This document shows, piece by piece, positions 1-64,000 of a stretch of DNA of 64,000 nt. The stretch is from Gemmatimonadota bacterium. GTDB taxonomy: Bacteria; Gemmatimonadota; Gemmatimonadetes; Longimicrobiales; Gaopeijiaceae. A program made the translations under genes and the position numbers. Numbering within the stretch: position 1 is the first letter of the stretch; every line of letters starts with the position of its first letter. The stretch covers positions 1-64,000 of the forward strand of contig JBBEBG010000018.1 in NCBI GenBank assembly GCA_040882465.1. The letters run 5' to 3'. The notes under the pieces are model-generated. The model was not told where the DNA came from. It searched no databases and worked only from the letters and a program-made list of their open reading frames with translations.

Positions 1-63
1 CCCCCCCCCCCCTTCGATTTCCCCCCCTGGTGACCCCCCGAAATCCCGCTTCCGACAAGACTC

Positions 64-92
64 TTGACCCCCATGGGACCACTCCCTAAGTT
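64..92 (+). promoter_or_regulatory. Candidate promoter of the dcw cluster (mraZ promoter)
   Basis: A TTGACC hexamer at 64-69 (5 of 6 matches to the -35 consensus) is followed after 17 bases by TAAGTT at 87-92 (3 of 6 matches to the -10 consensus). Transcription would begin near base 99, inside the array of MraZ-type repeats. The upstream bases 1-60 are C-rich with a 12-base C run at the very start, and I see no gene in them. Confidence 0.5.
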
Positions 93-94
93 GT

Positions 95-140
95 CCCAGT
101 CGTTGCCACAACTTACCACTCTAACCCACTTGCACCCACT
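95..140 (-). promoter_or_regulatory. MraZ operator: five direct repeats at 10-bp spacing
   Basis: Read on the minus strand, hexamers AGTGGG (135-140), AGTGGG (125-130), AGTGGT (115-120), TGTGGC (105-110) and ACTGGG (95-100) recur exactly every 10 bases. MraZ of Escherichia coli is known to bind TGGGN direct repeats separated by 5 bases, which is the same 10-bp period. The array covers the predicted transcription start and leader of mraZ, so binding would be expected to autorepress the whole division cluster. Confidence 0.8.
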
Positions 141-151
141 CAAGGGGGAGC

Positions 152-592
152 GTGACGGGGTTTCTCGGGCGGTTTGAATACCAGCTGGATCAGAAAGGGC
201 GGGTGAGCCTGCCGGCCGATTATCGCCACAAGGCCCAGGGCACCCGCTTCGTTCTCCTCCAGTGGGAGCGCACCCACCTCACCCTCTTTCCAGAAGAGGT
301 GTGGGGCGAGGTCAAGGAGCGGCTCCTCGAACTGCGCCGTACCCGTGCCGATCTGTCGCAAGTGCTCCGCGACGTGACCTCGCGGGCGACCGAAGTGGAG
401 CCCGACAAGCAGGGGCGCATCCTGATTCCCGGGTGGCTGAAAGAGCGCGCTGGGCTGAAGGGGGCGGTTCTCCTCATCGGTGCGATGGACCGGATCGAGG
501 TCTGGGATCCAAAGACGTTCCTGGACCGGCACCCCGACGAAGTGCCGGAGGATGCGGAGCGGGCGGCGGAGATGCACCGGATCTTCGGCTGA
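152..592 (+). CDS. mraZ: Transcriptional regulator MraZ
   Basis: MraZ is the DNA-binding repressor of the division and cell wall cluster and acts as a ring-shaped oligomer. The 146-residue product has the two SpoVT/AbrB-like halves of the family, each with the DxxxR signature: D13-R17 (DQKGR) and D85-R89 (DKQGR), both followed by a hydrophobic strand and proline. Length matches the usual 140-155. The GTG start is preceded by a strong AAGGGGGAG ribosome site at about 142-150. It is the first gene of the dcw run, 12 bases before rsmH, and its own operator array lies directly upstream. Confidence 0.97.
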   Translation: MTGFLGRFEYQLDQKGRVSLPADYRHKAQGTRFVLLQWERTHLTLFPEEVWGEVKERLLELRRTRADLSQVLRDVTSRATEVEPDKQGRILIPGWLKERAGLKGAVLLIGAMDRIEVWDPKTFLDRHPDEVPEDAERAAEMHRIFG

Positions 593-604
593 CCGGGGAG
601 GCTC

Positions 605-1540
605 TTGGCGAAAGACTTCCACCATCAGCCGGTGTTGGTCCGGGAGGTCGTCAATCTGATGGAGCCCGCGGGGCGCGGGGAGATCATGGACGGAACCGCT
701 GGGGGCGGCGGCCACACCCTCGCGCTTCTCGAGCGATATCCGGAGTGCCGGATCCTCGCGGTGGATCGGGACCCCGAGGCGCTGGCGGCGGCGCGAGTGA
801 ACGTGGGGCGCCACGAGGGGCGGGTTCGATTCTTTGAGGGAGGGTTCGAGGAGGCGGCCCGCTCCGCGGCCGACGAGGGGCCGAAGCTGGCGGGGGCCCT
901 GCTCGACCTGGGAGTGAGCGCACACCAGCTCGATCGCGACGCGCGGGGATTCACCTTTCGGCCCGAGGCTCCACTCGACATGAGAATGACGGGCGCGAAA
1001 GGCGCCGGGCCGACGGCTGCCGACGTCCTGAACGGGTGGGAGGAGGAGGAGCTCCGGCGGATTTTCCGTGAATACGGGGAGGAGCCCCAGGCGCGACGGC
1101 TCGCGAAGGCCGTAACTCTACTTCGGGGCGACCGCCCCTTTCGCGTCGCGGCTGACTTCATCGAAGCGATGGAGAAGGCCTTTCGGCGGCCGCCCACGAT
1201 CAAAGAGAAGGCTCGTTGCTTCATGAGCCTGCGACTCGAGGTGAACAGGGAGATCGAGGTCCTCGAGGCCGCGCTCCCCGCCCTCAAGGAGGCGCTGTGC
1301 CCGGGCGGGATTCTGGCCGTGATCTCCTACCACTCTCTGGAGGACCGGCGGGTAAAGCAGGCCTTCCAGTCCTGGAGCCAGGGCTGCGTCTGTCCCCCCA
1401 AGCTCCCCGTTTGCCTCTGCGGGGGGAAGGCGTCCGGGACTCTCATCACCCGCCGCGTCGTCCGCCCCGACGAAGACGAAGTCGAGGCGAACCCTCGCGC
1501 ACGAAGTGCGCGGCTGAGGGCCTGGAGGAAGGCGGCATGA
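605..1540 (+). CDS. rsmH: 16S rRNA (cytosine(1402)-N(4))-methyltransferase RsmH
   Basis: RsmH (MraW) uses S-adenosylmethionine to methylate N4 of C1402 in the 16S rRNA decoding centre. The 311-residue product begins with the family hallmark HHQPVLVREV, has the SAM-binding MDGTAGGGGHT loop at residues 28-38, the DLGVSAHQLD and RGFTF segments in the middle, and the late ISYHSLEDRRVK motif. It starts with TTG; the choice is supported by a GGGGAGG ribosome site six bases upstream and by the normal N-terminus. Its stop overlaps the ftsL start (ATGA), indicating translational coupling. Confidence 0.97.
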   Translation: MAKDFHHQPVLVREVVNLMEPAGRGEIMDGTAGGGGHTLALLERYPECRILAVDRDPEALAAARVNVGRHEGRVRFFEGGFEEAARSAADEGPKLAGALLDLGVSAHQLDRDARGFTFRPEAPLDMRMTGAKGAGPTAADVLNGWEEEELRRIFREYGEEPQARRLAKAVTLLRGDRPFRVAADFIEAMEKAFRRPPTIKEKARCFMSLRLEVNREIEVLEAALPALKEALCPGGILAVISYHSLEDRRVKQAFQSWSQGCVCPPKLPVCLCGGKASGTLITRRVVRPDEDEVEANPRARSARLRAWRKAA

Positions 1541-1824
1541 GATCCGCGAACCCCCTTCTCGTGGCGCTGGCCGCGGCGCTCCTCCTCGCCTCGCTCAGCC
1601 TCGTGACCTGGCGTCAGGCTCGGGCGCTTGAAGAGCTGGCGGAACTCGACGGTCTCCGTCGGGAGATCTCGCTTCTCGAGGCGGAGCGGACCGACCTCGA
1701 GACGCGGATCCAGGCTCTCGAGAGCCGGGGAAGGGTCCTACGCACCGCGAGCGAGCGCCTCGGCATGCGTCGGCCGAACGACGCGTCCGGAGAGATCGTT
1801 CTCCTCTCGGGGACCGAGCCATGA
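1537..1824 (+). CDS. ftsL: Cell division protein FtsL
   Basis: FtsL is a small bitopic divisome protein that pairs with FtsQ/DivIB and FtsB and helps to activate FtsWI. The 95-residue product has a short cytoplasmic N-terminus, one transmembrane segment at about residues 5-23 and a heptad-like acidic and leucine-rich coiled coil at about 28-68. A short tail contains ERLGMRRP, typical of FtsL-like proteins. FtsL is poorly conserved in sequence, so the call rests on topology, size and its invariable place between rsmH and ftsI. It overlaps both neighbours by 4 bases. Confidence 0.85.
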   Translation: MRSANPLLVALAAALLLASLSLVTWRQARALEELAELDGLRREISLLEAERTDLETRIQALESRGRVLRTASERLGMRRPNDASGEIVLLSGTEP

Positions 1825-3866
1825 CGCGCCGCTCTTCGACGAAGCCGCAGCGCTCGACCAACCGAAAACGGGCTGCTCCGACCGGGAACGGTTTCCCCTC
1901 AGAGCGCACGCTCGAATGGCGGCGGAGGATTCTCCTCGGAGCCTGGGTCTTCGGTGGAGCGCTCCTTTTCGCGCGTGCCGTCGAGCTCCAGGTACTCGAG
2001 GGCACGGAATGGCGCGAGGAAGCGGAACGCCAGCACCAGATGTTGGGCGAGGTCGCGGCTCCCCGCGGAGCGATTTTCGACCGCGAGGGACTCTACCTCG
2101 CACTGTCGCACGAGACCTTCCGAGTGGCGCTCGCGCCGCACGAATTGACCGACCGAGGACAAGCCGCAGAGCTCCTGGCCGCGGCGCTCGACCTCTCTCC
2201 CGCACAGGCTCGCCGTTACACCAACGATTCCCGTCGCTGGGTTACCATTCCCGGACGTTTTCCCCCGGCGGTGCGGGATGCGCTCTCCGGAGCGCGGGGG
2301 ATCTACATCGAGCGGGAGCTGCGCCGCGCCTATCCGCACGACGATCTCTTCAAAGGGGTTCTGGGCGGCGTCGTGGACGGGGTCGGGACGGGAGGAATCG
2401 AGCAAGAATTCGGGGACCTGCTCGAGGGGACCCCGGGGACCGAGATCGTCGCGCGGGATTCCGAGGGGCGGGCGATCCCCGGAGAAACCTGGGTCACGCG
2501 CGCTCCCGCGGCGGGGGGCACGGTCGTTCTCACCCTCGACACCGCGCTCCAGGAGATCGCGCACGAGGCGCTCCTCGAAGCCGTTGAGAACACGGGCGCG
2601 CGGGGCGGCGATCTCATCGTCACCGAGCCATGGACGGGAGAGATCCTGGCGCTCGCTTCGCTCCGCGACGGAGAGACCGGCCTGGCGGGGATCAACACCC
2701 CGTACGAGCCGGGTTCGACCCTCAAGCCCTTCACAGTGGCGACCCTCCTCCGCGAGGGGCGGGCCGAGCTGGCGGACTCCGTGGACACCGGAATGGGATC
2801 CTGGGTGATCAACCGCCGCACCATCCAGGATGTCGCGCCTGTCGGTGGAATGCTGACGCTCGCGCGGGCACTCCAAGTCTCGTCCAACGTGGGGATCGCC
2901 AAGTTCGCGCAGAGTCTCGATCCAAACGAGCAATTCGAAGGCCTCCGCGACTTCGGTTTCGGTGTGCCGACCGGGATCGCACTTCCCGGCGAGGCGAGCG
3001 GGGTCCTCCGGCGTCCGTCCTCCTGGTCCTCCCAGTCGGCGGCGTCGCTCGCGATCGGCTACGAGATCAACGTGACCCCGATCCAGATGGCGATGGCGTA
3101 CGGCGCGATCGCGAATGGCGGGGTCCTCATGGAGCCCCGACTCGTGCTGGAAATCCGTGACGAGTCGGGGCGCGTGATCCAGCGCTTCGACCCGGAGCCC
3201 GTTCGACGTGTGCTTTCGGAGGAGATCGCGGAGGAGATCACAGCGACCCTCGTGGGTGCCGTGGAGACGGGAACAGGCACCCAGGCGCGCCTCGCGTCCT
3301 TCGCGGTTGCCGGGAAAAGTGGAACGGCGCGCGCTTACGGAGCGGGTGGGTACGAAGAGGGAGCTTACGTGGCCTCCTTCGTCGGGTTTTTCCCGGCCGA
3401 ACAACCCCAGCTCGTCATCTACGTGAAGCTGGAGCGTCCACAGGGGGCCTATTACGGCGGAGCGACGGCGGCGCCGGTGACCCGCGCCACCATGGAGGCC
3501 ATCCTCGCGGCACGCCGTCCGCCCCTCGACCGCGAGGCGCTCGCAGCGATCGCCGCGGCGCAACGCCTTCCACGGTCCTCGGTGCCCGTGGTCGCCGCCG
3601 CGTTGGCCGAGCCCGTCGAGGTTGCGCCCTCGCCCCCACCCGTGGTCAACGGGCGGATCTCGGTGCCCGACGTGCGGGAGCTCTCTCCCCGCGCGGCGGC
3701 AAGGCGGCTCCACTCGATGGGGCTCTCGGTGATCTGGGAGTCGGCCGGAACCGTGACCGGAACCGTCCCCTCTCCCGGGACACTCGTTCTTCTCGGGGAC
3801 ACGATCCGGCTCCTTCCCGTCGTCGCACCCGGACCTCCCAAAGTCACGAGGGGCGCCGATGATTAG
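1821..3866 (+). CDS. ftsI: Septal peptidoglycan transpeptidase FtsI (PBP3) with C-terminal PASTA domain
   Basis: This class B penicillin-binding protein cross-links septal peptidoglycan together with FtsW. The 681-residue product has a basic cytoplasmic tail of about 35 residues, a transmembrane segment near 36-55, a PBP dimerisation domain with the RGAIFDREG motif, and a transpeptidase domain. The catalytic motifs are complete: STLK with nucleophile Ser299, SSN at 354-356 and KSGT at 499-502. A single PASTA domain follows a proline-rich linker at about residues 610-668. PASTA-bearing FtsI proteins occur in several phyla but not in E. coli. The gene overlaps ftsL by 4 and murE by 8 bases. Confidence 0.95.
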   Translation: MTRRSSTKPQRSTNRKRAAPTGNGFPSERTLEWRRRILLGAWVFGGALLFARAVELQVLEGTEWREEAERQHQMLGEVAAPRGAIFDREGLYLALSHETFRVALAPHELTDRGQAAELLAAALDLSPAQARRYTNDSRRWVTIPGRFPPAVRDALSGARGIYIERELRRAYPHDDLFKGVLGGVVDGVGTGGIEQEFGDLLEGTPGTEIVARDSEGRAIPGETWVTRAPAAGGTVVLTLDTALQEIAHEALLEAVENTGARGGDLIVTEPWTGEILALASLRDGETGLAGINTPYEPGSTLKPFTVATLLREGRAELADSVDTGMGSWVINRRTIQDVAPVGGMLTLARALQVSSNVGIAKFAQSLDPNEQFEGLRDFGFGVPTGIALPGEASGVLRRPSSWSSQSAASLAIGYEINVTPIQMAMAYGAIANGGVLMEPRLVLEIRDESGRVIQRFDPEPVRRVLSEEIAEEITATLVGAVETGTGTQARLASFAVAGKSGTARAYGAGGYEEGAYVASFVGFFPAEQPQLVIYVKLERPQGAYYGGATAAPVTRATMEAILAARRPPLDREALAAIAAAQRLPRSSVPVVAAALAEPVEVAPSPPPVVNGRISVPDVRELSPRAAARRLHSMGLSVIWESAGTVTGTVPSPGTLVLLGDTIRLLPVVAPGPPKVTRGADD

Positions 3867-5376
3867 GTCGCCCCTGACGCTCGATCGGCTGGTCGAGGCC
3901 CTGAAGGGGGCCGGACTCGAGGCCGAGCTTCAGGGACCGGGAAAACTGGCGGTCGCCGCCGCGGCACAGGAATCGGGGCGAATCGGAGAGGGCGAGCTCT
4001 TCCTGGCCTGGAAAGGGACGGCAACGGACGCACACGACTTCGTGGCGGAGGCTGCCGAACGCCGCGCGGCGGCGGCTGTCGTCGAGCGCTTCGTCGAGGC
4101 GCCGATCCCGCAGATCCGGGTGAACGACGGGCGTCGGGCCGCCGCCATCCTGGCCCACCTCCTGGCGGGTGAGCCGACTCGTCACCTCCGCGTCGCCGCC
4201 GTGACGGGGACAAACGGAAAAACGACGACGGCGCTCCTGGCGCGTCATCTCCTCGGTACGCTCGGACCGGCGGCCGCGATGGGGACACTCGGCACCGTGG
4301 GCCCGGACGGAGAGGTCGTCCCGGGTTCGGGCGGGCTCACGACCCCTGGCCCCGTGCAGCTGGCGAACGCCCTCGAATGGTTGGTCGAAAAAGGGATGAC
4401 CACGGTCACAATGGAGGCCTCTTCCCACGCGCTCGATCAGCGGCGGCTCGATGGGCTCGAGGTGGAGGCGGCCGTCTTCACGAACCTTACGCGCGATCAC
4501 CTCGACTATCACAAGAGCTTCGCGGCGTACCGGGATGCGAAGGCCCGGCTTCTCCTCCTGGTTCGTGCAGGCGGGGGCGTCGTGGTGAACGGGGGAGATC
4601 CGGCCTGGTCCGGACTTCCTCCGGTGAAGGAACGACTTCTGATCGGACGGATCGAGGGGGATGAGGTGGCGGGGGTGCCCCCGTGCGAGGGTGAGCGCCT
4701 CCCCGATCTGGTGGCCGAGAACGTGGATCTGACGGGGGAAGGGAGCCGCTTTCGGGTGCGGTGGGGTGAAGACGATGCAGCGGTGTCCCTTCCCCTCCTC
4801 GGTCGATTCAACATCGAGAATGCAGTCGCCGCCCTCGGGGCGGGACTTCTCATGGGTGTCAGTCTCGACGAGGGAGCCGCGGCGCTGGCGGACGCACCGC
4901 CACCCCTCGGGCGCCTCGAAGTGACGGTGCGCGAGCCGGTTCCCGTCATCCTCGACTACGCACACACCCCGGACGCGCTCCGCCGCGTGCTCGAAACGCT
5001 CCGTCCCCTTTACCCGGGGCGGCTCATCCTCGTCTTCGGCGCCGGGGGAGACCGGGACCGCGCGAAGCGCCCGGAGATGGGGAAAGTCGCGGTCGCCGGC
5101 GCCGACGTGCTCATCGTCACCTCCGACAATCCGCGCACCGAGGACCCCGAAGCGATCATCGCGGAGATTCTTGCCGGGATGGTCGGGGCGACTTACGAGC
5201 GGATCACCGACCGACGGAAGGCGATCGCGCGGGCGCTCGAAGTCGCCGAGCCGGGGGATGCGATCCTCCTCGCCGGGAAAGGACACGAGACCTACCAGGT
5301 CATCGGGACGGAGAAGCGCCCCTTCGACGAGCGGAAAATCGTCCGTGAGCTCCTGGACGACGGGAGGGCCGCTTGA
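3859..5376 (+). CDS. murE: UDP-MurNAc-L-Ala-D-Glu:meso-diaminopimelate ligase MurE
   Basis: MurE adds the third stem-peptide residue to UDP-MurNAc-L-Ala-D-Glu with ATP hydrolysis in the cytoplasm. The 505-residue product shows the three Mur ligase domains: an N-terminal UDP-binding domain, a central ATPase with the P-loop GTNGKTTT at about 116-123, and a C-terminal domain. The DNPR motif at residues 423-426 is the signature of enzymes that use meso-diaminopimelate rather than lysine, so this organism most probably has DAP-type peptidoglycan. It overlaps ftsI by 8 bases and murF by 4. Confidence 0.97.
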   Translation: MIRSPLTLDRLVEALKGAGLEAELQGPGKLAVAAAAQESGRIGEGELFLAWKGTATDAHDFVAEAAERRAAAAVVERFVEAPIPQIRVNDGRRAAAILAHLLAGEPTRHLRVAAVTGTNGKTTTALLARHLLGTLGPAAAMGTLGTVGPDGEVVPGSGGLTTPGPVQLANALEWLVEKGMTTVTMEASSHALDQRRLDGLEVEAAVFTNLTRDHLDYHKSFAAYRDAKARLLLLVRAGGGVVVNGGDPAWSGLPPVKERLLIGRIEGDEVAGVPPCEGERLPDLVAENVDLTGEGSRFRVRWGEDDAAVSLPLLGRFNIENAVAALGAGLLMGVSLDEGAAALADAPPPLGRLEVTVREPVPVILDYAHTPDALRRVLETLRPLYPGRLILVFGAGGDRDRAKRPEMGKVAVAGADVLIVTSDNPRTEDPEAIIAEILAGMVGATYERITDRRKAIARALEVAEPGDAILLAGKGHETYQVIGTEKRPFDERKIVRELLDDGRAA

Positions 5377-6770
5377 CCCACGGCTTCACTTGGACGGATG
5401 CCCGGGTGCGCGATGCACTCGGGATCGGGGAAGCGGGTGCCGATCCGCGGCTCGCCTTCACCGGTGTCTCGACCGACACTCGCTCGGTTTCGACCGGGCA
5501 ACTCTTCGTCGCGCTCACCGGTGAGCGTTTCGACGGCCACGACTTCGTGGGCGAGGCAGTGGCCCGGGGAGCGCGGGGCGCGATCGTCTCACGCTCGGTC
5601 GAGCCGGACTCCGCGCTCACGTTGTACCGGGTGGACGACACGCTCACGGCGCTCGGCGCCCTGGCGCGGTACCGTCGGCGGGCTCTTCCGGCGCGAGTGG
5701 TGGGGGTCACCGGGTCGGCGGGAAAAACGACCGTGAAAAATTTCCTCGCCGCGGCTCTCGCCCCATCGTACCGAGTCCACGCCACACGGGGGAATCTGAA
5801 CAATCGGGTGGGCGTTCCCCTGACCTTGCTCGGGACGCCCGAAACCACGGAGATCCTGGTCCTCGAGATGGGGACGAGTGAACCGGGGGAGATTGCGATC
5901 CTGACCACGGTCAGCGAGCCTGACGCCTCAGTGGTGACCACGGTCAGCGAGGCTCATCTCGAAGGGCTCGGTTCCTTCCAGGGAGTCCTGCGGGAGAAAT
6001 TGGATCTGACCCGGGGAACACGCACCGGCGGGCCCATCGTCGTGGGGGATGTCCCCGAAGAGCTTCCTCGCGAGGCGCGGGCGATGAGGCCGGACGTGCA
6101 GGTCGCCGGATTCACGTCCCTCGCCGACGCGGAGCTGCGCGCGGAGCTCCACGCCGAGCCGGACGAAGAGGGGCGCTTCCGCTTCCGACTCTGGGACCGC
6201 GAGATCACCGCGCCCGTTCCGGGACGGCATGGGGCGCGGAACTTCCTCCTGGCCCTCGTCATGGCCCGCTCCCTCGGCGCGAGGCTCGACGCCGCCGTCC
6301 GTGGGGCGTCGGAAGTGCGGGCGGGGTCGCTCCGAGGCGAAGTGCGGCGCGTCGGAGGCCTGACCCTCCTCCTGGATTGTTACAACGCGAATCCGCAGTC
6401 CGTCGCGGCCGCGCTCGACCTCCTGGCCGAACTCCCGGGCGCGAGGGGGCGGATCGCCTTCCTGGGGACCATGCTCGAGCTGGGTGAAGAGACAGGTCGC
6501 CTTCACCGCGCCGTGCTGGAACGGGCCCTCGCTCTCCCTCTGGACCTCATCGTCGCCTCCGGCGCGTTCGCGGATCCTGCGCGGGTGCTCTCCCGTGGGC
6601 GTGGTTCCGAGCACCCCGCGCTCCTGGCGGCCGAGACGATCGAGGAGGGATACGCCGCGCTCCTTCCGCGCCTCACCGGATCCGAGACGGTCCTCTTGAA
6701 GGCATCGCGCGGCGTGGCGATGGAGGGACTCCTCGACCGCTTCGAGGCGGACTTCGGGGGAGAAGGCTGA
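5373..6770 (+). CDS. murF: UDP-MurNAc-tripeptide:D-Ala-D-Ala ligase MurF
   Basis: MurF joins D-Ala-D-Ala to the UDP-MurNAc tripeptide, completing the cytoplasmic precursor. The 465-residue product has the MurF-type N-terminal domain (FTGVSTDTRS), the P-loop GSAGKTTVKN at about 114-123, and the central LEMGTSEPGEI and LDCYNANPQS segments characteristic of MurF. It begins with a TTG codon inside the murE stop (TTGA overlap), and this start gives a normal N-terminus. No ddl gene to make the D-Ala-D-Ala substrate is present in the cluster, although alr lies about 20 kb downstream. Confidence 0.95.
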   Translation: MTHGFTWTDARVRDALGIGEAGADPRLAFTGVSTDTRSVSTGQLFVALTGERFDGHDFVGEAVARGARGAIVSRSVEPDSALTLYRVDDTLTALGALARYRRRALPARVVGVTGSAGKTTVKNFLAAALAPSYRVHATRGNLNNRVGVPLTLLGTPETTEILVLEMGTSEPGEIAILTTVSEPDASVVTTVSEAHLEGLGSFQGVLREKLDLTRGTRTGGPIVVGDVPEELPREARAMRPDVQVAGFTSLADAELRAELHAEPDEEGRFRFRLWDREITAPVPGRHGARNFLLALVMARSLGARLDAAVRGASEVRAGSLRGEVRRVGGLTLLLDCYNANPQSVAAALDLLAELPGARGRIAFLGTMLELGEETGRLHRAVLERALALPLDLIVASGAFADPARVLSRGRGSEHPALLAAETIEEGYAALLPRLTGSETVLLKASRGVAMEGLLDRFEADFGGEG

Positions 6771-7877
6771 ATGTTCTATCACTTCCTCCCGCGCTTCGCG
6801 GACTTCCACATCATCTTCAACGTCTTCAACTACCTGACGTTCCGGTCCGCAGGCGCGGTCGTGACGTCATTCGTCATCGCCTTTCTGGCGGGACCGAGAA
6901 CGATCCGGTGGCTGCGCGAGCTTCGCGTGGGCCAGGTGGTTCGGACCGAAGGCCCCGAAACCCATCTGAAGAAAGCCGGGACGCCCACCATGGGCGGGAG
7001 CCTGATCGTCGGATCGGCCGCGATCTCCACCCTTCTCTGGGCGCAGCTCACGAACTGGTACGTCGTCCTCGCTTTCCTCACGCTCCTCTGGATGGGGGCG
7101 ATCGGCTTCATGGACGACTACCTGAAGGTGGTGCGAAACCACCCGAAGGGGCTGATCGCGTTCTACAAGCTCGTGGGGCAGTTCTCCTTCGGGATCGCCC
7201 TCGGGCTCTTCCTCCTCTTCCACCCGATCTCGCCCGTCCAGCCGACCTGGACGATGGTTCCGTTCTTCGACGGGTGGGCCGCGGCCTTCTGGCCTCCGGC
7301 CTACGTGGCCTTCGTCTCTTTCATCATCTCCGGGTCGGCGAATGCGGTGAACTTCACCGACGGGCTCGATGGGCTCGCCGCGGGGCTGGGGGCGGTCGCG
7401 CTCGCGACCTTCGGGATCTTCGCCTACCTGATCGGCCGCGTGGATACCTCCGCCTACCTCGGGCTCTTTTACCTTCCCGGCTCGGGGGAACTCGCCGTCT
7501 TCGCGGCCGCGCTCGCCGGTGGCGCGGTGGGATTCCTCTGGTTCAACGCCCACCCCGCCGAGGTCTTCATGGGCGACACGGGGTCGCTCGCCCTCGGGGG
7601 AGCGCTCGCCGTCCTCGCCATTCTGCTCAAGGCCGAGTTCCTCCTCGCGATCGTGGGCGGCGTCTTCGTCGCCGAAGCGCTCTCGGTCATGCTGCAGATG
7701 GGCTGGTTCAAGTACACCCGCCGCCGCACGGGGGAAGGGAAGCGGCTTTTTCTCATGGCTCCGGTACACCACCACTTCGAAAAAGCAGGATGGTCGGAAA
7801 CGAAGGTGGTGGTCCGCTTCTGGATCCTGGGAATCCTCTGCGCCCTCGTCGCCTTCAGCACGCTGAAGATCCGCTGA
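6771..7877 (+). CDS. mraY: Phospho-MurNAc-pentapeptide-transferase MraY
   Basis: MraY transfers phospho-MurNAc-pentapeptide to undecaprenyl phosphate to form lipid I in the inner membrane. The 368-residue product has about ten hydrophobic segments. Conserved cytoplasmic loops include AGTPTMGG near residue 64, the MDDYLK acidic motif near 116, NFTDGLDGLA near 190 with the metal-binding aspartates, and PVHHHFEKAGWSE near the C-terminus. It starts directly after the murF stop and its stop shares a base with the murD start. Confidence 0.98.
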   Translation: MFYHFLPRFADFHIIFNVFNYLTFRSAGAVVTSFVIAFLAGPRTIRWLRELRVGQVVRTEGPETHLKKAGTPTMGGSLIVGSAAISTLLWAQLTNWYVVLAFLTLLWMGAIGFMDDYLKVVRNHPKGLIAFYKLVGQFSFGIALGLFLLFHPISPVQPTWTMVPFFDGWAAAFWPPAYVAFVSFIISGSANAVNFTDGLDGLAAGLGAVALATFGIFAYLIGRVDTSAYLGLFYLPGSGELAVFAAALAGGAVGFLWFNAHPAEVFMGDTGSLALGGALAVLAILLKAEFLLAIVGGVFVAEALSVMLQMGWFKYTRRRTGEGKRLFLMAPVHHHFEKAGWSETKVVVRFWILGILCALVAFSTLKIR

Positions 7878-9352
7878 TGGGAGCCTCGGTTTCGATCATC
7901 GGCCTGGGAGCGAGCGGAATCTCCGCCGCGCGCCTGGCCCTCACGAAAGGAGAAACCGTCTATGTCTCGGACGTCTCGACCAACCCTCGCGTTGCAGCTC
8001 GTGGACGTGAGCTCGAACTCCTGGGAGCCGAAGTCCAGCTGGGATCCCACGACCTCGACCGGATCCAAGCGTCCCGCCTGGTGGTGGTATCCCCAGGAAT
8101 CGCCCCGGACACTCCTGTGCTCGCGGCTCTCCGGTCGAGGGGCGTCCGATGGATCTCCGAACCCGAGTTTGCCGTTCGGTTCTACTCGGGTTCACTGATC
8201 GCCATCACGGGCACGAATGGGAAAACGACGACCTCCTCACTGACGGCGCACCTCCTCGAGAGCTCGGGAATCACGGCTGCGCTCGGGGGGAATGTCGGAG
8301 GGTCGCTCGCGCCACCGGCTTCGGATCTGGCGCTGCTCGATCCGCCTCCGGCGTGGTACGTCCTCGAGATGAGCTCCTTCCAGCTCGCGGACACCCTGAG
8401 CTTTGCGCCGGAGATCGGCGTGGTGACGAACCTCGCGCCGGACCATCTGGATCGTTACCCGGACACGACGACGTATTTCGCGGACAAGGCGCTTCTCTTC
8501 CGGAACGCGAAAGAGTCGAGCCTCTGGGTGCTGAACGGGGACGACCCCGCGACCCTGGCGCTTCCCGGCAGCGCGGCCGGCGTGCGGCATCTTTTCACCT
8601 GGGCTTCGCCCGGGAACGAGCGGGCCGGGACGAATGGATCGCGAGGAAAGCCGTCGCCGTCGGCTTACGTGCGGGACGGGGTCCTCACGCTTGCCGTGGG
8701 TGGATCGAGGGGTGAGGAGGGTGGGGACGAGGCGCCCCTCCTCCCTCGTGGGGAGCTCCAGCTCCTGGGGCGACACAACGTCATGAATGCCCTCGCCGCT
8801 TCCCTCGCGGCGCGTCTCGCCGGGGCCGACCCGGAGGGAATCCGGAAGGGGCTCCGGTCGTTCCGGCCTCTCCCGCACCGGCTGGAGCCGGTCCTCGACG
8901 GGGGGGGCGTCCTCTGGGTGAACGACTCGAAGGCGACGAACGTCGCCGCCTCGCTCAGCGCGATCCGGAGCATGGAACGCCCTCTCGTCCTCCTCCTCGG
9001 GGGAAAGGACAAAGGCGAGGACTTCCGCCCACTCGGGCGGGCGCTGTCCGGCAAGTCACGCGCGGTGGTGATGTACGGGGCCGCGGCGGCGCGGCTCGGA
9101 AGAGAATTGGCGGAGGCACTCGGAGAGAAGGAGGCGAGCTCGTCGCGGAAGGCCCCCGTACTTCTTCACGTCGCGGGGGGACTCGAAGAGGCCGTCGCGC
9201 TCGCGGGATCGGTCACCGAGGCCGGGGACGCGGTGCTCCTCGCCCCCGCCTGCTCCTCCTTCGATGAATTCGAGGGTTACGAGGCGCGGGGGAGGCGGTT
9301 CGCGGAGCTCGCGAGCTTGCTCGGATCTTCGCGCGAAGGCGGCGAGCGATGA
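7877..9352 (+). CDS. murD: UDP-MurNAc-L-alanine:D-glutamate ligase MurD
   Basis: MurD adds D-glutamate to UDP-MurNAc-L-alanine. The ATG at 7877 shares its first base with the mraY stop and gives a 491-residue protein of normal architecture. It has a Rossmann-type N-terminal domain (SIIGLGASGIS), an ATPase P-loop GTNGKTTT at residues 112-119, the EMSSFQL motif, the LAPDHLDRY motif and the substrate-binding NDSKATN segment. Reading-frame continuity extends upstream through mraY, but that extension is not coding. A glycine/serine-rich insertion near residues 240-275 makes it slightly longer than the usual 440-460. It overlaps ftsW by 4 bases. Confidence 0.96.
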   Translation: MGASVSIIGLGASGISAARLALTKGETVYVSDVSTNPRVAARGRELELLGAEVQLGSHDLDRIQASRLVVVSPGIAPDTPVLAALRSRGVRWISEPEFAVRFYSGSLIAITGTNGKTTTSSLTAHLLESSGITAALGGNVGGSLAPPASDLALLDPPPAWYVLEMSSFQLADTLSFAPEIGVVTNLAPDHLDRYPDTTTYFADKALLFRNAKESSLWVLNGDDPATLALPGSAAGVRHLFTWASPGNERAGTNGSRGKPSPSAYVRDGVLTLAVGGSRGEEGGDEAPLLPRGELQLLGRHNVMNALAASLAARLAGADPEGIRKGLRSFRPLPHRLEPVLDGGGVLWVNDSKATNVAASLSAIRSMERPLVLLLGGKDKGEDFRPLGRALSGKSRAVVMYGAAAARLGRELAEALGEKEASSSRKAPVLLHVAGGLEEAVALAGSVTEAGDAVLLAPACSSFDEFEGYEARGRRFAELASLLGSSREGGER

Positions 9353-10524
9353 CCCCGCTCCGGACCGACCTCGGTTCCTTGGTCCCGCCCTCCTTTCCGG
9401 ACACCGGAATCGGGCGCGGGTGGGAGCCGGCCGTCCTCGCCGGGGTCACTCTCGTCCTCCTCTGCTTCGGCCTCGTGAACCTCTATTCCGCCTCGTCCTT
9501 TCTTGCGCAGAGGCAGGACTTCGCCGACACCTTCTACGTCTTGCGTCAGACCGCGGGAGCGGCCGTCGGGCTCTTCATCCTCGTCGCGTGCGCGCGGGTT
9601 CCGCACGGCTGGTGGCGCCACGTCGCCTGGCCTCTCCTCGTGGCGACCTGGATCTGCCTCCTTCTCCTCGTCCTTCCCTGGACGCAAGCGATCGCCCCAC
9701 CGACGAACGGCGCTCGCCGTTGGCTCGAGCTCGGAATTTCCTTCCAGCCCTCGGAGATCGCGAAGCTCGCCGTCATCATCTGGACGGCGCATCTCGCGGT
9801 GAAGAAAAGCGGGCAGTTCCGAAGCCTGACGAAGGGACTCTTCCCCTTTCTCCTCGTCTGGGGCATCACGATCGCGCCGATCCTCCTCCAGCCCGATCTC
9901 TCGACCGCCTTTGTCGTCGGCGCGGCGGGGGCGATCACCGTTTTTGCGGCGGGGGCGCGCATCGGGCACTTCGTCGCGCTCGGGATCGGGCTCCTCCCGC
10001 TCGCGGTGGCGCAACTCGGATCCGGATTCCGGCTCGAGCGCCTCATCGCCTTCCGGGACGTGGAGGCCCACGCGACGAACGCGGGTTATCAGATCCACCA
10101 ATCTCTCATCGCGCTCGGCTCGGGCGGGATCGCGGGCGTCGGCTTCGGGGCTGGGCGCCAGAAGTTCGGCTTCCTTCCGGAACCGCACAACGACTTCATC
10201 TTCTCGATGATCGGTGAAGAGTGGGGGCTTCTCGGCGTGGCCTTTCTCCTCGTCCTCTACCTCGCGTTGGTCCTGGTCGGATTCCGGATCGCGCGGCGGG
10301 CCGGGGACCCCTTCGGGGAGCTCCTCGCGATCGGGCTCACGAGCCTGATCGCCCTGCACGCCTTCCTGCACATGGGCGTCGGGCTCGGGCTCCTGCCGCC
10401 CACGGGGCTCTCCCTCCCGCTCGTGTCGTACGGGAGGTCGAACCTCCTCGTGATTCTGGCCGCCGTGGGGATGCTCATTTCCATCGCGCGCGGAAGCGCG
10501 GATCCTGGGAGGACCTCGGGATGA
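9349..10524 (+). CDS. ftsW: Septal peptidoglycan glycosyltransferase FtsW (SEDS family)
   Basis: FtsW polymerises lipid II at the septum as partner of FtsI. The 391-residue product has about ten transmembrane segments and the SEDS motifs: NGARRWLELG, FQPSEIAKL, a LPEPHNDFIF loop with the probable catalytic aspartate at D282, and MIGEEWG. The usual C-terminal SYGGSS motif reads SYGRSN here, a visible departure. It could be the elongation paralogue RodA, but its position between murD and murG makes FtsW much more likely. It overlaps murD and murG by 4 bases each. Confidence 0.94.
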   Translation: MTPLRTDLGSLVPPSFPDTGIGRGWEPAVLAGVTLVLLCFGLVNLYSASSFLAQRQDFADTFYVLRQTAGAAVGLFILVACARVPHGWWRHVAWPLLVATWICLLLLVLPWTQAIAPPTNGARRWLELGISFQPSEIAKLAVIIWTAHLAVKKSGQFRSLTKGLFPFLLVWGITIAPILLQPDLSTAFVVGAAGAITVFAAGARIGHFVALGIGLLPLAVAQLGSGFRLERLIAFRDVEAHATNAGYQIHQSLIALGSGGIAGVGFGAGRQKFGFLPEPHNDFIFSMIGEEWGLLGVAFLLVLYLALVLVGFRIARRAGDPFGELLAIGLTSLIALHAFLHMGVGLGLLPPTGLSLPLVSYGRSNLLVILAAVGMLISIARGSADPGRTSG

Positions 10525-11672
10525 CGGAGCGCATCGTTGCGATCTTTTCGGGCGGCGGTACCGGTGGACATCTGTATCCGGCGCTCGCTCTCGCCGGAGC
10601 TCTCGTGGAGCGCCGCCCCGACGTCCGCCCCTTTTTCATCGGCGCGCAGCGGGGCGTGGAAGCTCGCGTCCTTCCCGATCGCGGGGTCGAGCACCTTCTC
10701 GTCCCCGTGGAAGGGGCGCGCCGCGGCGCGCTCCTTGGGAATCTTCGAGTGATCCGCTTCCTCGGGACCGCCCTCGCGCAGGTGGCCGAGACCTTTCATC
10801 GGCTGCGGCCCCGCCTCGTGGTCGTAACCGGAGGATATGCGGGGGGACCCGCCGGGCTCGTCGCCATCCTGACCCGGACCCGCCTCGTTCTCCAGGAGCA
10901 GAACTCGGTCCCCGGGCTCACGACCCGCGTCCTCTCCCTCTTTGCGCGCGAGGTCCACCTCGCCTTCCCGGAGGCCGTCGCCGTCCTTCCCCGCAGTTCC
11001 CGCGGGAAGGCGCGGATCTCCGGAAATCCGGTGCGCCCCCCCGTCCCGGTCAAGAGGGAGGACGCAGCGCGTGCCTTCGGACTCGACCCGAGCGCTCCCG
11101 TGGTTCTCGTCGTGGGGGGGAGCCAGGGTTCCGAGGCGCTGAATGCCTCGGTCCTCGAATCGGTGACTGGGGTCGTAGAGGGGCGGATCGAGCGGGGTCC
11201 GGAGACGCAGATCCTTTGGGGGACGGGACCCACGCACTTCGTGCGGATCCAGGCCGGGCTCGCGGCGCTCGGATCGCCTTCCTGGGTCCATGCTCTCGGT
11301 TACATTGACGAGATGCCGCTCGCGCTCGCCGCGACGGACCTCGCCGTGAGCCGCGCGGGCGCGATGGCGACATCCGAATTCCTGGCCTGGGGCATTCCCG
11401 CGATTCTGATCCCGCTACCCACCGCCGCCGCCGACCACCAGAGGCAGAACGCCGAGGCGCTCCGCGAGGCCGGCGCCGCCCTCCATCTCCGTCAGTCGGA
11501 GACGACCGGCGCGATCCTTTGGGACGCGGTGCGGGGCCTCCTTTCGAATCCGGAAGGGCGGGAGAAGATGGCGCGGGCGGCCCGCGAGCGAGGACGCCCG
11601 CAGGCCGTGCATGAGATCGCGCGCGCGCTCGATGCGCTTCTCCCCTCTCCTCTTGCCGAGGTGGCCCGGTGA
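10521..11672 (+). CDS. murG: UDP-GlcNAc:undecaprenyl-PP-MurNAc-pentapeptide GlcNAc transferase MurG
   Basis: MurG converts lipid I to lipid II at the inner face of the membrane. The ATG at 10521 overlaps the ftsW stop and gives 383 residues. The GT28 hallmarks are present: SGGGTGGHLYPA at residues 10-21, a second glycine-rich segment VTGGYAGGP near 100, LQEQNSVPG, VVGGSQGSEALN in the C-terminal domain, and a SRAGAM...E...PLPTAAADHQ nucleotide-sugar site. It overlaps murC by 4 bases. Confidence 0.97.
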   Translation: MTERIVAIFSGGGTGGHLYPALALAGALVERRPDVRPFFIGAQRGVEARVLPDRGVEHLLVPVEGARRGALLGNLRVIRFLGTALAQVAETFHRLRPRLVVVTGGYAGGPAGLVAILTRTRLVLQEQNSVPGLTTRVLSLFAREVHLAFPEAVAVLPRSSRGKARISGNPVRPPVPVKREDAARAFGLDPSAPVVLVVGGSQGSEALNASVLESVTGVVEGRIERGPETQILWGTGPTHFVRIQAGLAALGSPSWVHALGYIDEMPLALAATDLAVSRAGAMATSEFLAWGIPAILIPLPTAAADHQRQNAEALREAGAALHLRQSETTGAILWDAVRGLLSNPEGREKMARAARERGRPQAVHEIARALDALLPSPLAEVAR

Positions 11673-13102
11673 GCGGCACCGGCGTGCGGGAGCTCATGCG
11701 CGGGGGGACCGTCCATTTCATGGGGATCGGGGGGGCGGGGATGTGCGCTTTGGCCGAAGCGATGGTCCGGCAGGGGGGACGCGTAACGGGATGTGACACC
11801 GCGCCCGGGGGTTCTCTCGAGCCGCTCAAGAAACTCGGTGTGACCGTCTTCCAGGGGCATGGTCCGGAGCATGTGGAGGGGGTTGCCGCGCTCGTCACGA
11901 CGGCCGCGATTCCGCCCGATCACCCCGAACTCGCCCGGGCCCGGGAGCGGGGCGTTCCCGTCCTCAAGAGGGCGCGGGCGCTCGGCGAATGGGTGAACGC
12001 GGGCGATGTCGTGGCGATCGCCGGGACACATGGGAAGACGACCACCACCGCGATGACGACCGAGATCCTCGCACGGGCGGGGAAGGAACCCACCGGATTC
12101 GTCGGCGGGTGGGTGACGGCATGGGGCGGACATCTCCGGCCCGGAAGCGACCGACTCTACGTCGTCGAAGCGGACGAATACGACCGCTCCTTCCACCACC
12201 TCCGTCCCACCGTCGCGGTTGTCACGAACATGGAGCCGGATCACCTCGACGTGTACGGCGACTTCAACGGAGTCCGCGCCGGATTCCGTACCTTTCTCGA
12301 TGGAGTGCGGGAGGGCGGCACCGTGCTCGCGTGCGCGGACGATTCCGGCGCCTCGAGCCTCCTCGCGGGGCTCGCCGTGGAGGGTCGGAGCTTCGGCTTT
12401 GCGGCCGGGAGCCAGTTCCGCGGCGAGGCCCTCGAAACCTCGGCCTCGCTCACCCGGTTTCGCGTCGTCGAAGATGGGCGGAACCGGGGCACGCTCGCGG
12501 TCCCCATCCCCGGCGCGCACAACGCAAAAAACGCTCTCGGCGCGGCGGCCGCGGCGCGTGCGATGGGGGCCGATTGGGAGGCGATCCGGAGCGCGCTCGC
12601 CGATTTCACCGGGGTCGCCCGCCGCTTCCATCGGCTCGGCGAGTTCGGCGGAATCACCGTCGTGGATGACTACGCGCATCATCCGACGGAGCTTGCGGCC
12701 GCGATCGCCTCGGGGCGGCAGTTTTTCCCCGACTCCCGGCTCGTCGCCGTATTTCAGCCGCACCTCTACACGCGGACGCGCGACTTCGCTCAGGAGTTCG
12801 CTCGTGTCCTGGCGACCGCGGACGTGGTTTGGATGGCCGAGATCTACCCTGCGCGGGAGCCGGCGATTCCGGGAGTGGACGGAGCCTTTCTGGCGCGGGA
12901 GGTCGAGAGAGCCGCGGACGACGGCGGGAAAGTGAGGGAGGTCATTCTGCACACCCGCCTGGACGACCTCGCCGCGGCACTCGCGGCGTGGCTTCGCCCC
13001 GGCGACCTCTGCCTCACCCTCGGGGCCGGCTCGATCGAGAAGGTGGGTCCGGCGCTAGCGGAGCGCCTGCACCCGGCTCACGCCGGGAGTGCGCATGCGT
13101 AA
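11669..13102 (+). CDS. murC: UDP-MurNAc:L-alanine ligase MurC
   Basis: MurC starts the stem peptide by adding L-alanine to UDP-MurNAc. The 477-residue product starts at a GTG in a GTGA overlap with murG. It has the N-terminal FMGIGGAGMCALA dinucleotide-fold motif, the P-loop GTHGKTTTT at 119-127, the VEADEYDRSF motif, TNMEPDHLDVYG, and the C-terminal DDYAHHPTE segment. In many bacteria murB and ddl follow murC; here ftsQ follows directly, so those functions must be encoded elsewhere. Confidence 0.97.
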   Translation: MSGTGVRELMRGGTVHFMGIGGAGMCALAEAMVRQGGRVTGCDTAPGGSLEPLKKLGVTVFQGHGPEHVEGVAALVTTAAIPPDHPELARARERGVPVLKRARALGEWVNAGDVVAIAGTHGKTTTTAMTTEILARAGKEPTGFVGGWVTAWGGHLRPGSDRLYVVEADEYDRSFHHLRPTVAVVTNMEPDHLDVYGDFNGVRAGFRTFLDGVREGGTVLACADDSGASSLLAGLAVEGRSFGFAAGSQFRGEALETSASLTRFRVVEDGRNRGTLAVPIPGAHNAKNALGAAAAARAMGADWEAIRSALADFTGVARRFHRLGEFGGITVVDDYAHHPTELAAAIASGRQFFPDSRLVAVFQPHLYTRTRDFAQEFARVLATADVVWMAEIYPAREPAIPGVDGAFLAREVERAADDGGKVREVILHTRLDDLAAALAAWLRPGDLCLTLGAGSIEKVGPALAERLHPAHAGSAHA

Positions 13103-13838
13103 AGGCATGCGGCTTCTCCTCGTCGTCACCTTCGCGATGGCTCTCGCCGTTTTCGCGCCGAGTTTCCGAGAGGTCCTCTCCGGCATCAAGGCGTTCGAGG
13201 TCTCCGAGGTCGCCGTGGAAGGGAACCGGTATCTGAATGCGGCCGAAGTCCGCGACGCGGTGGCGATCCCCGACGGGGCGAACCTCTGGGATGACCTGAA
13301 CGCCGCGGAGACACGGCTCCGCGCGCACCCCGGCATCGCGGGGGTCCGCATCACGAGGAGGATCCCCGGCCGGCTCGTCGTACATGTCACCGAGCGGGAG
13401 CCGGTCGCGCTCTTCCCGAATCCGACGCTCGTTCCCCTCGACGCGGAGGGGGTGCTCCTCCCGATCGACCCGGCCACGCACAGGCTGGACCTCCCCCTCG
13501 TGCATCCGCGTCGCGACCCGGCCGGGCACGGCCCCCTCCTTACCGCCACCCAGTTGCGCGCCCTCGTTTCGGAGCTCTCGGCAATCGAAGGGCTGGATCC
13601 GAAGGTCGCGGCGACGTTGTCGGACGTCGCTTTCGACCTCTGGGGCGACGTGATGGTGAGGCTCGAGTCGGGGGTCACCCTGGTTTACCGGATCCCGCTC
13701 ACGGCCCGCCGCCTTCAGGAGGGGCTCGCCGTCCTCGCGGACATACGGGAGCGGCACCCCGAACGCACCCCCGCCGCGGTGGACCTGCGCTTCGCGGACC
13801 AGGTCGTGGTGCGTCTCTCGCCGGGGAGGGCGCGCTGA
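13089..13838 (+). CDS. ftsQ: Cell division protein FtsQ (DivIB), POTRA domain
   Basis: FtsQ is a bitopic divisome scaffold that binds FtsL and FtsB. The 249-residue product has a basic start, one membrane segment at about residues 9-24, and a POTRA domain at about 34-102. The POTRA domain includes the EVSEVAVEGNRYL strand, the AVAIPDGANLWDDL turn and RRIPGRLVVHVTEREP, all typical of FtsQ. An ATG two codons downstream (13095) is an equally possible start; no clear ribosome site separates them. The gene overlaps murC by 14 bases and lies 2 bases before ftsA. Confidence 0.9.
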   Translation: MRMRKGMRLLLVVTFAMALAVFAPSFREVLSGIKAFEVSEVAVEGNRYLNAAEVRDAVAIPDGANLWDDLNAAETRLRAHPGIAGVRITRRIPGRLVVHVTEREPVALFPNPTLVPLDAEGVLLPIDPATHRLDLPLVHPRRDPAGHGPLLTATQLRALVSELSAIEGLDPKVAATLSDVAFDLWGDVMVRLESGVTLVYRIPLTARRLQEGLAVLADIRERHPERTPAAVDLRFADQVVVRLSPGRAR

Positions 13839-13840
13839 CC

Positions 13841-15073
13841 ATGCGGGCCAATCTGATCACGGGGCTCGACATCGGGACGACCAAGACGTGCGCGGTCATC
13901 GGCGAGCTGGTGAGCGACGGACGCCGGCGCCCCGAGCTCAAGATTCTCGGAGTGGGGCAGGCGCGCACCAGCGGGGTGCGGCGGGAGGTCGTCACCCACA
14001 TCGAGGAGACGACGGAGACGATCCAGCGCGCGATGGAGGAGGCCGAGCTGATGGCGGGCGTCACCGTGGACCGGGTCTGGGCCGGAATCGGGGGCGACCA
14101 TGTCCAGTCGCAGTCGTCGCTTGGAGTCGTGGCGGTGGCGGGAGACGAGATCACCGCGAACGACCTGAGGCGGGTGCATGAAGTGGCCCGGGCGGTCGCG
14201 CTTCCTCCCGACCGAGAACTCTTCCACGCGCTCCCGCAAGAGTACCTCGTGGATCACCAGCGCGGGATCAAAGACCCGATCGGGATGTCGGGCGTTCGGC
14301 TCGAGGCCGACGTCTACCTCGTCACCGGGTCCGCTTCCGTCTCCGCCAACATCCGGAAGGCGGTCTCCCGTGCGGGTTACCGGGTGCAGGCGCTCGTCCT
14401 CGATCCGCTCGCGACCGCGCGTGCAGTGTTGTCCGAGGACGAGAAGGAAGTGGGAGTCGCGATGGTGGAGGTGGGCGCGGCGGGGACTCAACTCGTCGTC
14501 TATTACGAGGGGAAGATCCGGCACATCGGGCTCATCCGGATCGGGGGGGACGCCGTCACGAACGATCTGGTACGCGGGTTGTCGGTTCCCTTCGCCGAAG
14601 CGCAGAAGGCGAAGGAGCAATTCGCCGTCGCCTTCACGCAGCTTGTCGATCCGCAAGAGACCGTGGAGCTTCCCGGCCCGAGCCCGGGACAGAAGCGCCA
14701 CGTCGCGCGCGAGCTCATCGCACACATCGTCGAGCAGCGACTGGACGAACTCTTCGGAATGGTGCAGGATGAACTGGAGCGGATCGAACTCCTGGATCGG
14801 CTGGGCGCGGGCATCGTGCTCACGGGAGGGACCGCCGCTCTCCATGGGATCGTGGAGATGGCCGGGCAGGTTTTCGCCACTCCAGTTCGAATCGGGATCC
14901 CCGACGAAGGATTGTCGGGGCTGGCGGACTCGGTTGGGCGGCCGAGGTTCGCCACGGTGACCGGGCTCTGCCTTTTCGGAGCGGACCGGTTCCACGAAAC
15001 GGGGGAGGGCGTCTCGACGCTCTCTTCTGGAGTCGTCACCCGGATCGGGGCCTGGATCCGGGAATTTTTCTGA
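13841..15073 (+). CDS. ftsA: Cell division protein FtsA
   Basis: FtsA is the actin-like ATPase that anchors FtsZ polymers to the membrane. The 410-residue product has the phosphate-1 motif [15 protein letters not shown] at 8-22, the SHS2-type 1C subdomain in the first third, the phosphate-2 region near 206-216 and the adenosine motif VLTGGTAAL near 328-336. It ends in a short amphipathic helix ([13 protein letters not shown]) that fits the membrane-targeting sequence of the family. It stands directly before ftsZ. Confidence 0.96.
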
Positions 15074-15116
15074 CCATGACATGGATCCCATGAACCCTCA
15101 TCGAGGGGAGGAGCAG

Positions 15117-16313
15117 ATGATGATCTTCGAATTCGAAGAAACCACCCGGAACAACGCCCACATGAAGGTGGTAGGCGTGGGCGGCGCGGGAGGAAACGCC
15201 GTCAACCGGATGGTGGACGAAGACCTCGAGGGGGTCGAGTTCATTTCCGCGAACACCGACGCTCAGGCGCTCAAGGGTTCGCGGGCCAACATCACGATTC
15301 AGCTCGGAAAGAAGCTCACGCGCGGGCTGGGCGCGGGGGCGCGTCCGGAGATCGGTCGTCAGGCCGTTTCCGAGTCCGAAGAGGAAATCCGACGCGCGCT
15401 CGAGGGCGCTGACCTCGTCTTCGTAACGGCGGGGATGGGCGGCGGTACCGGGACCGGAGCTGCACCGATCATCGGCGAGATCGCCCGCGGAATGGGTGCG
15501 CTCACCATCGGAATCGTGACCCGTCCCTTCGCCTTCGAAGGGAAGAAGCGGATGCGGCAAGCGGAGCAAGGGCTTGCCGAGCTCAAGCGATGCGTGGATA
15601 CGATGATCGTCGTCCCGAACGACCGCCTTCTCTCCGTGGTCGGGAAGGGAACCACCTTCAAGGACGCTCTCAAGAAGGCCGACGAAGTCCTCCTCCACGC
15701 CACCCAGGGGATTTCCGACCTCATCCGGGTTACCGGAGAGGTCAACGTAGACTTCGCCGACGTCCGGACGGTCATGGCGTGCCGGGGCCCGGCCCTCATG
15801 GGCTCCGGGTTCGGGGAAGGGGAAAATCGTGCCGTAGAAGCGGCACAAGAAGCCGTATCGTCGCCCCTCCTCGACGACGTCTCGATCAAGGGAGCGCGCG
15901 GAGTTCTCATCAATATCACGGGTGGAATGGATCTTGCTATTGACGAGGTCACACAGATCTCTACGATTATCCAGGAAGAGGCCGGTGACGAGGCGGAGAT
16001 TATCTTCGGGGCCGTGCACGATCCCGAGTTGGAAGGTAAGATTCGGGTGACGGTGATCGCCACGGGATTCGGATCGGCGGAGGATCGGCTGGACGAGCAG
16101 GTGATTCGCCCCGATTTTCGCCGGTCTCCGGCGCCGCGCCACGAGGGGCGGGTGGCCGTCGAGGCGGTCCGGGAGGAGCGGAAGATCGCGGTCGGCGGAG
16201 GATTGCCGCAGCGCGAGGTGGTTCCCTTCCAGCGGCCTCCGGAGCGCGTGGTCGAAAGAAGCTACTTGGGCGAACTGGACATTCCCACATTCATTCGCCG
16301 GCAAATGGACTGA
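15117..16313 (+). CDS. ftsZ: Cell division GTPase FtsZ
   Basis: FtsZ is the tubulin-like GTPase of the Z ring. The product has the [15 protein letters not shown]-terminal motif, the tubulin signature [10 protein letters not shown] near residues 107-116, the T7-loop region [10 protein letters not shown] and a short variable linker. The C-terminal peptide [11 protein letters not shown], which binds FtsA and other partners, is conserved. I chose the ATG at 15117 (398 residues) because GAGGGGAGGAG lies 3-13 bases upstream. An in-frame ATG at 15081 would add 12 residues but has no good ribosome site. Confidence 0.97.
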
Positions 16314-16338
16314 CGCCTGGTCCGCTGCCGGCCGAGGG

Positions 16339-17679
16339 GTGGCGGCAGCGCAAATGAACCGAATCATGCGGCTGGTGCGCGAACCTATCGTGGCACTGAT
16401 GGGGATGGGAGGATTCCTGGGAGTCGGTGCCCTCGCCGTGCTCCCGGTCTTTTCGTCCACCCCCGACGCCGGCCTTCTGACTCCGCTCCGTGCGGCTTCC
16501 GCGGAAGAGATCCGGGTCGAGGTCCTCGCTTCGGGGCAAACCTTCGGCGGGGTCCTCGAGCGCTCCTCGCTCTCCGCGAACGAACAGCAGAGCGTTCTCC
16601 TCGCCTTCCGGGAGCTCGCGAACCCGGCGCGCCTCCGAACCGGCACCGAGGTGGTGCTCCGCTTCGTCCGGGGGGCCGGGGCGCTGCGCGGCGTGGACGT
16701 GGCCGTGTCCAAGGACGAACTCGTTCGGTTGGAGAGAGACGGATACGGGTGGCGCTCCTCCCTGGTCGAGACGCCGGTCTGGACCGATACGATCACGGTC
16801 GCGGCGATCATCGAACGAGACCTCTGGAGCGCGATCGTCCTGAATCCGGACCTCGAGGTCATGCCACGGGCCGACCGGGCAGAGGTGATCCACCTCATGG
16901 ACCGGGTCTTCCAGTGGCAACTCGACTTCTCGCGCCAGATCCAACATGGGGATTCCTATCGACTCGCCTTCGAAAGGGAAGTGCGTCCCGACGGAAGCAT
17001 GCGGAGCGGCCGGATCCTCGCGGCCGAGATCGTGAACTCGGGGACGCCCCTGCACGCGATCTGGTTCGACCTGCATGGCGACGAAGTCGGCGGCTATTAC
17101 GACCTCGCGGGCGAATCGCTCCGGCGCGCCTTCATTCGAGCCCCTCTCGAGTACCGCCGCATCTCTTCGACCTTCTCGATGAATCGGTTCCACCCCATCC
17201 TCCGCGTGAGTCGCCCCCACATAGGAGTGGACTACGCGGCCGCGTCCGGGACGCCCGTCATGGCTACGGCGGATGGGACAGTCACACTCAGAGGGGTAAA
17301 CGGCGGGTACGGGAATTCGATCGAGATTCGCCACGCGAACGGGTTCATGACCCGTTATGCACACCTGAGCGGATACGCGTCGGGGCTTCGCGCGGGGGGG
17401 CGGGTCTCGCAGGGCCAGGTGATTGGATACGTCGGGATGACGGGACAAGCGACCGGACCCCACCTCCACTACGAGATGCACCGGAATGGATCGGCGGTGG
17501 ACCCCCTGAATATCGACATTCCCGCCGGGGACCCCATTCCCGCCGACGCGCGGACGCGCTGGACGGAGGACCTCACCGGGCGGTACGCGATTCTGAACTC
17601 CCTCCCTTCGGGATCGGAATCGAGAATCGCGCAGACGGAGGGGGAAGAGGGAATCGGGTCGGATCGGGGGAGCCAGTGA
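16339..17679 (+). CDS. Membrane-anchored M23 (LytM-type) peptidoglycan endopeptidase
   Basis: The 446-residue product has one N-terminal membrane segment at about residues 18-37, a long extracytoplasmic region, and a C-terminal M23 peptidase domain from about 285 to 410. The zinc ligands are intact: H294 and D298 in HIGVD, and H375 and H377 in HLHYE, so it should be an active endopeptidase rather than an EnvC-like activator. A RIRVE-like OapA/LysM-type region may precede the catalytic domain. The gene follows ftsZ by 25 bases, which suggests a role in septal wall processing. GTG at 16339 is used here; ATG at 16354 is an alternative. Confidence 0.9.
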   Translation: MAAAQMNRIMRLVREPIVALMGMGGFLGVGALAVLPVFSSTPDAGLLTPLRAASAEEIRVEVLASGQTFGGVLERSSLSANEQQSVLLAFRELANPARLRTGTEVVLRFVRGAGALRGVDVAVSKDELVRLERDGYGWRSSLVETPVWTDTITVAAIIERDLWSAIVLNPDLEVMPRADRAEVIHLMDRVFQWQLDFSRQIQHGDSYRLAFEREVRPDGSMRSGRILAAEIVNSGTPLHAIWFDLHGDEVGGYYDLAGESLRRAFIRAPLEYRRISSTFSMNRFHPILRVSRPHIGVDYAAASGTPVMATADGTVTLRGVNGGYGNSIEIRHANGFMTRYAHLSGYASGLRAGGRVSQGQVIGYVGMTGQATGPHLHYEMHRNGSAVDPLNIDIPAGDPIPADARTRWTEDLTGRYAILNSLPSGSESRIAQTEGEEGIGSDRGSQ

Positions 17680-17704
17680 CGGCTGGCGCCTTCCCCGACC
17701 GGGC

Positions 17705-19744
17705 GTGACGGGACTCACACTTCCCATCCTGATGTTTGGGGCGGCCGGGATTTTCCTGGCCGCCCTCTTTTATCTCCGGGACGAGGTCCCGGTCCGTGGG
17801 CGTTCCCTTCTTCTCGCCCTCCGCATCACCTCGATCGTCGTCGTGGTGCTTCTCCTCCTCGACCTGCGTCTCCCCGGAGCCGATCCCGCACGGGATGGTG
17901 CCGATGAGGGAAGCTGGGTCCTGGTGGATCCCGACCTCTCCCTCATCGTTGCCTCGGATGGCGAGAGGACGTTGTGGGAGGAGGGGGTCGGCCGCGCGGT
18001 CGAGGAGGTACGGCGAGGATCGAGTCTCGCTCTCGCCACTCCGCGGGGCCGAGGCCCGGAGGGGATGGATACGACCTCTCTCCGGCTGCGAGCTCCGGAC
18101 CATCCCCCCGGCGACATGGCCGAGGGTATCATTCGGTTGGGGGAATCCGGCGCGGATTCCGTGCTCGTTCTCTCCTCCTTCCGAATTCCGCCCGAGGAGC
18201 TCGGGCGAATCGCGGAAGTGACGCCGGTCCCGCTCAGATTCGAGCGTCTGGGAGGAGCGGTGCGGAACGCCGGCATCGGCGATCTCACTCTCCCCCCACA
18301 CGCTCCGGCGGACGAGGAGGTCGAAGGGCGGGTGACCATCTTCGCGGAGGGAGGGCTACCCGGGGATTCCCTGGACCTGGAGATCGCCGCCAACGGCCAA
18401 GCCGTCCACGTCGCGCGGCTTCCAGTTCCGGAGACCGGTGTAGAGCGAGGCGAGGACTTCATCCTCCCTGCGCCACCCTCGGGCGCCGCCCTCGTGCGAT
18501 ACACCGCGCGCGTGCGCCTCGGAGGCGACGTCTTCGCCGTGGACGATGAGCGGGCGGGCTGGGTGACCGTCGGCGACGAGGATCAGGGGATCCTCCTCCT
18601 CTCCCTCCGTCCGGATTGGGAGCCCCGGGTGCTCCTCCCCCTCCTGGAGGCCGTCACGGGGCTCGAGGGGGACGGATACCTCTTGTTGGGGAACGGACGG
18701 TTTCTCCCCCTCGCCGAGGGGAGCGAAGGAGTGGAGATTGTAGGGGAAGGCGTTTTTCGCGACAGAATCCCGCGCGCACGCATCCTCGTTCTGGACGGAG
18801 GTGCCGAGGCGATCGAGGGGTGGTTGGACGCGCTCGTGCGGAGCCATCCGAGGGTGGTCCACCTCCCGGACGATCCCGTCGGCGCCGCGCTCGTGGGAAT
18901 CCGGGTGGACGACCGCTGGGAAGGAGAGTGGGTCGTCGAACCCGAGATGGCCGCGTCGCCCGTCTCGCCGTTCCTGAGCGGCGTCCGGCTGGCGGGACTC
19001 CCCCCCCTCGCATCCCTCCTCCCGGTCACCGGCGAGTTTTCGGGAACCGTGGCGCTCACGGCGCGCAGGGCCCAGGTGGGGGATGCGCTCCCTGTCCTCC
19101 TCTTTCGCGAGACCCCGGCCGGACGCCGAGCGGTGATCCTCGCCGACGGCCTCTGGCGATGGGCAAGCCGGGAGGGCGCTTCCCGGGAAGTCTACCGGGG
19201 GATCTGGGGGGGAGTCGCGGATTGGCTTCTCTCCGCGACCGATCCGGTGGCGGGAACCCTCGTGGCCCCGGCGGAGCGCACGAGCCCGCGTGGGGAGCCG
19301 CTCGATTGGGATGTCGCGCCGGAAGCCGCCGGGTCCGTCCTCTCTCTCCTCCCGACCGATGTAGACCAGGCGGGGCGGTGGGACGCGCCGGTGAGTCCCG
19401 ACGACGCGCCCGCTTTCGAGGGGCCCATCATCCCGGGCGAAGACGGGGTCGCCACCACACCGGCCGTGGCCCCAGGGCTCTACCGCTACGAGGTTCGGGA
19501 AGCGGATGCCGCCCCGGACGCCCTTCCGACCGCCGTCGGAGTCGTGGAAGTCGAAGCGTGGGCTCCATCGCTCCGGCGCCCGCCGCTGGAGGTCGCCGGC
19601 CTGGAGCTTCCCGCCGCGACCAGGGCGGGGGAGAGGGAAGGCGGGGGCGGACGGCCCCTTCGGGCGCATCCATTCCCCTATCTTCTCCTTCTCCTCCTCC
19701 TCTGCGCGGAATGGATCGGACGGCGCGCCGTGGGGCTGCGGTAG
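17705..19744 (+). CDS. Uncharacterised membrane protein with N-terminal membrane pair and C-terminal anchor
   Basis: I do not recognise a firm family. The 679-residue product starts with two hydrophobic helices (about 5-23 and 33-54). About 590 mostly acidic residues rich in beta-strand-like patterns follow, and one more hydrophobic helix lies near 655-672 (PYLLLLLLLCAEWIG). This layout, a membrane pair, a large domain and then a C-terminal anchor, resembles BatA/VWA-type and glutamine-amidotransferase-like membrane proteins. No MIDAS motif is evident. The segment ILLLSLRPDWEPRVLL and the later LLFRETPAGRRAVILADGLW recall that group. It starts at GTG, 25 bases after the peptidase and 24 before ftsY, so it may be co-transcribed with them. 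Confidence 0.7.
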   Translation: MTGLTLPILMFGAAGIFLAALFYLRDEVPVRGRSLLLALRITSIVVVVLLLLDLRLPGADPARDGADEGSWVLVDPDLSLIVASDGERTLWEEGVGRAVEEVRRGSSLALATPRGRGPEGMDTTSLRLRAPDHPPGDMAEGIIRLGESGADSVLVLSSFRIPPEELGRIAEVTPVPLRFERLGGAVRNAGIGDLTLPPHAPADEEVEGRVTIFAEGGLPGDSLDLEIAANGQAVHVARLPVPETGVERGEDFILPAPPSGAALVRYTARVRLGGDVFAVDDERAGWVTVGDEDQGILLLSLRPDWEPRVLLPLLEAVTGLEGDGYLLLGNGRFLPLAEGSEGVEIVGEGVFRDRIPRARILVLDGGAEAIEGWLDALVRSHPRVVHLPDDPVGAALVGIRVDDRWEGEWVVEPEMAASPVSPFLSGVRLAGLPPLASLLPVTGEFSGTVALTARRAQVGDALPVLLFRETPAGRRAVILADGLWRWASREGASREVYRGIWGGVADWLLSATDPVAGTLVAPAERTSPRGEPLDWDVAPEAAGSVLSLLPTDVDQAGRWDAPVSPDDAPAFEGPIIPGEDGVATTPAVAPGLYRYEVREADAAPDALPTAVGVVEVEAWAPSLRRPPLEVAGLELPAATRAGEREGGGGRPLRAHPFPYLLLLLLLCAEWIGRRAVGLR

Positions 19745-19768
19745 ATCCAGACCACGAACGGCATCAGG

Positions 19769-20695
19769 ATGCGACTCTTCAGGAGCAAGGACGAAAAACG
19801 GAAAGGACTTTGGAAGCGCGTCGTGGACCTCGCGCTCACCGACGTGCGGGTCCTCGCCGGCGGGCTCGATCGCGACACGCTCGAAGGCCTCGAGGAGCGG
19901 CTCCTCGCGGCGGATTTCGGAGTCGCGGCGACGCTCCGGCTCGTGGACCGGGTGGAGGAGCTGGCCCGGAGGGGGAAGGTGACAGGTGCCGCCGGCCTCA
20001 GGGGGGCGGTCCGCGACGAGGTCGAGAAGATCCTCGCCCCGGCAGCGGACGCCGAGCTTGCGATGAATTCCTCCGGGGGGCCGACGGTCTATCTCGTCGT
20101 CGGAGTGAACGGGGTGGGGAAGACCACCTCGATCGCCAAGCTCGCGTACCGGTTCGTGGCGGCGGGAAAGTCAGTGCTCGTCGCCGCCGGGGACACCTTC
20201 AGAGCGGGCGCCGTGAATCAGCTCGAGGAGTGGGCGGGCCGCGTGGGCGCCGACTTCGTCCGGGGGCAGGCCGGAGGGGACCCGGCCGCCGTCGCCTTCG
20301 ACGCGATCGAGGCGGGGATATCCCGCGGGGTGGAGGTCGTCCTGATCGATACCGCGGGGCGACTTCACACGAACGCGGGACTCATGGAGGAGCTGAAAAA
20401 AGTGGACCGGGTCGTTCGCCGGAAGCTCGACGGCGCTCCGCACGAAACACTCATCGTCCTCGACGCCACGGTGGGGCAAAACGCGCTTTCGCAGCTCCGG
20501 GCCTTCGGTGAGGTCGTGACCCCGACCGGCATCATACTGGCCAAGCTCGATTCGACCGCCCGGGGCGGAATCGTCGTGGCCGTCCTTCAGGAGTTCGGGG
20601 TGCCCGTCAAGCTCGTGGGAGTGGGGGAGGGGGTCGAGGATCTGGAGCCGTTCGACCGCGCGGCGTTCCTCGATGGCGTCTTCGGCGAAGGGTGA
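19769..20695 (+). CDS. ftsY: Signal recognition particle receptor FtsY
   Basis: FtsY is the SRP receptor GTPase that delivers ribosomes carrying membrane proteins to the translocon. The 308-residue product has the helical N domain at about 10-95, and a G domain with the P-loop GVNGVGKTT at 112-120, DTFRAGAVNQL, DTAGR at 194-198 and the AKLDSTARGG motif near 255. It lacks the long acidic A domain of E. coli FtsY and starts almost directly with the N domain, as in many compact FtsY proteins. The 23-base remainder between its stop and the chosen recG start contains the recG ribosome site. Confidence 0.96.
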   Translation: MRLFRSKDEKRKGLWKRVVDLALTDVRVLAGGLDRDTLEGLEERLLAADFGVAATLRLVDRVEELARRGKVTGAAGLRGAVRDEVEKILAPAADAELAMNSSGGPTVYLVVGVNGVGKTTSIAKLAYRFVAAGKSVLVAAGDTFRAGAVNQLEEWAGRVGADFVRGQAGGDPAAVAFDAIEAGISRGVEVVLIDTAGRLHTNAGLMEELKKVDRVVRRKLDGAPHETLIVLDATVGQNALSQLRAFGEVVTPTGIILAKLDSTARGGIVVAVLQEFGVPVKLVGVGEGVEDLEPFDRAAFLDGVFGEG

Positions 20696-20699
20696 GCCC

Positions 20700-22805
20700 G
20701 TGGGTTTTTCGCAGCTGGACCGGCCCGTCCAGTTTCTCAAGGGTGTCGGACCGAAGCGATCCCAGTCTCTGAAGAAGCTCGGGATCGGGACCGCGCGCGA
20801 CCTTCTCTTTCACATCCCCCGTCGCTACGACGACGCCTCGACGATCCACCCGATTGCTTCTCTCCAGGTGGGGATGGACGCGACCGTGGTCGGCCGGGTG
20901 CGTTCGAAGGGGATCATTCCCACCCGTTCCGGGCTCCGGGTCTTCCAGGCGGTTCTCGAGGACGATTCGGGCTACATCACCTGTTCTTGGCCCGGTCAGC
21001 CCTGGGTGGAGCGAAAGATCCGGGAAGGGGACGAGATCCTCGCGACCGGCCCCGTCCGGCACTTCCACGGCCACCAGCTCCACCCCCGGGAGTTCACCCT
21101 CATCTCGCGCACGGGGCGCGACGAGGAGGATCGGGCTCCGGGAACGATCTTCGTCACCTACCCTGCGGCGGATGAGGTTCCCCAGTGGGTGCTCCGCCGC
21201 ATCTTCAGCCGGAATCTCGACTTCCTCCTCGAGCAGATTCCCGAGGAGGAATATCTCGCGGATGAGGTTCGTGAAGAGCTCGGCCTTCCTCCCCTCGCCG
21301 AGGCATTTCGCCGCCTCCACCGTCCCGACACGGTGCGCGACCCGGAAGAAGGTCGCCGCCGCCTCGCCTTCGACGAGCTCTTTTTCCTTCAACTGGTGCA
21401 GGCGATCGCTCGCCACCGAGAAACCGAGGTGGAGCCCGGAATCGCGTTCCAGCGCACCAACCAGCTCATCCGCCCCCTTCACGAGAGCCTTCCCTTCCGT
21501 CTGACGGAGGCGCAGGCCCGCGTGCTTCGCGAGATCTACGAGGACATGGGGTCCTCCCGCCGGATGAACCGCTTCCTCCAAGGCGACGTCGGATCCGGGA
21601 AGACGCTCGTCGCCCTCTTCGCGATTCTCCTCGCGGCCGAGGGCGGTTACCAGTCCGCTTTCATGGCCCCGACGGAGCTCTTGGCGGAACAACACGTCAC
21701 GCAGATCCGAGCCCTCCTCGCGGGTGCGGGGCTCGACCTCCCGGTCATTCTCCTCACGGGCCGGATGGGAGCGCGGGAACGGCGGGACGCGCTCGCCGCG
21801 CTGGACACGGGCGGCGAGGGAATCATCGCCGTGGGTACCCATGCCCTCATCCAGGAGGGAGTGCGATTTCGCCGCCTCGGGCTGGTGGTCGTGGATGAGC
21901 AGCACCGCTTCGGGGTGCGCCAGCGCATGGCCCTGGCCGAAGGGGTGAATGACGAGGCGCGCCCGGACGTCCTCGTCATGTCCGCGACCCCCATCCCCCG
22001 GTCGCTGGCCCTGACCCTCTTCGGGGATCTCGACCTGAGCGTTCTCGACGAGATCCCTCCCGGGAGGCCTCCCGTGCAGACGATCCTGCACGGTTCCGGA
22101 GAAAGGGAGAGAGCCTATGCCCGGGTGAAGGAAGAGCTCGCGCAGGGACGACAGGGCTACATCGTGTATCCTCTGGTGGAGGAGTCGGAACGCTCCGAGC
22201 TGCGTGCGGCGACCCAGGAATTCGAGCGGCTTGCGACGGAGGTCTTTCCGGGGGAAAGGCTCGGCCTCTTACACGGCCAGCTCTCCTCCGACGAAAAGGA
22301 CCGGGTCATGCGGGCGTTCCGCGACGGCGAGATCCGGGTGATCGTGGCAACCTCGGTGATCGAGGTCGGGATCGACGTTCCGAATGCGACCTTCATGGTG
22401 ATCGAACACGGGGATCGCTTCGGGTTGAGCCAGCTCCACCAGCTCCGGGGGCGGGTGGGGAGGGGGCCCCACCCGTCCGTGTGCATCGTCATCGCGGATC
22501 CGGGGGAACAATCCCAGGAGCGCCTCGCCGTCTTCCGCGAGACGACCGACGGCTTTAGGATCGCCCAGGCCGACCTCCAGATCCGGGGGCAGGGAGACCT
22601 CTTCGGTGCCCAGCAACACGGTCGGGACCTTCTCCTTCGCTTTGCGGACCTGGGGAGGGACGAGGGGCTCCTCACGCTGGCGCGTCGGTTGGCGCGGGAG
22701 GTCGTGGCGCGTGACGCCGAGCTCGCACGCGGGGAACATGCGAGAATTCGTGAGCTCCTGGAGGGGCGGCACGCTGAGCGGCTTCGGATGTGGCGGGTGG
22801 GATAA
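20700..22805 (+). CDS. recG: ATP-dependent DNA helicase RecG
   Basis: RecG reverses stalled replication forks and branch-migrates Holliday junctions. The product has the N-terminal wedge with an OB fold (LKGVGPKRSQSLKKLGI at the start), and superfamily 2 helicase motifs GDVGSGKT, DEQHRFG, MSATPIPRSLALT, TSVIEVGIDVPNA and QLRGRVGRG. I place the start at GTG 20700 (701 residues), because AAGGGTGAG lies just upstream. ATG 20673 would add nine residues, overlap ftsY by 23 bases and has no ribosome site. Confidence 0.95.
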   Translation: MGFSQLDRPVQFLKGVGPKRSQSLKKLGIGTARDLLFHIPRRYDDASTIHPIASLQVGMDATVVGRVRSKGIIPTRSGLRVFQAVLEDDSGYITCSWPGQPWVERKIREGDEILATGPVRHFHGHQLHPREFTLISRTGRDEEDRAPGTIFVTYPAADEVPQWVLRRIFSRNLDFLLEQIPEEEYLADEVREELGLPPLAEAFRRLHRPDTVRDPEEGRRRLAFDELFFLQLVQAIARHRETEVEPGIAFQRTNQLIRPLHESLPFRLTEAQARVLREIYEDMGSSRRMNRFLQGDVGSGKTLVALFAILLAAEGGYQSAFMAPTELLAEQHVTQIRALLAGAGLDLPVILLTGRMGARERRDALAALDTGGEGIIAVGTHALIQEGVRFRRLGLVVVDEQHRFGVRQRMALAEGVNDEARPDVLVMSATPIPRSLALTLFGDLDLSVLDEIPPGRPPVQTILHGSGERERAYARVKEELAQGRQGYIVYPLVEESERSELRAATQEFERLATEVFPGERLGLLHGQLSSDEKDRVMRAFRDGEIRVIVATSVIEVGIDVPNATFMVIEHGDRFGLSQLHQLRGRVGRGPHPSVCIVIADPGEQSQERLAVFRETTDGFRIAQADLQIRGQGDLFGAQQHGRDLLLRFADLGRDEGLLTLARRLAREVVARDAELARGEHARIRELLEGRHAERLRMWRVG

Positions 22806-22831
22806 TCCAGGGACACAGAGGAGGAGGGTGG

Positions 22832-24136
22832 ATGGGAGGAGGTGAGGAGCTCGTCGAGGTTCGCCGGCTCGCGGAGCATGCGGGAGAGACGGTCTCGGTG
22901 GCGGGCTGGGTCGAGACCTTTCGGGCGCACGGAAAGCTGGCCTTCGCCGTGATCCGCGACGGGACCGGGGTCGTTCAGTGTGTTCTCGCCCGTTCAGAGC
23001 TCGATCCGGCGGTCTGGGAAAGGGCGGCGACGCTGACGCAGGAGTCGAGCGTGAGGGTCACCGGCACGGTGCGTCCGGAGCCCCGGTCCCCGGGAGGTTT
23101 TGAGATCGGCGTGACCGAGCTCGAGGTGATCGGGGAGTCCGCCGGGTACCCGATCCAGCCAAAGGAGCATGGGGTCGAGTTCCTCATGGACCACCGTCAC
23201 CTCTGGATCCGCTCGACGCAGCAACGCGCGGTGCTCCGCGTCCGATCCGAGATCATGCAGGGGGTCACGGACTTTTTTTATGCGGAGGGATTCACACGGA
23301 TCGATGCGCCGGTCCTGACCGGCTCGATCGGGGAGTCCGCGGGCACCCTCTTCTCGACCGACTACTTCGGGGAGACGGCGTACCTCGCGCAGACCGGGCA
23401 GCTGTACATCGAAGCCGCCTGCCCGGCCTTCCGAAAGGTGTACTGCTTCGGCCCGACCTTTCGCGCCGAGAAGTCGAAGACGCGCCGGCACCTCACCGAG
23501 TTCTGGATGGTCGAGCCCGAGGTCGCGTTCGCGAATTCCGACGACAACATGGCGCTCCAGGAGCGTTTCGTGAGCTACCTCGTGGGGCGGGCCCTCGAAC
23601 GGTGCGCCGAGGAGCTCGCGTCGCTCGAGCGGGATACGAGCAAGCTCGAGTCCGTGTCACCCCCTTTTCCGCGGCTGTCCTACTCCGAAGCGGTGGAACT
23701 CCTCCGGTCCCGCGGTAGCGAGATCGAATGGGGGAGCGACCTCGCGGGGTCGGACGAGACCCTCCTTTCCGGTGACCTCGACCGGCCTCTCTTCGTCTAC
23801 AATTATCCGCGAGAGGCGAAGGCCTTCTACATGAAGGAGAATCCAGCGGACCCCAGGACCGTGCTTTGCAACGATCTCCTTGCCCCGGAGGGTTACGGAG
23901 AGATCATCGGGGGGAGCCAGCGCGAGGACGATTTCGCCCGACTCCTGGGGCGCATTCGTGAGGAAAAGCTCCCGGAGGAGGCCTACTCCTGGTATCTGGA
24001 TCTGCGCCGCTACGGGACTTTCGTACACTCCGGGTTCGGACTCGGGATCGAGCGAACCGTCGCCTGGATCACTGGACGGTCGCATGTGCGTGAGCTCATT
24101 CCCTTCCCACGCCTCATGAACCGGCTTCACCCGTAG
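22832..24136 (+). CDS. asnS: Asparagine-tRNA ligase
   Basis: This class IIb aminoacyl-tRNA synthetase charges tRNA-Asn directly. The 434-residue product has an N-terminal OB anticodon-binding domain (VSVAGWVETFRAHGK...IRDGTGVVQ). Its catalytic domain has motif 2 FRAEKSKTRRHLTEFWMVE, the GGSQREDD segment that is typical of AsnRS rather than AspRS, and motif 3 GLGIERTVAW. The ATG at 22832 is chosen because GAGGAGGAGG precedes it. A longer reading frame from 22790 overlaps recG and is probably not used. AsnRS together with AspRS (at the window end) implies direct charging of Asn is available. Confidence 0.95.
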   Translation: MGGGEELVEVRRLAEHAGETVSVAGWVETFRAHGKLAFAVIRDGTGVVQCVLARSELDPAVWERAATLTQESSVRVTGTVRPEPRSPGGFEIGVTELEVIGESAGYPIQPKEHGVEFLMDHRHLWIRSTQQRAVLRVRSEIMQGVTDFFYAEGFTRIDAPVLTGSIGESAGTLFSTDYFGETAYLAQTGQLYIEAACPAFRKVYCFGPTFRAEKSKTRRHLTEFWMVEPEVAFANSDDNMALQERFVSYLVGRALERCAEELASLERDTSKLESVSPPFPRLSYSEAVELLRSRGSEIEWGSDLAGSDETLLSGDLDRPLFVYNYPREAKAFYMKENPADPRTVLCNDLLAPEGYGEIIGGSQREDDFARLLGRIREEKLPEEAYSWYLDLRRYGTFVHSGFGLGIERTVAWITGRSHVRELIPFPRLMNRLHP

Positions 24137-24159
24137 CCGGCCTCGGAAGGGAAGCGACC

Positions 24160-25197
24160 ATGGCCGACGTCGTGCTCAACCTGAGGGACGAGCGCCCCAT
24201 CTGGACCATTCCCGCATGGGCCGTGGGTGAGATTGCGGGCGCGATTCCCTCGAGTTGGATCCTTCACATTGCATCGGGCCCCGCCGACGGCTCGGGGGAC
24301 GGCGGTGGGTCCCCGCCGCCCGAGGTCCTGGATGCGCTTCAGGGAGCTAAGATCTACTTCGGCTTCGGGGTGCCCCCCTCGGTCCTCGAGGTGGGAAGAG
24401 GGACCCTTCGCTGGGTTCATTCCGCGGCGGCAGGCGTCGGGAGCTCCCTGCAAGAGGCGATGCGTGCCTCCGAAGTGCGATTCACGAACTCGGCCGGAAT
24501 CCACGGCCCTCCGATCGCCGAGACGGTGCTCGCGATGCTCCTCCATTTTGTCCGAGGACTCGACTTCGCGGTCGCGGCTCAGGCGCGGGGCACCTGGGAC
24601 ACGGAACCGTTTCTCTCGGCCGAGACTCCAGTCCGGGAGATCGCGGGGATGACCGTCGGGATCCTGGGATACGGCGGGATCGGGAGGGAGATCGCCTGCC
24701 GGGTAGGGGCGCTCGGTGCGCACGTGCTCGGACTTTGCCGCGCGGAGCGGGGCGGGGACGTAGATGAGATTGGCGTCGAGCTCCTCCATGGGAAGGCGGG
24801 GCTCGACCGCCTCGTCGCGGAGAGCGAGGCGCTCGTCGTCGCCGCTCCGCTGACGGCGGAAACCCGGGGAGTTCTCTCCGCCGAAAGGATTCGAGCGATT
24901 CCGAAGGGGGCCCTCCTAATCAACGTCTCCCGGGGCGCCCTCGTGGACGAGGAAGCCCTCGTCGCGGCGCTCCGGGACGGCCACCTCCGCGGCGCGGGGC
25001 TCGATGTGTTCGCGACCGAGCCCCTTCCCGTGGATCACCCCCTCTGGAACCTTCCGAACGTCCTTCTGACCCCGCATACGGCGGCGGTCTCGCGGGGATT
25101 CTGGCGGCGGGAGACCGATCTGATCCTGGAGAACTTACGGCGCTTCCTCGCGGGCGAATCACTCATCAACGAGGTGGATCGGGTGCGGGGGTATTGA
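24160..25197 (+). CDS. D-2-hydroxyacid dehydrogenase family protein (NAD(P)-dependent)
   Basis: The 345-residue product belongs to the D-isomer-specific 2-hydroxyacid dehydrogenases, which interconvert 2-keto and D-2-hydroxy acids. The Rossmann motif GILGYGGIG lies near residues 167-175. The catalytic triad is visible in order: arginine in INVSRGALVDE, glutamate in DVFATEPLP and histidine in LLTPHTAAVS. Substrate cannot be told from sequence. Phosphoglycerate dehydrogenase is less likely because there is no C-terminal ACT or ASB domain. It is the last gene before the inverted-repeat element at 25211. Confidence 0.88.
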   Translation: MADVVLNLRDERPIWTIPAWAVGEIAGAIPSSWILHIASGPADGSGDGGGSPPPEVLDALQGAKIYFGFGVPPSVLEVGRGTLRWVHSAAAGVGSSLQEAMRASEVRFTNSAGIHGPPIAETVLAMLLHFVRGLDFAVAAQARGTWDTEPFLSAETPVREIAGMTVGILGYGGIGREIACRVGALGAHVLGLCRAERGGDVDEIGVELLHGKAGLDRLVAESEALVVAAPLTAETRGVLSAERIRAIPKGALLINVSRGALVDEEALVAALRDGHLRGAGLDVFATEPLPVDHPLWNLPNVLLTPHTAAVSRGFWRRETDLILENLRRFLAGESLINEVDRVRGY

Positions 25198-25210
25198 GCC
25201 GGCGGCGAAC

Positions 25211-25330
25211 GCGGCGCACAACGAAGGGGGGAGGGGTCGGCCTCCCTACCATCCGCTGTCCCGCCCCGCCGCCCCTCCTCCGCGCCTCCCGGACGGTCGG
25301 CCGACCCCTCCCCCCTTCATTGTGCGCCGC
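25211..25330. repeat. Long inverted-repeat element, copy 1 (between convergent genes)
   Basis: Two 32-base arms (25211-25242 and 25299-25330) are complementary at 31 of 32 positions and enclose 56 bases. The inner left end reads CTCCCTACC and the inner right end reads CCCGGACGGTCGGC. The same two motifs flank the loop of the second element at 60522-60647, although the arms of the two elements differ. It lies 13 bases after the dehydrogenase stop and 14 bases beyond the mazG stop, so its transcript from either side would fold into a very stable hairpin and could end or protect both mRNAs. No U tract follows the stem. Confidence 0.9.
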
Positions 25331-25344
25331 TTCCCAGTGAGGTC

Positions 25345-26187
25345 CTATTTCTCCCCCCGTTTCACCTCGTCCCAGAGCGCATCCATCTCCTCGAGGGAGC
25401 CGCCCGGGATGGGGAGGCCACGTTCGCGTGCCAGTAGTTCCATCGCATTGAATCGCTTGCGGAACTTAATGTTAGCTTCTTCTAGTGCAGGTCCGGCATG
25501 AAGCCCGGAGAGGCGAGCGAAATTCACGACCGCGAAGAGGAGATCGCCGATTTCCTCCGCCAACCGAAGTGGGTTTGCATCGGCCGCCGCCTCTTCGACC
25601 TCGGCCAGCTCTTCTTTCACCTTCGCCATCGCGCCGGAAGGGTTGGCCCAGTCGAATCCGGCACTCGAGGCCTTCTCCTGGAGGCGGTGCGCTCGGAGGA
25701 GGGAGTCGAGGCCGCCCGGGAGACCATCCAGGGTGCGGAGTCCACTCGCATCACCTTCACGCTGGGCGGTTTCGCGCCTCTCCCGGGCCTTGATCGTTTC
25801 CCACCCCACCTTTTCTCCGGTCCCGAAAAGGTGCGGGTGACGGCGCGCGATTTTCTCCTCGAGTCCACGCACGACCTCTTCGCGGGTGAACCTCCTCTCT
25901 TCTTCGCCGATCACGATCTGAAAGGCGAGATTGAGAAGGAGGTCGCCGAGCTCGTCCCGGAGTGCGCGTTCATCGCCGCCGTGAATCGCATCCACGACCT
26001 CGTGGGTTTCTTCGAGGAGATGGGGAACGAGAGTGCTGGGGGTCTGGCGCCGGTCCCAGGGATCGTGCTCGCGGAGGAAGGAGACGAGCGCGAGGGCGCG
26101 ATCGAGGACGCCCGGACGGTCGGAAGAGGGCGGGCGGGGATCCGCGGATCGGCTTCCCTCCTCGCCCCCATGCTTGCCGCTTCCCAT
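25345..26187 (-). CDS. mazG: Nucleoside triphosphate pyrophosphohydrolase MazG
   Basis: MazG hydrolyses (d)NTPs to monophosphates and pyrophosphate, acting in pool sanitation and stress response. The protein has tandem MazG domains. The first, around HLLEETHEVVDAI...ELGDLLLNLAFQ, carries the EExxE and ExxD metal ligands. The second lies around VKEELAEVEEAA...EEIGDLLFAVVNFAR. I chose ATG 26187 (280 residues) because GGAGAG lies 3 bases upstream. A longer frame to 26295 would nearly reach the alr start and adds a low-complexity leader. It is convergent with the dehydrogenase and divergent from alr. Confidence 0.92.
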   Translation of the reverse strand: MGSGKHGGEEGSRSADPRPPSSDRPGVLDRALALVSFLREHDPWDRRQTPSTLVPHLLEETHEVVDAIHGGDERALRDELGDLLLNLAFQIVIGEEERRFTREEVVRGLEEKIARRHPHLFGTGEKVGWETIKARERRETAQREGDASGLRTLDGLPGGLDSLLRAHRLQEKASSAGFDWANPSGAMAKVKEELAEVEEAAADANPLRLAEEIGDLLFAVVNFARLSGLHAGPALEEANIKFRKRFNAMELLARERGLPIPGGSLEEMDALWDEVKRGEK

Positions 26188-26307
26188 CAGCTCTCCGGTC
26201 GCTCGCGCTTCCCCATCCGACCCTCCCAAAGATTCGGGACCCCGCGGAGGATCGCCGCCTCCGTACGCCCTTGCTCGGGGGGTACTTTGTGGCATCTTTC
26301 TGCGACC

Positions 26308-27438
26308 ATGTCAACAGAACCGCGGAGTCGGGCCTGGGTGGAGGTGGACGCGGGGGCGCTCCGGCGGAACCTCGAGACCGTTCGTGTGGCCGCCGGGGAG
26401 AGGGTGGGCCTTCTCCCGATGTTGAAGGCGGATGCGTACGGGGTTGGCCTCGCGGGAGCGGTCCGCGTATTCGAACCGGAAAACCCCTGGGGATATGGGG
26501 TCGCCACCGTTCCGGAGGGGATCGCGGTCCGGGAGCTCGGGGTGACTCGCCCGATTCTCGTCCTGTCACCGATTCCACCGGGAGCGGAGCACGCGGCGGT
26601 CGCGGCCGGGCTCGCGCTCTCGGTCTCGGATACGGATGCGGCGCAAAAGATCGCTTCCGCGGCGGCGGGTCTTGCGGTGGAGGCGACGATTCACGCGGAG
26701 GTGGACACGGGGATGGGGCGCGCGGGACTCGACTGGAGGGGAGTGGATCGATGGGGGCCCGAGCTGGTGGCGATCTCGGGGCGGGGGGTCCGCTGGGAGG
26801 GGCTCTTCACCCATCTGTACTCCGCGGATCAGGCGGACCCTGGGTCGGTCTCCCTACAGGCGGATCGGTTTCGCGCGACCATAGACGCGGTCGAGGCGGC
26901 CGGGTGGAAGAGAGGACTGCTTCACGTGAACAACTCGGCAGGGACCCTTCGCCGACCGGATCTGTCGTTCGACATGGTGCGCCCCGGAATCTTTCTTTAC
27001 GGGGGCGACGCGGGGGAGGGGCTCCCCGCTGCGGAGGAGGTCGTGAAGGTCCGCTCGCGCATCGTGCTCGTGCGGGAGGTCGCGGCGGGAACGACGCTCG
27101 GCTATGGCGCCACCTATACCGCCACCCGGACGGAACGGTGGGCCACGCTCGGGATCGGATATGGCGACGGGCTCCCGCGGGCCCTTGGAAACCGAGGAGC
27201 GGCGCTGGTCCGGGGACGCAGGGTGCCGGTCATCGGAAGGATCTCGATGGACCTGACGGTGGTAGACATCACGGACCTCCCGGGGGCGGAGGATGCGGTG
27301 GGTGAGATCGTCACTCTGATCGGCTCCGACGGGGAGAATCGAATCCCGTTGGAAGAGGCCGCCGGGCTCGCCGGAACGATCGGTTACGAAGTGCTCACGG
27401 GGTTGACCGGCCGGCTCCCACGAGTCTGGTTAGACTGA
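26308..27438 (+). CDS. alr: Alanine racemase
   Basis: Alr is a PLP-dependent enzyme that makes D-alanine for peptidoglycan. The 376-residue product has the PLP lysine at K40 in MLKADAYGVG, the N-terminal TIM-barrel domain (EVDTGMGRAG, LFTHLYSAD), and the C-terminal beta domain with the second catalytic tyrosine in GIGYGDGLPR and the RISMDLTVVD segment. The consensus KANAYGHG is slightly altered to KADAYGVG. A much longer upstream reading frame runs antisense through mazG and is not coding. It supplies substrate for a D-Ala-D-Ala ligase used by MurF. Confidence 0.95.
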   Translation: MSTEPRSRAWVEVDAGALRRNLETVRVAAGERVGLLPMLKADAYGVGLAGAVRVFEPENPWGYGVATVPEGIAVRELGVTRPILVLSPIPPGAEHAAVAAGLALSVSDTDAAQKIASAAAGLAVEATIHAEVDTGMGRAGLDWRGVDRWGPELVAISGRGVRWEGLFTHLYSADQADPGSVSLQADRFRATIDAVEAAGWKRGLLHVNNSAGTLRRPDLSFDMVRPGIFLYGGDAGEGLPAAEEVVKVRSRIVLVREVAAGTTLGYGATYTATRTERWATLGIGYGDGLPRALGNRGAALVRGRRVPVIGRISMDLTVVDITDLPGAEDAVGEIVTLIGSDGENRIPLEEAAGLAGTIGYEVLTGLTGRLPRVWLD

Positions 27439-27496
27439 CGCGATGAAGGGACGATCTTCAACTCGGGGCGGGAGGCGCGACGGAAGGGATGGCTGG

Positions 27497-28891
27497 GTGA
27501 CGATCAGACACGGACTCCTCGCGTTCTTCGCGGGGCTCCTTTCGATCCAGGGATGCGAGGACGCGATTCCTACCTCGACGGATGGCGACCTCCTTCCGGT
27601 CGAGGCTGTCACCGTGGAGCTTCGCCTTCCATTCTCGGAGTTCGCGACCGACTTCCAGCTCTTCGACGGGTTCGGCTCGACCTCGATCCTTCCTTCGCTC
27701 GTGCTCGCGCATGAGTGGGAGGAAACCGTCGAGGCGCGGTCCCTCTTCCGGTTCCTCGATCTGCCCCGGATTATTTTCGTCTTTCCACCCGGGTCGAACA
27801 GCACCGTCACCGATTCCTTGTTCGTACCCGTTTCGGGCGAAGTGGCGCTGGAGTTGGACACGCTCGACGTGCGGGGCCTCACCCCTTTCTTGCTCGAAGC
27901 GGGCGTGACCCAGACGCCCTGGCACCCCCCTTCGGTGGACTGGGACTTCGCGGTGGACACCCTTGGAGCCCAGGTCCCCTGGCCCGAACCCGGAGGCGGC
28001 CCCGTGGCCTTCGCGGGGCAAGGCGAGTGGGATCCCAATGCCGATGGAGGAGGGGGGGGGAGCGAAATCGACCCGCCGTTGATCACGCGGGCCACCATCC
28101 CTCTCGATTCGGCCGGCGTGACGGCCTTGTTGGACACTACGGTCGCCGGGCGAGGAGTCCGCGTCTCTTCTCTGTCGCCCGATTCGCGGCTCCGTGTGCG
28201 AAGCGCGGAGCTGGTCGTGCGGGTGCGGTCCTCGGTGAATCCGGATACGATCGTCGCCATCACCGTCGGCGTGAGATCGGTCGCCCTCCTACAGGATCCG
28301 CCGCCGTCCCTGGATCCTGCGGCGTTCCCGATCGGCGGGGCACCGGCCGTCCGGGCGACCTTTCGGTTCGATCTTCCGGAGTCGGTCCCGGGGAGTCCCG
28401 CGGTCTGCGCCGTTGTCTCCTGTCCGGTGGAACTCCTTCCCGAGCGGCTCGTTTACGCCGGGCTCGAGTTGTATACGCACGAGACGATCCCCACGGGGCT
28501 TCGGCCCATCCAGGAGACGGTCATCGAGTTGCGTCCGGTCCTCAGCCCGGAAAGGCTTCCGCGTTCGCCTCTGGGATTTCCGCTGGCATGCCCGAGCGGC
28601 GAATGCTCCATGAACCTTCCCTCGACCGTGATCGAGGAGGACTTCTTCACAATCGAGCAGGGAACCCGGGTGGACCTTCCGATCACCCGGTACGTGCGGG
28701 ATCTCCTCCGCGACGACGGTTCCTCGGCGACGCCGGTTCCCTCGACGCTGGTGCTGATGAACGGCGTGGATCCCCAGACTCTCCTCGAGCTGCGACCCCT
28801 TCAGTATTCGACTTTTTGGGGGCCCGGAACCGAATTCGAGCCCACGCTCCGGCTCGTCCTCACGGTCGCGAGCGGGGTGCCCTCTCCATGA
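27497..28891 (+). CDS. Predicted lipoprotein of unknown function
   Basis: I do not recognise the family. Starting at GTG 27497, the protein begins with a short basic segment, a hydrophobic stretch (GLLAFFAGLLSI) and a cysteine at residue 20 (IQGC), fitting a lipoprotein signal with an unusual glutamine two residues before the cysteine. The remaining 440 residues look rich in beta strands and repeatedly pair phrases such as TRATIPLDSAGVTALLD with long strands, with a glycine-rich linker near residue 193. ATG 27443 is an alternative start 18 codons upstream. It overlaps the next gene by 4 bases (ATGA), so the two products probably work together at the cell surface. Confidence 0.7.
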   Translation: MTIRHGLLAFFAGLLSIQGCEDAIPTSTDGDLLPVEAVTVELRLPFSEFATDFQLFDGFGSTSILPSLVLAHEWEETVEARSLFRFLDLPRIIFVFPPGSNSTVTDSLFVPVSGEVALELDTLDVRGLTPFLLEAGVTQTPWHPPSVDWDFAVDTLGAQVPWPEPGGGPVAFAGQGEWDPNADGGGGGSEIDPPLITRATIPLDSAGVTALLDTTVAGRGVRVSSLSPDSRLRVRSAELVVRVRSSVNPDTIVAITVGVRSVALLQDPPPSLDPAAFPIGGAPAVRATFRFDLPESVPGSPAVCAVVSCPVELLPERLVYAGLELYTHETIPTGLRPIQETVIELRPVLSPERLPRSPLGFPLACPSGECSMNLPSTVIEEDFFTIEQGTRVDLPITRYVRDLLRDDGSSATPVPSTLVLMNGVDPQTLLELRPLQYSTFWGPGTEFEPTLRLVLTVASGVPSP

Positions 28892-30114
28892 GGACAACCG
28901 TGCCACGCGAATCCGCATCGCGACCTCTTCGGACATTCCAAGTTCTCTTCTCGTCGCTTCCGACCGCAGTCGCGGCCCTATGGGGTTTCGGAATCGGCAT
29001 GCCGTCGCCGGCGGGCGCCCAGTCCCTTCTCGCATCAGCCGGGCTCGGAATCCCTGCCGAGCCGCTGGACGCACGCGCGCGCGCTCTCGGAGGGAGCGGG
29101 ATCGGACAGCCGGGGTGGCACCTCCTCCCGACCGATCCTGCCGCGGCCGCCGGCGTCGCACTTCCTACGATCTCGGCGAGCTTCCAGCCGACCCGGGCGA
29201 CCCTGCGCGACGGACGTAGCGCCGGGCACGCCCGGTTTCCGACCGCGGTCGTTGCTTATCCGCTCTGGGGAAACGTTTTCTCGGTCGGGTTCGCGAGCGT
29301 CCTGGATCAGGAGTGGGAGGTCGTCGCCAATCGCACCATTGACCTGAACGGCACCGAGGTCTCCGCGATCGATATTTTTCGCTCGCGCGGAAACCTGAGC
29401 CGCGTGCAAGTCGGTTGGGCACGACAGGTCGGGGGGAACTTCGGGTTGGGGGTCACCGTCGGCAGTTATGCCGGCGCGCTGGAGAGGAGCTTCGTCCGCC
29501 TCCTCGACACGGATACGGCCGGCCAGGGTGTGGAGGCCTTCGCCATCCAGGGGCGTTGGCGCGCCTCGGGCGTCGTCGCGGGAGCGGGCGTCGCCTGGGA
29601 TCCGTCCGCACTGATACGGATCGCCGCCGCGGTCACCTGGTCGGACAAACTCGCTCTTTCTCCGTCCACCGGCGTAACCCCCGAAGGTGGGGAGTACTCG
29701 ATTCCACTCGAGTTGCGCGCAGGCGCCACGGCGATTCTGGCGCCTGGATTCGGAGTCTCGGCCGGTGTCGTTTTTGCGGACTGGAGCGCGGTGGGAGAGG
29801 AATTGGGCGCCGGAACTACGCGCGAGGCCTCCTGGAGTTACGGCGGAGGGATCGAGTGGGCGCGTGCGACCCTGTTCGGCCGCACGCTCCCGCTCCGAGC
29901 CGGTGTTCGCCACCAGGACCTTCCCTTCCACTTCGACGGTTCGCCCGCCCAGGAGCGGACACTCTCCGCGGGGTTCGGCCTGGAGCTCGTGGAGTCGGAG
30001 GGACAGCCGATCGCACGCCTCGATTTCGGGCTCGAGAGGGGGACCCGCTCGGCGCAGGGTCTGTCGGAGAGCTTCCTCAGGACGACGCTTTCGGTGCGCC
30101 TCGCGGGCGGCTGA
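28888..30114 (+). CDS. Predicted outer-membrane beta-barrel protein
   Basis: The 408-residue product has an N-terminal signal-like region ending in PSPAGAQ at about residue 46. A body of alternating hydrophobic strands follows, with aromatic belts (VQVGWARQVGGNFGLGVTVGSYAG, EASWSYGGGIEWARATLFG), ending in a terminal strand FLRTTLSVRLAG. This is the pattern of an outer-membrane barrel of the FadL/PorV type. No enzyme motif is seen. Translational coupling to the lipoprotein gene suggests a lipoprotein/barrel pair. The frame upstream of 28888 runs through the lipoprotein gene and is not part of this one. Confidence 0.72.
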   Translation: MRTTVPRESASRPLRTFQVLFSSLPTAVAALWGFGIGMPSPAGAQSLLASAGLGIPAEPLDARARALGGSGIGQPGWHLLPTDPAAAAGVALPTISASFQPTRATLRDGRSAGHARFPTAVVAYPLWGNVFSVGFASVLDQEWEVVANRTIDLNGTEVSAIDIFRSRGNLSRVQVGWARQVGGNFGLGVTVGSYAGALERSFVRLLDTDTAGQGVEAFAIQGRWRASGVVAGAGVAWDPSALIRIAAAVTWSDKLALSPSTGVTPEGGEYSIPLELRAGATAILAPGFGVSAGVVFADWSAVGEELGAGTTREASWSYGGGIEWARATLFGRTLPLRAGVRHQDLPFHFDGSPAQERTLSAGFGLELVESEGQPIARLDFGLERGTRSAQGLSESFLRTTLSVRLAGG

Positions 30115-30142
30115 CCTCCTTTCAAACCCGGCGGTCTCGCTA

Positions 30143-30171
30143 TTGATCTCACCGGGGCAGGGCGATTCAAT
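30143..30171 (+). promoter_or_regulatory. Candidate promoter of miaB, possibly giving a leaderless mRNA
   Basis: TTGATC at 30143-30148 and TTCAAT at 30166-30171 are separated by exactly 17 bases and match 4 of 6 positions each. The predicted transcription start falls at about 30178-30179, the A of the miaB ATG. No ribosome site is visible before that ATG. Confidence 0.4.
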
Positions 30172-30178
30172 TAGGACC

Positions 30179-31585
30179 ATGACGAAGTCCCTAACCGAAG
30201 CGGGGCGCGCGTACGTGGAAACGTACGGGTGCCAGATGAACGTCGCCGACGGCGAATTGATGGAGGGGATTCTCGCTGCGGACGGGTACGAGATTGTTTC
30301 GTCCCCGGAGGAGGCCGACGTCATCCTCGTGAATACCTGTGCCATCCGCGATCACGCGGAGCGGCGGGTTTTGGGCCGTATCGGCCAACTCAGCGGGCTG
30401 AAGCGCGGCCACCCCGGCCTTCTGATCGGCGTAACCGGGTGCATGGCGCAGCGACTTGGCCGAACCCTCTTCAACCAGGCCTCCCAGGTGGATCTCGTGG
30501 TCGGTCCGGACGCCTACCGCTCACTTCCGGACCAGCTTCGGCGCCTCCGGGGCCAGCGAGGGGAGACGGAGGTCGAGGCCAAGCCTTGCGTTGTGCGACC
30601 CGGAAAGCGCCGCACCCAGCTCGCCGTCCTCGATCTCGACCCGGAAGAGAGCTACGAGGGGCTCGAACAGAGGCGTGAAGCCGGAGCGTCCGCCTGGGTC
30701 CCGATTCAGCGGGGCTGCGATCACCGCTGCACCTTCTGCATCGTGCCCTATGTCCGAGGTCCGGAGAAAAATCGCCGACCGGAGGAGGTAGTGGCCGAGG
30801 TTCGGGGATTGGCCGCGCGAGGGGTGACCGAGGTCACACTCCTCGGCCAGACCGTCAACTCCTACCGACGGGGCGATTGGAACTTCGCGCGGCTTCTGCG
30901 GGAAGTCGCGCGAATCGCGGGGATCCGGCGCGTTCGATTCACCTCGCCGCACCCGAACGACGTCACCCGCGAGCTGGTGGAGGTCATGGCTGAGGAGGAG
31001 GCGGTGTGTGAGCATCTCCACCTCCCGGTTCAGTCGGGAAGTGACCAGGTCCTTCGCCGGATGCTCAGGCGCTACACCGTCGAGAGCTACCTCGAGAAGG
31101 TGAGGATGGCGCGGGAGGCCATTCCCGATCTCTCCCTCTCGACGGACATCATCGCGGCATTTCCAGGCGAAACCCGGTCCGACTTCGAGGCGACGCTCGA
31201 CCTCGTGCGCGAGGTCGGCTTCGACGAGGCGTACACCTACCGGTACTCGCCCCGCGAGGGGACTCCCGCGATGCGGCTTCCCGCCGAGGATTTTCTCCCC
31301 GAACCGGAGGCGCGGGCCCGGCTGGCGGAGCTCATCACGGTTTGCCGGGAGATCCAGGGCGGGATCAACGCTGGGGAAGTCGGGCGCCAGGACGAGGTTC
31401 TCGTCGAAAGGGATGCACGTGACCCCGGCCAGGTTCTGGGACGCACCCGCCGAAACAAGTTCGTGGCCTTTCCGTCGGAGGGGATTGGAATCGGGGAGTA
31501 CGCCTGGATCGAGCTCACGGGAACGACCGGGGCCACATTCCAGGGCGCCCTGGTTGGCTCTCTCGCGGCCGGGGCCCACCGGTGA
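30179..31585 (+). CDS. miaB: tRNA-2-methylthio-N6-dimethylallyladenosine synthase MiaB
   Basis: MiaB is a radical-SAM methylthiotransferase that modifies i6A37 of tRNAs. The 468-residue product has the three UPF0004 cysteines C18, C54 and C88 that bind the auxiliary iron-sulfur cluster. The radical-SAM CxxxCxxC follows at C180, C184 and C187 (RGCDHRCTFC), and a TRAM domain sits near the C-terminus. Start and family signature (YVETYGCQMN, NTCAIRDHAE) identify MiaB rather than MtaB or RimO. Its stop overlaps the next gene by 4 bases. Confidence 0.95.
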   Translation: MTKSLTEAGRAYVETYGCQMNVADGELMEGILAADGYEIVSSPEEADVILVNTCAIRDHAERRVLGRIGQLSGLKRGHPGLLIGVTGCMAQRLGRTLFNQASQVDLVVGPDAYRSLPDQLRRLRGQRGETEVEAKPCVVRPGKRRTQLAVLDLDPEESYEGLEQRREAGASAWVPIQRGCDHRCTFCIVPYVRGPEKNRRPEEVVAEVRGLAARGVTEVTLLGQTVNSYRRGDWNFARLLREVARIAGIRRVRFTSPHPNDVTRELVEVMAEEEAVCEHLHLPVQSGSDQVLRRMLRRYTVESYLEKVRMAREAIPDLSLSTDIIAAFPGETRSDFEATLDLVREVGFDEAYTYRYSPREGTPAMRLPAEDFLPEPEARARLAELITVCREIQGGINAGEVGRQDEVLVERDARDPGQVLGRTRRNKFVAFPSEGIGIGEYAWIELTGTTGATFQGALVGSLAAGAHR

Positions 31586-31902
31586 GCCGCTTCACCGGGG
31601 CTGCGGGTGTCCTGGTGGTCCTCCTCCTGGTCATGTTTTTCGCGCGTTGGAACGCGGGAGAGCGGGTCACGCTCGACCTGGGCTTCACCACGGTGTACCG
31701 GATTCCGGTGACCTATGTGGCGTTCGGAAGCCTCTTCGTCGGCATGCTGGTGATGCTCGTCGCGGGGATCCATTCGGACCTGAAGGTACGGCGCTTCCTG
31801 CGGGAGCGTCTCGAGGCGGAGGGGCGGGAAGAGCGCCTGAGGACCGACCGAACGCAGCAGGATCTCTTCACCTCTTTCCCGGAGGGAGAAGAGGAAAAGT
31901 GA
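31582..31902 (+). CDS. LapA-domain (DUF1049) small membrane protein
   Basis: The 106-residue product has two hydrophobic segments (about 6-21 and 45-63) followed by a charged coiled-coil-like tail of about 40 residues. The first segment with FARWNAGERVTLDLGF and the loop leading into the second match the LapA/DUF1049 (lipopolysaccharide assembly protein A) domain. It starts with GTG in a GTGA overlap with miaB and ends 34 bases before comEC. Confidence 0.75.
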   Translation: MSRFTGAAGVLVVLLLVMFFARWNAGERVTLDLGFTTVYRIPVTYVAFGSLFVGMLVMLVAGIHSDLKVRRFLRERLEAEGREERLRTDRTQQDLFTSFPEGEEEK

Positions 31903-31936
31903 GGTCCTGACGGACCAGATTCCACTCGTCGCACGG

Positions 31937-34258
31937 GTGGCCTTGGCGCATGCCGCCGGGATCGCCCTCCCCCTCCTCGGCGCCTCCCTTCCACCGGCGC
32001 TCCTCCTCTTCCTCCTTCTCGGCGCGCTCCTCCTCCTATGGCGTCGCCCCTGGCCCGCGGGGGTGCTCGTTGCCGCAGCCGTGGCCGGGATGGCTTCGGG
32101 AGCAGCCGTCGTCCACCGGGAGGAATCAGACTGCCGCCTGCACCTCCCGCGGCGCTGGGACGGAGAGGTCACGGGCCGATTTCTGACGCGAGTCAGTTCC
32201 GACGGCTCCTTCCCCTTCCGGATCGAAGAGGGCGGGCCGGGTGAGGTGGGCGGCCCCGATGAGTGCCGCGGGGTGGTCCGTGCTCTCCTGCCGCGGGGGG
32301 CGACCCTCCCCCGCGCGGGAGGCCGAATCCGGGTCGCGTCCTCCTGGGAGGGGCGCGCGTTTCCTCAACCCGGGCTGGCCGAGTGGGCAGGGCGCCTCCG
32401 GTTGGCGGGGGATTGGGAACCCGCCCCCGGTGGCGGGCCTTGGGGAAAAGTTCTCGTGCTGCGCGGCGCGATCCAGGAGCGGATGGTGGCGCTCTGGGGG
32501 GAGCGGACGGCGCCGATGGTAGAGGCGCTCGTCCTCGCGCGCCGCGAACACCTCGACCCGGAGCTCCGCGACGCCTTTGCGCTTTCCGGAACGGCGCACC
32601 TTCTGGCGATCTCGGGATTTCACGTGGGAGTGGTTGCCGGGATCCTCCTCGGGCTCCTTCGCCTCGTCGGGCTCGGCCGGCGCGCGGCCGAGGGAGGAGC
32701 GGCCGCGGGATGCTGGAGCTACGTCCTCGCCATCGGGGCTCCGCACGCCGCGGTCCGGGCGGCTGTCCTCCTCACCCTCTTGGTCGCCGCACGGGTGCGA
32801 GGTCGGCCGGTCGTTCCGGCGGGGGCGCTCGGCTCGGCACTCCTGCTCCTGCTCGTCTTCGATCCGGGGTGGCTCGCGTCCGTGGGGTTTCAGCTTTCGT
32901 TCGCGGGCACGGCGGGGCTGGTCCTCCTCCGCGATCCCGTCTCGCGGGCGCTCGACCGGGGATGGAAGACTCTGACCGGGCGGGAGAGGCCGGGGCGGGG
33001 CCGCCAGGGGCTCGGTGCCGACCTCCTCAAGGGCGGGGCCGCGGGAATCGTGGCGGGTGTCTCCGCGACATTGCCGACCCTCCCTTTCCTCGCCTGGCAC
33101 TTCGATCGCGTCTCTCTCATCGGGATTCCGGCGACCCTGGCAGTCGCGCCGGCGGTCGCCGCGGCGATTCCCGGGATCGGCGCGGGGCTCTTCCTCTCCC
33201 TCTTCTCCATGACCCTCGGGCGCTTCGCGGCGGGGGGAAGCGGGCTCCTCCTCGACGGCGTCGGGAGGGCGATTCGATGGACCGCCGCCCTCCCGGGCGC
33301 CTCGTTCTGGGTTTCTCGCGGGGCCCTGATCGCCGCGGCTCTGGGAGGGATCGCCGTCTACTTCTACCTTCGCCGGGGTTACGCCGGAAGGGTCGGACCC
33401 GGGGCGCGCCGGCTCGCGGCCACGACGGCGGGCACCGCGCTGGTGCTCCTCCTCCCTCTCCTCCCGCTCGGCCGGGATCTGGAGCTCCACCTCATCGACG
33501 TGGGGCAGGGGGATGCCGTGGCGCTCCGGACCCCGCGAGGGCGCTGGCTTCTCGTGGACGCCGGGCCCCGAAGCGCGGGCTTCGATTCCGGAACGCGGCG
33601 CGTCGTCCCCTATCTTCGGCGCCATGGTGCGCGGGGCGTGGAGGCGCTCGTCCTCACCCACCCCCACCTGGATCACATCGGGGGCGCCCCCGGGGTCATC
33701 GCGGGGATCGGGGTTCGTGGGATCCTCGATCCGTCGCGCCCGTACGGGTCGGGTCCGTATCTGGCGGTCCTCGAAGCCGCCCGCGAAGAGGGGATCTGGT
33801 GGTGGGTGGCTCGCGAGGGGAGCGCCTTTCAGGTGGACGGCCTCCGGATCGAGGTCCTCCATCCGGACGCCGAAACCGCCGATGCCCCAGAGCTCGCGGA
33901 CCCGAACGATCTGTCCGTCGTGCTTTTGGTGCGTTGGGGCGAGGGGGCTGTTCTCCTCACCGGCGACGCCCCCGCCGCGGTCGAGCGCCGCGTTCTCGAG
34001 CGGGTCCCGCGCCTCTCCGTTCTCAAGGTGGGGCACCATGGAAGCCGAACTTCCACCTCGCCCGAGTTCCTCGCGGCCACTCACCCGGGCGCCGCGCTCA
34101 TCGGGGTAGGAGATCCGAACGGCTTCGGCCACCCCCACGACGTGGTCGTGGAACGGCTGGAAGCGGCCGGCGCACGGATCTTCCGGACCGACCGGGACGG
34201 GGACGTCCGGGTGCGGATCCGCCGCGACGGAACGGTCCACGCGGAGACGTCCCGCTGA
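31937..34258 (+). CDS. comEC: ComEC/Rec2-family DNA internalisation channel
   Basis: ComEC carries single-stranded DNA across the inner membrane during natural transformation. The 773-residue product has an N-terminal membrane and OB-like region, and a central competence domain with many helices ([18 protein letters not shown] is a family signature). A C-terminal metallo-beta-lactamase-like domain carries [20 protein letters not shown] with the zinc motif, and [13 protein letters not shown] 31937 is the first standard start. A CTG at 31907, with AAGTGAGG upstream, would restore ten residues resembling the normal ComEC start. Other competence genes are not in the window. Confidence 0.92.
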
Positions 34259-34294
34259 GGGATCGCCCCGGCCCCTGCGTGCGCCGTCCCACAC

Positions 34295-34323
34295 TTCTTC
34301 AGAACGCGTCGAGGCGATACAAT
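34295..34323 (+). promoter_or_regulatory. Candidate promoter of fbp
   Basis: TACAAT at 34318-34323 matches the -10 consensus at 5 of 6 positions. The hexamer 17 bases upstream (TTCTTC, 34295-34300) is a weak -35. Transcription would start near 34330, leaving a leader of about 33 bases. The 104-base gap after comEC contains nothing else that I can recognise. Confidence 0.45.
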
Positions 34324-34362
34324 GGAGCCGGAATCGGGCCCATACCGACGCACGGGGACAAG

Positions 34363-35376
34363 ATGAAGGACACCCACATCATCACGATCGAGCGGCACAT
34401 CATCGAAGAGGAGCGGCGCCGTCCCGCCGCCAGCGGGGTCTTCAGCAACATCCTCTCGGACATGGCGCTCGCGGCGAAGGTGATCTCCCGCCAGGTGAAC
34501 ATGGCGGGGCTGATCGACGTGCTCGGGAAGACGGGGGAGTCCAACATCCAGGGGGAGGCGGTCGAGAAGCTCGACGTCTTCGCCCAGAGCGTGATCTACC
34601 GGGCGATGGACCACACGGGATACCTCTGCTGCATGGTTTCGGAAGAGGTCGAGGGCTTCATTCCGATCCCGGAGAAATTTCCCGCCGGGGAATACGTGCT
34701 CGTGTTCGACCCGCTTGACGGTTCTTCGAACATCGACGTGAACGTCTCGATCGGAACCGTCTTCGCCATTTACCGGAAGTCCTCGGACACGGAGCGCGGG
34801 AGCCTCGAGGATTGTCTCCAGGGAGGACGGAAGCAGCTCGCGGCGGGTTACATCGTGTACGGCTCCTCGACCATGATGGTCTACACGACGGGTCGCGGAG
34901 TTCATGGTTTCACCCTCGATCCGTCTATCGGAGAATTCCTCCTCAGCCACCCGGACATCCGAATCCCCGAACCTCCCATGCGGAGCTACTCGGCGAACGA
35001 GGCATATGCGTCCCGCTGGACCCCGGGAGTCCGCAGGTTCGTGGATCATCTCCGGGACGGCGATCCGGCGCGGGGCGGGGGCGACTATTCGTCGCGCTAC
35101 ATCGGCTCCCTGGTGGCCGACTTTCACCGAATCCTGCTGCGAGGGGGGATCTTCTTTTATCCGCGCCACCGGAATAGCCCCGAAGGGAAACTTCGGCTCC
35201 TCTACGAAGCGTATCCGCTGGCCTTGATCGCGGAGGAAGCAGGGGGGCGGGCGTCAGACGGGGAGCGCGATATCCTCGACGTCGAGGCGCGGGCACTCCA
35301 CCAGCGGACCCCCCTCTTCATCGGCTCGGCCGACCTCGTTACGATGGCCAACCGGTTCATCGCGGAAGAAGGGTAA
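34363..35376 (+). CDS. fbp: Fructose-1,6-bisphosphatase, class I
   Basis: FBPase dephosphorylates fructose 1,6-bisphosphate to fructose 6-phosphate in gluconeogenesis. The 337-residue product has the class I motifs: [12 protein letters not shown], the metal site VSEEVEGF and [14 protein letters not shown], the [10 protein letters not shown] segment, and [12 protein letters not shown] and [12 protein letters not shown] near the C-terminus. The upstream frame through comEC is not coding. It has its own likely promoter, and its stop is 3 bases from the convergent purF stop. Confidence 0.97.
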
Positions 35377-35379
35377 CCG

Positions 35380-36846
35380 TCAGCAGCCGGGCGGCACGTG
35401 ATTTGCTGTGAGCCCCTTTTCCAGGTCTACGAGGGGCGCCGTATAGTTTCCAGAGAAGCAGGCATCGCAGAAGGGACCCACCTTCTCGACCGCCTTCAGC
35501 ATGCCCTCGAGAGAGAGGTATCCGAGGGAGTTGACGCCCAGAATCGCGCGGATCTCTTCCACCGACTTCGACGCGCCGATCAGCTCTTCCCGCGAGGGCA
35601 TGTCGATTCCGTAAAAACAGGGGAATCGTACGGGCGGACTCGCGATGCGGAAGTGGACCTCGCGGGCCCCCGCATCCTTCAGGAATTTCACCAGGGAGGA
35701 GGAAGTCGTCCCCCGGACGAGCGAATCGTCCACGACCACCACGCGACGCCCTTCGACGATCTCCTTCACGGGGTTGTACTTGATGCGCGCCCCGAAGTCG
35801 CGGTCTGCCTGCAACGGGCGGATGAAGGTGCGTCCGACGTAGTGGTTCCGAAGGAGCCCGAGCTCGAAGGGGAGCCCTGACTCCTCGGCGTAGCCGAGCG
35901 CTGCGGAGTTCGCCGAGTCAGGGACCGAGATCACGCAGTCCGCGTCGGCCGGTTGTTCGCGCGCGAGCCGTTGGCCGAAGGCCCGCCGCGCGCGGTCCAC
36001 GCTCAGGCCCCAGAAGTTCGAGTCGGGGCGGGCGAAATAAACGAGCTCGAAGACGCAGGGAGAGGGCGTTTCTGGGGTCAGCCCGTTCTGCGACTCCACG
36101 ACGCCGTCCCGGATCCGCACGATTTCCCCCGGCCGGATGTCGCGAATGAACTCCGCGCCGATGATGTCGAGAGCACAGCTCTCGGATGCGACGACGTGGC
36201 CGCCTTCTTTCCGCCCCAGCACGAGCGGGCGGAACCCGCGCGGATCGCGCGCCGCGTAGAGAGCATCGCCGATCGAGAGGACGATGGAGAAGGCGCCCTC
36301 GAGCTGAGAAAGCGCGTCATGCACCTGGGCATCCACCGTCGTCTCCCTCGACCGTGAAATGAGGTGGACGATCACCTCCGAGTCCGAGCTGCTCTGGAAT
36401 AGGGCCCCTTCTTCGACGAGGCGGCCGCGGAGCAGCTGGGCGTTCGTGAGGTTCCCGTTGTGCGCGATGGAGAGGTCGCCTCGCGCGTACCGGACGACGA
36501 TCGGTTGCGCGTTTTGCGGGCGGCTCCCTCCCGCTGTCGAATACCGCACGTGGCCAACGCCAGTCCGTCCGGGGAGCTGGTTCAGGTCGTCGGCGGTAAA
36601 GACGTCCGCGACCAGCCCCGTCCCCTTCCGGACCCGGGCCGTGCCATTCCCATTCACGGTGCAAATCCCGGCGGATTCTTGGCCGCGATGCTGGAGCGCG
36701 TAAAGGCCGAAGAAGGTCAACTCGGCGGCTCCGTCCACCCCACTGATCCCGAAGACGCCGCACTCCTCGCGGGGAAGCTCCTCGAGCGAGGAGGTGAGGA
36801 TGTCCTCGGAACGGGCCGGACGGGCCGGCCCGAGAGGCGTGGTCAT
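35380..36846 (-). CDS. purF: Amidophosphoribosyltransferase PurF, iron-sulfur type with propeptide
   Basis: PurF makes 5-phosphoribosylamine from PRPP and glutamine, the first step of purine synthesis. The 488-residue protein begins with a 28-residue propeptide before Cys29 (EECGVFGI), the expected N-terminal nucleophile after cleavage. Cysteines equivalent to the cluster ligands of the Bacillus subtilis enzyme are present in [25 protein letters not shown] and CDACFSG, so it should be the [4Fe-4S], self-processing type. The PRPP loop [14 protein letters not shown] is intact. ATG 36846 overlaps the purL stop by 4 bases; the frame beyond it is not coding. It is last in the minus-strand run. Confidence 0.95.
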
Positions 36847-39110
36847 GTCGCGTCCTTCTCCATCCAATTCGGAATGGCCTCCCCATGAACTCGCACCGCC
36901 TGGTCGGCCTCCACCCGGATCCAGCCGCGCGGAGAGCGAAGATTCATAGTACCCCCTTGGGATCCGACCGTGCCGATTTCCCGCGCGGGGACTCCGTGCT
37001 CCGACGCGATCCCCAGGAGCGCCGCCGCGTCTACCTGAGCACAGGAAACGATCACTCGTCCCTGGGTTTCGCCGAAGAAAAGAGCGACAGGTGCGATCGA
37101 GTCCCCGAGCTCCACGTCGAACCCCAAAGCGCCGCCAGATCCGCCGATCGCGCACTCGGCCAGCGCACAGGCGAGCCCGCCCTCCGAGCAGTCGTGGGCG
37201 GAGCGGGCGAGGCCTCGGTCCGCGATCGAAAGGAGAGTCCGCTGGAGCTGACGCTCGGCCACCAGGTCGACCGCCGGAGGGTGGCCGGCCACGAGTCGCT
37301 CGGTTCGGTAGAGGTACTCGGAGCCTCCGATCTCTTCGAGATTTTCGCCGAGGAGGACGATTCGGTCGCCCACTTCCTGAAATCCGTGGCGCACCACCTT
37401 CGCGACGTCGTCGAGGATGCCCACCATCCCGATCACCGGTGTCGGGTAAATGGCCCGCCCCCCTGTTTCGTTGTAAAGGGAGACGTTCCCGCCGGTCACG
37501 GGCGTCTCGAAGAGGGCGCATGCCTCCGCCATCCCGAGGACCGCCTCACGGAGCTGGAAATAAATCTCGGGGCGGAGCGGGCTCCCGAAGTTCAGGTTGT
37601 TCGTGACGGCGGTCGGGAGGGCGCCGACACATGCCAGGTTCCGGGCCGCCTCAGCCACGGCGGCCTTCGCTCCCAGCCGCGGATCGAGGTAACAGTAACG
37701 ACCATTGCAGTCGGTCGTGGCGGCGACTCCCCGCTTCGTCCCGCGGAATCGGATGACGCCGGCGTCCCCGCCCGGCGCGACCACGGTGCTCGTCCGGACG
37801 GTCGTGTCGTATTGGTCGTAGATCCAGCGGCGCGACGCGACGTTCGGTGACCCGAGCAAGTCGAGGAAGCGCTCCGAGAGGTCGCCGTGCGGCGCGAGCA
37901 CCTGCGAAAGGTCCTTTTCTCGGAGCGCGCGGATCTCTGCGCTCTCAACCCCTTCCCGCTCGTAGGTGGGACACCCTTCCGTGAGAGGGAGGGCGGGGAT
38001 GTCAGCGACGACCTTTCCCCGCTCCAGAATGCGGAATTGTCCATCGTCGGTCACCCGTCCCACCTCCTGCGCCTCGAGCTCCCACTTCCCGAGGATCTTC
38101 CGAACCTCTTCCTCCTTTCCTTTCTCGGCTACGACGAGCATCCGTTCCTGTGACTCCGAGAGAAGGATCTCGTAGGGCGTCATTCCCTCCTCGCGGACCG
38201 GGACGAGCGAAACCTCGAGTTCGACTCCGCTCCCCGCGCGTCCGGCCATTTCCGAAGCCGAGGAGGTGAGCCCCGCGGCGCCCATGTCCTGGATCCCGAC
38301 GATATGGCCGCTTCCGATGAGCTCGAGGGAGGCTTCGAGGAGAAGTTTTTCAGTGAAAGGGTCGCCCACCTGGACGCGTGGCCGGCTAGCCTCGTCCGAG
38401 TCTTCGGAGAGCTCGCCGGATGCGAAGGTGGCGCCGTGGATTCCGTCGCGGCCGGTACGGGCACCCACGGCCATCAGCGTGTTTCCCGTCCCGGACGCCG
38501 TCCCGCGGATCATGTCGTCGGCGCGCATCACGCCGAGACACATCGCGTTCACGAGCGGATTGGCTTCGTATCCCCGGTCGAAATAGACCTCACCGCCGAT
38601 GTTCGGAATCCCGACGCAGTTTCCGTAGTCCCCGATCCCGCGGACGACGCCCGAGAATAGGTAACGCACCCGCGCGGAATCGAGATCGCCGAAGCGGAGC
38701 GAGTCCAGCACCGCGACGGGGCGCGCGCCCATGGTGAAGATGTCGCGGAGGATCCCGCCGACCCCGGTTGCGGCGCCCTGGTACGGTTCCACAGCGGACG
38801 GATGGTTGTGCGACTCGATCTTGAAGGCGAGTGCGAGGCCGTCCCCGAGTTCGATGACCCCGGCGTTTTCGCCCGGACCCTGGATGACCCAGGGCGCCTC
38901 GGTGGGGAGAAGCCGGAGGAGGCGTTTCGAGTTCTTGTATCCACAATGTTCGGACCACATCGCGGAGAAGATCCCGAGTTCGGTGAAGGTCGGTTCGCGT
39001 CCCAGGATTCCCAGAATCCGTTGGTATTCCTCTTCCGAGAGGCCGTGCGTACGCACCAACTCGGAGGTGATCTCGGGGTCGCCTTCGCGGCGGGCCAGCG
39101 CGAGCGTCAT
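36843..39110 (-). CDS. purL: Phosphoribosylformylglycinamidine synthase subunit PurL
   Basis: PurL is the synthetase subunit of FGAM synthase, step four of purine synthesis. At 755 residues it is the small type that needs separate PurQ (glutaminase) and PurS, both encoded next to it. Visible motifs are [11 protein letters not shown] near residue 51, the ATP-site region [20 protein letters not shown] and a second AIRS-type repeat in the C-terminal half ([11 protein letters not shown]). It overlaps purQ and purF by 4 bases each, consistent with coupled translation of complex partners. Confidence 0.97.
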
Positions 39111-39808
39111 CCGGCAACGCCCGCCAGGTGCCGCGCGAGCGATTCAAAGACGCCGCGGCCGTCGGAGGAGCCGAGCGCATCCTCCATGGCCCGTTCCGGG
39201 TGGGGCATCAATCCGAGGACGTTTCGAGACGCGTTCAGGATCCCCGCGATGTTGTGGCAGGACCCGTTGGGATTCGAGCCCGGACCGAGCCCGCCGTCCG
39301 GAGTCGTGTAACGAAAAACCACGCGGTCCTCCCCTTCGAGTTGGGCGAGGGTCTCGGAGTCCGCGAAGTAGTTTCCTTCGCCGTGCGCGATGGGAATCCT
39401 GAGGATCTGTCCCTTCCGGTAAGCCGAAGTGAAGGGGGTGTTCACCGTTTCGACGCGGATATGCACCGGGTGGCTGCGGAATCGGAGCGAGTCGTTCCGG
39501 AGAAAGGCCCCGGGGAGGAGCCCTGTCTCGCAAAGGACCTGAAAGCCGTTGCAAATGCCGATCACCGGACCGCCGGCCTCCGCAAAGGCCTGCACGGGGC
39601 GCATGACGGGGGAAAATCGTGCGATGGCGCCGGCGCGGAGGTAATCGCCGTGGGCGAATCCTCCCGGGAGGACGACCGCGTCTACGGCCCCAAGGTCAGC
39701 CGTGCGGTGCCAGACGAACTCCGGCTCCAACCCAGGGACCTGCTCCAGCGCGCGGAAGCAGTCTTCGTCGCAGTTGGAGCCGGGGAAGGTGAGGACCGCG
39801 ACCCTCAC
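39107..39808 (-). CDS. purQ: Phosphoribosylformylglycinamidine synthase subunit PurQ
   Basis: PurQ is the class I glutamine amidotransferase that feeds ammonia to PurL. The 233-residue product has the N-terminal [10 protein letters not shown] motif, the oxyanion region [14 protein letters not shown], the nucleophile C86 in GICNGFQ, and the catalytic histidine and glutamate in LMPHPERAM. It overlaps purS and purL by 4 bases. Confidence 0.97.
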
Positions 39809-40083
39809 TTTCGTCCTCCTTCACCATTCGCCTGCGAGACGACGGTGATGTCGAAGTCTTCCGTGACCGGATTGGCGAGCAACTTTCGGCACATCTCCCG
39901 GCCGCGCTCGACGGCGGCTTCGGCGTGGCCGGCGGTGAGATCCAGGTCGATCACCTTTCCCACGCGAACCGATTCGATCCCGGGATACCCGAGAGACTCG
40001 AGCGCGTGGTGGATGGCCTTTCCCTCGGGGTCCAGGAGCCCTGGGCGAGGTTTTACGCGCACTTCCAACCGATATCGGCTCAA
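39805..40083 (-). CDS. purS: Phosphoribosylformylglycinamidine synthase subunit PurS
   Basis: PurS is the small subunit that bridges PurL and PurQ. The 92-residue product has the family pattern: [26 protein letters not shown], then the [11 protein letters not shown] strand and a C-terminal helix with [10 protein letters not shown]. Its length is slightly above the usual 80-88 residues because of a short polar tail. It is 26 bases downstream of pssA. Confidence 0.96.
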
Positions 40084-40109
40084 GTCCGTCTTCCTCTTTC
40101 GTCGGTCGC

Positions 40110-41009
40110 TCAGCCGCCGGGGCGAGGGAGATCTGCCTCGGGGGGGAGCGGGTCGTCGGAATGGTAGCGGGTCGGGGCGATCTCGCCGTAGTCCACGGAC
40201 CGGATCTCCGCCCCGCCGTCATCCTCCTCTTCTTCGTCGAGGAGTGGGTCCTGGTCGGGGAGCCGTTCGATGAGCCCGAGGATCATGCCGCGGGTTACCC
40301 CCCAAAGTGTGTAGGTGCCCAACAAGGGAAAGATGACGTACTCGGGCACGACGAGTGCGGCTACTCCAAAGGCGGAGAGGATCATCCAGATCAACGCGGC
40401 GCGAGCGCCCCGGATCGAGAGGCGCGGCACGAGTGGGTAAGGCACGTGGCTCAACATGAGGAGCGCCAGGCAGATCATGAGGATCCCGACCACCTGCGCC
40501 GACGGTGGTCCGCCGAACAGTCGTTCCACCTCCGGAGCGGTGAAAAAGGGATAGGCGGTGGCGAGCACCATCCCGGCGGTCGGGGAGGGGAGCCCGTGGA
40601 AGCTGCGTTTCGCGTGCCCCCCCTGCTCGATGTTGAAGCGGGCGAGCCGAACTACCGCCGCGGTGATGTAGCTGAAGGAGAAGAGCCAGCCCCACGCCTG
40701 GTCGGCGAAGTAGATCTCGTAGGCGATGAAGGCCGGGGCGACTCCGAAGGTGACGGCGTCCACGAGGGAGTCGAGCTCGGCGCCGAAGCGGGTTCCGGTG
40801 GCGGTGAAACGGGCGATCCTTCCGTCGAGCATGTCGAGGATCGCGGCGAAGACGATGCACCAGGCTGCCCACTGGAAGTCTCCGCGTCCGGCCGAGACGA
40901 TGGCGAAGATCCCGAAGAAGAGATTCCCGATCGTGAAGGCGGAGGGAAGGATGATGACGCTGCGGAGGAGACCGGCCCTCCGCTTGGGCACAGGACTGTC
41001 GGGCGTCAT
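40110..41009 (-). CDS. pssA: CDP-diacylglycerol-serine O-phosphatidyltransferase PssA
   Basis: PssA makes phosphatidylserine, the precursor of phosphatidylethanolamine. The 299-residue integral membrane protein has the full CDP-alcohol phosphatidyltransferase motif: D59, D62-G63, A66-R67, G76, D80 and D84. The flanking ELDSLVDAVTFGVAPAF is typical of the type II serine enzyme. About seven hydrophobic helices and an acidic cytoplasmic tail (DEEEEDDGG) follow. It overlaps purC by 4 bases, which places lipid synthesis inside the purine operon. No phosphatidylserine decarboxylase gene is in the window. Confidence 0.93.
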   Translation of the reverse strand: MTPDSPVPKRRAGLLRSVIILPSAFTIGNLFFGIFAIVSAGRGDFQWAAWCIVFAAILDMLDGRIARFTATGTRFGAELDSLVDAVTFGVAPAFIAYEIYFADQAWGWLFSFSYITAAVVRLARFNIEQGGHAKRSFHGLPSPTAGMVLATAYPFFTAPEVERLFGGPPSAQVVGILMICLALLMLSHVPYPLVPRLSIRGARAALIWMILSAFGVAALVVPEYVIFPLLGTYTLWGVTRGMILGLIERLPDQDPLLDEEEEDDGGAEIRSVDYGEIAPTRYHSDDPLPPEADLPRPGG

Positions 41010-41986
41010 TGCCCCCTCGCTTCAGCGTTGAAGAATGGGGGGTCGAATCGGTCCAGGTCGGTCCCGGTCAGCCGCCGAAAGATCTCCAGGTAACGCTCGG
41101 TCGCGGCCGCGACGACTTCGTCCGTGAGGTCGGGAGGCGGTGGAGTTCGGTCCCAGTCCGCGAGGGCGTCGAGCCAATCCCGGATCGGCTGCTTGTCGAG
41201 GGACGGGGGGGAGCTCCCCGGTTTCCACTCCGAAGCCGGCCAGTAACGGGACGAATCCGGGGTGAGGACTTCGTCGATGAGGAGGAGCTCGCCCTCCGGC
41301 GTGACCCCGAACTCGAACTTCGTATCGGCCAGAAGGATGCCGCGCTCGGCCGCCGCGTCGCGGGCGAATTCGTAGATCCGGAAGGCATCGGACCGAAGGC
41401 GGCCGGCCATGTCGGGCCCGATCCGGGATGCCACCTCGTCGAAGGTGATGTTTTCGTCGTGCCCTTCATCGGCTTTCGTCGCGGGCGAAAAAATCGGAGG
41501 ATCGAGGCGCTGGCTCTGCACTAGCCTCGCGGGAAGGGGTTCGCCCGCAAGCGTCCCGCTCTTCCGGTACTCGGCCCACGCCGAGCCGGCGAGGTATCCC
41601 CGGACCACGCACTCGATCGGGAGGGGACGCGCCCTCCGGACCAGGAGGGAGCGCCGCTCCCACCGGTGGCGTCCCTCCGGGAGCTCCGCGAGGGCGGGGA
41701 CGCGGACGAGGATCTCCTCGGGGCGCGCGGCCACGACATGGTGGGGGACGAGGCCGCGCATCCGGTCGAGCCACCACGCGGTGAGCAGCGTGAGCACTTC
41801 GCCCTTTCGCGGAATCGGCTGGCGCATGACCACGTCGAAGGCGGAGACGCGGTCGGAGGCCACCATGAGCAAGAGGTCAGGGCCGGCCTCGTACATCTCG
41901 CGAACCTTCCCCCGGTGGATGAGGGGGAGAGGGAGCGCCGAATCAAGGAGGGCGGGCGGCATTCCCGCCAGCTCAGACCCGGACAT
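41006..41986 (-). CDS. purC: Phosphoribosylaminoimidazole-succinocarboxamide synthase PurC
   Basis: PurC condenses CAIR with aspartate. The 326-residue product is the longer SAICAR synthetase type. It has LIHRGKVREMYEAG at the ATP site, SDRVSAFDVVM, IECVVRGYLAGSAW, the LADTKFEFG motif, and LIDEVLTPDSSRYWP. I start it at ATG 41986, overlapping the purB end by 14 bases; ATG 41962 is a later alternative. The longer frame beyond 41986 is antisense-like noise within purB. Confidence 0.95.
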   Translation of the reverse strand: MSGSELAGMPPALLDSALPLPLIHRGKVREMYEAGPDLLLMVASDRVSAFDVVMRQPIPRKGEVLTLLTAWWLDRMRGLVPHHVVAARPEEILVRVPALAELPEGRHRWERRSLLVRRARPLPIECVVRGYLAGSAWAEYRKSGTLAGEPLPARLVQSQRLDPPIFSPATKADEGHDENITFDEVASRIGPDMAGRLRSDAFRIYEFARDAAAERGILLADTKFEFGVTPEGELLLIDEVLTPDSSRYWPASEWKPGSSPPSLDKQPIRDWLDALADWDRTPPPPDLTDEVVAAATERYLEIFRRLTGTDLDRFDPPFFNAEARGQ

Positions 41987-43421
41987 CCGGAACTCCAAGA
42001 AGTGAGTCCGCTTCGTCCGTGAGGCGCGCCAGGACCGGTGCGACCCAACTCTCGAGGAAGTGGTCCACCTGCTCGGGGGCTCTCCCGACGAAGCGCGCCG
42101 GCTCGAGGAGCTCTTCCAGCGCGCGCCGGTCCATCCCGAAGGCGTCGTCTCCCGCGAGCCGCTCGACGAGGTCGGACTCGCCGCCCCCCTTGATTCGCTC
42201 TGCCGCCGCGAAGGCGTGCTGGCGGATCCGTTCGTGCAGATCCTGGCGATCTCCGCCTCCCTCCACCCCGCGCATGAGAAGCGCCTCGGTGGCCATGAAG
42301 GGGAGCTCCTCGCGCAGGTTCTTGCGTACGACTTCGGAGTGGACGCGCAGCCCCCCCGCGACATTTTCGGCGAGAACGAGCGCGCCGTCGAGAGTGAGAA
42401 ACGCGTCCGGAATGGAGAGGCGCCGATTGGCCGAGTCATCGAGCGTGCGCTCGAGCCACTGCGTCGCCGCCGTCGTCGCCGGGTCCTGGTAGAGGGAGAT
42501 GACGTGGCGCGCGAGCGCGCAAATCCGCTCCGCGCGCATCGGATTCCGCTTGTAGGGCATGGCGGAGGAGCCGATCTGCTCCTCCTCGAAGGGCTCTTCG
42601 ACCTCCCGGAGGTGCGCGAGAAGGCGGAGGTCGTGTCCGAACTTGGAGAGAGAGATCGCCGTCCCGGCAAGCGTTCCCGCGATCCCCGCGTCCACTTTCC
42701 GCGGGTAGGTTTGGCCGCTGGCGCCGTAGGACTGCGTGAAGCCCATCCGCTCCGAGACCAACCGCTCGAGGGCCTCCACCTTCTCGTGGCTTCCGTGGAA
42801 GAGCTCGAGGAAAGAGGCCTGTGTCCCGGTCGTCCCGCGGACGCCCCGGAACCGGAGCATGGCGAGGCGAAAATCAATTTCCTCGATGTCGAGGAGGAGG
42901 TCCTGGATCCAGAGCGTCGCACGCTTGCCGACCGTCGTGGGCTGCGCGGGCTGGAAGTGCGTGTACCCGAGCGTCGGAAGGGCGCGGTGCTCCTTCGCGA
43001 AAGAGGCGAGGGCGCGGATGGTGCGGACGGCCCGAGCCCGGACCAGGGTGAGCGCCTCCCGGTGGAGAATCAGGTCGGCGTTGTCGCCGACGTAGGCCGA
43101 AGTGGCGCCGAGGTGGAGGATCGGGCGGGCGGAGGGCGCGACATCGCCGAAGAGGTGAACGTGCGCCATCACGTCGTGGCGGAAGCGGCGCTCGTATTCG
43201 GCGGCCTTCGAAAGGTCTATGTCATCGAGGCCGGCCCGCATCTCTTCCAGTGCCTCAGGCGAGATCGCGAGTCCCAGCTCGCGCTGCGACTCGGCGAGGG
43301 CGAGCCAGAGGCGCCGCCAGACTCCGATGCGGCGCTCGGGGGAGAAGACCGACTGCATCTCGCGGGACGCATACCGGTCGGCGAGGGGGTGGAGGTAGCG
43401 GCCGGCCTCGCGTTCGGTCAC
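41973..43421 (-). CDS. purB: Adenylosuccinate lyase PurB
   Basis: PurB catalyses two purine steps: SAICAR to AICAR, and adenylosuccinate to AMP. The 482-residue product belongs to the fumarase/aspartase superfamily and has the signature GSSAMPYKRNPMRAE, the THFQPAQPTTVGKR region with a catalytic histidine, and LGATSAYVGDNAD. It starts with GTG and lies 39 bases after degP. Confidence 0.96.
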   Translation of the reverse strand: MTEREAGRYLHPLADRYASREMQSVFSPERRIGVWRRLWLALAESQRELGLAISPEALEEMRAGLDDIDLSKAAEYERRFRHDVMAHVHLFGDVAPSARPILHLGATSAYVGDNADLILHREALTLVRARAVRTIRALASFAKEHRALPTLGYTHFQPAQPTTVGKRATLWIQDLLLDIEEIDFRLAMLRFRGVRGTTGTQASFLELFHGSHEKVEALERLVSERMGFTQSYGASGQTYPRKVDAGIAGTLAGTAISLSKFGHDLRLLAHLREVEEPFEEEQIGSSAMPYKRNPMRAERICALARHVISLYQDPATTAATQWLERTLDDSANRRLSIPDAFLTLDGALVLAENVAGGLRVHSEVVRKNLREELPFMATEALLMRGVEGGGDRQDLHERIRQHAFAAAERIKGGGESDLVERLAGDDAFGMDRRALEELLEPARFVGRAPEQVDHFLESWVAPVLARLTDEADSLLGVPDVRV

Positions 43422-43460
43422 GTGCGTTCCGCGCCCGCCGGCCGGGCCGCCGGGGATTGC

Positions 43461-44936
<1,476 letters not shown>

Positions 44937-44960
44937 ACGCCTCCGATTTTCCGCGACCTG

Positions 44961-45617
44961 CTACAGTTCCTTCCCGAGAGCCTTCCAGTCCTTCAGAAAC
45001 TGCTCGAGCCCCCGGTCCGTGAGCGGGTGTCCGAGAAGCTGATACAGCACTTTCGGCGGGAGAGTTGCACAGTCCGCGCCCAGCCTCATGGCTTCCGCGA
45101 CGTGGCGGGGATGGCGGAGCGACGCGGCGAGAATCCCGGTCTCGATATCGTATTCATCGTAGACCTGGCGGATCTCCTCGACGAGAGCCATTCCGTCGTG
45201 CCCGACGTCGTCCAGACGCCCCACGAAGGGGGAGATGTAGGTTGCGCCCGCCTTCGCGGCCAGGAGCGCCTGAACGGCCGAGAAGCAAAGGGTGACGTTT
45301 ACGGCAATGTCCTCCGCTCGCAGCGTGCGGCACGCCCGGAGCCCCTGCTCCGTGAGAGGGACCTTCACGACGATGTTTTCGTGGATCTCCGCAAGCTTTC
45401 GGCCTTCGGAGACCATCCCGCCCGCCTCGATCGCGACGACCTCGGCGGACACCGGTCCGTCCACGGCTTCACAGATCTCGAGGAAGATCTCTCGTGGGGA
45501 GCGCCCACCGCCCACCTGGGCCATGAGGGACGGATTCGTAGTGATCCCGTCGATGAGCCCTGCCTTGGAGGCCCGGCGGATCTCCGAAATTTCGGCGGTG
45601 TCGAGGAAGATCTTCAT
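44961..45617 (-). CDS. tal: Transaldolase / fructose-6-phosphate aldolase family protein
   Basis: The 218-residue product is the short (type 3B) transaldolase form. The Schiff-base lysine is K85 in NIVVKVPLT. Further family motifs are FLDTAEISEIR at the start, GITTNPSL, NVTLCFSAVQA, YISPFVGRLDD and AASLRHPRHV. Short family members include true transaldolases and fructose-6-phosphate aldolases; sequence alone does not decide here. It overlaps truA by 4 bases. Confidence 0.93.
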   Translation of the reverse strand: MKIFLDTAEISEIRRASKAGLIDGITTNPSLMAQVGGGRSPREIFLEICEAVDGPVSAEVVAIEAGGMVSEGRKLAEIHENIVVKVPLTEQGLRACRTLRAEDIAVNVTLCFSAVQALLAAKAGATYISPFVGRLDDVGHDGMALVEEIRQVYDEYDIETGILAASLRHPRHVAEAMRLGADCATLPPKVLYQLLGHPLTDRGLEQFLKDWKALGKEL

Positions 45618-46438
45618 CGGGCGGACTCGTCTCTCGGCAAAGGGTCTCGGTCGGGATCGTTTCCCAGCCGGTCGGCCGGGTACTCGACCCCGGCGAGAAA
45701 TAGTCCCTCCGGCGGCGCGGGAGGGGATGTCACGAGGGGCGTGTTGGGCTCGGAGAGTAGCTCATCGAGCTCCCCGAGGGGTCGCCGCCCCCGGGCGACG
45801 GCCACCATCGTACCCACGAGGTAACGGACCATATGATGCAGGTACCGGTCCGCAGTGATCGAAAAGCGAAGGCCGGTCCCGTTCCATGTAGACCATCGCG
45901 CAGTGCGCACGTCGCACCGCTCGCCGCGTTCGGGCTGGCCACTCTTCGCGAACTTCCGAAAGGACCGCTCCCCCGGAATCAGCCTCGCTCCCGCCTCGAG
46001 GAGCGCACGGACTGGCGGTTCGCGTGAGGCGTCCCAACACCACCGCCGGAGAAAAGGAGATCCGGCTTCCGGCCCCGTCCCCACTCGGTACTCGTAGCTT
46101 CGAGACGAGGCGTCGTAGCGCGGGTGGAATGCCGCGGGGACGCGCCGTGCCTCGAACACCCGCACGTCCAGCGGGAGGAGCGCGTTCAGCGCGGACCGCA
46201 GCCTGCGCGCAGACCAACGACCGGGAATCTCCACCGAGGCCACCTGCCCGAGGGCATGTACTCCCCGGTCGGTCCGTCCGGAGCCGAGCACGGCGCGCCG
46301 TTCGCCGGTGATTCGCGCGAGGACTCTCTCGATCTCTCCCTGCACCGTCCTTCCTTCGGCCTGCGCCTGCCACCCCTGGAAGTTGGTTCCGTCGTACTGG
46401 ATCAGGAGGCTGTAACGGCGAAGTTCCGGGGCGGCCAC
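45614..46438 (-). CDS. truA: tRNA pseudouridine(38-40) synthase TruA
   Basis: TruA isomerises uridines 38-40 of the tRNA anticodon arm. The 274-residue product has the catalytic aspartate D57 in the family motif SGRTDRGVHALGQ, the YDGTNFQGWQAQ start, RYDASSRSYEYRV and HHMVRYLVGTMV. It begins with GTG and is the first gene of the ten-gene minus-strand run. It is divergent from trpD across a 148-base gap. Confidence 0.94.
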   Translation of the reverse strand: MAAPELRRYSLLIQYDGTNFQGWQAQAEGRTVQGEIERVLARITGERRAVLGSGRTDRGVHALGQVASVEIPGRWSARRLRSALNALLPLDVRVFEARRVPAAFHPRYDASSRSYEYRVGTGPEAGSPFLRRWCWDASREPPVRALLEAGARLIPGERSFRKFAKSGQPERGERCDVRTARWSTWNGTGLRFSITADRYLHHMVRYLVGTMVAVARGRRPLGELDELLSEPNTPLVTSPPAPPEGLFLAGVEYPADRLGNDPDRDPLPRDESAR

Positions 46439-46481
46439 GCGGGAAAACTAGAGGGGGGGTGGGGGATGTCAAGCCAGCCCC

Positions 46482-46571
46482 GTGGAGGTGCGGGGATCCG
46501 GTTGACCTCCATCCCGGAGAGGGCTAACTCTTGGACCGGCGGGCCGGATCCCCGGCCCCCGAGACCTCCAC
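46482..46571 (+). promoter_or_regulatory. Candidate folded leader upstream of trpD
   Basis: Complementary segments lie at 46482-46489/46564-46571 (8 bp) and 46492-46501/46544-46553 (10 bp), forming one long stem. Two alternatives compete with it. GTGGAGGT at 46482-46489 can pair with the second ACCTCCA copy at 46505-46512, and a local hairpin GGGCCGG-ATCC-CCGGCCC occupies 46541-46558. Mutually exclusive folds of this sort are typical of attenuators, but no Trp-rich leader peptide, T-box or terminator U tract is seen. TTGACC at 46502-46507 is a possible -35 with no good -10. Confidence 0.35.
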
Positions 46572-46586
46572 GAAATGTGAATCGGA

Positions 46587-47618
46587 ATGGAGCTCGGAGC
46601 GCTCATCGCTCGGGTCACGGAAGGGGAGGATCTCGCCCTCGAAGAGGCGGAGTCGGCCTTCGGCACCGTCATGCGGGGCGAGGCGACCCCCGTGCAGATC
46701 GCCGCCCTCCTCGCTTCCCTGCGGACCAAGGGGCACGCGCCTTCCGAAGTCGCCGGAGGGGTGCGTGCCCTCCGGAGCGCGATGATCCCGGTCCTGGCGC
46801 GAAATCCGGGCGAGCTCGTGGATACCTGCGGGACGGGCGGGGGAGGTTTCACGACGTTCAATATCTCCACCGCGGCCGCGCTGGTAGCGGCCGGGGCCGG
46901 AGTGCGCATCGCGAAACACGGCAATCGCTCCTTCACTTCACGGAGCGGGAGCGCCGACGTTCTCGAGGCCCTCGGGGTTCGGATCACGCTTTCGCCGGAA
47001 GGGATGTCCCGGGTGCTCGAAAAGGCGGGGATCGTCTTCATGTTCGCCCCCCTCCTGCACCCCGCGATGCGGCATGTCGGACCAGTTCGCAAGGAGTTGG
47101 GCATTCCGACGATCATGAATCTTCTCGGGCCCCTCACGAACCCGGCGGGGGTCCGGCGCCAGGTCGTGGGGGTGGCCGATCCCGCCTTCATCACGCTCGT
47201 GGTCCAGGCTCTTCGGGCGCTGGGGCACGAGCATGCCCTGGTCGTGCATGGGGAGCCCGGGATGGACGAGGTGAGCCCCCTCGGCGAGACTCGCGTGGCC
47301 GAACTCGCGGGGGGTGCCGTTCGTGAATTCACGATTCGCCCCGAGGAGCTGGGCCTCGCCCCCGCCAAGCCCGACGAAATCCGTGGCGGGACTCCGGAGG
47401 AAAACGCCCGGACGATCGGCGAGATTCTCTCTGGGGAGACGCGCGGCGGCGCGCTCTCGGTCACCCTTCTGAATGCGGCCGCAGCTCTCCTGGTCGCCGA
47501 TGCGGTCCGGTCGTTCGAGGAGGGCGTCGCCGGCGCACGGGCGTCGGTGGAGTCCGGAGCGGCGCAGCGCGCGCTGGACGCCCTCCGAAAGGCGACCGCC
47601 GAGGAGGCGGGGACCTAG
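46587..47618 (+). CDS. trpD: Anthranilate phosphoribosyltransferase TrpD
   Basis: TrpD joins anthranilate to PRPP in tryptophan synthesis. The 343-residue product has the PRPP/Mg loop DTCGTGGGGFTTFNIST, the KHGNRS segment, the LLGPLTNPAG anthranilate site and HGEPGMDEVSPLGETRV. It is not fused to TrpG. It is separated from trpC by the minus-strand lexA gene, so the trp genes are in at least two transcription units. No trpE or trpG is in the window. Confidence 0.96.
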   Translation: MELGALIARVTEGEDLALEEAESAFGTVMRGEATPVQIAALLASLRTKGHAPSEVAGGVRALRSAMIPVLARNPGELVDTCGTGGGGFTTFNISTAAALVAAGAGVRIAKHGNRSFTSRSGSADVLEALGVRITLSPEGMSRVLEKAGIVFMFAPLLHPAMRHVGPVRKELGIPTIMNLLGPLTNPAGVRRQVVGVADPAFITLVVQALRALGHEHALVVHGEPGMDEVSPLGETRVAELAGGAVREFTIRPEELGLAPAKPDEIRGGTPEENARTIGEILSGETRGGALSVTLLNAAAALLVADAVRSFEEGVAGARASVESGAAQRALDALRKATAEEAGT

Positions 47619-47860
47619 TGGTGCGTCCGGTCGGAGCCGTGGCCGGTGTTCGATCCGATTTTGGGACATCGGTCGTCGGGAGCCACACGTTCGACCGTCG
47701 GTGGGCCCGAAGCCGGGTCTCCGGTTCTTCCCGCGTCCGAGATTCGGATCACGGCCGCGAGCCGCCAAGGCCCCGGAAAGCCCCGCGGCGCGCCGCTCGG
47801 GGCGATGATCAATTTGGAGCCGGCTCGGTCGAGCCGCCCCGCGACGAATCCAATCCGCAT
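47615..47860 (-). CDS. Candidate small gene downstream of lexA (unconfirmed)
   Basis: The 307-base gap between trpD and lexA (47619-47925) contains one open frame of 81 codons on the minus strand. Its ATG at 47860 follows a strong GGGGAGGGG ribosome site with about 3-5 bases of spacing. The product begins MRIGFVAGRLDRAGSKLIIA and is otherwise basic and polar, with no family that I recognise. It would follow lexA by 65 bases in the same direction and overlaps the trpD stop by 4 bases. Long chance frames are common at this GC content, so the call is tentative. I see nothing else in the gap. Confidence 0.3.
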   Translation of the reverse strand: MRIGFVAGRLDRAGSKLIIAPSGAPRGFPGPWRLAAVIRISDAGRTGDPASGPPTVERVAPDDRCPKIGSNTGHGSDRTHH

Positions 47861-47925
47861 CGTCCCCTCCCCGCCACCCCGCTGGTTCGTCCGATCCCGA
47901 CGACGGTCGCCGGGTCATCCCTACC

Positions 47926-48534
47926 TCAATATCGCCGAATCACCCCAACCACGACGCCCTGGATCTTCACCCGCTCGGAAGGGAAGAACATCGGCTGAAG
48001 CCGTTCGTTCGCCGGCTGGAGTCGGATCTGTCCTCCCTTCTCACGGTAGAGCTTTTTCACGGTGGCTGCCTCCCCGTCTACCAGGGCGACCACCATCTCC
48101 CCGTCTTCGGCCACGGGGCGACTGTTCACGATGATGTAGTCGCCGTCCCGGATCTGCTCTTCGATCATCGAGTCTCCGACGACGCGCAGGACGAAGTTCT
48201 CTCCGCCCTTGCGAAGGAGATCGGGGGGGACGAGGATCGTCTCCCGGTCTTCGATCGCCTCGATCGGCTGGCCCGCCGCGACTTCCCCGAGAAGGGGGAG
48301 CTCGACACCCGCCGGACTTCCGGAAGCCGTGACGACTTCGATGGAACGGCTCTGGTTATACGCCTTCCGGATGTAGCCCTTTCGTTCCAGATTGCTCACG
48401 TGCTCGTGCACGGTCGCGAGCGAAGCGTAGTCGAACGCGGCCGCGATCTCCTCGAAGCTCGGGGCGTATCCATGATCTTCGATGTAGCCGGTGATGTAAT
48501 CGAGAATTCCCTTCTGCCGCCGGGTCAGGGCCAT
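47926..48534 (-). CDS. lexA: LexA repressor of the SOS response
   Basis: LexA represses DNA-damage genes and cleaves itself when RecA is activated. The 202-residue product has an N-terminal winged helix (MALTRRQKGILDYI...), the A87-G88 cleavage site in GEVAAGQP, the nucleophile S122 in VVGDSMIE and the general-base lysine K160 in ATVKK. The recognition-helix region (DYASLATVHEHVSNLE) differs from the enterobacterial pattern, so the operator probably differs too. It is divergent from trpC, with a 126-base shared upstream region. Confidence 0.96.
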   Translation of the reverse strand: MALTRRQKGILDYITGYIEDHGYAPSFEEIAAAFDYASLATVHEHVSNLERKGYIRKAYNQSRSIEVVTASGSPAGVELPLLGEVAAGQPIEAIEDRETILVPPDLLRKGGENFVLRVVGDSMIEEQIRDGDYIIVNSRPVAEDGEMVVALVDGEAATVKKLYREKGGQIRLQPANERLQPMFFPSERVKIQGVVVGVIRRY

Positions 48535-48626
48535 TCATCTCTCCGGGTTGGAAGGCCGGCGCCGGAGTCGGGAGAGCCCGATCCGGCGTCCCGGAAGCGC
48601 ACGGTTTGCGTCCGGGATGCGGCCTA

Positions 48627-48644
48627 AACCGAATAAGAACCGAA
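48627..48644. promoter_or_regulatory. Direct repeat AACCGAA-N4-AACCGAA, candidate LexA operator
   Basis: Two exact AACCGAA copies lie 11 bases apart (48627-48633 and 48638-48644) in the lexA/trpC divergent region. On the minus strand the segment reads GTTCGGTTCTTATTC, close to the GTTC-N7-GTTC operator known in alphaproteobacteria, with one mismatch. It lies 93-110 bases upstream of lexA and 17-34 upstream of trpC, so it could affect either gene. Assignment to LexA is inference. Confidence 0.35.
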
Positions 48645-48660
48645 CGAGGATACCCGAAGG

Positions 48661-49512
48661 TTGCCCGAAACGCAAGAGGAACCCGTCCCCGGTCGAAAGC
48701 CGCGAGGAGAGGAGGACGACGTCCTCACGCGAATCGTCGAGACGAAGAGGGGGGAGGTGGCGAAGCTCACGGCGCGGGAGGAGGATCTCCGTGCTCCCGC
48801 CGCCGCCGCGCCCCCGCCCCGGGACTTTGCCGGCGCGATCGCTGGCCGGGGAGCCGTCTCGCTCATCGCCGAGGTGAAGCGTCGTTCGCCGGGAGCCGGG
48901 CCCATCCGGCCGGGGTTGGACCCTGTCGAGATCGCACGTGCTTACGAAGGGGCCGGGGCCGCCGCGATCTCCGTGTTGACCGACGGGGAGTATTTCGGCG
49001 GGTCTCTCGAGGACCTCACCTCCGTGCGGAACGCGGTCGCCCTCCCGGTTCTCCGGAAGGATTTCATCCTCGCTCCCGTGCAGGTTCGGGAGGCGCGCGC
49101 GGCGGGGGCCGACGCGATCCTTCTGATCGTACGTATCCTCGATGACCGGGAGCTCCGCGAGCTCCGCCTTCTGGCCGAGGGGCTTGGAATGGCGGTTCTC
49201 GTCGAGGCGCACGACGGCGAAGAGCTCGAACGCGCTCTCGCTTCCGGGGCTTCGCTCGTCGGAATCAACAATCGCGACCTCAGGAACTTCACGACGCGGC
49301 TCGAGACGACTCTGGACCTCCTCGAGCGGGTTCCCGAAGGGATTGTCCTCGTCTCAGAGAGTGGAATTCGCACCTCGGACGACGTGCGACGGCTCGGGGC
49401 GCGGGGTGTACATGCAGTGCTCGTGGGAGAGTCCCTTCTTCGGGCCCCGGACCCCGGGGCCGCGGCGAGGGAGCTCGTCGGGATCCCCGTCGCGATGCGC
49501 ACGGTCCCGTGA
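48661..49512 (+). CDS. trpC: Indole-3-glycerol phosphate synthase TrpC
   Basis: TrpC cyclises CdRP to indole-3-glycerol phosphate. The 283-residue product is a beta/alpha barrel with VSLIAEVKRRSP (catalytic lysine), SVLTDGEYFGGS, PVLRKDFI with a second catalytic lysine, GINNRDL and SESGI near the C-terminus. The TTG at 48661 has GAAGG directly against it, which is too close for a normal ribosome site, so the exact start is uncertain; the first 15 residues are polar and expendable. It overlaps trpF by 4 bases if trpF starts at GTG 49509. Confidence 0.94.
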   Translation: MPETQEEPVPGRKPRGEEDDVLTRIVETKRGEVAKLTAREEDLRAPAAAAPPPRDFAGAIAGRGAVSLIAEVKRRSPGAGPIRPGLDPVEIARAYEGAGAAAISVLTDGEYFGGSLEDLTSVRNAVALPVLRKDFILAPVQVREARAAGADAILLIVRILDDRELRELRLLAEGLGMAVLVEAHDGEELERALASGASLVGINNRDLRNFTTRLETTLDLLERVPEGIVLVSESGIRTSDDVRRLGARGVHAVLVGESLLRAPDPGAAARELVGIPVAMRTVP

Positions 49513-50171
49513 GGCCGCCTGGAATGAAGGTGAAGATCTGCGGCCTGACCCGTCCGGAGGACGCCATCCTCGCCCAGGACGCGGGGGCTTCGTACATCGG
49601 GGCCGTCCTCGTTTCGGATTCCCCTCGTGTGGTGTCGCCTGAGCGCGCGCGAGAGCTTTCCTCGGCCGTCACGATCCCGCTCGTGATCGTCACCGGGGAC
49701 CTGGATCCCGAGGTCGTCGCCGAAGCGGCCGAGACCGCGGGTGCCGCCGTCATTCAGGTTCATGGGGAGGCCTCTCCCCAAGATCTGGCCGAGCTCCGCG
49801 CCCGCGGAAGTTGGGAACTCTGGAAAGCGGTCAGGGTCCGCACCCGGGCGGACGTGATCGCGGGCCTTGCGTGGTTCGGTGAGGTGGCCGATCTCCTTCT
49901 CCTCGACGGATGGCACCCCTCGGCGTTGGGAGGATCGGGAACCCCCTTCCCCTGGGAGGAGGCGATGGCGCTCGATGCGGAGGTGCGCTCCGGGCTCCGG
50001 ATCGGCGCCGCGGGCGGGCTTTCGCCTGAAAATGTGGCCGAGGTCGTGCGTCGCCTGGCCCCCGATCTCGTGGACGTGAGCTCCGGTGTCGAGGCGAGCC
50101 CCGGGATCAAAGATCCGGGGAAAGTCCGTGACTTCGTGCGGCGCGCGCGCGAAGCGACCCGTTCCATCTGA
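49509..50171 (+). CDS. trpF: Phosphoribosylanthranilate isomerase TrpF
   Basis: TrpF carries out the Amadori rearrangement of phosphoribosylanthranilate. The product (220 residues from GTG 49509, or 215 from ATG 49524) starts with [13 protein letters not shown], which holds the catalytic cysteine, and has the catalytic aspartate in [19 protein letters not shown]. The phosphate-binding [10 protein letters not shown] and [14 protein letters not shown] segments are intact. It lies between trpC and trpB. Confidence 0.95.
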
Positions 50172-50185
50172 CACGCCCAGCCAGG

Positions 50186-51415
50186 ATGCCCGAGAGTTCG
50201 TCACGCTCAGCTCCGCTCGCTTCTCGCGAGCGTCGGGACCGCAGCTTTGGCCGGTTCGGCGGTCGTTACGTCCCCGAGACGTTGATCGCGGCCCTCGACG
50301 AACTCGAGGAAGCGTACGCGGCGTCCCAGAGCGACCCCGCCTTCCGAGAAGAGCTCGACGGGCTCCTGCGCGACTTCGTCGGGCGACCTTCGCCCCTGAC
50401 GCGTGCGCGCCGCCTCGAAGCGGAGGCAGGATGGGGTCCCATCTACCTCAAGCGGGAGGACCTGAATCACACGGGCGCCCACAAGATCAACAACACGATC
50501 GGGCAGGCCCTTCTCTCCCGTCGCATGGGAAAACGACGCATCATCGCCGAGACGGGCGCGGGGCAACATGGCGTAGCGACGGCCACCGCCTGTGCCCTCT
50601 TCGATCTCGAGTGTGTCGTCTACATGGGTGCCGAGGACGTCGAGCGCCAAGCGCTGAACGTTTTCCGGATGGAGCTCCTCGGGGCCGAAGTGCGGCCGGT
50701 GGACTCGGGGACGCGGACGCTCAAGGACGCCACGAACGAGGCGATTCGCGACTGGGTCACGAACGTGACCACGACGCACTACATCATCGGGTCGGTCGTG
50801 GGTCCGGCCCCCTTCCCGCGCATCGTGCGCGACTTCCAGTCCGTCATCGGCGGCGAGGCGCGAGAGCAGATCCTGGCCGTCGAAGGGCGCCTCCCCTCTG
50901 CCGTCGTCGCCTGTGTCGGGGGCGGGTCGAACGCGATGGGAATCTTCCACGCCTTCGTGAACGATCCCGGGGTCGAACTCGTCGGCGTCGAAGCGGCGGG
51001 CGAGGGACTCGCTTCCGGCCATCACTCGGCCTCGCTCGCTGCGGGAGTTCCGGGCGTTTTGCACGGGTCTCTCTCGTATCTCCTCCAGGACGAGGATGGC
51101 CAGATCTCGCCGGCACACTCGATCTCGGCGGGGCTGGACTATCCAGGTGTCGGTCCCGAACATTCGTTTCTGAAGGAAACGGGGCGCGCCCGTTACGTTT
51201 CGGTCGAGGATCGAGCGGCGCTCGAGGCGTTTCATCGCCTTTCGAGGCTCGAGGGGATCATTCCCGCGCTGGAGACGGCGCACGCGGTCGCCTACCTTTT
51301 GGGGGACGGCCGGACCGAAGTCGGCGACGGTCCGGCGATCCTCTGCCTGAGTGGACGCGGAGACAAGGATGTGGCGCATGTCGCCCGGCTCGAGGGTCGC
51401 GGCGCCCTCCTTTAG
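50186..51415 (+). CDS. trpB: Tryptophan synthase beta chain TrpB
   Basis: TrpB condenses indole with serine using PLP. The 409-residue product has the PLP lysine K100 in [10 protein letters not shown], the indole-tunnel region [12 protein letters not shown], the phosphate loop [12 protein letters not shown] and [13 protein letters not shown]. It is the classical TrpB1 type, which normally works with TrpA. Unusually, trpA is not next to it: two signalling-type genes intervene. A GC-rich stem-loop follows the stop. Confidence 0.97.
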
Positions 51416-51422
51416 CCGATCC

Positions 51423-51452
51423 GGGTCGGCGGGAATTGGCCCGGCCCGACCC
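51423..51452 (+). terminator. Stem-loop after trpB
   Basis: GGGTCGGCGGG (51423-51433) can pair with CCCGGCCCGACCC (51440-51452) across an AATTGG loop, with a two-base bulge. It begins 8 bases after the trpB stop. The following bases (TTGCTGG) are only weakly U-rich, so it may be an attenuator or 3' end protector instead of a strong terminator. It separates trpB from the HEAT-repeat gene by a 135-base gap. Confidence 0.45.
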
Positions 51453-51550
51453 TTGCTGGTGATCTACAGGTCGCACGCTGGCCCGCACAGACCACGGACT
51501 ACTCTCGTGCCGCACTACTTTGACAAACATCCGCTCCGGAGTGCGGCCTG

Positions 51551-53329
51551 ATGGAGACCGGGCGGTCCCCTTCGCCTGCTGGCTCCCCGGTTGGGCTCGA
51601 CTGGAACGATGCGGGCGAGCTGCCCCTCGAAGAAGTCCGCGACGTTTTCCTCACCCTGACGAAGACGCTTCGGGCCTTTCAGTTGTACGACGCTCAAAAT
51701 CCGGCGGCCCACCGATTCGCCGCGGCACTGCGTGCCGCCTTCCAAAAGGTCTGGGAATCGCGGGACGAGATTCAGGTCCTCGTGCAGGAGGACCGGTTCA
51801 TCTGGATCGGTGAAGAGGTTTATCGGAATCCGAACCGTGCGGACTCCCTCTCCTTCATCTTTTACCGCGACGGCATTCGCGACCTGACTTTTTTCCGGGG
51901 CGTGGAGGACGAGATCCATCTCCTCCTCGGTGCCCTCCAGCGGGCGAAGAGCCAGCGGGACGAGGGCGAAGACCTGGTCACGATTCTTTGGGACCTCGGC
52001 CTTCAGCACGTCACCCACTCGGCCGTCGAGCTCGGGATCGAGGGGGCGGATCTCCTGGACCCCGATAAAATTCCGTCCGCTGGCGCGGGCCGCCTCGCTC
52101 AGGCGGCGCAGGAAATCCGCTCGGAGGCCTCGGAAGCTCCCGCGGCCGGCGAATTGGCGGATTCCCCGGAGGGAGGCGGTGGCGGCGGCGGAACGCCGGG
52201 CGTGGTCCGCACGGAGGACTTCAACCCCACCCTCTATGCCTTCGACGAGGAAGAGAAGAGGCACCTCCAGGAGGCCGTGAGAAAGGAAATGGAGCGGGAC
52301 CTGCGGACGGATGTGGTCCACGCCCTTCTCGATGCACTCGAGGATCCGACTCAGCCGGCTCGCCAGTCGGAGATCGTGGAACTTCTACGAACGGTTCTCC
52401 CGAATTTCCTGAGTCGCGGGGCGGTCCTCCCCGCGGCGATCGTGGTCAGGGAGATTCGCAAGATCGCGACGGGCACTGCCGTGCTCGGCCCCGAGGCGAA
52501 GTCGGCCACGGCACAGCTGATCGAGGACCTCTCTTCCCCGGAAGTCGTCGCGGAAATTCTCCGGGCGCTCCAGGAGGGCTCCGTCCGGGCGGACGCCGCG
52601 GAGCTCGGGGAGCTCCTCCAATGCCTCGGGCCGGCCGCCCTCGAGTCGCTCGTGGCCGGCGTGGAGTCGGCTCCCACCGAAGCCGGGCGCCACGTCCTCC
52701 GCGAGGCGATGCGGGGCATTGCCGATGCGAATCGGGAGGCCGTGGTCCGGCTCTTCGACTCGCCCGATCCGACGGTCGTGCTCGGGGCGGTTCGCCTCGC
52801 GGGACAACTGCAGATGGAGGAGGCCGCCTCGGCGCTCGCTTCTCTCATCGACCGAGCCCCGACGGATGTCCGGCTTGCCGCGCTGGAAGTCGCGGCACAA
52901 CTTCGCTCGCCTCTCATCGCGGGTGCGCTCCTTCGCCTCCTGCGCGAAAAGAACCGCGACCTCCGCATCGCGGCCGCGCGCGTGCTCGGTGGAACCGGTT
53001 ATCCGCCCGCGGCCCGCGAGCTTCGCAAAATCCTCGAGGGGAAGGAGCTCAAGGCCGCCGACGTGAGCGAAAAGGTCGCCTTCTTCGAGGCCTATGGCCG
53101 TCTCGGCGGCGAAGAAGCCGTCACCTACCTGAACGGCATCCTCAACGGGAAGGGGTTCCTCGGAAGGCGGGAGTCCTCCGAAGTGCGGGCGGGCGCCGCG
53201 CTCGGGCTGGGGAAGGTCGGCACACCCATGGCGCGCGCCGCGCTCGAGACCGCACGGTCGGATGACGATCCCGTGGTGCGAAGCGCCGCTGGGCGCGCGA
53301 TTCGGGGCGAGGGGGGCGGTGATGGATAG
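51551..53329 (+). CDS. HEAT-repeat protein with N-terminal domain shared with the adjacent HD-GYP protein
   Basis: The 592-residue product has an N-terminal globular domain at about residues 25-130 (LRAFQLYDAQNP, QEDRFIWIGEEVYR, LSFIFYRDGIRDLTF). An acidic and glycine-rich linker with seven consecutive glycines lies near 207-215. A C-terminal alpha-solenoid of HEAT-like repeats follows, from about 330 to 590 (VLGAVRLAGQLQMEEAASAL, VRLAALEVAAQLRSPLIAGAL and similar). No enzyme motif is seen; solenoids usually bind proteins. Its N-terminal domain resembles that of the next gene, which it overlaps by 8 bases, suggesting a joint signalling role. It lies between trpB and trpA. Confidence 0.85.
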   Translation: METGRSPSPAGSPVGLDWNDAGELPLEEVRDVFLTLTKTLRAFQLYDAQNPAAHRFAAALRAAFQKVWESRDEIQVLVQEDRFIWIGEEVYRNPNRADSLSFIFYRDGIRDLTFFRGVEDEIHLLLGALQRAKSQRDEGEDLVTILWDLGLQHVTHSAVELGIEGADLLDPDKIPSAGAGRLAQAAQEIRSEASEAPAAGELADSPEGGGGGGGTPGVVRTEDFNPTLYAFDEEEKRHLQEAVRKEMERDLRTDVVHALLDALEDPTQPARQSEIVELLRTVLPNFLSRGAVLPAAIVVREIRKIATGTAVLGPEAKSATAQLIEDLSSPEVVAEILRALQEGSVRADAAELGELLQCLGPAALESLVAGVESAPTEAGRHVLREAMRGIADANREAVVRLFDSPDPTVVLGAVRLAGQLQMEEAASALASLIDRAPTDVRLAALEVAAQLRSPLIAGALLRLLREKNRDLRIAAARVLGGTGYPPAARELRKILEGKELKAADVSEKVAFFEAYGRLGGEEAVTYLNGILNGKGFLGRRESSEVRAGAALGLGKVGTPMARAALETARSDDDPVVRSAAGRAIRGEGGGDG

Positions 53330-54770
53330 GGAGTCGAACGGGAAGGGGACGGTCGCGGCTACGGTCTCTCCTCAGGACGAGGGGCGGAAGCTCCTCGCGG
53401 CGATGTACGGAGCGATGCGGGCGCTCAAGCTCTATCCCCTCGAAAACGACGTGGTCCAGCAGGCGCTCTTGGAGCTGCACGGACTCGTAACCATCGCGCT
53501 CGAACGGATGGGGACGATCGAAGTGCGGATGATGGGCGACTTCTTCTTCCTGAACGAAACCCGGCTCCGCCTCGATCTGCGCAACTTCTCCACTTTCGGA
53601 TCCTTCGCGCTTGCGCTCCGGAGCCATGGCGTCGGAGAGATCGTCGTGGACGGAAGGGTCCAAAGCCGGGAATGGGCTCCCTTCCTCTCCCTCTTCCTCA
53701 GAAGTCCGGACGAGGCCGATCCCTTCAGCGGCTTCGCTGACCGTTTCGCCGGAACGCCCGTCGAACACATTTCGGTCAACTCCGAGCGGGACGCTCCCCT
53801 CCTCGACCTCAAGGGTGAGGCGATGGAAGGGGCTAAGCGGACCTACGCCTATTCGGTCCAGGCGGCCCGAGACGCCCTCTCCGACGTGCGCATGGGGAGG
53901 GCGGTGAACGTCGGAAGGGTGAAGCGCGCGGTGCAGGGGATCGTGGATCAGGTGATCTCGGACGAGCCGTCGATTCTCGCAATGACCACACTTCGCGAGT
54001 TCGACGAATACACCTTCACACATTCGGTGAACGTTTGCATCTTCTCGGTCGTGATCGGCCAGCGGCTCGAGCTGGAAAAGTCACAGCTCTACGAACTTGG
54101 GCTCGCGGCTCTGGTCCACGATGTGGGAAAGTCCCGGATCAGCGGCGAGGTGATCAACAAGCAGGCGGAGCTCACGAACGCGGAGTGGGAGATCCTGAAG
54201 GAGCATCCCACGGAAGGGCTGATCGCCATCTTTCAGATGCACGGATTTCCGGATATTCCGTACCGGCAGATGCTCGTCGCCTACGAACACCACATGAAGA
54301 CCGATCTGAGCGGGTACCCCCCGGTCCGCCGTCCCCGAGAGATCGGGCTCTTTTCGCGCATCGTGGCGGTGGCGGACGGTTTCGACGCGGGGACGTCCGT
54401 CCGGAGTTACCAGTACAAGCCCTGGACGCCGGATGCAGTTCTCAAAGAGATGCGGGACAATCCGGATCGCGGCTTCGATCAGCTTCTCGTGAAGGCCCTG
54501 ATGACGGCGACCGGCGTCTATCCGGTGGGAACGCTCGTGATTCTCGATACCTTCGAGCTCGCCGTGGTCACGCGGGCAAATGTGAACCCGGACCGGCCCC
54601 ACCAGCCTGAGGTGAAGATCCTGGCGGACTCGATGGGGATGCCCCTCCCGGAGCCTCGCGTCGTCAGCCTCGACGAGGTGGACCCGGTTACCGGAGAGTT
54701 GAAGCGGACCGTCATCAAGACGGCGGATCCGAACCGGTATCAAATCAACGTCGCCGCCTACGTGACCTGA
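53322..54770 (+). CDS. HD-GYP-like phosphohydrolase domain protein, divergent active site
   Basis: HD-GYP proteins usually degrade cyclic di-GMP. The 482-residue product has an N-terminal sensor-like domain at about 18-135, similar in pattern to that of the preceding HEAT protein. An HD-GYP domain runs from about 215 to 410. The HD pair is H266-D267 (VHDVGKSRIS), the HH pair is H323-H324 and GYP is at 331-333. HHE is replaced by HHM and DG-GYP by DLSGYP, so catalysis may be altered or lost. A basic C-terminal region follows. ATG 53322 follows GAGGGGGG and overlaps the HEAT gene by 8 bases; trpA starts 7 bases after its stop. Confidence 0.87.
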   Translation: MDRESNGKGTVAATVSPQDEGRKLLAAMYGAMRALKLYPLENDVVQQALLELHGLVTIALERMGTIEVRMMGDFFFLNETRLRLDLRNFSTFGSFALALRSHGVGEIVVDGRVQSREWAPFLSLFLRSPDEADPFSGFADRFAGTPVEHISVNSERDAPLLDLKGEAMEGAKRTYAYSVQAARDALSDVRMGRAVNVGRVKRAVQGIVDQVISDEPSILAMTTLREFDEYTFTHSVNVCIFSVVIGQRLELEKSQLYELGLAALVHDVGKSRISGEVINKQAELTNAEWEILKEHPTEGLIAIFQMHGFPDIPYRQMLVAYEHHMKTDLSGYPPVRRPREIGLFSRIVAVADGFDAGTSVRSYQYKPWTPDAVLKEMRDNPDRGFDQLLVKALMTATGVYPVGTLVILDTFELAVVTRANVNPDRPHQPEVKILADSMGMPLPEPRVVSLDEVDPVTGELKRTVIKTADPNRYQINVAAYVT

Positions 54771-54777
54771 CGTCCTC

Positions 54778-55617
54778 ATGCGAGATCCCGTGTCCACGAC
54801 AGCCGTAGGACCTTCCGCCGCGACCGCGCCCTCGATCTCGGCCGCGCTCCGCGCCCGCAGGGAACAGGGGGAGGCCGCTCTGATTCCTTACGTCTGCGCC
54901 GGGTACCCTTCGTCCGGCGAGAGCCTCGCGCTGATGCGCGCGGCCGCCACCGTGGGCGCCGATGTGATCGAGCTCGGGATCCCATTCTCCGATCCGCTTG
55001 CGGACGGTCCCACGATCCAGCGTGCCACCTTTCAGGCCCTCGAGCGCGGGATGACCGTGCGGGGTGCCCTCGCGCTCCTTCGCGAGTTCCGGGCGACGAA
55101 CGACACGCCGGTAGTTCTCTTCACCTATCTGAACCCGGTGCACCACTTCGGCGTGCGGGATTTCGTGAGGGAAGCGCGAGAGGCGGGGGCGCAGGGGCTG
55201 CTCCTCACCGACCTTCCGGCCGGCGCGGATCCCACCCTCGAGCGCGCGATTGGAGAGGGGGGACTCGACCTCATTCGCCTCATCGCCCCCACGACGCTGC
55301 CGGCCCGCGTGCGGGAAATTGCGGCGGGCGCCTCGGGGTTCCTCTATTACATCTCGCGAGCCGGAGTCACCGGCGCGAGGTCGGAGTTGAGGAATGAGCT
55401 CGCCCGCGAAGTCGGGGGACTGCGGGCACTCACCAAGCTCCCCATCGCTGTGGGTTTCGGAATTTCAAGCCCGGCCCAGGCGGCAGAGGTCGCAGGGGTG
55501 GCCGACGGCGTCGTCGTGGGGAGCGCCCTCACCGACGCGGTCGAGCGCGGTGGTGTCGAGGGGGGAAAGGTGTTTCTCGCGGGGCTCCGCAGCGCGATGG
55601 ACGCCGCTCGCGGCTGA
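54778..55617 (+). CDS. trpA: Tryptophan synthase alpha chain TrpA
   Basis: TrpA cleaves indole-3-glycerol phosphate and channels indole to TrpB. The 279-residue barrel has the catalytic residues E65 (DVIELGIPFSDP) and D76 (LADGP), the YLNPVHHFG loop and the phosphate-binding VGFGISSPAQ and VVGSAL segments. An N-terminal extension of about 18 residues is polar. It is read from the same strand as trpB but 3.4 kb away, directly after the HD-GYP gene, and is convergent with the NFACT gene (15-base gap). Confidence 0.96.
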   Translation: MRDPVSTTAVGPSAATAPSISAALRARREQGEAALIPYVCAGYPSSGESLALMRAAATVGADVIELGIPFSDPLADGPTIQRATFQALERGMTVRGALALLREFRATNDTPVVLFTYLNPVHHFGVRDFVREAREAGAQGLLLTDLPAGADPTLERAIGEGGLDLIRLIAPTTLPARVREIAAGASGFLYYISRAGVTGARSELRNELAREVGGLRALTKLPIAVGFGISSPAQAAEVAGVADGVVVGSALTDAVERGGVEGGKVFLAGLRSAMDAARG

Positions 55618-55632
55618 AGGCGCCCATTCCAT

Positions 55633-57267
55633 TCAGCTTCTTTCCGGACCCCGTTCGAGGCGGGCGGCGAGCGCAGGGTCCGGCTCGACCATCAGCGTCT
55701 CGAACCGTTCCGGGACCACCGTGCCCGGAGGGGATCTTCGCGGTTTCCGGACATGTTTTCGCCGGGTCCAGACGACGGAGACGCTCGCCGAGCCCCGTGC
55801 CTCCGAGTGGAGGGCGGCCAACGTCGCAGCTTCCACGAGGTCGCGGCGAGGCGGGCCTTCCTCCCGTCCCCACCGGAGGATGACGTGGGCCCCCGGAGTC
55901 TGCCGCGCGTGCAACCAGATGTCGTCGGGAGACGAGTGGTGGAAGGTCAGCTCGTCATTCTGGCGCGCTCCCCGTCCCACCCGAATCTCGAGGCCGCCCG
56001 AGCTGGAATAACGGCGAAAGGGTAAGGCGGGCGCCTGCTGCACGGGTCGGCGCCGCGCAGTCTTCGGCTCCGGCCCCAACGCCTCGTCCAGGTCCGTCCA
56101 GGGGAGCTCGCCCGCACGCACGCGAGACGCGAGACCTTTCCAGCGGGCGAGCTCCAACTCTGCTTCCGTAATCCGGGCGGGGAGGATTTCGCGGGCGCGC
56201 TCGATTCGTCCCGCTTCAGCGTAGAACCGTGCCGCATTTTCTTGCGGCGGGAGGGACGGGTCGAGCGCGACCTCGGCCGCCGAGCCGTCGAAGTCGCGGA
56301 GGGTAACCTGCCCCTCACCTCGGGGGATCTCATTGTAACGGGCGAGGATCAGATCGCCCGTTCCCCGGAGCGCCGAGGGATCACCCGGCTCCTCGAGCTC
56401 CCGACGGAGCGCCGCACCCCGGGACTCGGCGCGGCGGATGCGGTCTTGGGCGCGGGCGAGGAGGCGCCAAGGGACGAGGAGGGAGGCGGGCGGTGCGACC
56501 TCCTCGGCGCGGGCGCGCGAAAGCCGGAAGGCCTCGAGAAGCGAGGGCGCCGGTTCTGCCTCGAGTCCTTCGAGCGGGACCGGATAGGGGAGTGGCCCCG
56601 CTTCCGCTTGGAGGAGGAAGGAGCCCCATGCGGCCGGGTCCGTCATCGCCTTCCAGCGCTCCCACCCGTTTTCCCCGAGGAGGGCATGGACGTTGAGGGA
56701 CGAGGTCCACGCGACTCCGGCCAGAATGGCCCGCCTCCGCCCTTCCGCCGTAACCCCCCCGCTGGACGCGATTTCCTCCCATTCGCGAGCGTCGAGTGCG
56801 GGCTCGATCCCCCGGCGACCCGTTTGCGGCGGCGGGCGATATACTTCCCCGACCGTGAGGCGGCGGGTCCCCTTCGGTCGCGGGAGGAGGACCGCGCGCA
56901 GGCGCCGGCTTCCCGCGTCCACGACCAGGGCGTTCCAGCGATTTCCGACCATCTCGAAGACGAGCTCCAACCGTCCGCTCTTCCGAGCGATTTCCACCGC
57001 GATGGCGCTGTCGTCTGGGAATGACCGCACCGCCGCGACTCTTCCGGCGAGCGCACGTGCCTCCGGGAGAAGGTCCGAGGGAGGGAGGAGGGAGACCCAG
57101 CCGCACGAAGGATGGAGCTCCACCGCAAGGGTATGATCGGAGAGGTGAAGGAGGACGAGCCGCGCGTCGGGGTCGAGGAGGACCGCGCGCACGCGGGCAC
57201 CCACCAGCGCATCCGAAAGGGCGCGTGCGGTCGCGGCGGCGAGGAGGGGGTCCCAGCGGACAGGCAT
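55633..57267 (-). CDS. NFACT family protein (RqcH/Rqc2-like)
   Basis: RqcH-type proteins bind obstructed 50S subunits and add alanine tails to stalled nascent chains. The 544-residue product has an NFACT-N domain at about 1-220 (ELVFEMVGNRWNALVVD), helix-hairpin-helix and coiled-coil regions in the middle, and the NFACT-R domain near 430-530 (FRRYSSSGGLEIRVGRGARQ, DIWLHARQTPGAHVIL). The N-terminal domain looks shortened around residues 60-85. The position of the tRNA-binding Asp-Arg pair of RqcH appears to read D86-S87. Function as a genuine RqcH is therefore uncertain. ATG 57267 is chosen; the longer frame runs into the panB promoter. Confidence 0.82.
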   Translation of the reverse strand: MPVRWDPLLAAATARALSDALVGARVRAVLLDPDARLVLLHLSDHTLAVELHPSCGWVSLLPPSDLLPEARALAGRVAAVRSFPDDSAIAVEIARKSGRLELVFEMVGNRWNALVVDAGSRRLRAVLLPRPKGTRRLTVGEVYRPPPQTGRRGIEPALDAREWEEIASSGGVTAEGRRRAILAGVAWTSSLNVHALLGENGWERWKAMTDPAAWGSFLLQAEAGPLPYPVPLEGLEAEPAPSLLEAFRLSRARAEEVAPPASLLVPWRLLARAQDRIRRAESRGAALRRELEEPGDPSALRGTGDLILARYNEIPRGEGQVTLRDFDGSAAEVALDPSLPPQENAARFYAEAGRIERAREILPARITEAELELARWKGLASRVRAGELPWTDLDEALGPEPKTARRRPVQQAPALPFRRYSSSGGLEIRVGRGARQNDELTFHHSSPDDIWLHARQTPGAHVILRWGREEGPPRRDLVEAATLAALHSEARGSASVSVVWTRRKHVRKPRRSPPGTVVPERFETLMVEPDPALAARLERGPERS

Positions 57268-57381
57268 GTCGGAAAAAGTAACCCGAGCCTGTCGAGGCAC
57301 CGAGCGAGACAATGGGTCGCCAAGTCGGAGAGCGGCAAAGTCAGGGGCTCGCCGCCGGGAACGGCGGCACGAACCAAGGGT

Positions 57382-57410
57382 TTGACACATTTCCGGGGTC
57401 TCTCTATCGT
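57382..57410 (+). promoter_or_regulatory. Promoter of panB-panC
   Basis: A perfect TTGACA at 57382-57387 is followed after 17 bases by TATCGT at 57405-57410 (4 of 6 matches). It is the best sigma-70-type match I found in the window. Transcription would start near 57417, which argues for the panB start at GTG 57464 instead of TTG 57422. Confidence 0.65.
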
Positions 57411-57463
57411 CGGGCGACAAATTGCCCTTCCTTCCGCCGGAGTCGCATGGCTCCGCCACCAAC

Positions 57464-58300
57464 GTGTCCACCCAGCCCCCATCTCCCTCCACGAAGTCGA
57501 CGGTCCGGGAGTTCCTGGCGCTCAAATCGCGGGGGACTCCGATCACCGTCCTGACCTGCTACGACGTCCTCTTCGCGAGGATTCTCGAAGAGGCCGGAGT
57601 GGACATGATTCTGGTCGGGGATTCTCTCGGACAGGTCGTCCTTGGATACGATTCCACCCTCCCGGTCACCCTCGAGGAGATGATTCATCACGCGGGAGCG
57701 GTACGCCGGGGGGCGCCACACACCTTCATCGTGATGGACCTCCCTTTCCTGACTTATCAGGCCTCGGACGAGGATGCGGTGCGAAGCGGGGGGCGGGCCC
57801 TGAAAGAGGCCGAGGTGGAGGCAGTGAAGCTCGAGGGGGGGCACGCTTCAGCCTGCGACCGCGTGCGGGCGCTCGTCCGGGCGGGGATTCCCGTGATGGG
57901 CCACCTGGGTTTCGTCCCGCAGTCGGTTCATGCCCTCGGCGGCTACAGGGTCCAGGGACGTGGACCGGAGGCGGCGGACCGGCTCCTCGAAGAGGCCAAG
58001 GCTCTGGAGGAGGCCGGGTGTTTTTCGATCGTCCTCGAGCTCGTGCCCGGAGAGGTCGCCGCGAAGATTTCCCGGATTCTCACGATTCCGACCATTGGAA
58101 TCGGGGCCGGCGCGGCATGCGATGGGCAGGTCCTCGTCCTTCCCGACGCCCTCGGCTTGAATCCGGGGTTCACTCCCCGCTTCCTGAAGCGGTTCGCGGA
58201 GCTCGGGGCGGCGGCGGAGGAGGGGGTGAGGGCATATCTCGAGGAGGTGCGCGCTCGCCGCTATCCGGGGCCCGAACACACCTTCGGGACGGAGGGATGA
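57464..58300 (+). CDS. panB: 3-methyl-2-oxobutanoate hydroxymethyltransferase PanB
   Basis: PanB makes ketopantoate, the first committed step to pantothenate and CoA. Motifs include TVREFLALKSRG at the start, VLTCYDVLFARILEEAGVD, the metal site VGDSLGQVVLGYDSTLPVT, VKLEGG, GHLGFVPQ and TIGIGAGAACDGQVLV. GTG 57464 gives 278 residues, the normal size, and leaves a 47-base leader after the predicted promoter. TTG 57422 would add 14 residues but lies only five bases after the expected transcription start. It overlaps panC by 4 bases. Confidence 0.95.
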   Translation: MSTQPPSPSTKSTVREFLALKSRGTPITVLTCYDVLFARILEEAGVDMILVGDSLGQVVLGYDSTLPVTLEEMIHHAGAVRRGAPHTFIVMDLPFLTYQASDEDAVRSGGRALKEAEVEAVKLEGGHASACDRVRALVRAGIPVMGHLGFVPQSVHALGGYRVQGRGPEAADRLLEEAKALEEAGCFSIVLELVPGEVAAKISRILTIPTIGIGAGAACDGQVLVLPDALGLNPGFTPRFLKRFAELGAAAEEGVRAYLEEVRARRYPGPEHTFGTEG

Positions 58301-59217
58301 TCCCCGGTGAGGGCCGGCCCGCAGTGGCGCGCACCCGAGAGGAACTCGACAAGCTCCTCGCCGAGGTGCGTGCGAGCGGAAAGAGCGTAGCCCTCGTCCC
58401 GACGATGGGGTCGCTCCACTCGGGTCACCTGACGCTTTTCGACCGCGCAGCGGTTCTCGGAGACGTCGTCGCGGCCTCCATCTTCGTGAATCCGCTTCAG
58501 TTCGGACTGGACGAGGATTACGCGCGTTACCCAAGAGACCTCGGCCGCGACGCGGATCTCGCCGGCTCCAGGGGCGTTTCGCTGGTTTTCGCCCCCGATG
58601 AATCGGTGATGTACCCGGACGGGGCGGCTCTCGTCCGCGTATCTCCTGGTCCCCTGGGCGAACGGCTCTGCGGCCCTTACCGCCCCGGCCACTTCGAAGG
58701 GGTGTTGACGGTTGTCGCGAAGCTGTTCGGGATCGTGCGTCCCGACTTCGCGGTCTTCGGCCGAAAAGACCTTCAGCAGGCGGTCCTCATCGGCCGCATG
58801 GTCAAGGACCTCGAGCTCGGGGTGCGGATCGAGATCGCGCCCCTCGTGCGCGACGAAGACGGGCTCGCGCTGAGCTCGCGGAATGCGTACCTGTCTGACC
58901 AGGAACGCGCGCAGGCCCTCGGGTTGTCGCAGGCCCTCGCGGCGGCCGACGGACTCTTTCGCTCGGGCGAGATCAGCGCAGGGAACCTGATCGGGCGATT
59001 CGCCGAAGTCGCCGCCGGGCATCCCGGGCTCACGCTCCAATACGCGGAGCTCGTTGACCCCGAGACCCTCGAAGCCGCACAAAGCGTCACGGTTGGAACG
59101 GTCCTCGCTGTTGCGGCCTTCGTGGGACGGACCCGTCTCATTGACAATCTCGTGCTCGGCGCGAAAGTCCTGGATCCGCGGATCCCCCTAGCGAAGCCCG
59201 TGGAGGCAAAACGATGA
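58297..59217 (+). CDS. panC: Pantothenate synthetase PanC
   Basis: PanC condenses pantoate with beta-alanine using ATP. The 306-residue product has the nucleotidyltransferase-type PTMGSLHSGHL motif near residue 36, the FVNPLQFG substrate site, GLFGI-like KLFGIVRPDFAVFGRKDLQQ, and LALSSRNAYLS (KMSKS-equivalent). It is coupled to panB by an ATGA overlap. No panD or panE is in the window. Confidence 0.96.
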   Translation: MIPGEGRPAVARTREELDKLLAEVRASGKSVALVPTMGSLHSGHLTLFDRAAVLGDVVAASIFVNPLQFGLDEDYARYPRDLGRDADLAGSRGVSLVFAPDESVMYPDGAALVRVSPGPLGERLCGPYRPGHFEGVLTVVAKLFGIVRPDFAVFGRKDLQQAVLIGRMVKDLELGVRIEIAPLVRDEDGLALSSRNAYLSDQERAQALGLSQALAAADGLFRSGEISAGNLIGRFAEVAAGHPGLTLQYAELVDPETLEAAQSVTVGTVLAVAAFVGRTRLIDNLVLGAKVLDPRIPLAKPVEAKR

Positions 59218-59271
59218 GAGAGACTCCAGGCCGCCGGAGCGCGGGCGACGCATGCGAGGGCGCGGCGCTCC

Positions 59272-59727
59272 ATGGGTAGGACGAGAAGGCGGGAGCCCAT
59301 CTGGCCGCTCGGCCTCATGCTTGCAGTCGTCGCCGCCGGACTCGGAATCGGAGGGCTTTTCCCCGGCGTGCTCGGCCGAGGGGACGGGAGCGGCCTTGTC
59401 GAGAACCTCGCCGAAGATGGCGCGGTTCCAGCCCCGGGCGCCCGAGTTCGCGTGGAGGTGTTGAACGGGGGCGGGGTGCAGGGGATGGCGGGGCGCGCCA
59501 CGGAGCTCCTCCGCGACGACGGGTTCGACGTCGTCTATTTCGGGAACGCGCAGAGCGTTGCGCGGGGCGGATCGGTCGTCCTGGCGAGAACCTCGAATCG
59601 GGATGCCGCCGCCGAGGTGGCGGCCGCGCTCGGGATCGGGGTGGTCAGGCTCGAGCCGGATTCCACGCTGCTCGTGGATGTGACCGTCCTCCTTGGGTCC
59701 GAGTGGGCCCCCGCCGAGGAGAGGTAA
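59272..59727 (+). CDS. LytR C-terminal domain (LytR_C) membrane protein
   Basis: The 151-residue product has a basic N-terminus, one membrane segment at about 11-30, and a LytR_C domain from about 55 to 145 (RVRVEVLNGGGVQGMAGRATELLRD is the characteristic start). The LCP catalytic domain that usually carries this module is absent, so it is a stand-alone form. Function is unknown. It stands 54 bases after panC and ends 3 bases before the chosen lepB start. Confidence 0.82.
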   Translation: MGRTRRREPIWPLGLMLAVVAAGLGIGGLFPGVLGRGDGSGLVENLAEDGAVPAPGARVRVEVLNGGGVQGMAGRATELLRDDGFDVVYFGNAQSVARGGSVVLARTSNRDAAAEVAAALGIGVVRLEPDSTLLVDVTVLLGSEWAPAEER

Positions 59728-59730
59728 GTG

Positions 59731-60522
59731 ATGGATAGGCGCGAACGCATGCGGAGGAGGAGGGACCAACGGCCGCAAGCGGGGGGGCGCGCCTCGGAGC
59801 TGGCCGGGCCGTCCGGGGAAGGGCCCCGGGGCGGAAGAGCTCGAGGCGGAGAGCTCTGGGAGTGGACGAAGACCATCCTCCTCACGCTCGGCCTCCTGGT
59901 CGTCATCCGCACCTTTCTCGTCCAAACCTTCGTGATCACTTCGGGTTCGATGGAGGACACCCTCCTCGTCGGCGACTTCCTGATGGTGAACCGCGTCGCG
60001 CTCGGAACCCGGATTCCCGGGACCCTCACCCTGACCCCTGGATATTCTGAGCCGGAGCGGGGCGATGTGCTCGTCTTCGATCCCGCGCACGAAGAGGGGA
60101 TGAAGCTGGTGAAGCGCCTCGTAGGGATGCCGGGGGACACGCTCGAGATGCGCCAGAAGCGGCTCTACCTGAACGGGGCCATACAGGAAGAGCCCTATGT
60201 GAAATGGAGCGACCCAACTGGCGACGACCAGGATCCGCGCATGCTCTGGCAACGCGACCACCTGGCCCCCGGGGTGGATCCGGCGGCATACCGGCCTACG
60301 CGCGACACTTGGGGTCCGCTGGTGGTCCCGATGGGGCACTATTTCATGCTCGGGGACAACCGGGATTTCTCGCTGGATTCCCGATATTGGGGCGTGATCG
60401 AACGCTGGCGCCTCGAAGGACGGGCGATGTTCTTCTACTTCTCCTACAACCGCGATTCGACCGAAGCCTTTCCCTTTTTCCGCGAGATCCGTTGGGACCG
60501 GATCGGGAACAGGATCGAATAG
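59731..60522 (+). CDS. lepB: Signal peptidase I
   Basis: LepB removes signal peptides from exported proteins. The 263-residue product has an arginine- and glycine-rich cytoplasmic tail, one membrane segment at about 47-63, the nucleophile S73 in TSGSMEDTL and the general-base lysine K128 in KLVKRLVGMPGD. The C-terminal motif MLGDNRDFSLDSRYWG is intact. ATG 59731 is preferred because GAGGAGAGG lies about six bases upstream; GTG 59728 is the adjacent alternative. Its stop codon is part of the left copy of an 8-bp repeat that flanks the next element. Confidence 0.95.
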   Translation: MDRRERMRRRRDQRPQAGGRASELAGPSGEGPRGGRARGGELWEWTKTILLTLGLLVVIRTFLVQTFVITSGSMEDTLLVGDFLMVNRVALGTRIPGTLTLTPGYSEPERGDVLVFDPAHEEGMKLVKRLVGMPGDTLEMRQKRLYLNGAIQEEPYVKWSDPTGDDQDPRMLWQRDHLAPGVDPAAYRPTRDTWGPLVVPMGHYFMLGDNRDFSLDSRYWGVIERWRLEGRAMFFYFSYNRDSTEAFPFFREIRWDRIGNRIE

Positions 60523-60647
60523 GGTCGCGGGGAGGGAGGCGGAGGGGAGCATGCGTCTCCCTACCGTACTTTTTCGCCCCGCGCGTTCCGGGGTTCGGCC
60601 CCCGGACGGTCGGCGCATGCTCCCCTCCGCCTCCCTCCCCGCGACCC
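60522..60647. mobile_element. Long inverted-repeat element, copy 2, flanked by an 8-bp direct repeat
   Basis: Two 34-base arms (60522-60555 and 60614-60647) are perfectly complementary around a 58-base centre. The centre contains a nested hairpin CCGGGG-TTCGGC-CCCCGG at 60588-60605. The inner arm ends carry CTCCCTACC and CCCGGACGGTCGGC, shared with the element at 25211-25330. TCGAATAG occurs immediately before (60515-60522) and just after (60651-60658), as a target-site duplication would. It encodes no protein. It lies between the convergent genes lepB and rlmN, where its hairpin could also end both transcripts. Confidence 0.8.
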
Positions 60648-60711
60648 CCGTCGAATAGTGAATAACTGCGGGGGCTTGGGGGAACCGGAGCATGTCGGAA
60701 ATTGAGTAGAC

Positions 60712-61896
60712 CTACCCTGTCGTAAGTCTCCGGAAGGGCGCGGCTAACCGGAATGGGAGAGCAATCCCACGGTCCAATGCCCTCGCACCCACACGCCCGC
60801 CCATATGCACCAGAGACTTCGCCCGTAGCTGCCCGCAAGCCGCGCCGATGTCTCGCCCGCGAGGCTCCCGGACCGCGACCGACACTCCTGCCCGCTCCAA
60901 CGTCCTGCGGAAATGCTCGACCCGATCGGGAGTGGACGGTTTCCAGTCCTGATCGGGAATCGGGTTGTAGGGGATGAGGTTCACGAAGGCTCGAACCTCC
61001 CGCGCGAGACGCGCGAGCTCCGGGGCCAGCTCGTCCGCGTCGTTGATCCCCCCGATCATCGTGTATTCGAAAGTGACCCGGCGCCCCTTTCCCTCGGTGA
61101 AGCGCCGGACCGCCTCGATCACCTCGGGGAGCGGGTAACGACGCTCGAGGGGGATCAGTTCACCGCGGAGCTCGTGCACCGGGGCGTGAAGCGAGAGCGC
61201 GAGCCCGAACTGTTCCGGGCGCGCGGCGAGTTCGAGGATCCCGGGGACCACGCCGACCGTCGAGACCGTGATTCGGCGCGCGCCCATGCCAAAGCCCTGA
61301 TTCAGGATGGTCAGAGATGCGTTGACGGCGCTCCTGTTGGCGAGGGGCTCGCCCATCCCCATGTACACCACGTTGGTGAGCGACCCATAACCCTCTTCGT
61401 GGGCCCACCGCCGTGACGCCCGGTACTGCCCCGCGATTTCTCCGGCGGAGAGCTGGCGCGAAAACCCGCCCCAACCCGTCGAGCAAAAGGTGCACCCCAT
61501 CGCGCACCCGGCCTGGGAAGAGATGCAGAGTGTGAGCCGATCCTCCGTTGGAATGAGGACGGATTCGACCAGGTCCCCGTCGTCCAGCCGCCAGAGATGC
61601 TTCGCCGTCCCGTCCGCGGACCGTGACATGGTGGCGAGGTGCGGCTCACCCAGGGTGAAGGCGGCCGCCAGGGCCCCGCGCTCCGCGGCGGGGAGATTGG
61701 TCATTTCCTCGATGGTGGCAACATCGGACTCGTACACCCATTTTCGTACCTGTTCGGTCCGGAAGGCGGGTTGGCCTCGGGCCGCGAAGTGAGCCCCGAC
61801 CGCAGAGGCGAGCTCCGCCGGGGTCAGGTCGAGAAGAGTCACGGGCCCGCTTGCCGGGGACGGCGGCTTCCCCGAGCCCCGATCCGATTCCGTCAT
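60712..61896 (-). CDS. rlmN: 23S rRNA/tRNA adenine-C2 methyltransferase RlmN
   Basis: RlmN is a radical-SAM enzyme that methylates A2503 of 23S rRNA and A37 of some tRNAs. The 394-residue product has the cluster cysteines C131, C135 and C138 (GCAMGCTFC), the MGMGEPLAN motif, LNLIPYNPIPD-like NLIPYNPI and the mechanistic cysteine in DIGAACGQL. About 28 extra residues follow this last motif, longer than usual. The start at ATG 61896 is divergent from aspS across a 242-base gap. Confidence 0.94.
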   Translation of the reverse strand: MTESDRGSGKPPSPASGPVTLLDLTPAELASAVGAHFAARGQPAFRTEQVRKWVYESDVATIEEMTNLPAAERGALAAAFTLGEPHLATMSRSADGTAKHLWRLDDGDLVESVLIPTEDRLTLCISSQAGCAMGCTFCSTGWGGFSRQLSAGEIAGQYRASRRWAHEEGYGSLTNVVYMGMGEPLANRSAVNASLTILNQGFGMGARRITVSTVGVVPGILELAARPEQFGLALSLHAPVHELRGELIPLERRYPLPEVIEAVRRFTEGKGRRVTFEYTMIGGINDADELAPELARLAREVRAFVNLIPYNPIPDQDWKPSTPDRVEHFRRTLERAGVSVAVREPRGRDIGAACGQLRAKSLVHMGGRVGARALDRGIALPFRLAAPFRRLTTG

Positions 61897-62138
61897 AGGT
61901 CCCCTCGTTGCTTGAGTACCGCAGAGTGCGCCATTAAGTTAGCGATCGCCTCACTCCCGATGAATCGGGCGTCGGACGGCTCCGGAGGGCCGTAGGTTCG
62001 GCGACGCGGGAGGCGCTTCCCGGGGTCCCCTTTCTCATTGCGAGAGCTTCGAGAAGCGACGGTTCCGCACTTCCGATCGATCCCGACCCCCTCGCCGGTT
62101 CCCCGAACCCGCCGTCTCACGTCAGCCGCAGGAGCCGA
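61897..62138. other. Divergent intergenic region between rlmN and aspS
   Basis: This 242-base gap should hold promoters for rlmN (-) and aspS (+), but I find no convincing -35/-10 pair. The clearest structure is a short palindrome CCCGAT-GA-ATCGGG at 61956-61969. A GC-rich region with a run of pyrimidines precedes aspS. No tRNA or protein gene is apparent. Confidence 0.5.
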
Positions 62139-63938
62139 ATGAAGGGCACGAGCGCGGGGATCTCCGACTTCTCCACCGGGCTGCGCACGCGGCTCGCCGG
62201 TTCGCTCGACGCGGGTGCCGCGGGACGCCGGGAGACACTGGTCGGGTGGGTCCATCGCCGGCGTGACCTCGGAGGGCTCCTCTTCGTGGACCTCAGGGAC
62301 CGGGGAGGTGTGGTCCAACTTTCTTTCGGACCTGAGTGGACCGAGGCCGAAAGCCTGCGTCGGGCGGGAAAGCTCGGGAGCGAGGACGTCATCCGTGTGG
62401 AAGGGGAGGTCGCTCCGCGTCCGCCGGAAGCCCGCAACGTAGAGCTGGCCAGCGGCGAGATCGAGGTGAAGGTCCATCGGTTGGAGCTTCTCAATCCCGC
62501 CGAAACGCCCGCAATCCCGGTCTACCGAGCCCCCGACGAGGAGCTCCCGGCCGAGGAGTTGCGGCTGAGGCACCGCCACCTCGACCTGCGCCGCGCCGAG
62601 CTCCAGGAGCACCTCCGACTCCGGCACCGCCTCCTCCTCACGACGCGGAACTACTTCGACCGAATGGGTTTCGTCGAGGTCGAGACTCCGATCCTCACAA
62701 AAACGACGCCGGAAGGCGCCCGCGACTACCTCGTCCCCAGCCGCGTGCACCCCGGCGAGTTTTACGCCCTGCCGCAGAGTCCCCAGATCTACAAGCAGGT
62801 CCTGATGACGGCCGGCTTCGACCGGTACCTGCAGATCGCGCGTTGCTTTCGTGACGAGGACCTCCGAGCGGACCGCCAGCCCGAATTCACTCAGATCGAC
62901 GTCGAGGCCTCCTTCATTACGCCTGAGGACATCGTCCGTTGGATCGAGGGGCTCATGCGCGAGCTCGCGGAGGTGGCGGGGGTCGAAGGAGAGCCCCCCT
63001 TCCCACGGCTCACGCACGCGGAGGCCCTCGAACGCTTCGGTTCCGACCGTCCGGACCTTCGTTGGACTCTCGAGGTCTCCGACTGGACCTCGGCGCTCCG
63101 GGGGGTGGAGTCCGATCTCCTGCGCAAGATCGTCGCGGAGGGCGGGCGGATTCGCGGCCTTCGGATTCCGGGGGGCGCGCGGCTTCCGAGAAAAGGGGTC
63201 GAGGCGCTCGAGGGGGTGGCGAGGTCAGCGGGCGCTCCGGGCCTTCTCTGGGCGAAGCACGGCGCGGACGACACCAGCGGCCCGCTTTCCCGTTGGCTCG
63301 GCGATGCGGAGTGGAGTGCGCTCGGAGCGGCCGCAGAGGACCTCTTTCTGGTGGCGGCCGGGCCGGACCGTGTGACATCGCCCGCCCTCTCCGCGGTGCG
63401 AGGCGCGGCCATCCGGGCGCTCGAGATTCCACCGGAGCGCGCCCACGCCTGGCTCTGGGTGCTCGACTTTCCCCTCTTCGAGGAAGTGGACGGTGTCCTG
63501 TACGCAGGCCACCACCCCTTCGTTCTCCCCCACCCGGACGACATGGAGCTCCTCGACTCCGCTCCGGGGTCGGCGCGGGGGCTCGCCTACGACCTCGTAT
63601 ACAACGGCTCGGAGCTGGGGTCCGGAAGCATCCGTATTCACGAGCCCGGGCTCCAGCGCCGCATTCTCCGAATCCTCGGGCTGGAGGATGCGGCGATCGG
63701 CCGCAAGTTCGGGTTCCTCCTGGAGGCGCTCGGCTCGGGCGCGCCTCCCCACGGAGGGATCGCGCTCGGCGTGGATCGCATCGTGAAGGACTTCACCGGG
63801 GCGGGAAGCCTCCGTGACGTCATCGCCTTCCCGAAGACGACGGCCGCCCGGGCCCTGTTCGAGGGTGCACCGACGCCGGTCACTCGCGAGGAGCTCGACT
63901 CGCTCCGGCTCACGGTGCGCGCCGAGCGGACCGGGTAG
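62139..63938 (+). CDS. aspS: Aspartate-tRNA ligase (bacterial type)
   Basis: This class IIb synthetase charges tRNA-Asp. The 599-residue product has an N-terminal OB domain (LVGWVHRRRDLGGLLFVDLRD), the class II core with PEGARDYLVPSR, the QSPQIYKQVLM motif and motif 2 RCFRDEDLRADRQPEFTQID. The bacterial GAD insertion domain lies at about 290-410, and motif 3 is GIALGVDRIV. Because AsnRS is also encoded in the window, a discriminating AspRS would suffice. No gatCAB gene is seen here. Confidence 0.96.
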   Translation: MKGTSAGISDFSTGLRTRLAGSLDAGAAGRRETLVGWVHRRRDLGGLLFVDLRDRGGVVQLSFGPEWTEAESLRRAGKLGSEDVIRVEGEVAPRPPEARNVELASGEIEVKVHRLELLNPAETPAIPVYRAPDEELPAEELRLRHRHLDLRRAELQEHLRLRHRLLLTTRNYFDRMGFVEVETPILTKTTPEGARDYLVPSRVHPGEFYALPQSPQIYKQVLMTAGFDRYLQIARCFRDEDLRADRQPEFTQIDVEASFITPEDIVRWIEGLMRELAEVAGVEGEPPFPRLTHAEALERFGSDRPDLRWTLEVSDWTSALRGVESDLLRKIVAEGGRIRGLRIPGGARLPRKGVEALEGVARSAGAPGLLWAKHGADDTSGPLSRWLGDAEWSALGAAAEDLFLVAAGPDRVTSPALSAVRGAAIRALEIPPERAHAWLWVLDFPLFEEVDGVLYAGHHPFVLPHPDDMELLDSAPGSARGLAYDLVYNGSELGSGSIRIHEPGLQRRILRILGLEDAAIGRKFGFLLEALGSGAPPHGGIALGVDRIVKDFTGAGSLRDVIAFPKTTAARALFEGAPTPVTREELDSLRLTVRAERTG

Positions 63939-63946
63939 AGCCGCGC

Positions 63947-64000
63947 ATGGAGCGGATGGAGCGAACGATCGTCGAACATCGGCTGGACGCCGAAGGAGCC
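63947..64000 (+). CDS. Start of a gene cut by the window end
   Basis: Eight bases after the aspS stop, ATG 63947 (or ATG 63956) opens a frame of 18 codons that runs to the end of the window, beginning MERMERTIVEHRLDAEGA. This start resembles the N-terminus of PhoH-family ATPases, but too little is visible to decide. Confidence 0.4.
   Translation, partial: MERMERTIVEHRLDAEGA

Follow-up and report, generated by a model that had tools for sequence, protein, structure and literature searches.

Among the described bacterial repeats close to the one analysed here are the REP/BIME elements, which are GTAG- or CGTC-tagged palindromes lying between tandem and convergent genes and carrying complementary changes in their stems (PMC3733652). 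Two hairpins of the window (the whole stretch of 64 kb that was analysed) belong to a repeat that we call family 1, and this family resembles REP/BIME in being a short intergenic palindrome of tandem and convergent sites, in forming head-to-head pairs and in combining conserved bulged parts with complementary stem changes. It differs from them in its dimensions, with arms of 25-36 bp and a spacer of 56-66 nt against REP stems of 5-13 bp and loops of 2-20 (PMC3733652), in having 9 copies only, and in that the stems, not the loops, are its most variable part. A GTAG or CGTC tag on a 5-13 bp stem, the REP trait, was not found in family 1, as the outer arm ends differ in every copy, and the RAYT protein (Y1 HUH transposase, PF01797) had no match in the 99.6% complete assembly, with 5 of 14 control genomes positive. 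MITEs are also small, dispersed, bounded by inverted-repeat arms and without coding capacity; however, the family-1 arms differ between copies and are not conserved transposase sites, there is no target-site duplication, and an autonomous partner was not found. Bidirectional intrinsic terminators share with the window copies a GC-rich hairpin placed between convergent genes and near both stop codons, but family 1 has a long conserved loop core, far longer arms and no U-tract.

Anatomy and distribution of family 1

The two longest near-perfect inverted repeats of the window lie at 25211-25330 (copy 1) and 60522-60647 (copy 2). In copy 1, the 32-nt arms 25211-25242 and 25299-25330 are separated by 56 nt and are paired at 31 of 32 positions (97% complementary), the same count as in an earlier note made from the letters of this DNA. 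Copy 2 is an inverted repeat of 60515-60566 with 60603-60654, whose inner part, 60522-60555 and 60614-60647, pairs at 34 of 34 positions. Folded as RNA, the 120-mer of copy 1 reaches -82.2 kcal/mol against -49.5 in shuffles (z -9.0), and for both copies single-stranded folding gives z -9 to -11 relative to shuffles. On the forward strand, copy 1 consists of the left arm (25211-25242, GCGGCGCACAACGAAGGGGGGAGGGGTCGGCC), a left core motif (25242-25254, CTCCCTACCATCC), a variable, pyrimidine-rich loop (25255-25285), a right core motif (25286-25299, CTCCCGGACGGTCG) and the right arm (25299-25330); on the same strand of copy 2, the left arm (60522-60555) is followed by the left core motif (60557-60569, CTCCCTACCGTAC), the right core motif (60599-60612, CCCCCGGACGGTCG) and the right arm (60614-60647). 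As had been noticed before, CTCCCTACC (at 25242 and 60557) and CCCGGACGGTCGGC (at 25288 and 60601) are common to both copies at the inner arm ends, and as an exact spaced pair they occur at just these two loci in the 3.53-Mb genome. The final GC of CCCGGACGGTCGGC is already part of the variable arm, and the family consensus is CYCCYGGACGGTCG; the loop block CGCCCCGC, also pointed out earlier, is present in both window copies but absent from the other seven. Copy 2 is flanked by an 8-bp direct repeat, TCGAATAG, at 60515-60522 and 60651-60658, which overlaps the stop codon of lepB.

A covariance model built from four copies (R1) gave nine matches in the genome, all with E below 1e-3 (6.7e-14 to 3.4e-4): C18:25222 (+) and C18:60537 (+), which are the window copies, C36:187246 (+) and C36:187558 (-), C4:6743 (-) and C4:11686 (-), C8:122597 (+) and C8:122804 (-), and C17:91070 (+). 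A nine-copy model (R2), trained on those copies, returned the same nine with E of 2.5e-16 to 9.9e-11, and the right motif alone revealed two copies beyond the window pair. The earlier note, which knew two copies and proposed such a search, had allowed that there might be no further ones, or that they might be placed at random and lack arm covariation; what we found was nine copies, located at gene 3' ends and with strong covariation. R2 detected 0 copies in 120 further genomes of the same family and 0 outside the own genome in a 395-genome phylum sample, and although these large searches used stricter filters, all nine own copies were recovered under them; no same-genus genome was among the relatives listed. 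There was no match in viral contigs or phages and a single weak partial one in plasmids, and Rfam at gathering score held no match, the sub-threshold ones being nearly all to miRNA-hairpin models. Exact CTCCYGGACGGTCG occurs 6 times in the genome, every time inside an element, and the remaining three copies have CCCCCGGACGGTCG. Since the right motif is confined to the nine copies, the search gave no larger element that carries it, and the arms are unusable as a query for an autonomous parent. Nine records with the exact core pattern in GTDB genomes were set aside, as no palindrome is visible in their printed sequences and they seem to match by chance, probably within coding DNA.

A family-1 element is about 110-140 bp long, its spacer of 56-66 nt being enclosed by two complementary arms of about 25-36 bp, and its parts follow the order arm, CTYCCTRCCRTMC, pyrimidine-rich loop of varying length, CYCCYGGACGGTCG and second arm; C36:187558 deviates by having CGACCTGCC as its left motif. 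The core is partly paired, with CCRTMC opposite GGACGG and TCCCTR unpaired on one side, and a run of nine neighbouring core columns, CGACCGTCC, does not vary across the family. There are two subtypes, one with CCRTCCGCGG and the other with CCGTACYTYTTC and CCCCCGG, and each of the two loci with head-to-head pairs (C8 and C36) holds one subtype. The head-to-head pairs at L061:6590-6918 and L060:7240-7661 are 86 and 203 bp apart and BIME-like, in a genome without Y1 transposase.

Gene context of the copies

With genes taken from ORF lists and ten of the flanking proteins compared with Pfam, we found all nine copies to be intergenic and next to gene 3' ends, in four convergent, three tandem and no divergent loci; this is the tally of neighbouring genes that had been suggested earlier. 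The convergent loci are those at 25211 and 60522, the C8 pair and C4:11686, while the codirectional ones are the C36 pair behind hemB, C17 behind an aspartokinase gene and C4:6743 behind a cysE-like gene (named from sequence alone). In most copies, 0 to about 30 nt separate the stop codon from the start of the arm, and the arm of C4:11686, read on its own strand, opens with TAG, the stop codon of acs. As intergenic gaps of at least 100 bp in the sample divide into roughly 14 convergent, 31 tandem and 16 divergent, the orientation bias of the elements is modest.

Both window copies do lie between convergent genes, as the earlier note stated. Copy 1 is preceded by a D-isomer 2-hydroxyacid dehydrogenase gene (24160-25197, + strand, PF02826), whose stop is 13 nt before the arm, and followed by a convergent MazG pyrophosphohydrolase gene (25345-26295, - strand, PF03819), whose stop is 14 nt after it. 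At copy 2, the signal peptidase I gene lepB (59728-60522, + strand, PF10502) ends at the arm and converges with an RlmN-like radical SAM gene (60712-61896, - strand, PF04055 and PF21016). Neither window copy has a U-tract or T-run directly after the arms, such that canonical intrinsic termination is not indicated, and a terminator scan of 24500-26500, limited to loops of 3-8, gave no site at the element.

Arm covariation in two unrelated repeats

Structured RNAs are usually recognized by helix arms that covary around a core that is conserved. In the nine-copy alignment of family 1, 17 of 19 arm pairs are altered on both sides, 94% of the arm cells are paired, and there are 58 covarying cells, compared with 18.1 for shuffles and 8-11 for slid registers, which bears out the conserved core and covarying arms first seen in the two window copies. 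Nearly all pairs are Watson-Crick, with only one G-U cell on the modelled strand. Among the transition mismatches, 9 of 10 would form G-U pairs if the other strand were read instead of the modelled one (two-sided binomial about 0.02, for a small number from related copies), and this 9:1 bias is suggestive of RNA-level selection on that opposite strand.

The same genome contains a second, unrelated fold-back repeat (family 2), with arms that start TAGTG (TAGTGTC) and a core of AGCACCGAG...CGAATGC, for example at L096:11963-12127 and L098:11633-11801; the family also occurs at L114 near 13553-13790 and L155-L163. Like family 1, it has a conserved core and arms that match within but differ between copies; unlike family 1, it has a longer spacer (about 111-184 nt), TA adjoining the arms, a recognizable outer arm motif, and matches in 52 of 156 related genomes (own included), many of which cover the core only, some copies in relatives being without clear arms. 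The nine main copies found by DNA search in the own genome have an arm identity of 0.96 within copies versus 0.69 between them, and 16 of 26 positions are altered on both arms in some copy. In 16 copies from several genomes, hand-picked for a clear arm pair, the arm identity is 0.95 within versus 0.61 between, with 67 covarying cells versus 16 in shuffles. Family 2 has no match in Rfam, and we take it for a dispersed, TA-flanked, MITE-like repeat whose mobility we infer.

Thus, two unrelated repeat families in one bacterial group show RNA-like covariation, and one of them resembles an ordinary mobile repeat. Because family 2 has the same covarying arms, this feature alone cannot separate structured RNAs from mobile repeats. 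The claim that the fold is preserved and not the letters holds in so far as the arms covary, but family 2 behaves alike and hence a functional RNA need not be implied; nor is the proposal that such arms are unlike ordinary transposon ends supported, since the TA-flanked, dispersed family 2 shows them too.

Concerted arm drift as the proposed explanation, and its rivals

The explanation toward which we lean, with somewhat more confidence than doubt, is that family 1 is a REP/MITE-like repeat of the fold-back kind, specific to its lineage, in which the two arms drift together and which acts in place as a bidirectional 3'-end hairpin. The copies would have spread within the lineage by some route and, after the spread, both arms of each copy would have drifted together. 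As neither a transposase nor an autonomous partner nor general target-site duplications were found (copy 60522 alone has an 8-bp direct repeat, for which the chance rate is about 8%), mobility of family 1 is deduced from dispersal only. The joint drift could come from homogenization of the arms at the DNA level, by polymerase template switching between the hairpin arms and aided by selection for an intact hairpin, a process that would erase arm-to-arm differences and leave copy-to-copy differences. Arm homogenization through polymerase template switching is documented, and bacterial cases are cited (PMC8604942). Once in place, the hairpin may act on the flanking transcripts of both directions as a 3'-end or terminator-like structure, as proposed for REPs and judging by its position only.

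Pairwise, the family-1 arms have no clear similarity between copies (mean z about 0.6), whereas the loop middles of subtype A retain similarity, which indicates that the arms changed faster than simple shared drift predicts. The in-register arm identity between copies is 0.48, mostly due to a common G-rich block located 11-20 bp from the core (p below 0.001 versus shifted registers). Given this fixed distance, the arms look element-borne, which argues against their copying from the local flanks. Inverted repeats with a spacer of at most 130 nt and an arm score of at least 19 were absent, apart from families 1 and 2, from 400 kb of the own genome sampled at intervals, and none was found in 800 kb from four relatives; this scarcity elsewhere suggests that long arms come with the elements. 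Homogenization would account for the near-perfect Watson-Crick arms of both families, and selection on an RNA hairpin for the G-U bias and invariant core of family 1, and the two may both act; the 9:1 mismatch bias is easier to reconcile with RNA-level selection than with homogenization of the DNA alone. Family 1 gives a clean test of arm homogenization against RNA selection. Should homogenization be the cause, the many copies would form a natural test of how template switching joins the two arms of inverted repeats in bacteria, and searches for new RNAs could be misled by such repeats; otherwise, the window contains a new 3'-end RNA element.

Selection of the hairpin as RNA, in line with the structured RNA of the earlier note and for instance as a protein-binding 3' UTR element or a terminator with arms covarying by compensatory mutation, is possible but in our opinion unlikely. 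Such an RNA would be made from the strand opposite to CTCCCT...GGACGGTCG, would read GACCGTCC-RGGAGCGG...CCGCGGAYGG-YAGGGA and might contain a tandem G-A internal loop. It would agree with the strong arm covariation, with the transition-type mismatches leaning to G-U on this strand, with the CCATCC/GGACGG pairing of four copies, which is complete only with a G-U on the same strand, with the run of invariant core columns and with the adjoining gene 3' ends. However, the arm pairs are nearly all Watson-Crick, perfect arms of 25-34 bp exceed the needs of a terminator or a protein site, the dispersed MITE-like family 2 covaries in the same way, and there is no relative in Rfam for copies that are restricted to one genome. 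A lineage-specific structured RNA or protein-bound hairpin at gene 3' ends that, with an invariant bulged core read on this same strand and with arms that drift freely yet compensate, ends or protects convergent transcripts seems to us rather doubtful.

It is improbable that native bidirectional terminators received a 60-nt core in their hairpin loops and that each copy thus has the arms of its host terminator. The arms are indeed dissimilar between copies, the copies stand directly behind stop codons, and a few native hairpins have G-rich 5' arms (L096:1187-1231 and L105:7981-8023), but native short-loop hairpins are rare and their stems reach at most 20 bp against 25-36 bp in the elements, in which the arms keep a constant layout with respect to the core. 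The motif CGAAGG...CCTTCG is too common to tell whether the arms stem from native terminators. The two native hairpins, with GCGAAGG...CCTTCGC, stems of 17-20 bp and loops of 5-9 nt, are probably bidirectional terminators without a U-tract, and that at L096:1187-1231 sits between convergent genes.

The palindrome-templating of the earlier note, by which an inserted core copies the local flank in inverted form, is very improbable: the arms are locus-specific, the one of C4:11686 begins with the acs stop codon, and anchored inverted similarity beyond the arms is weakly present (permutation p about 0.01 at 40-80 nt and 0.10 at 20 nt), but unanchored flank alignment is no better than mismatched controls, the arms stop near stop codons without extending into genes, and a common arm layout, with the G-rich block at constant distance from the core, goes with no general flank signature. 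We also observed that 6 of 9 left arms carry a 6-bp self-palindrome located 1-6 bp from the core, such as GCATGC at 60549-60554, where about 0.26 are expected per arm (p about 0.01, post hoc).
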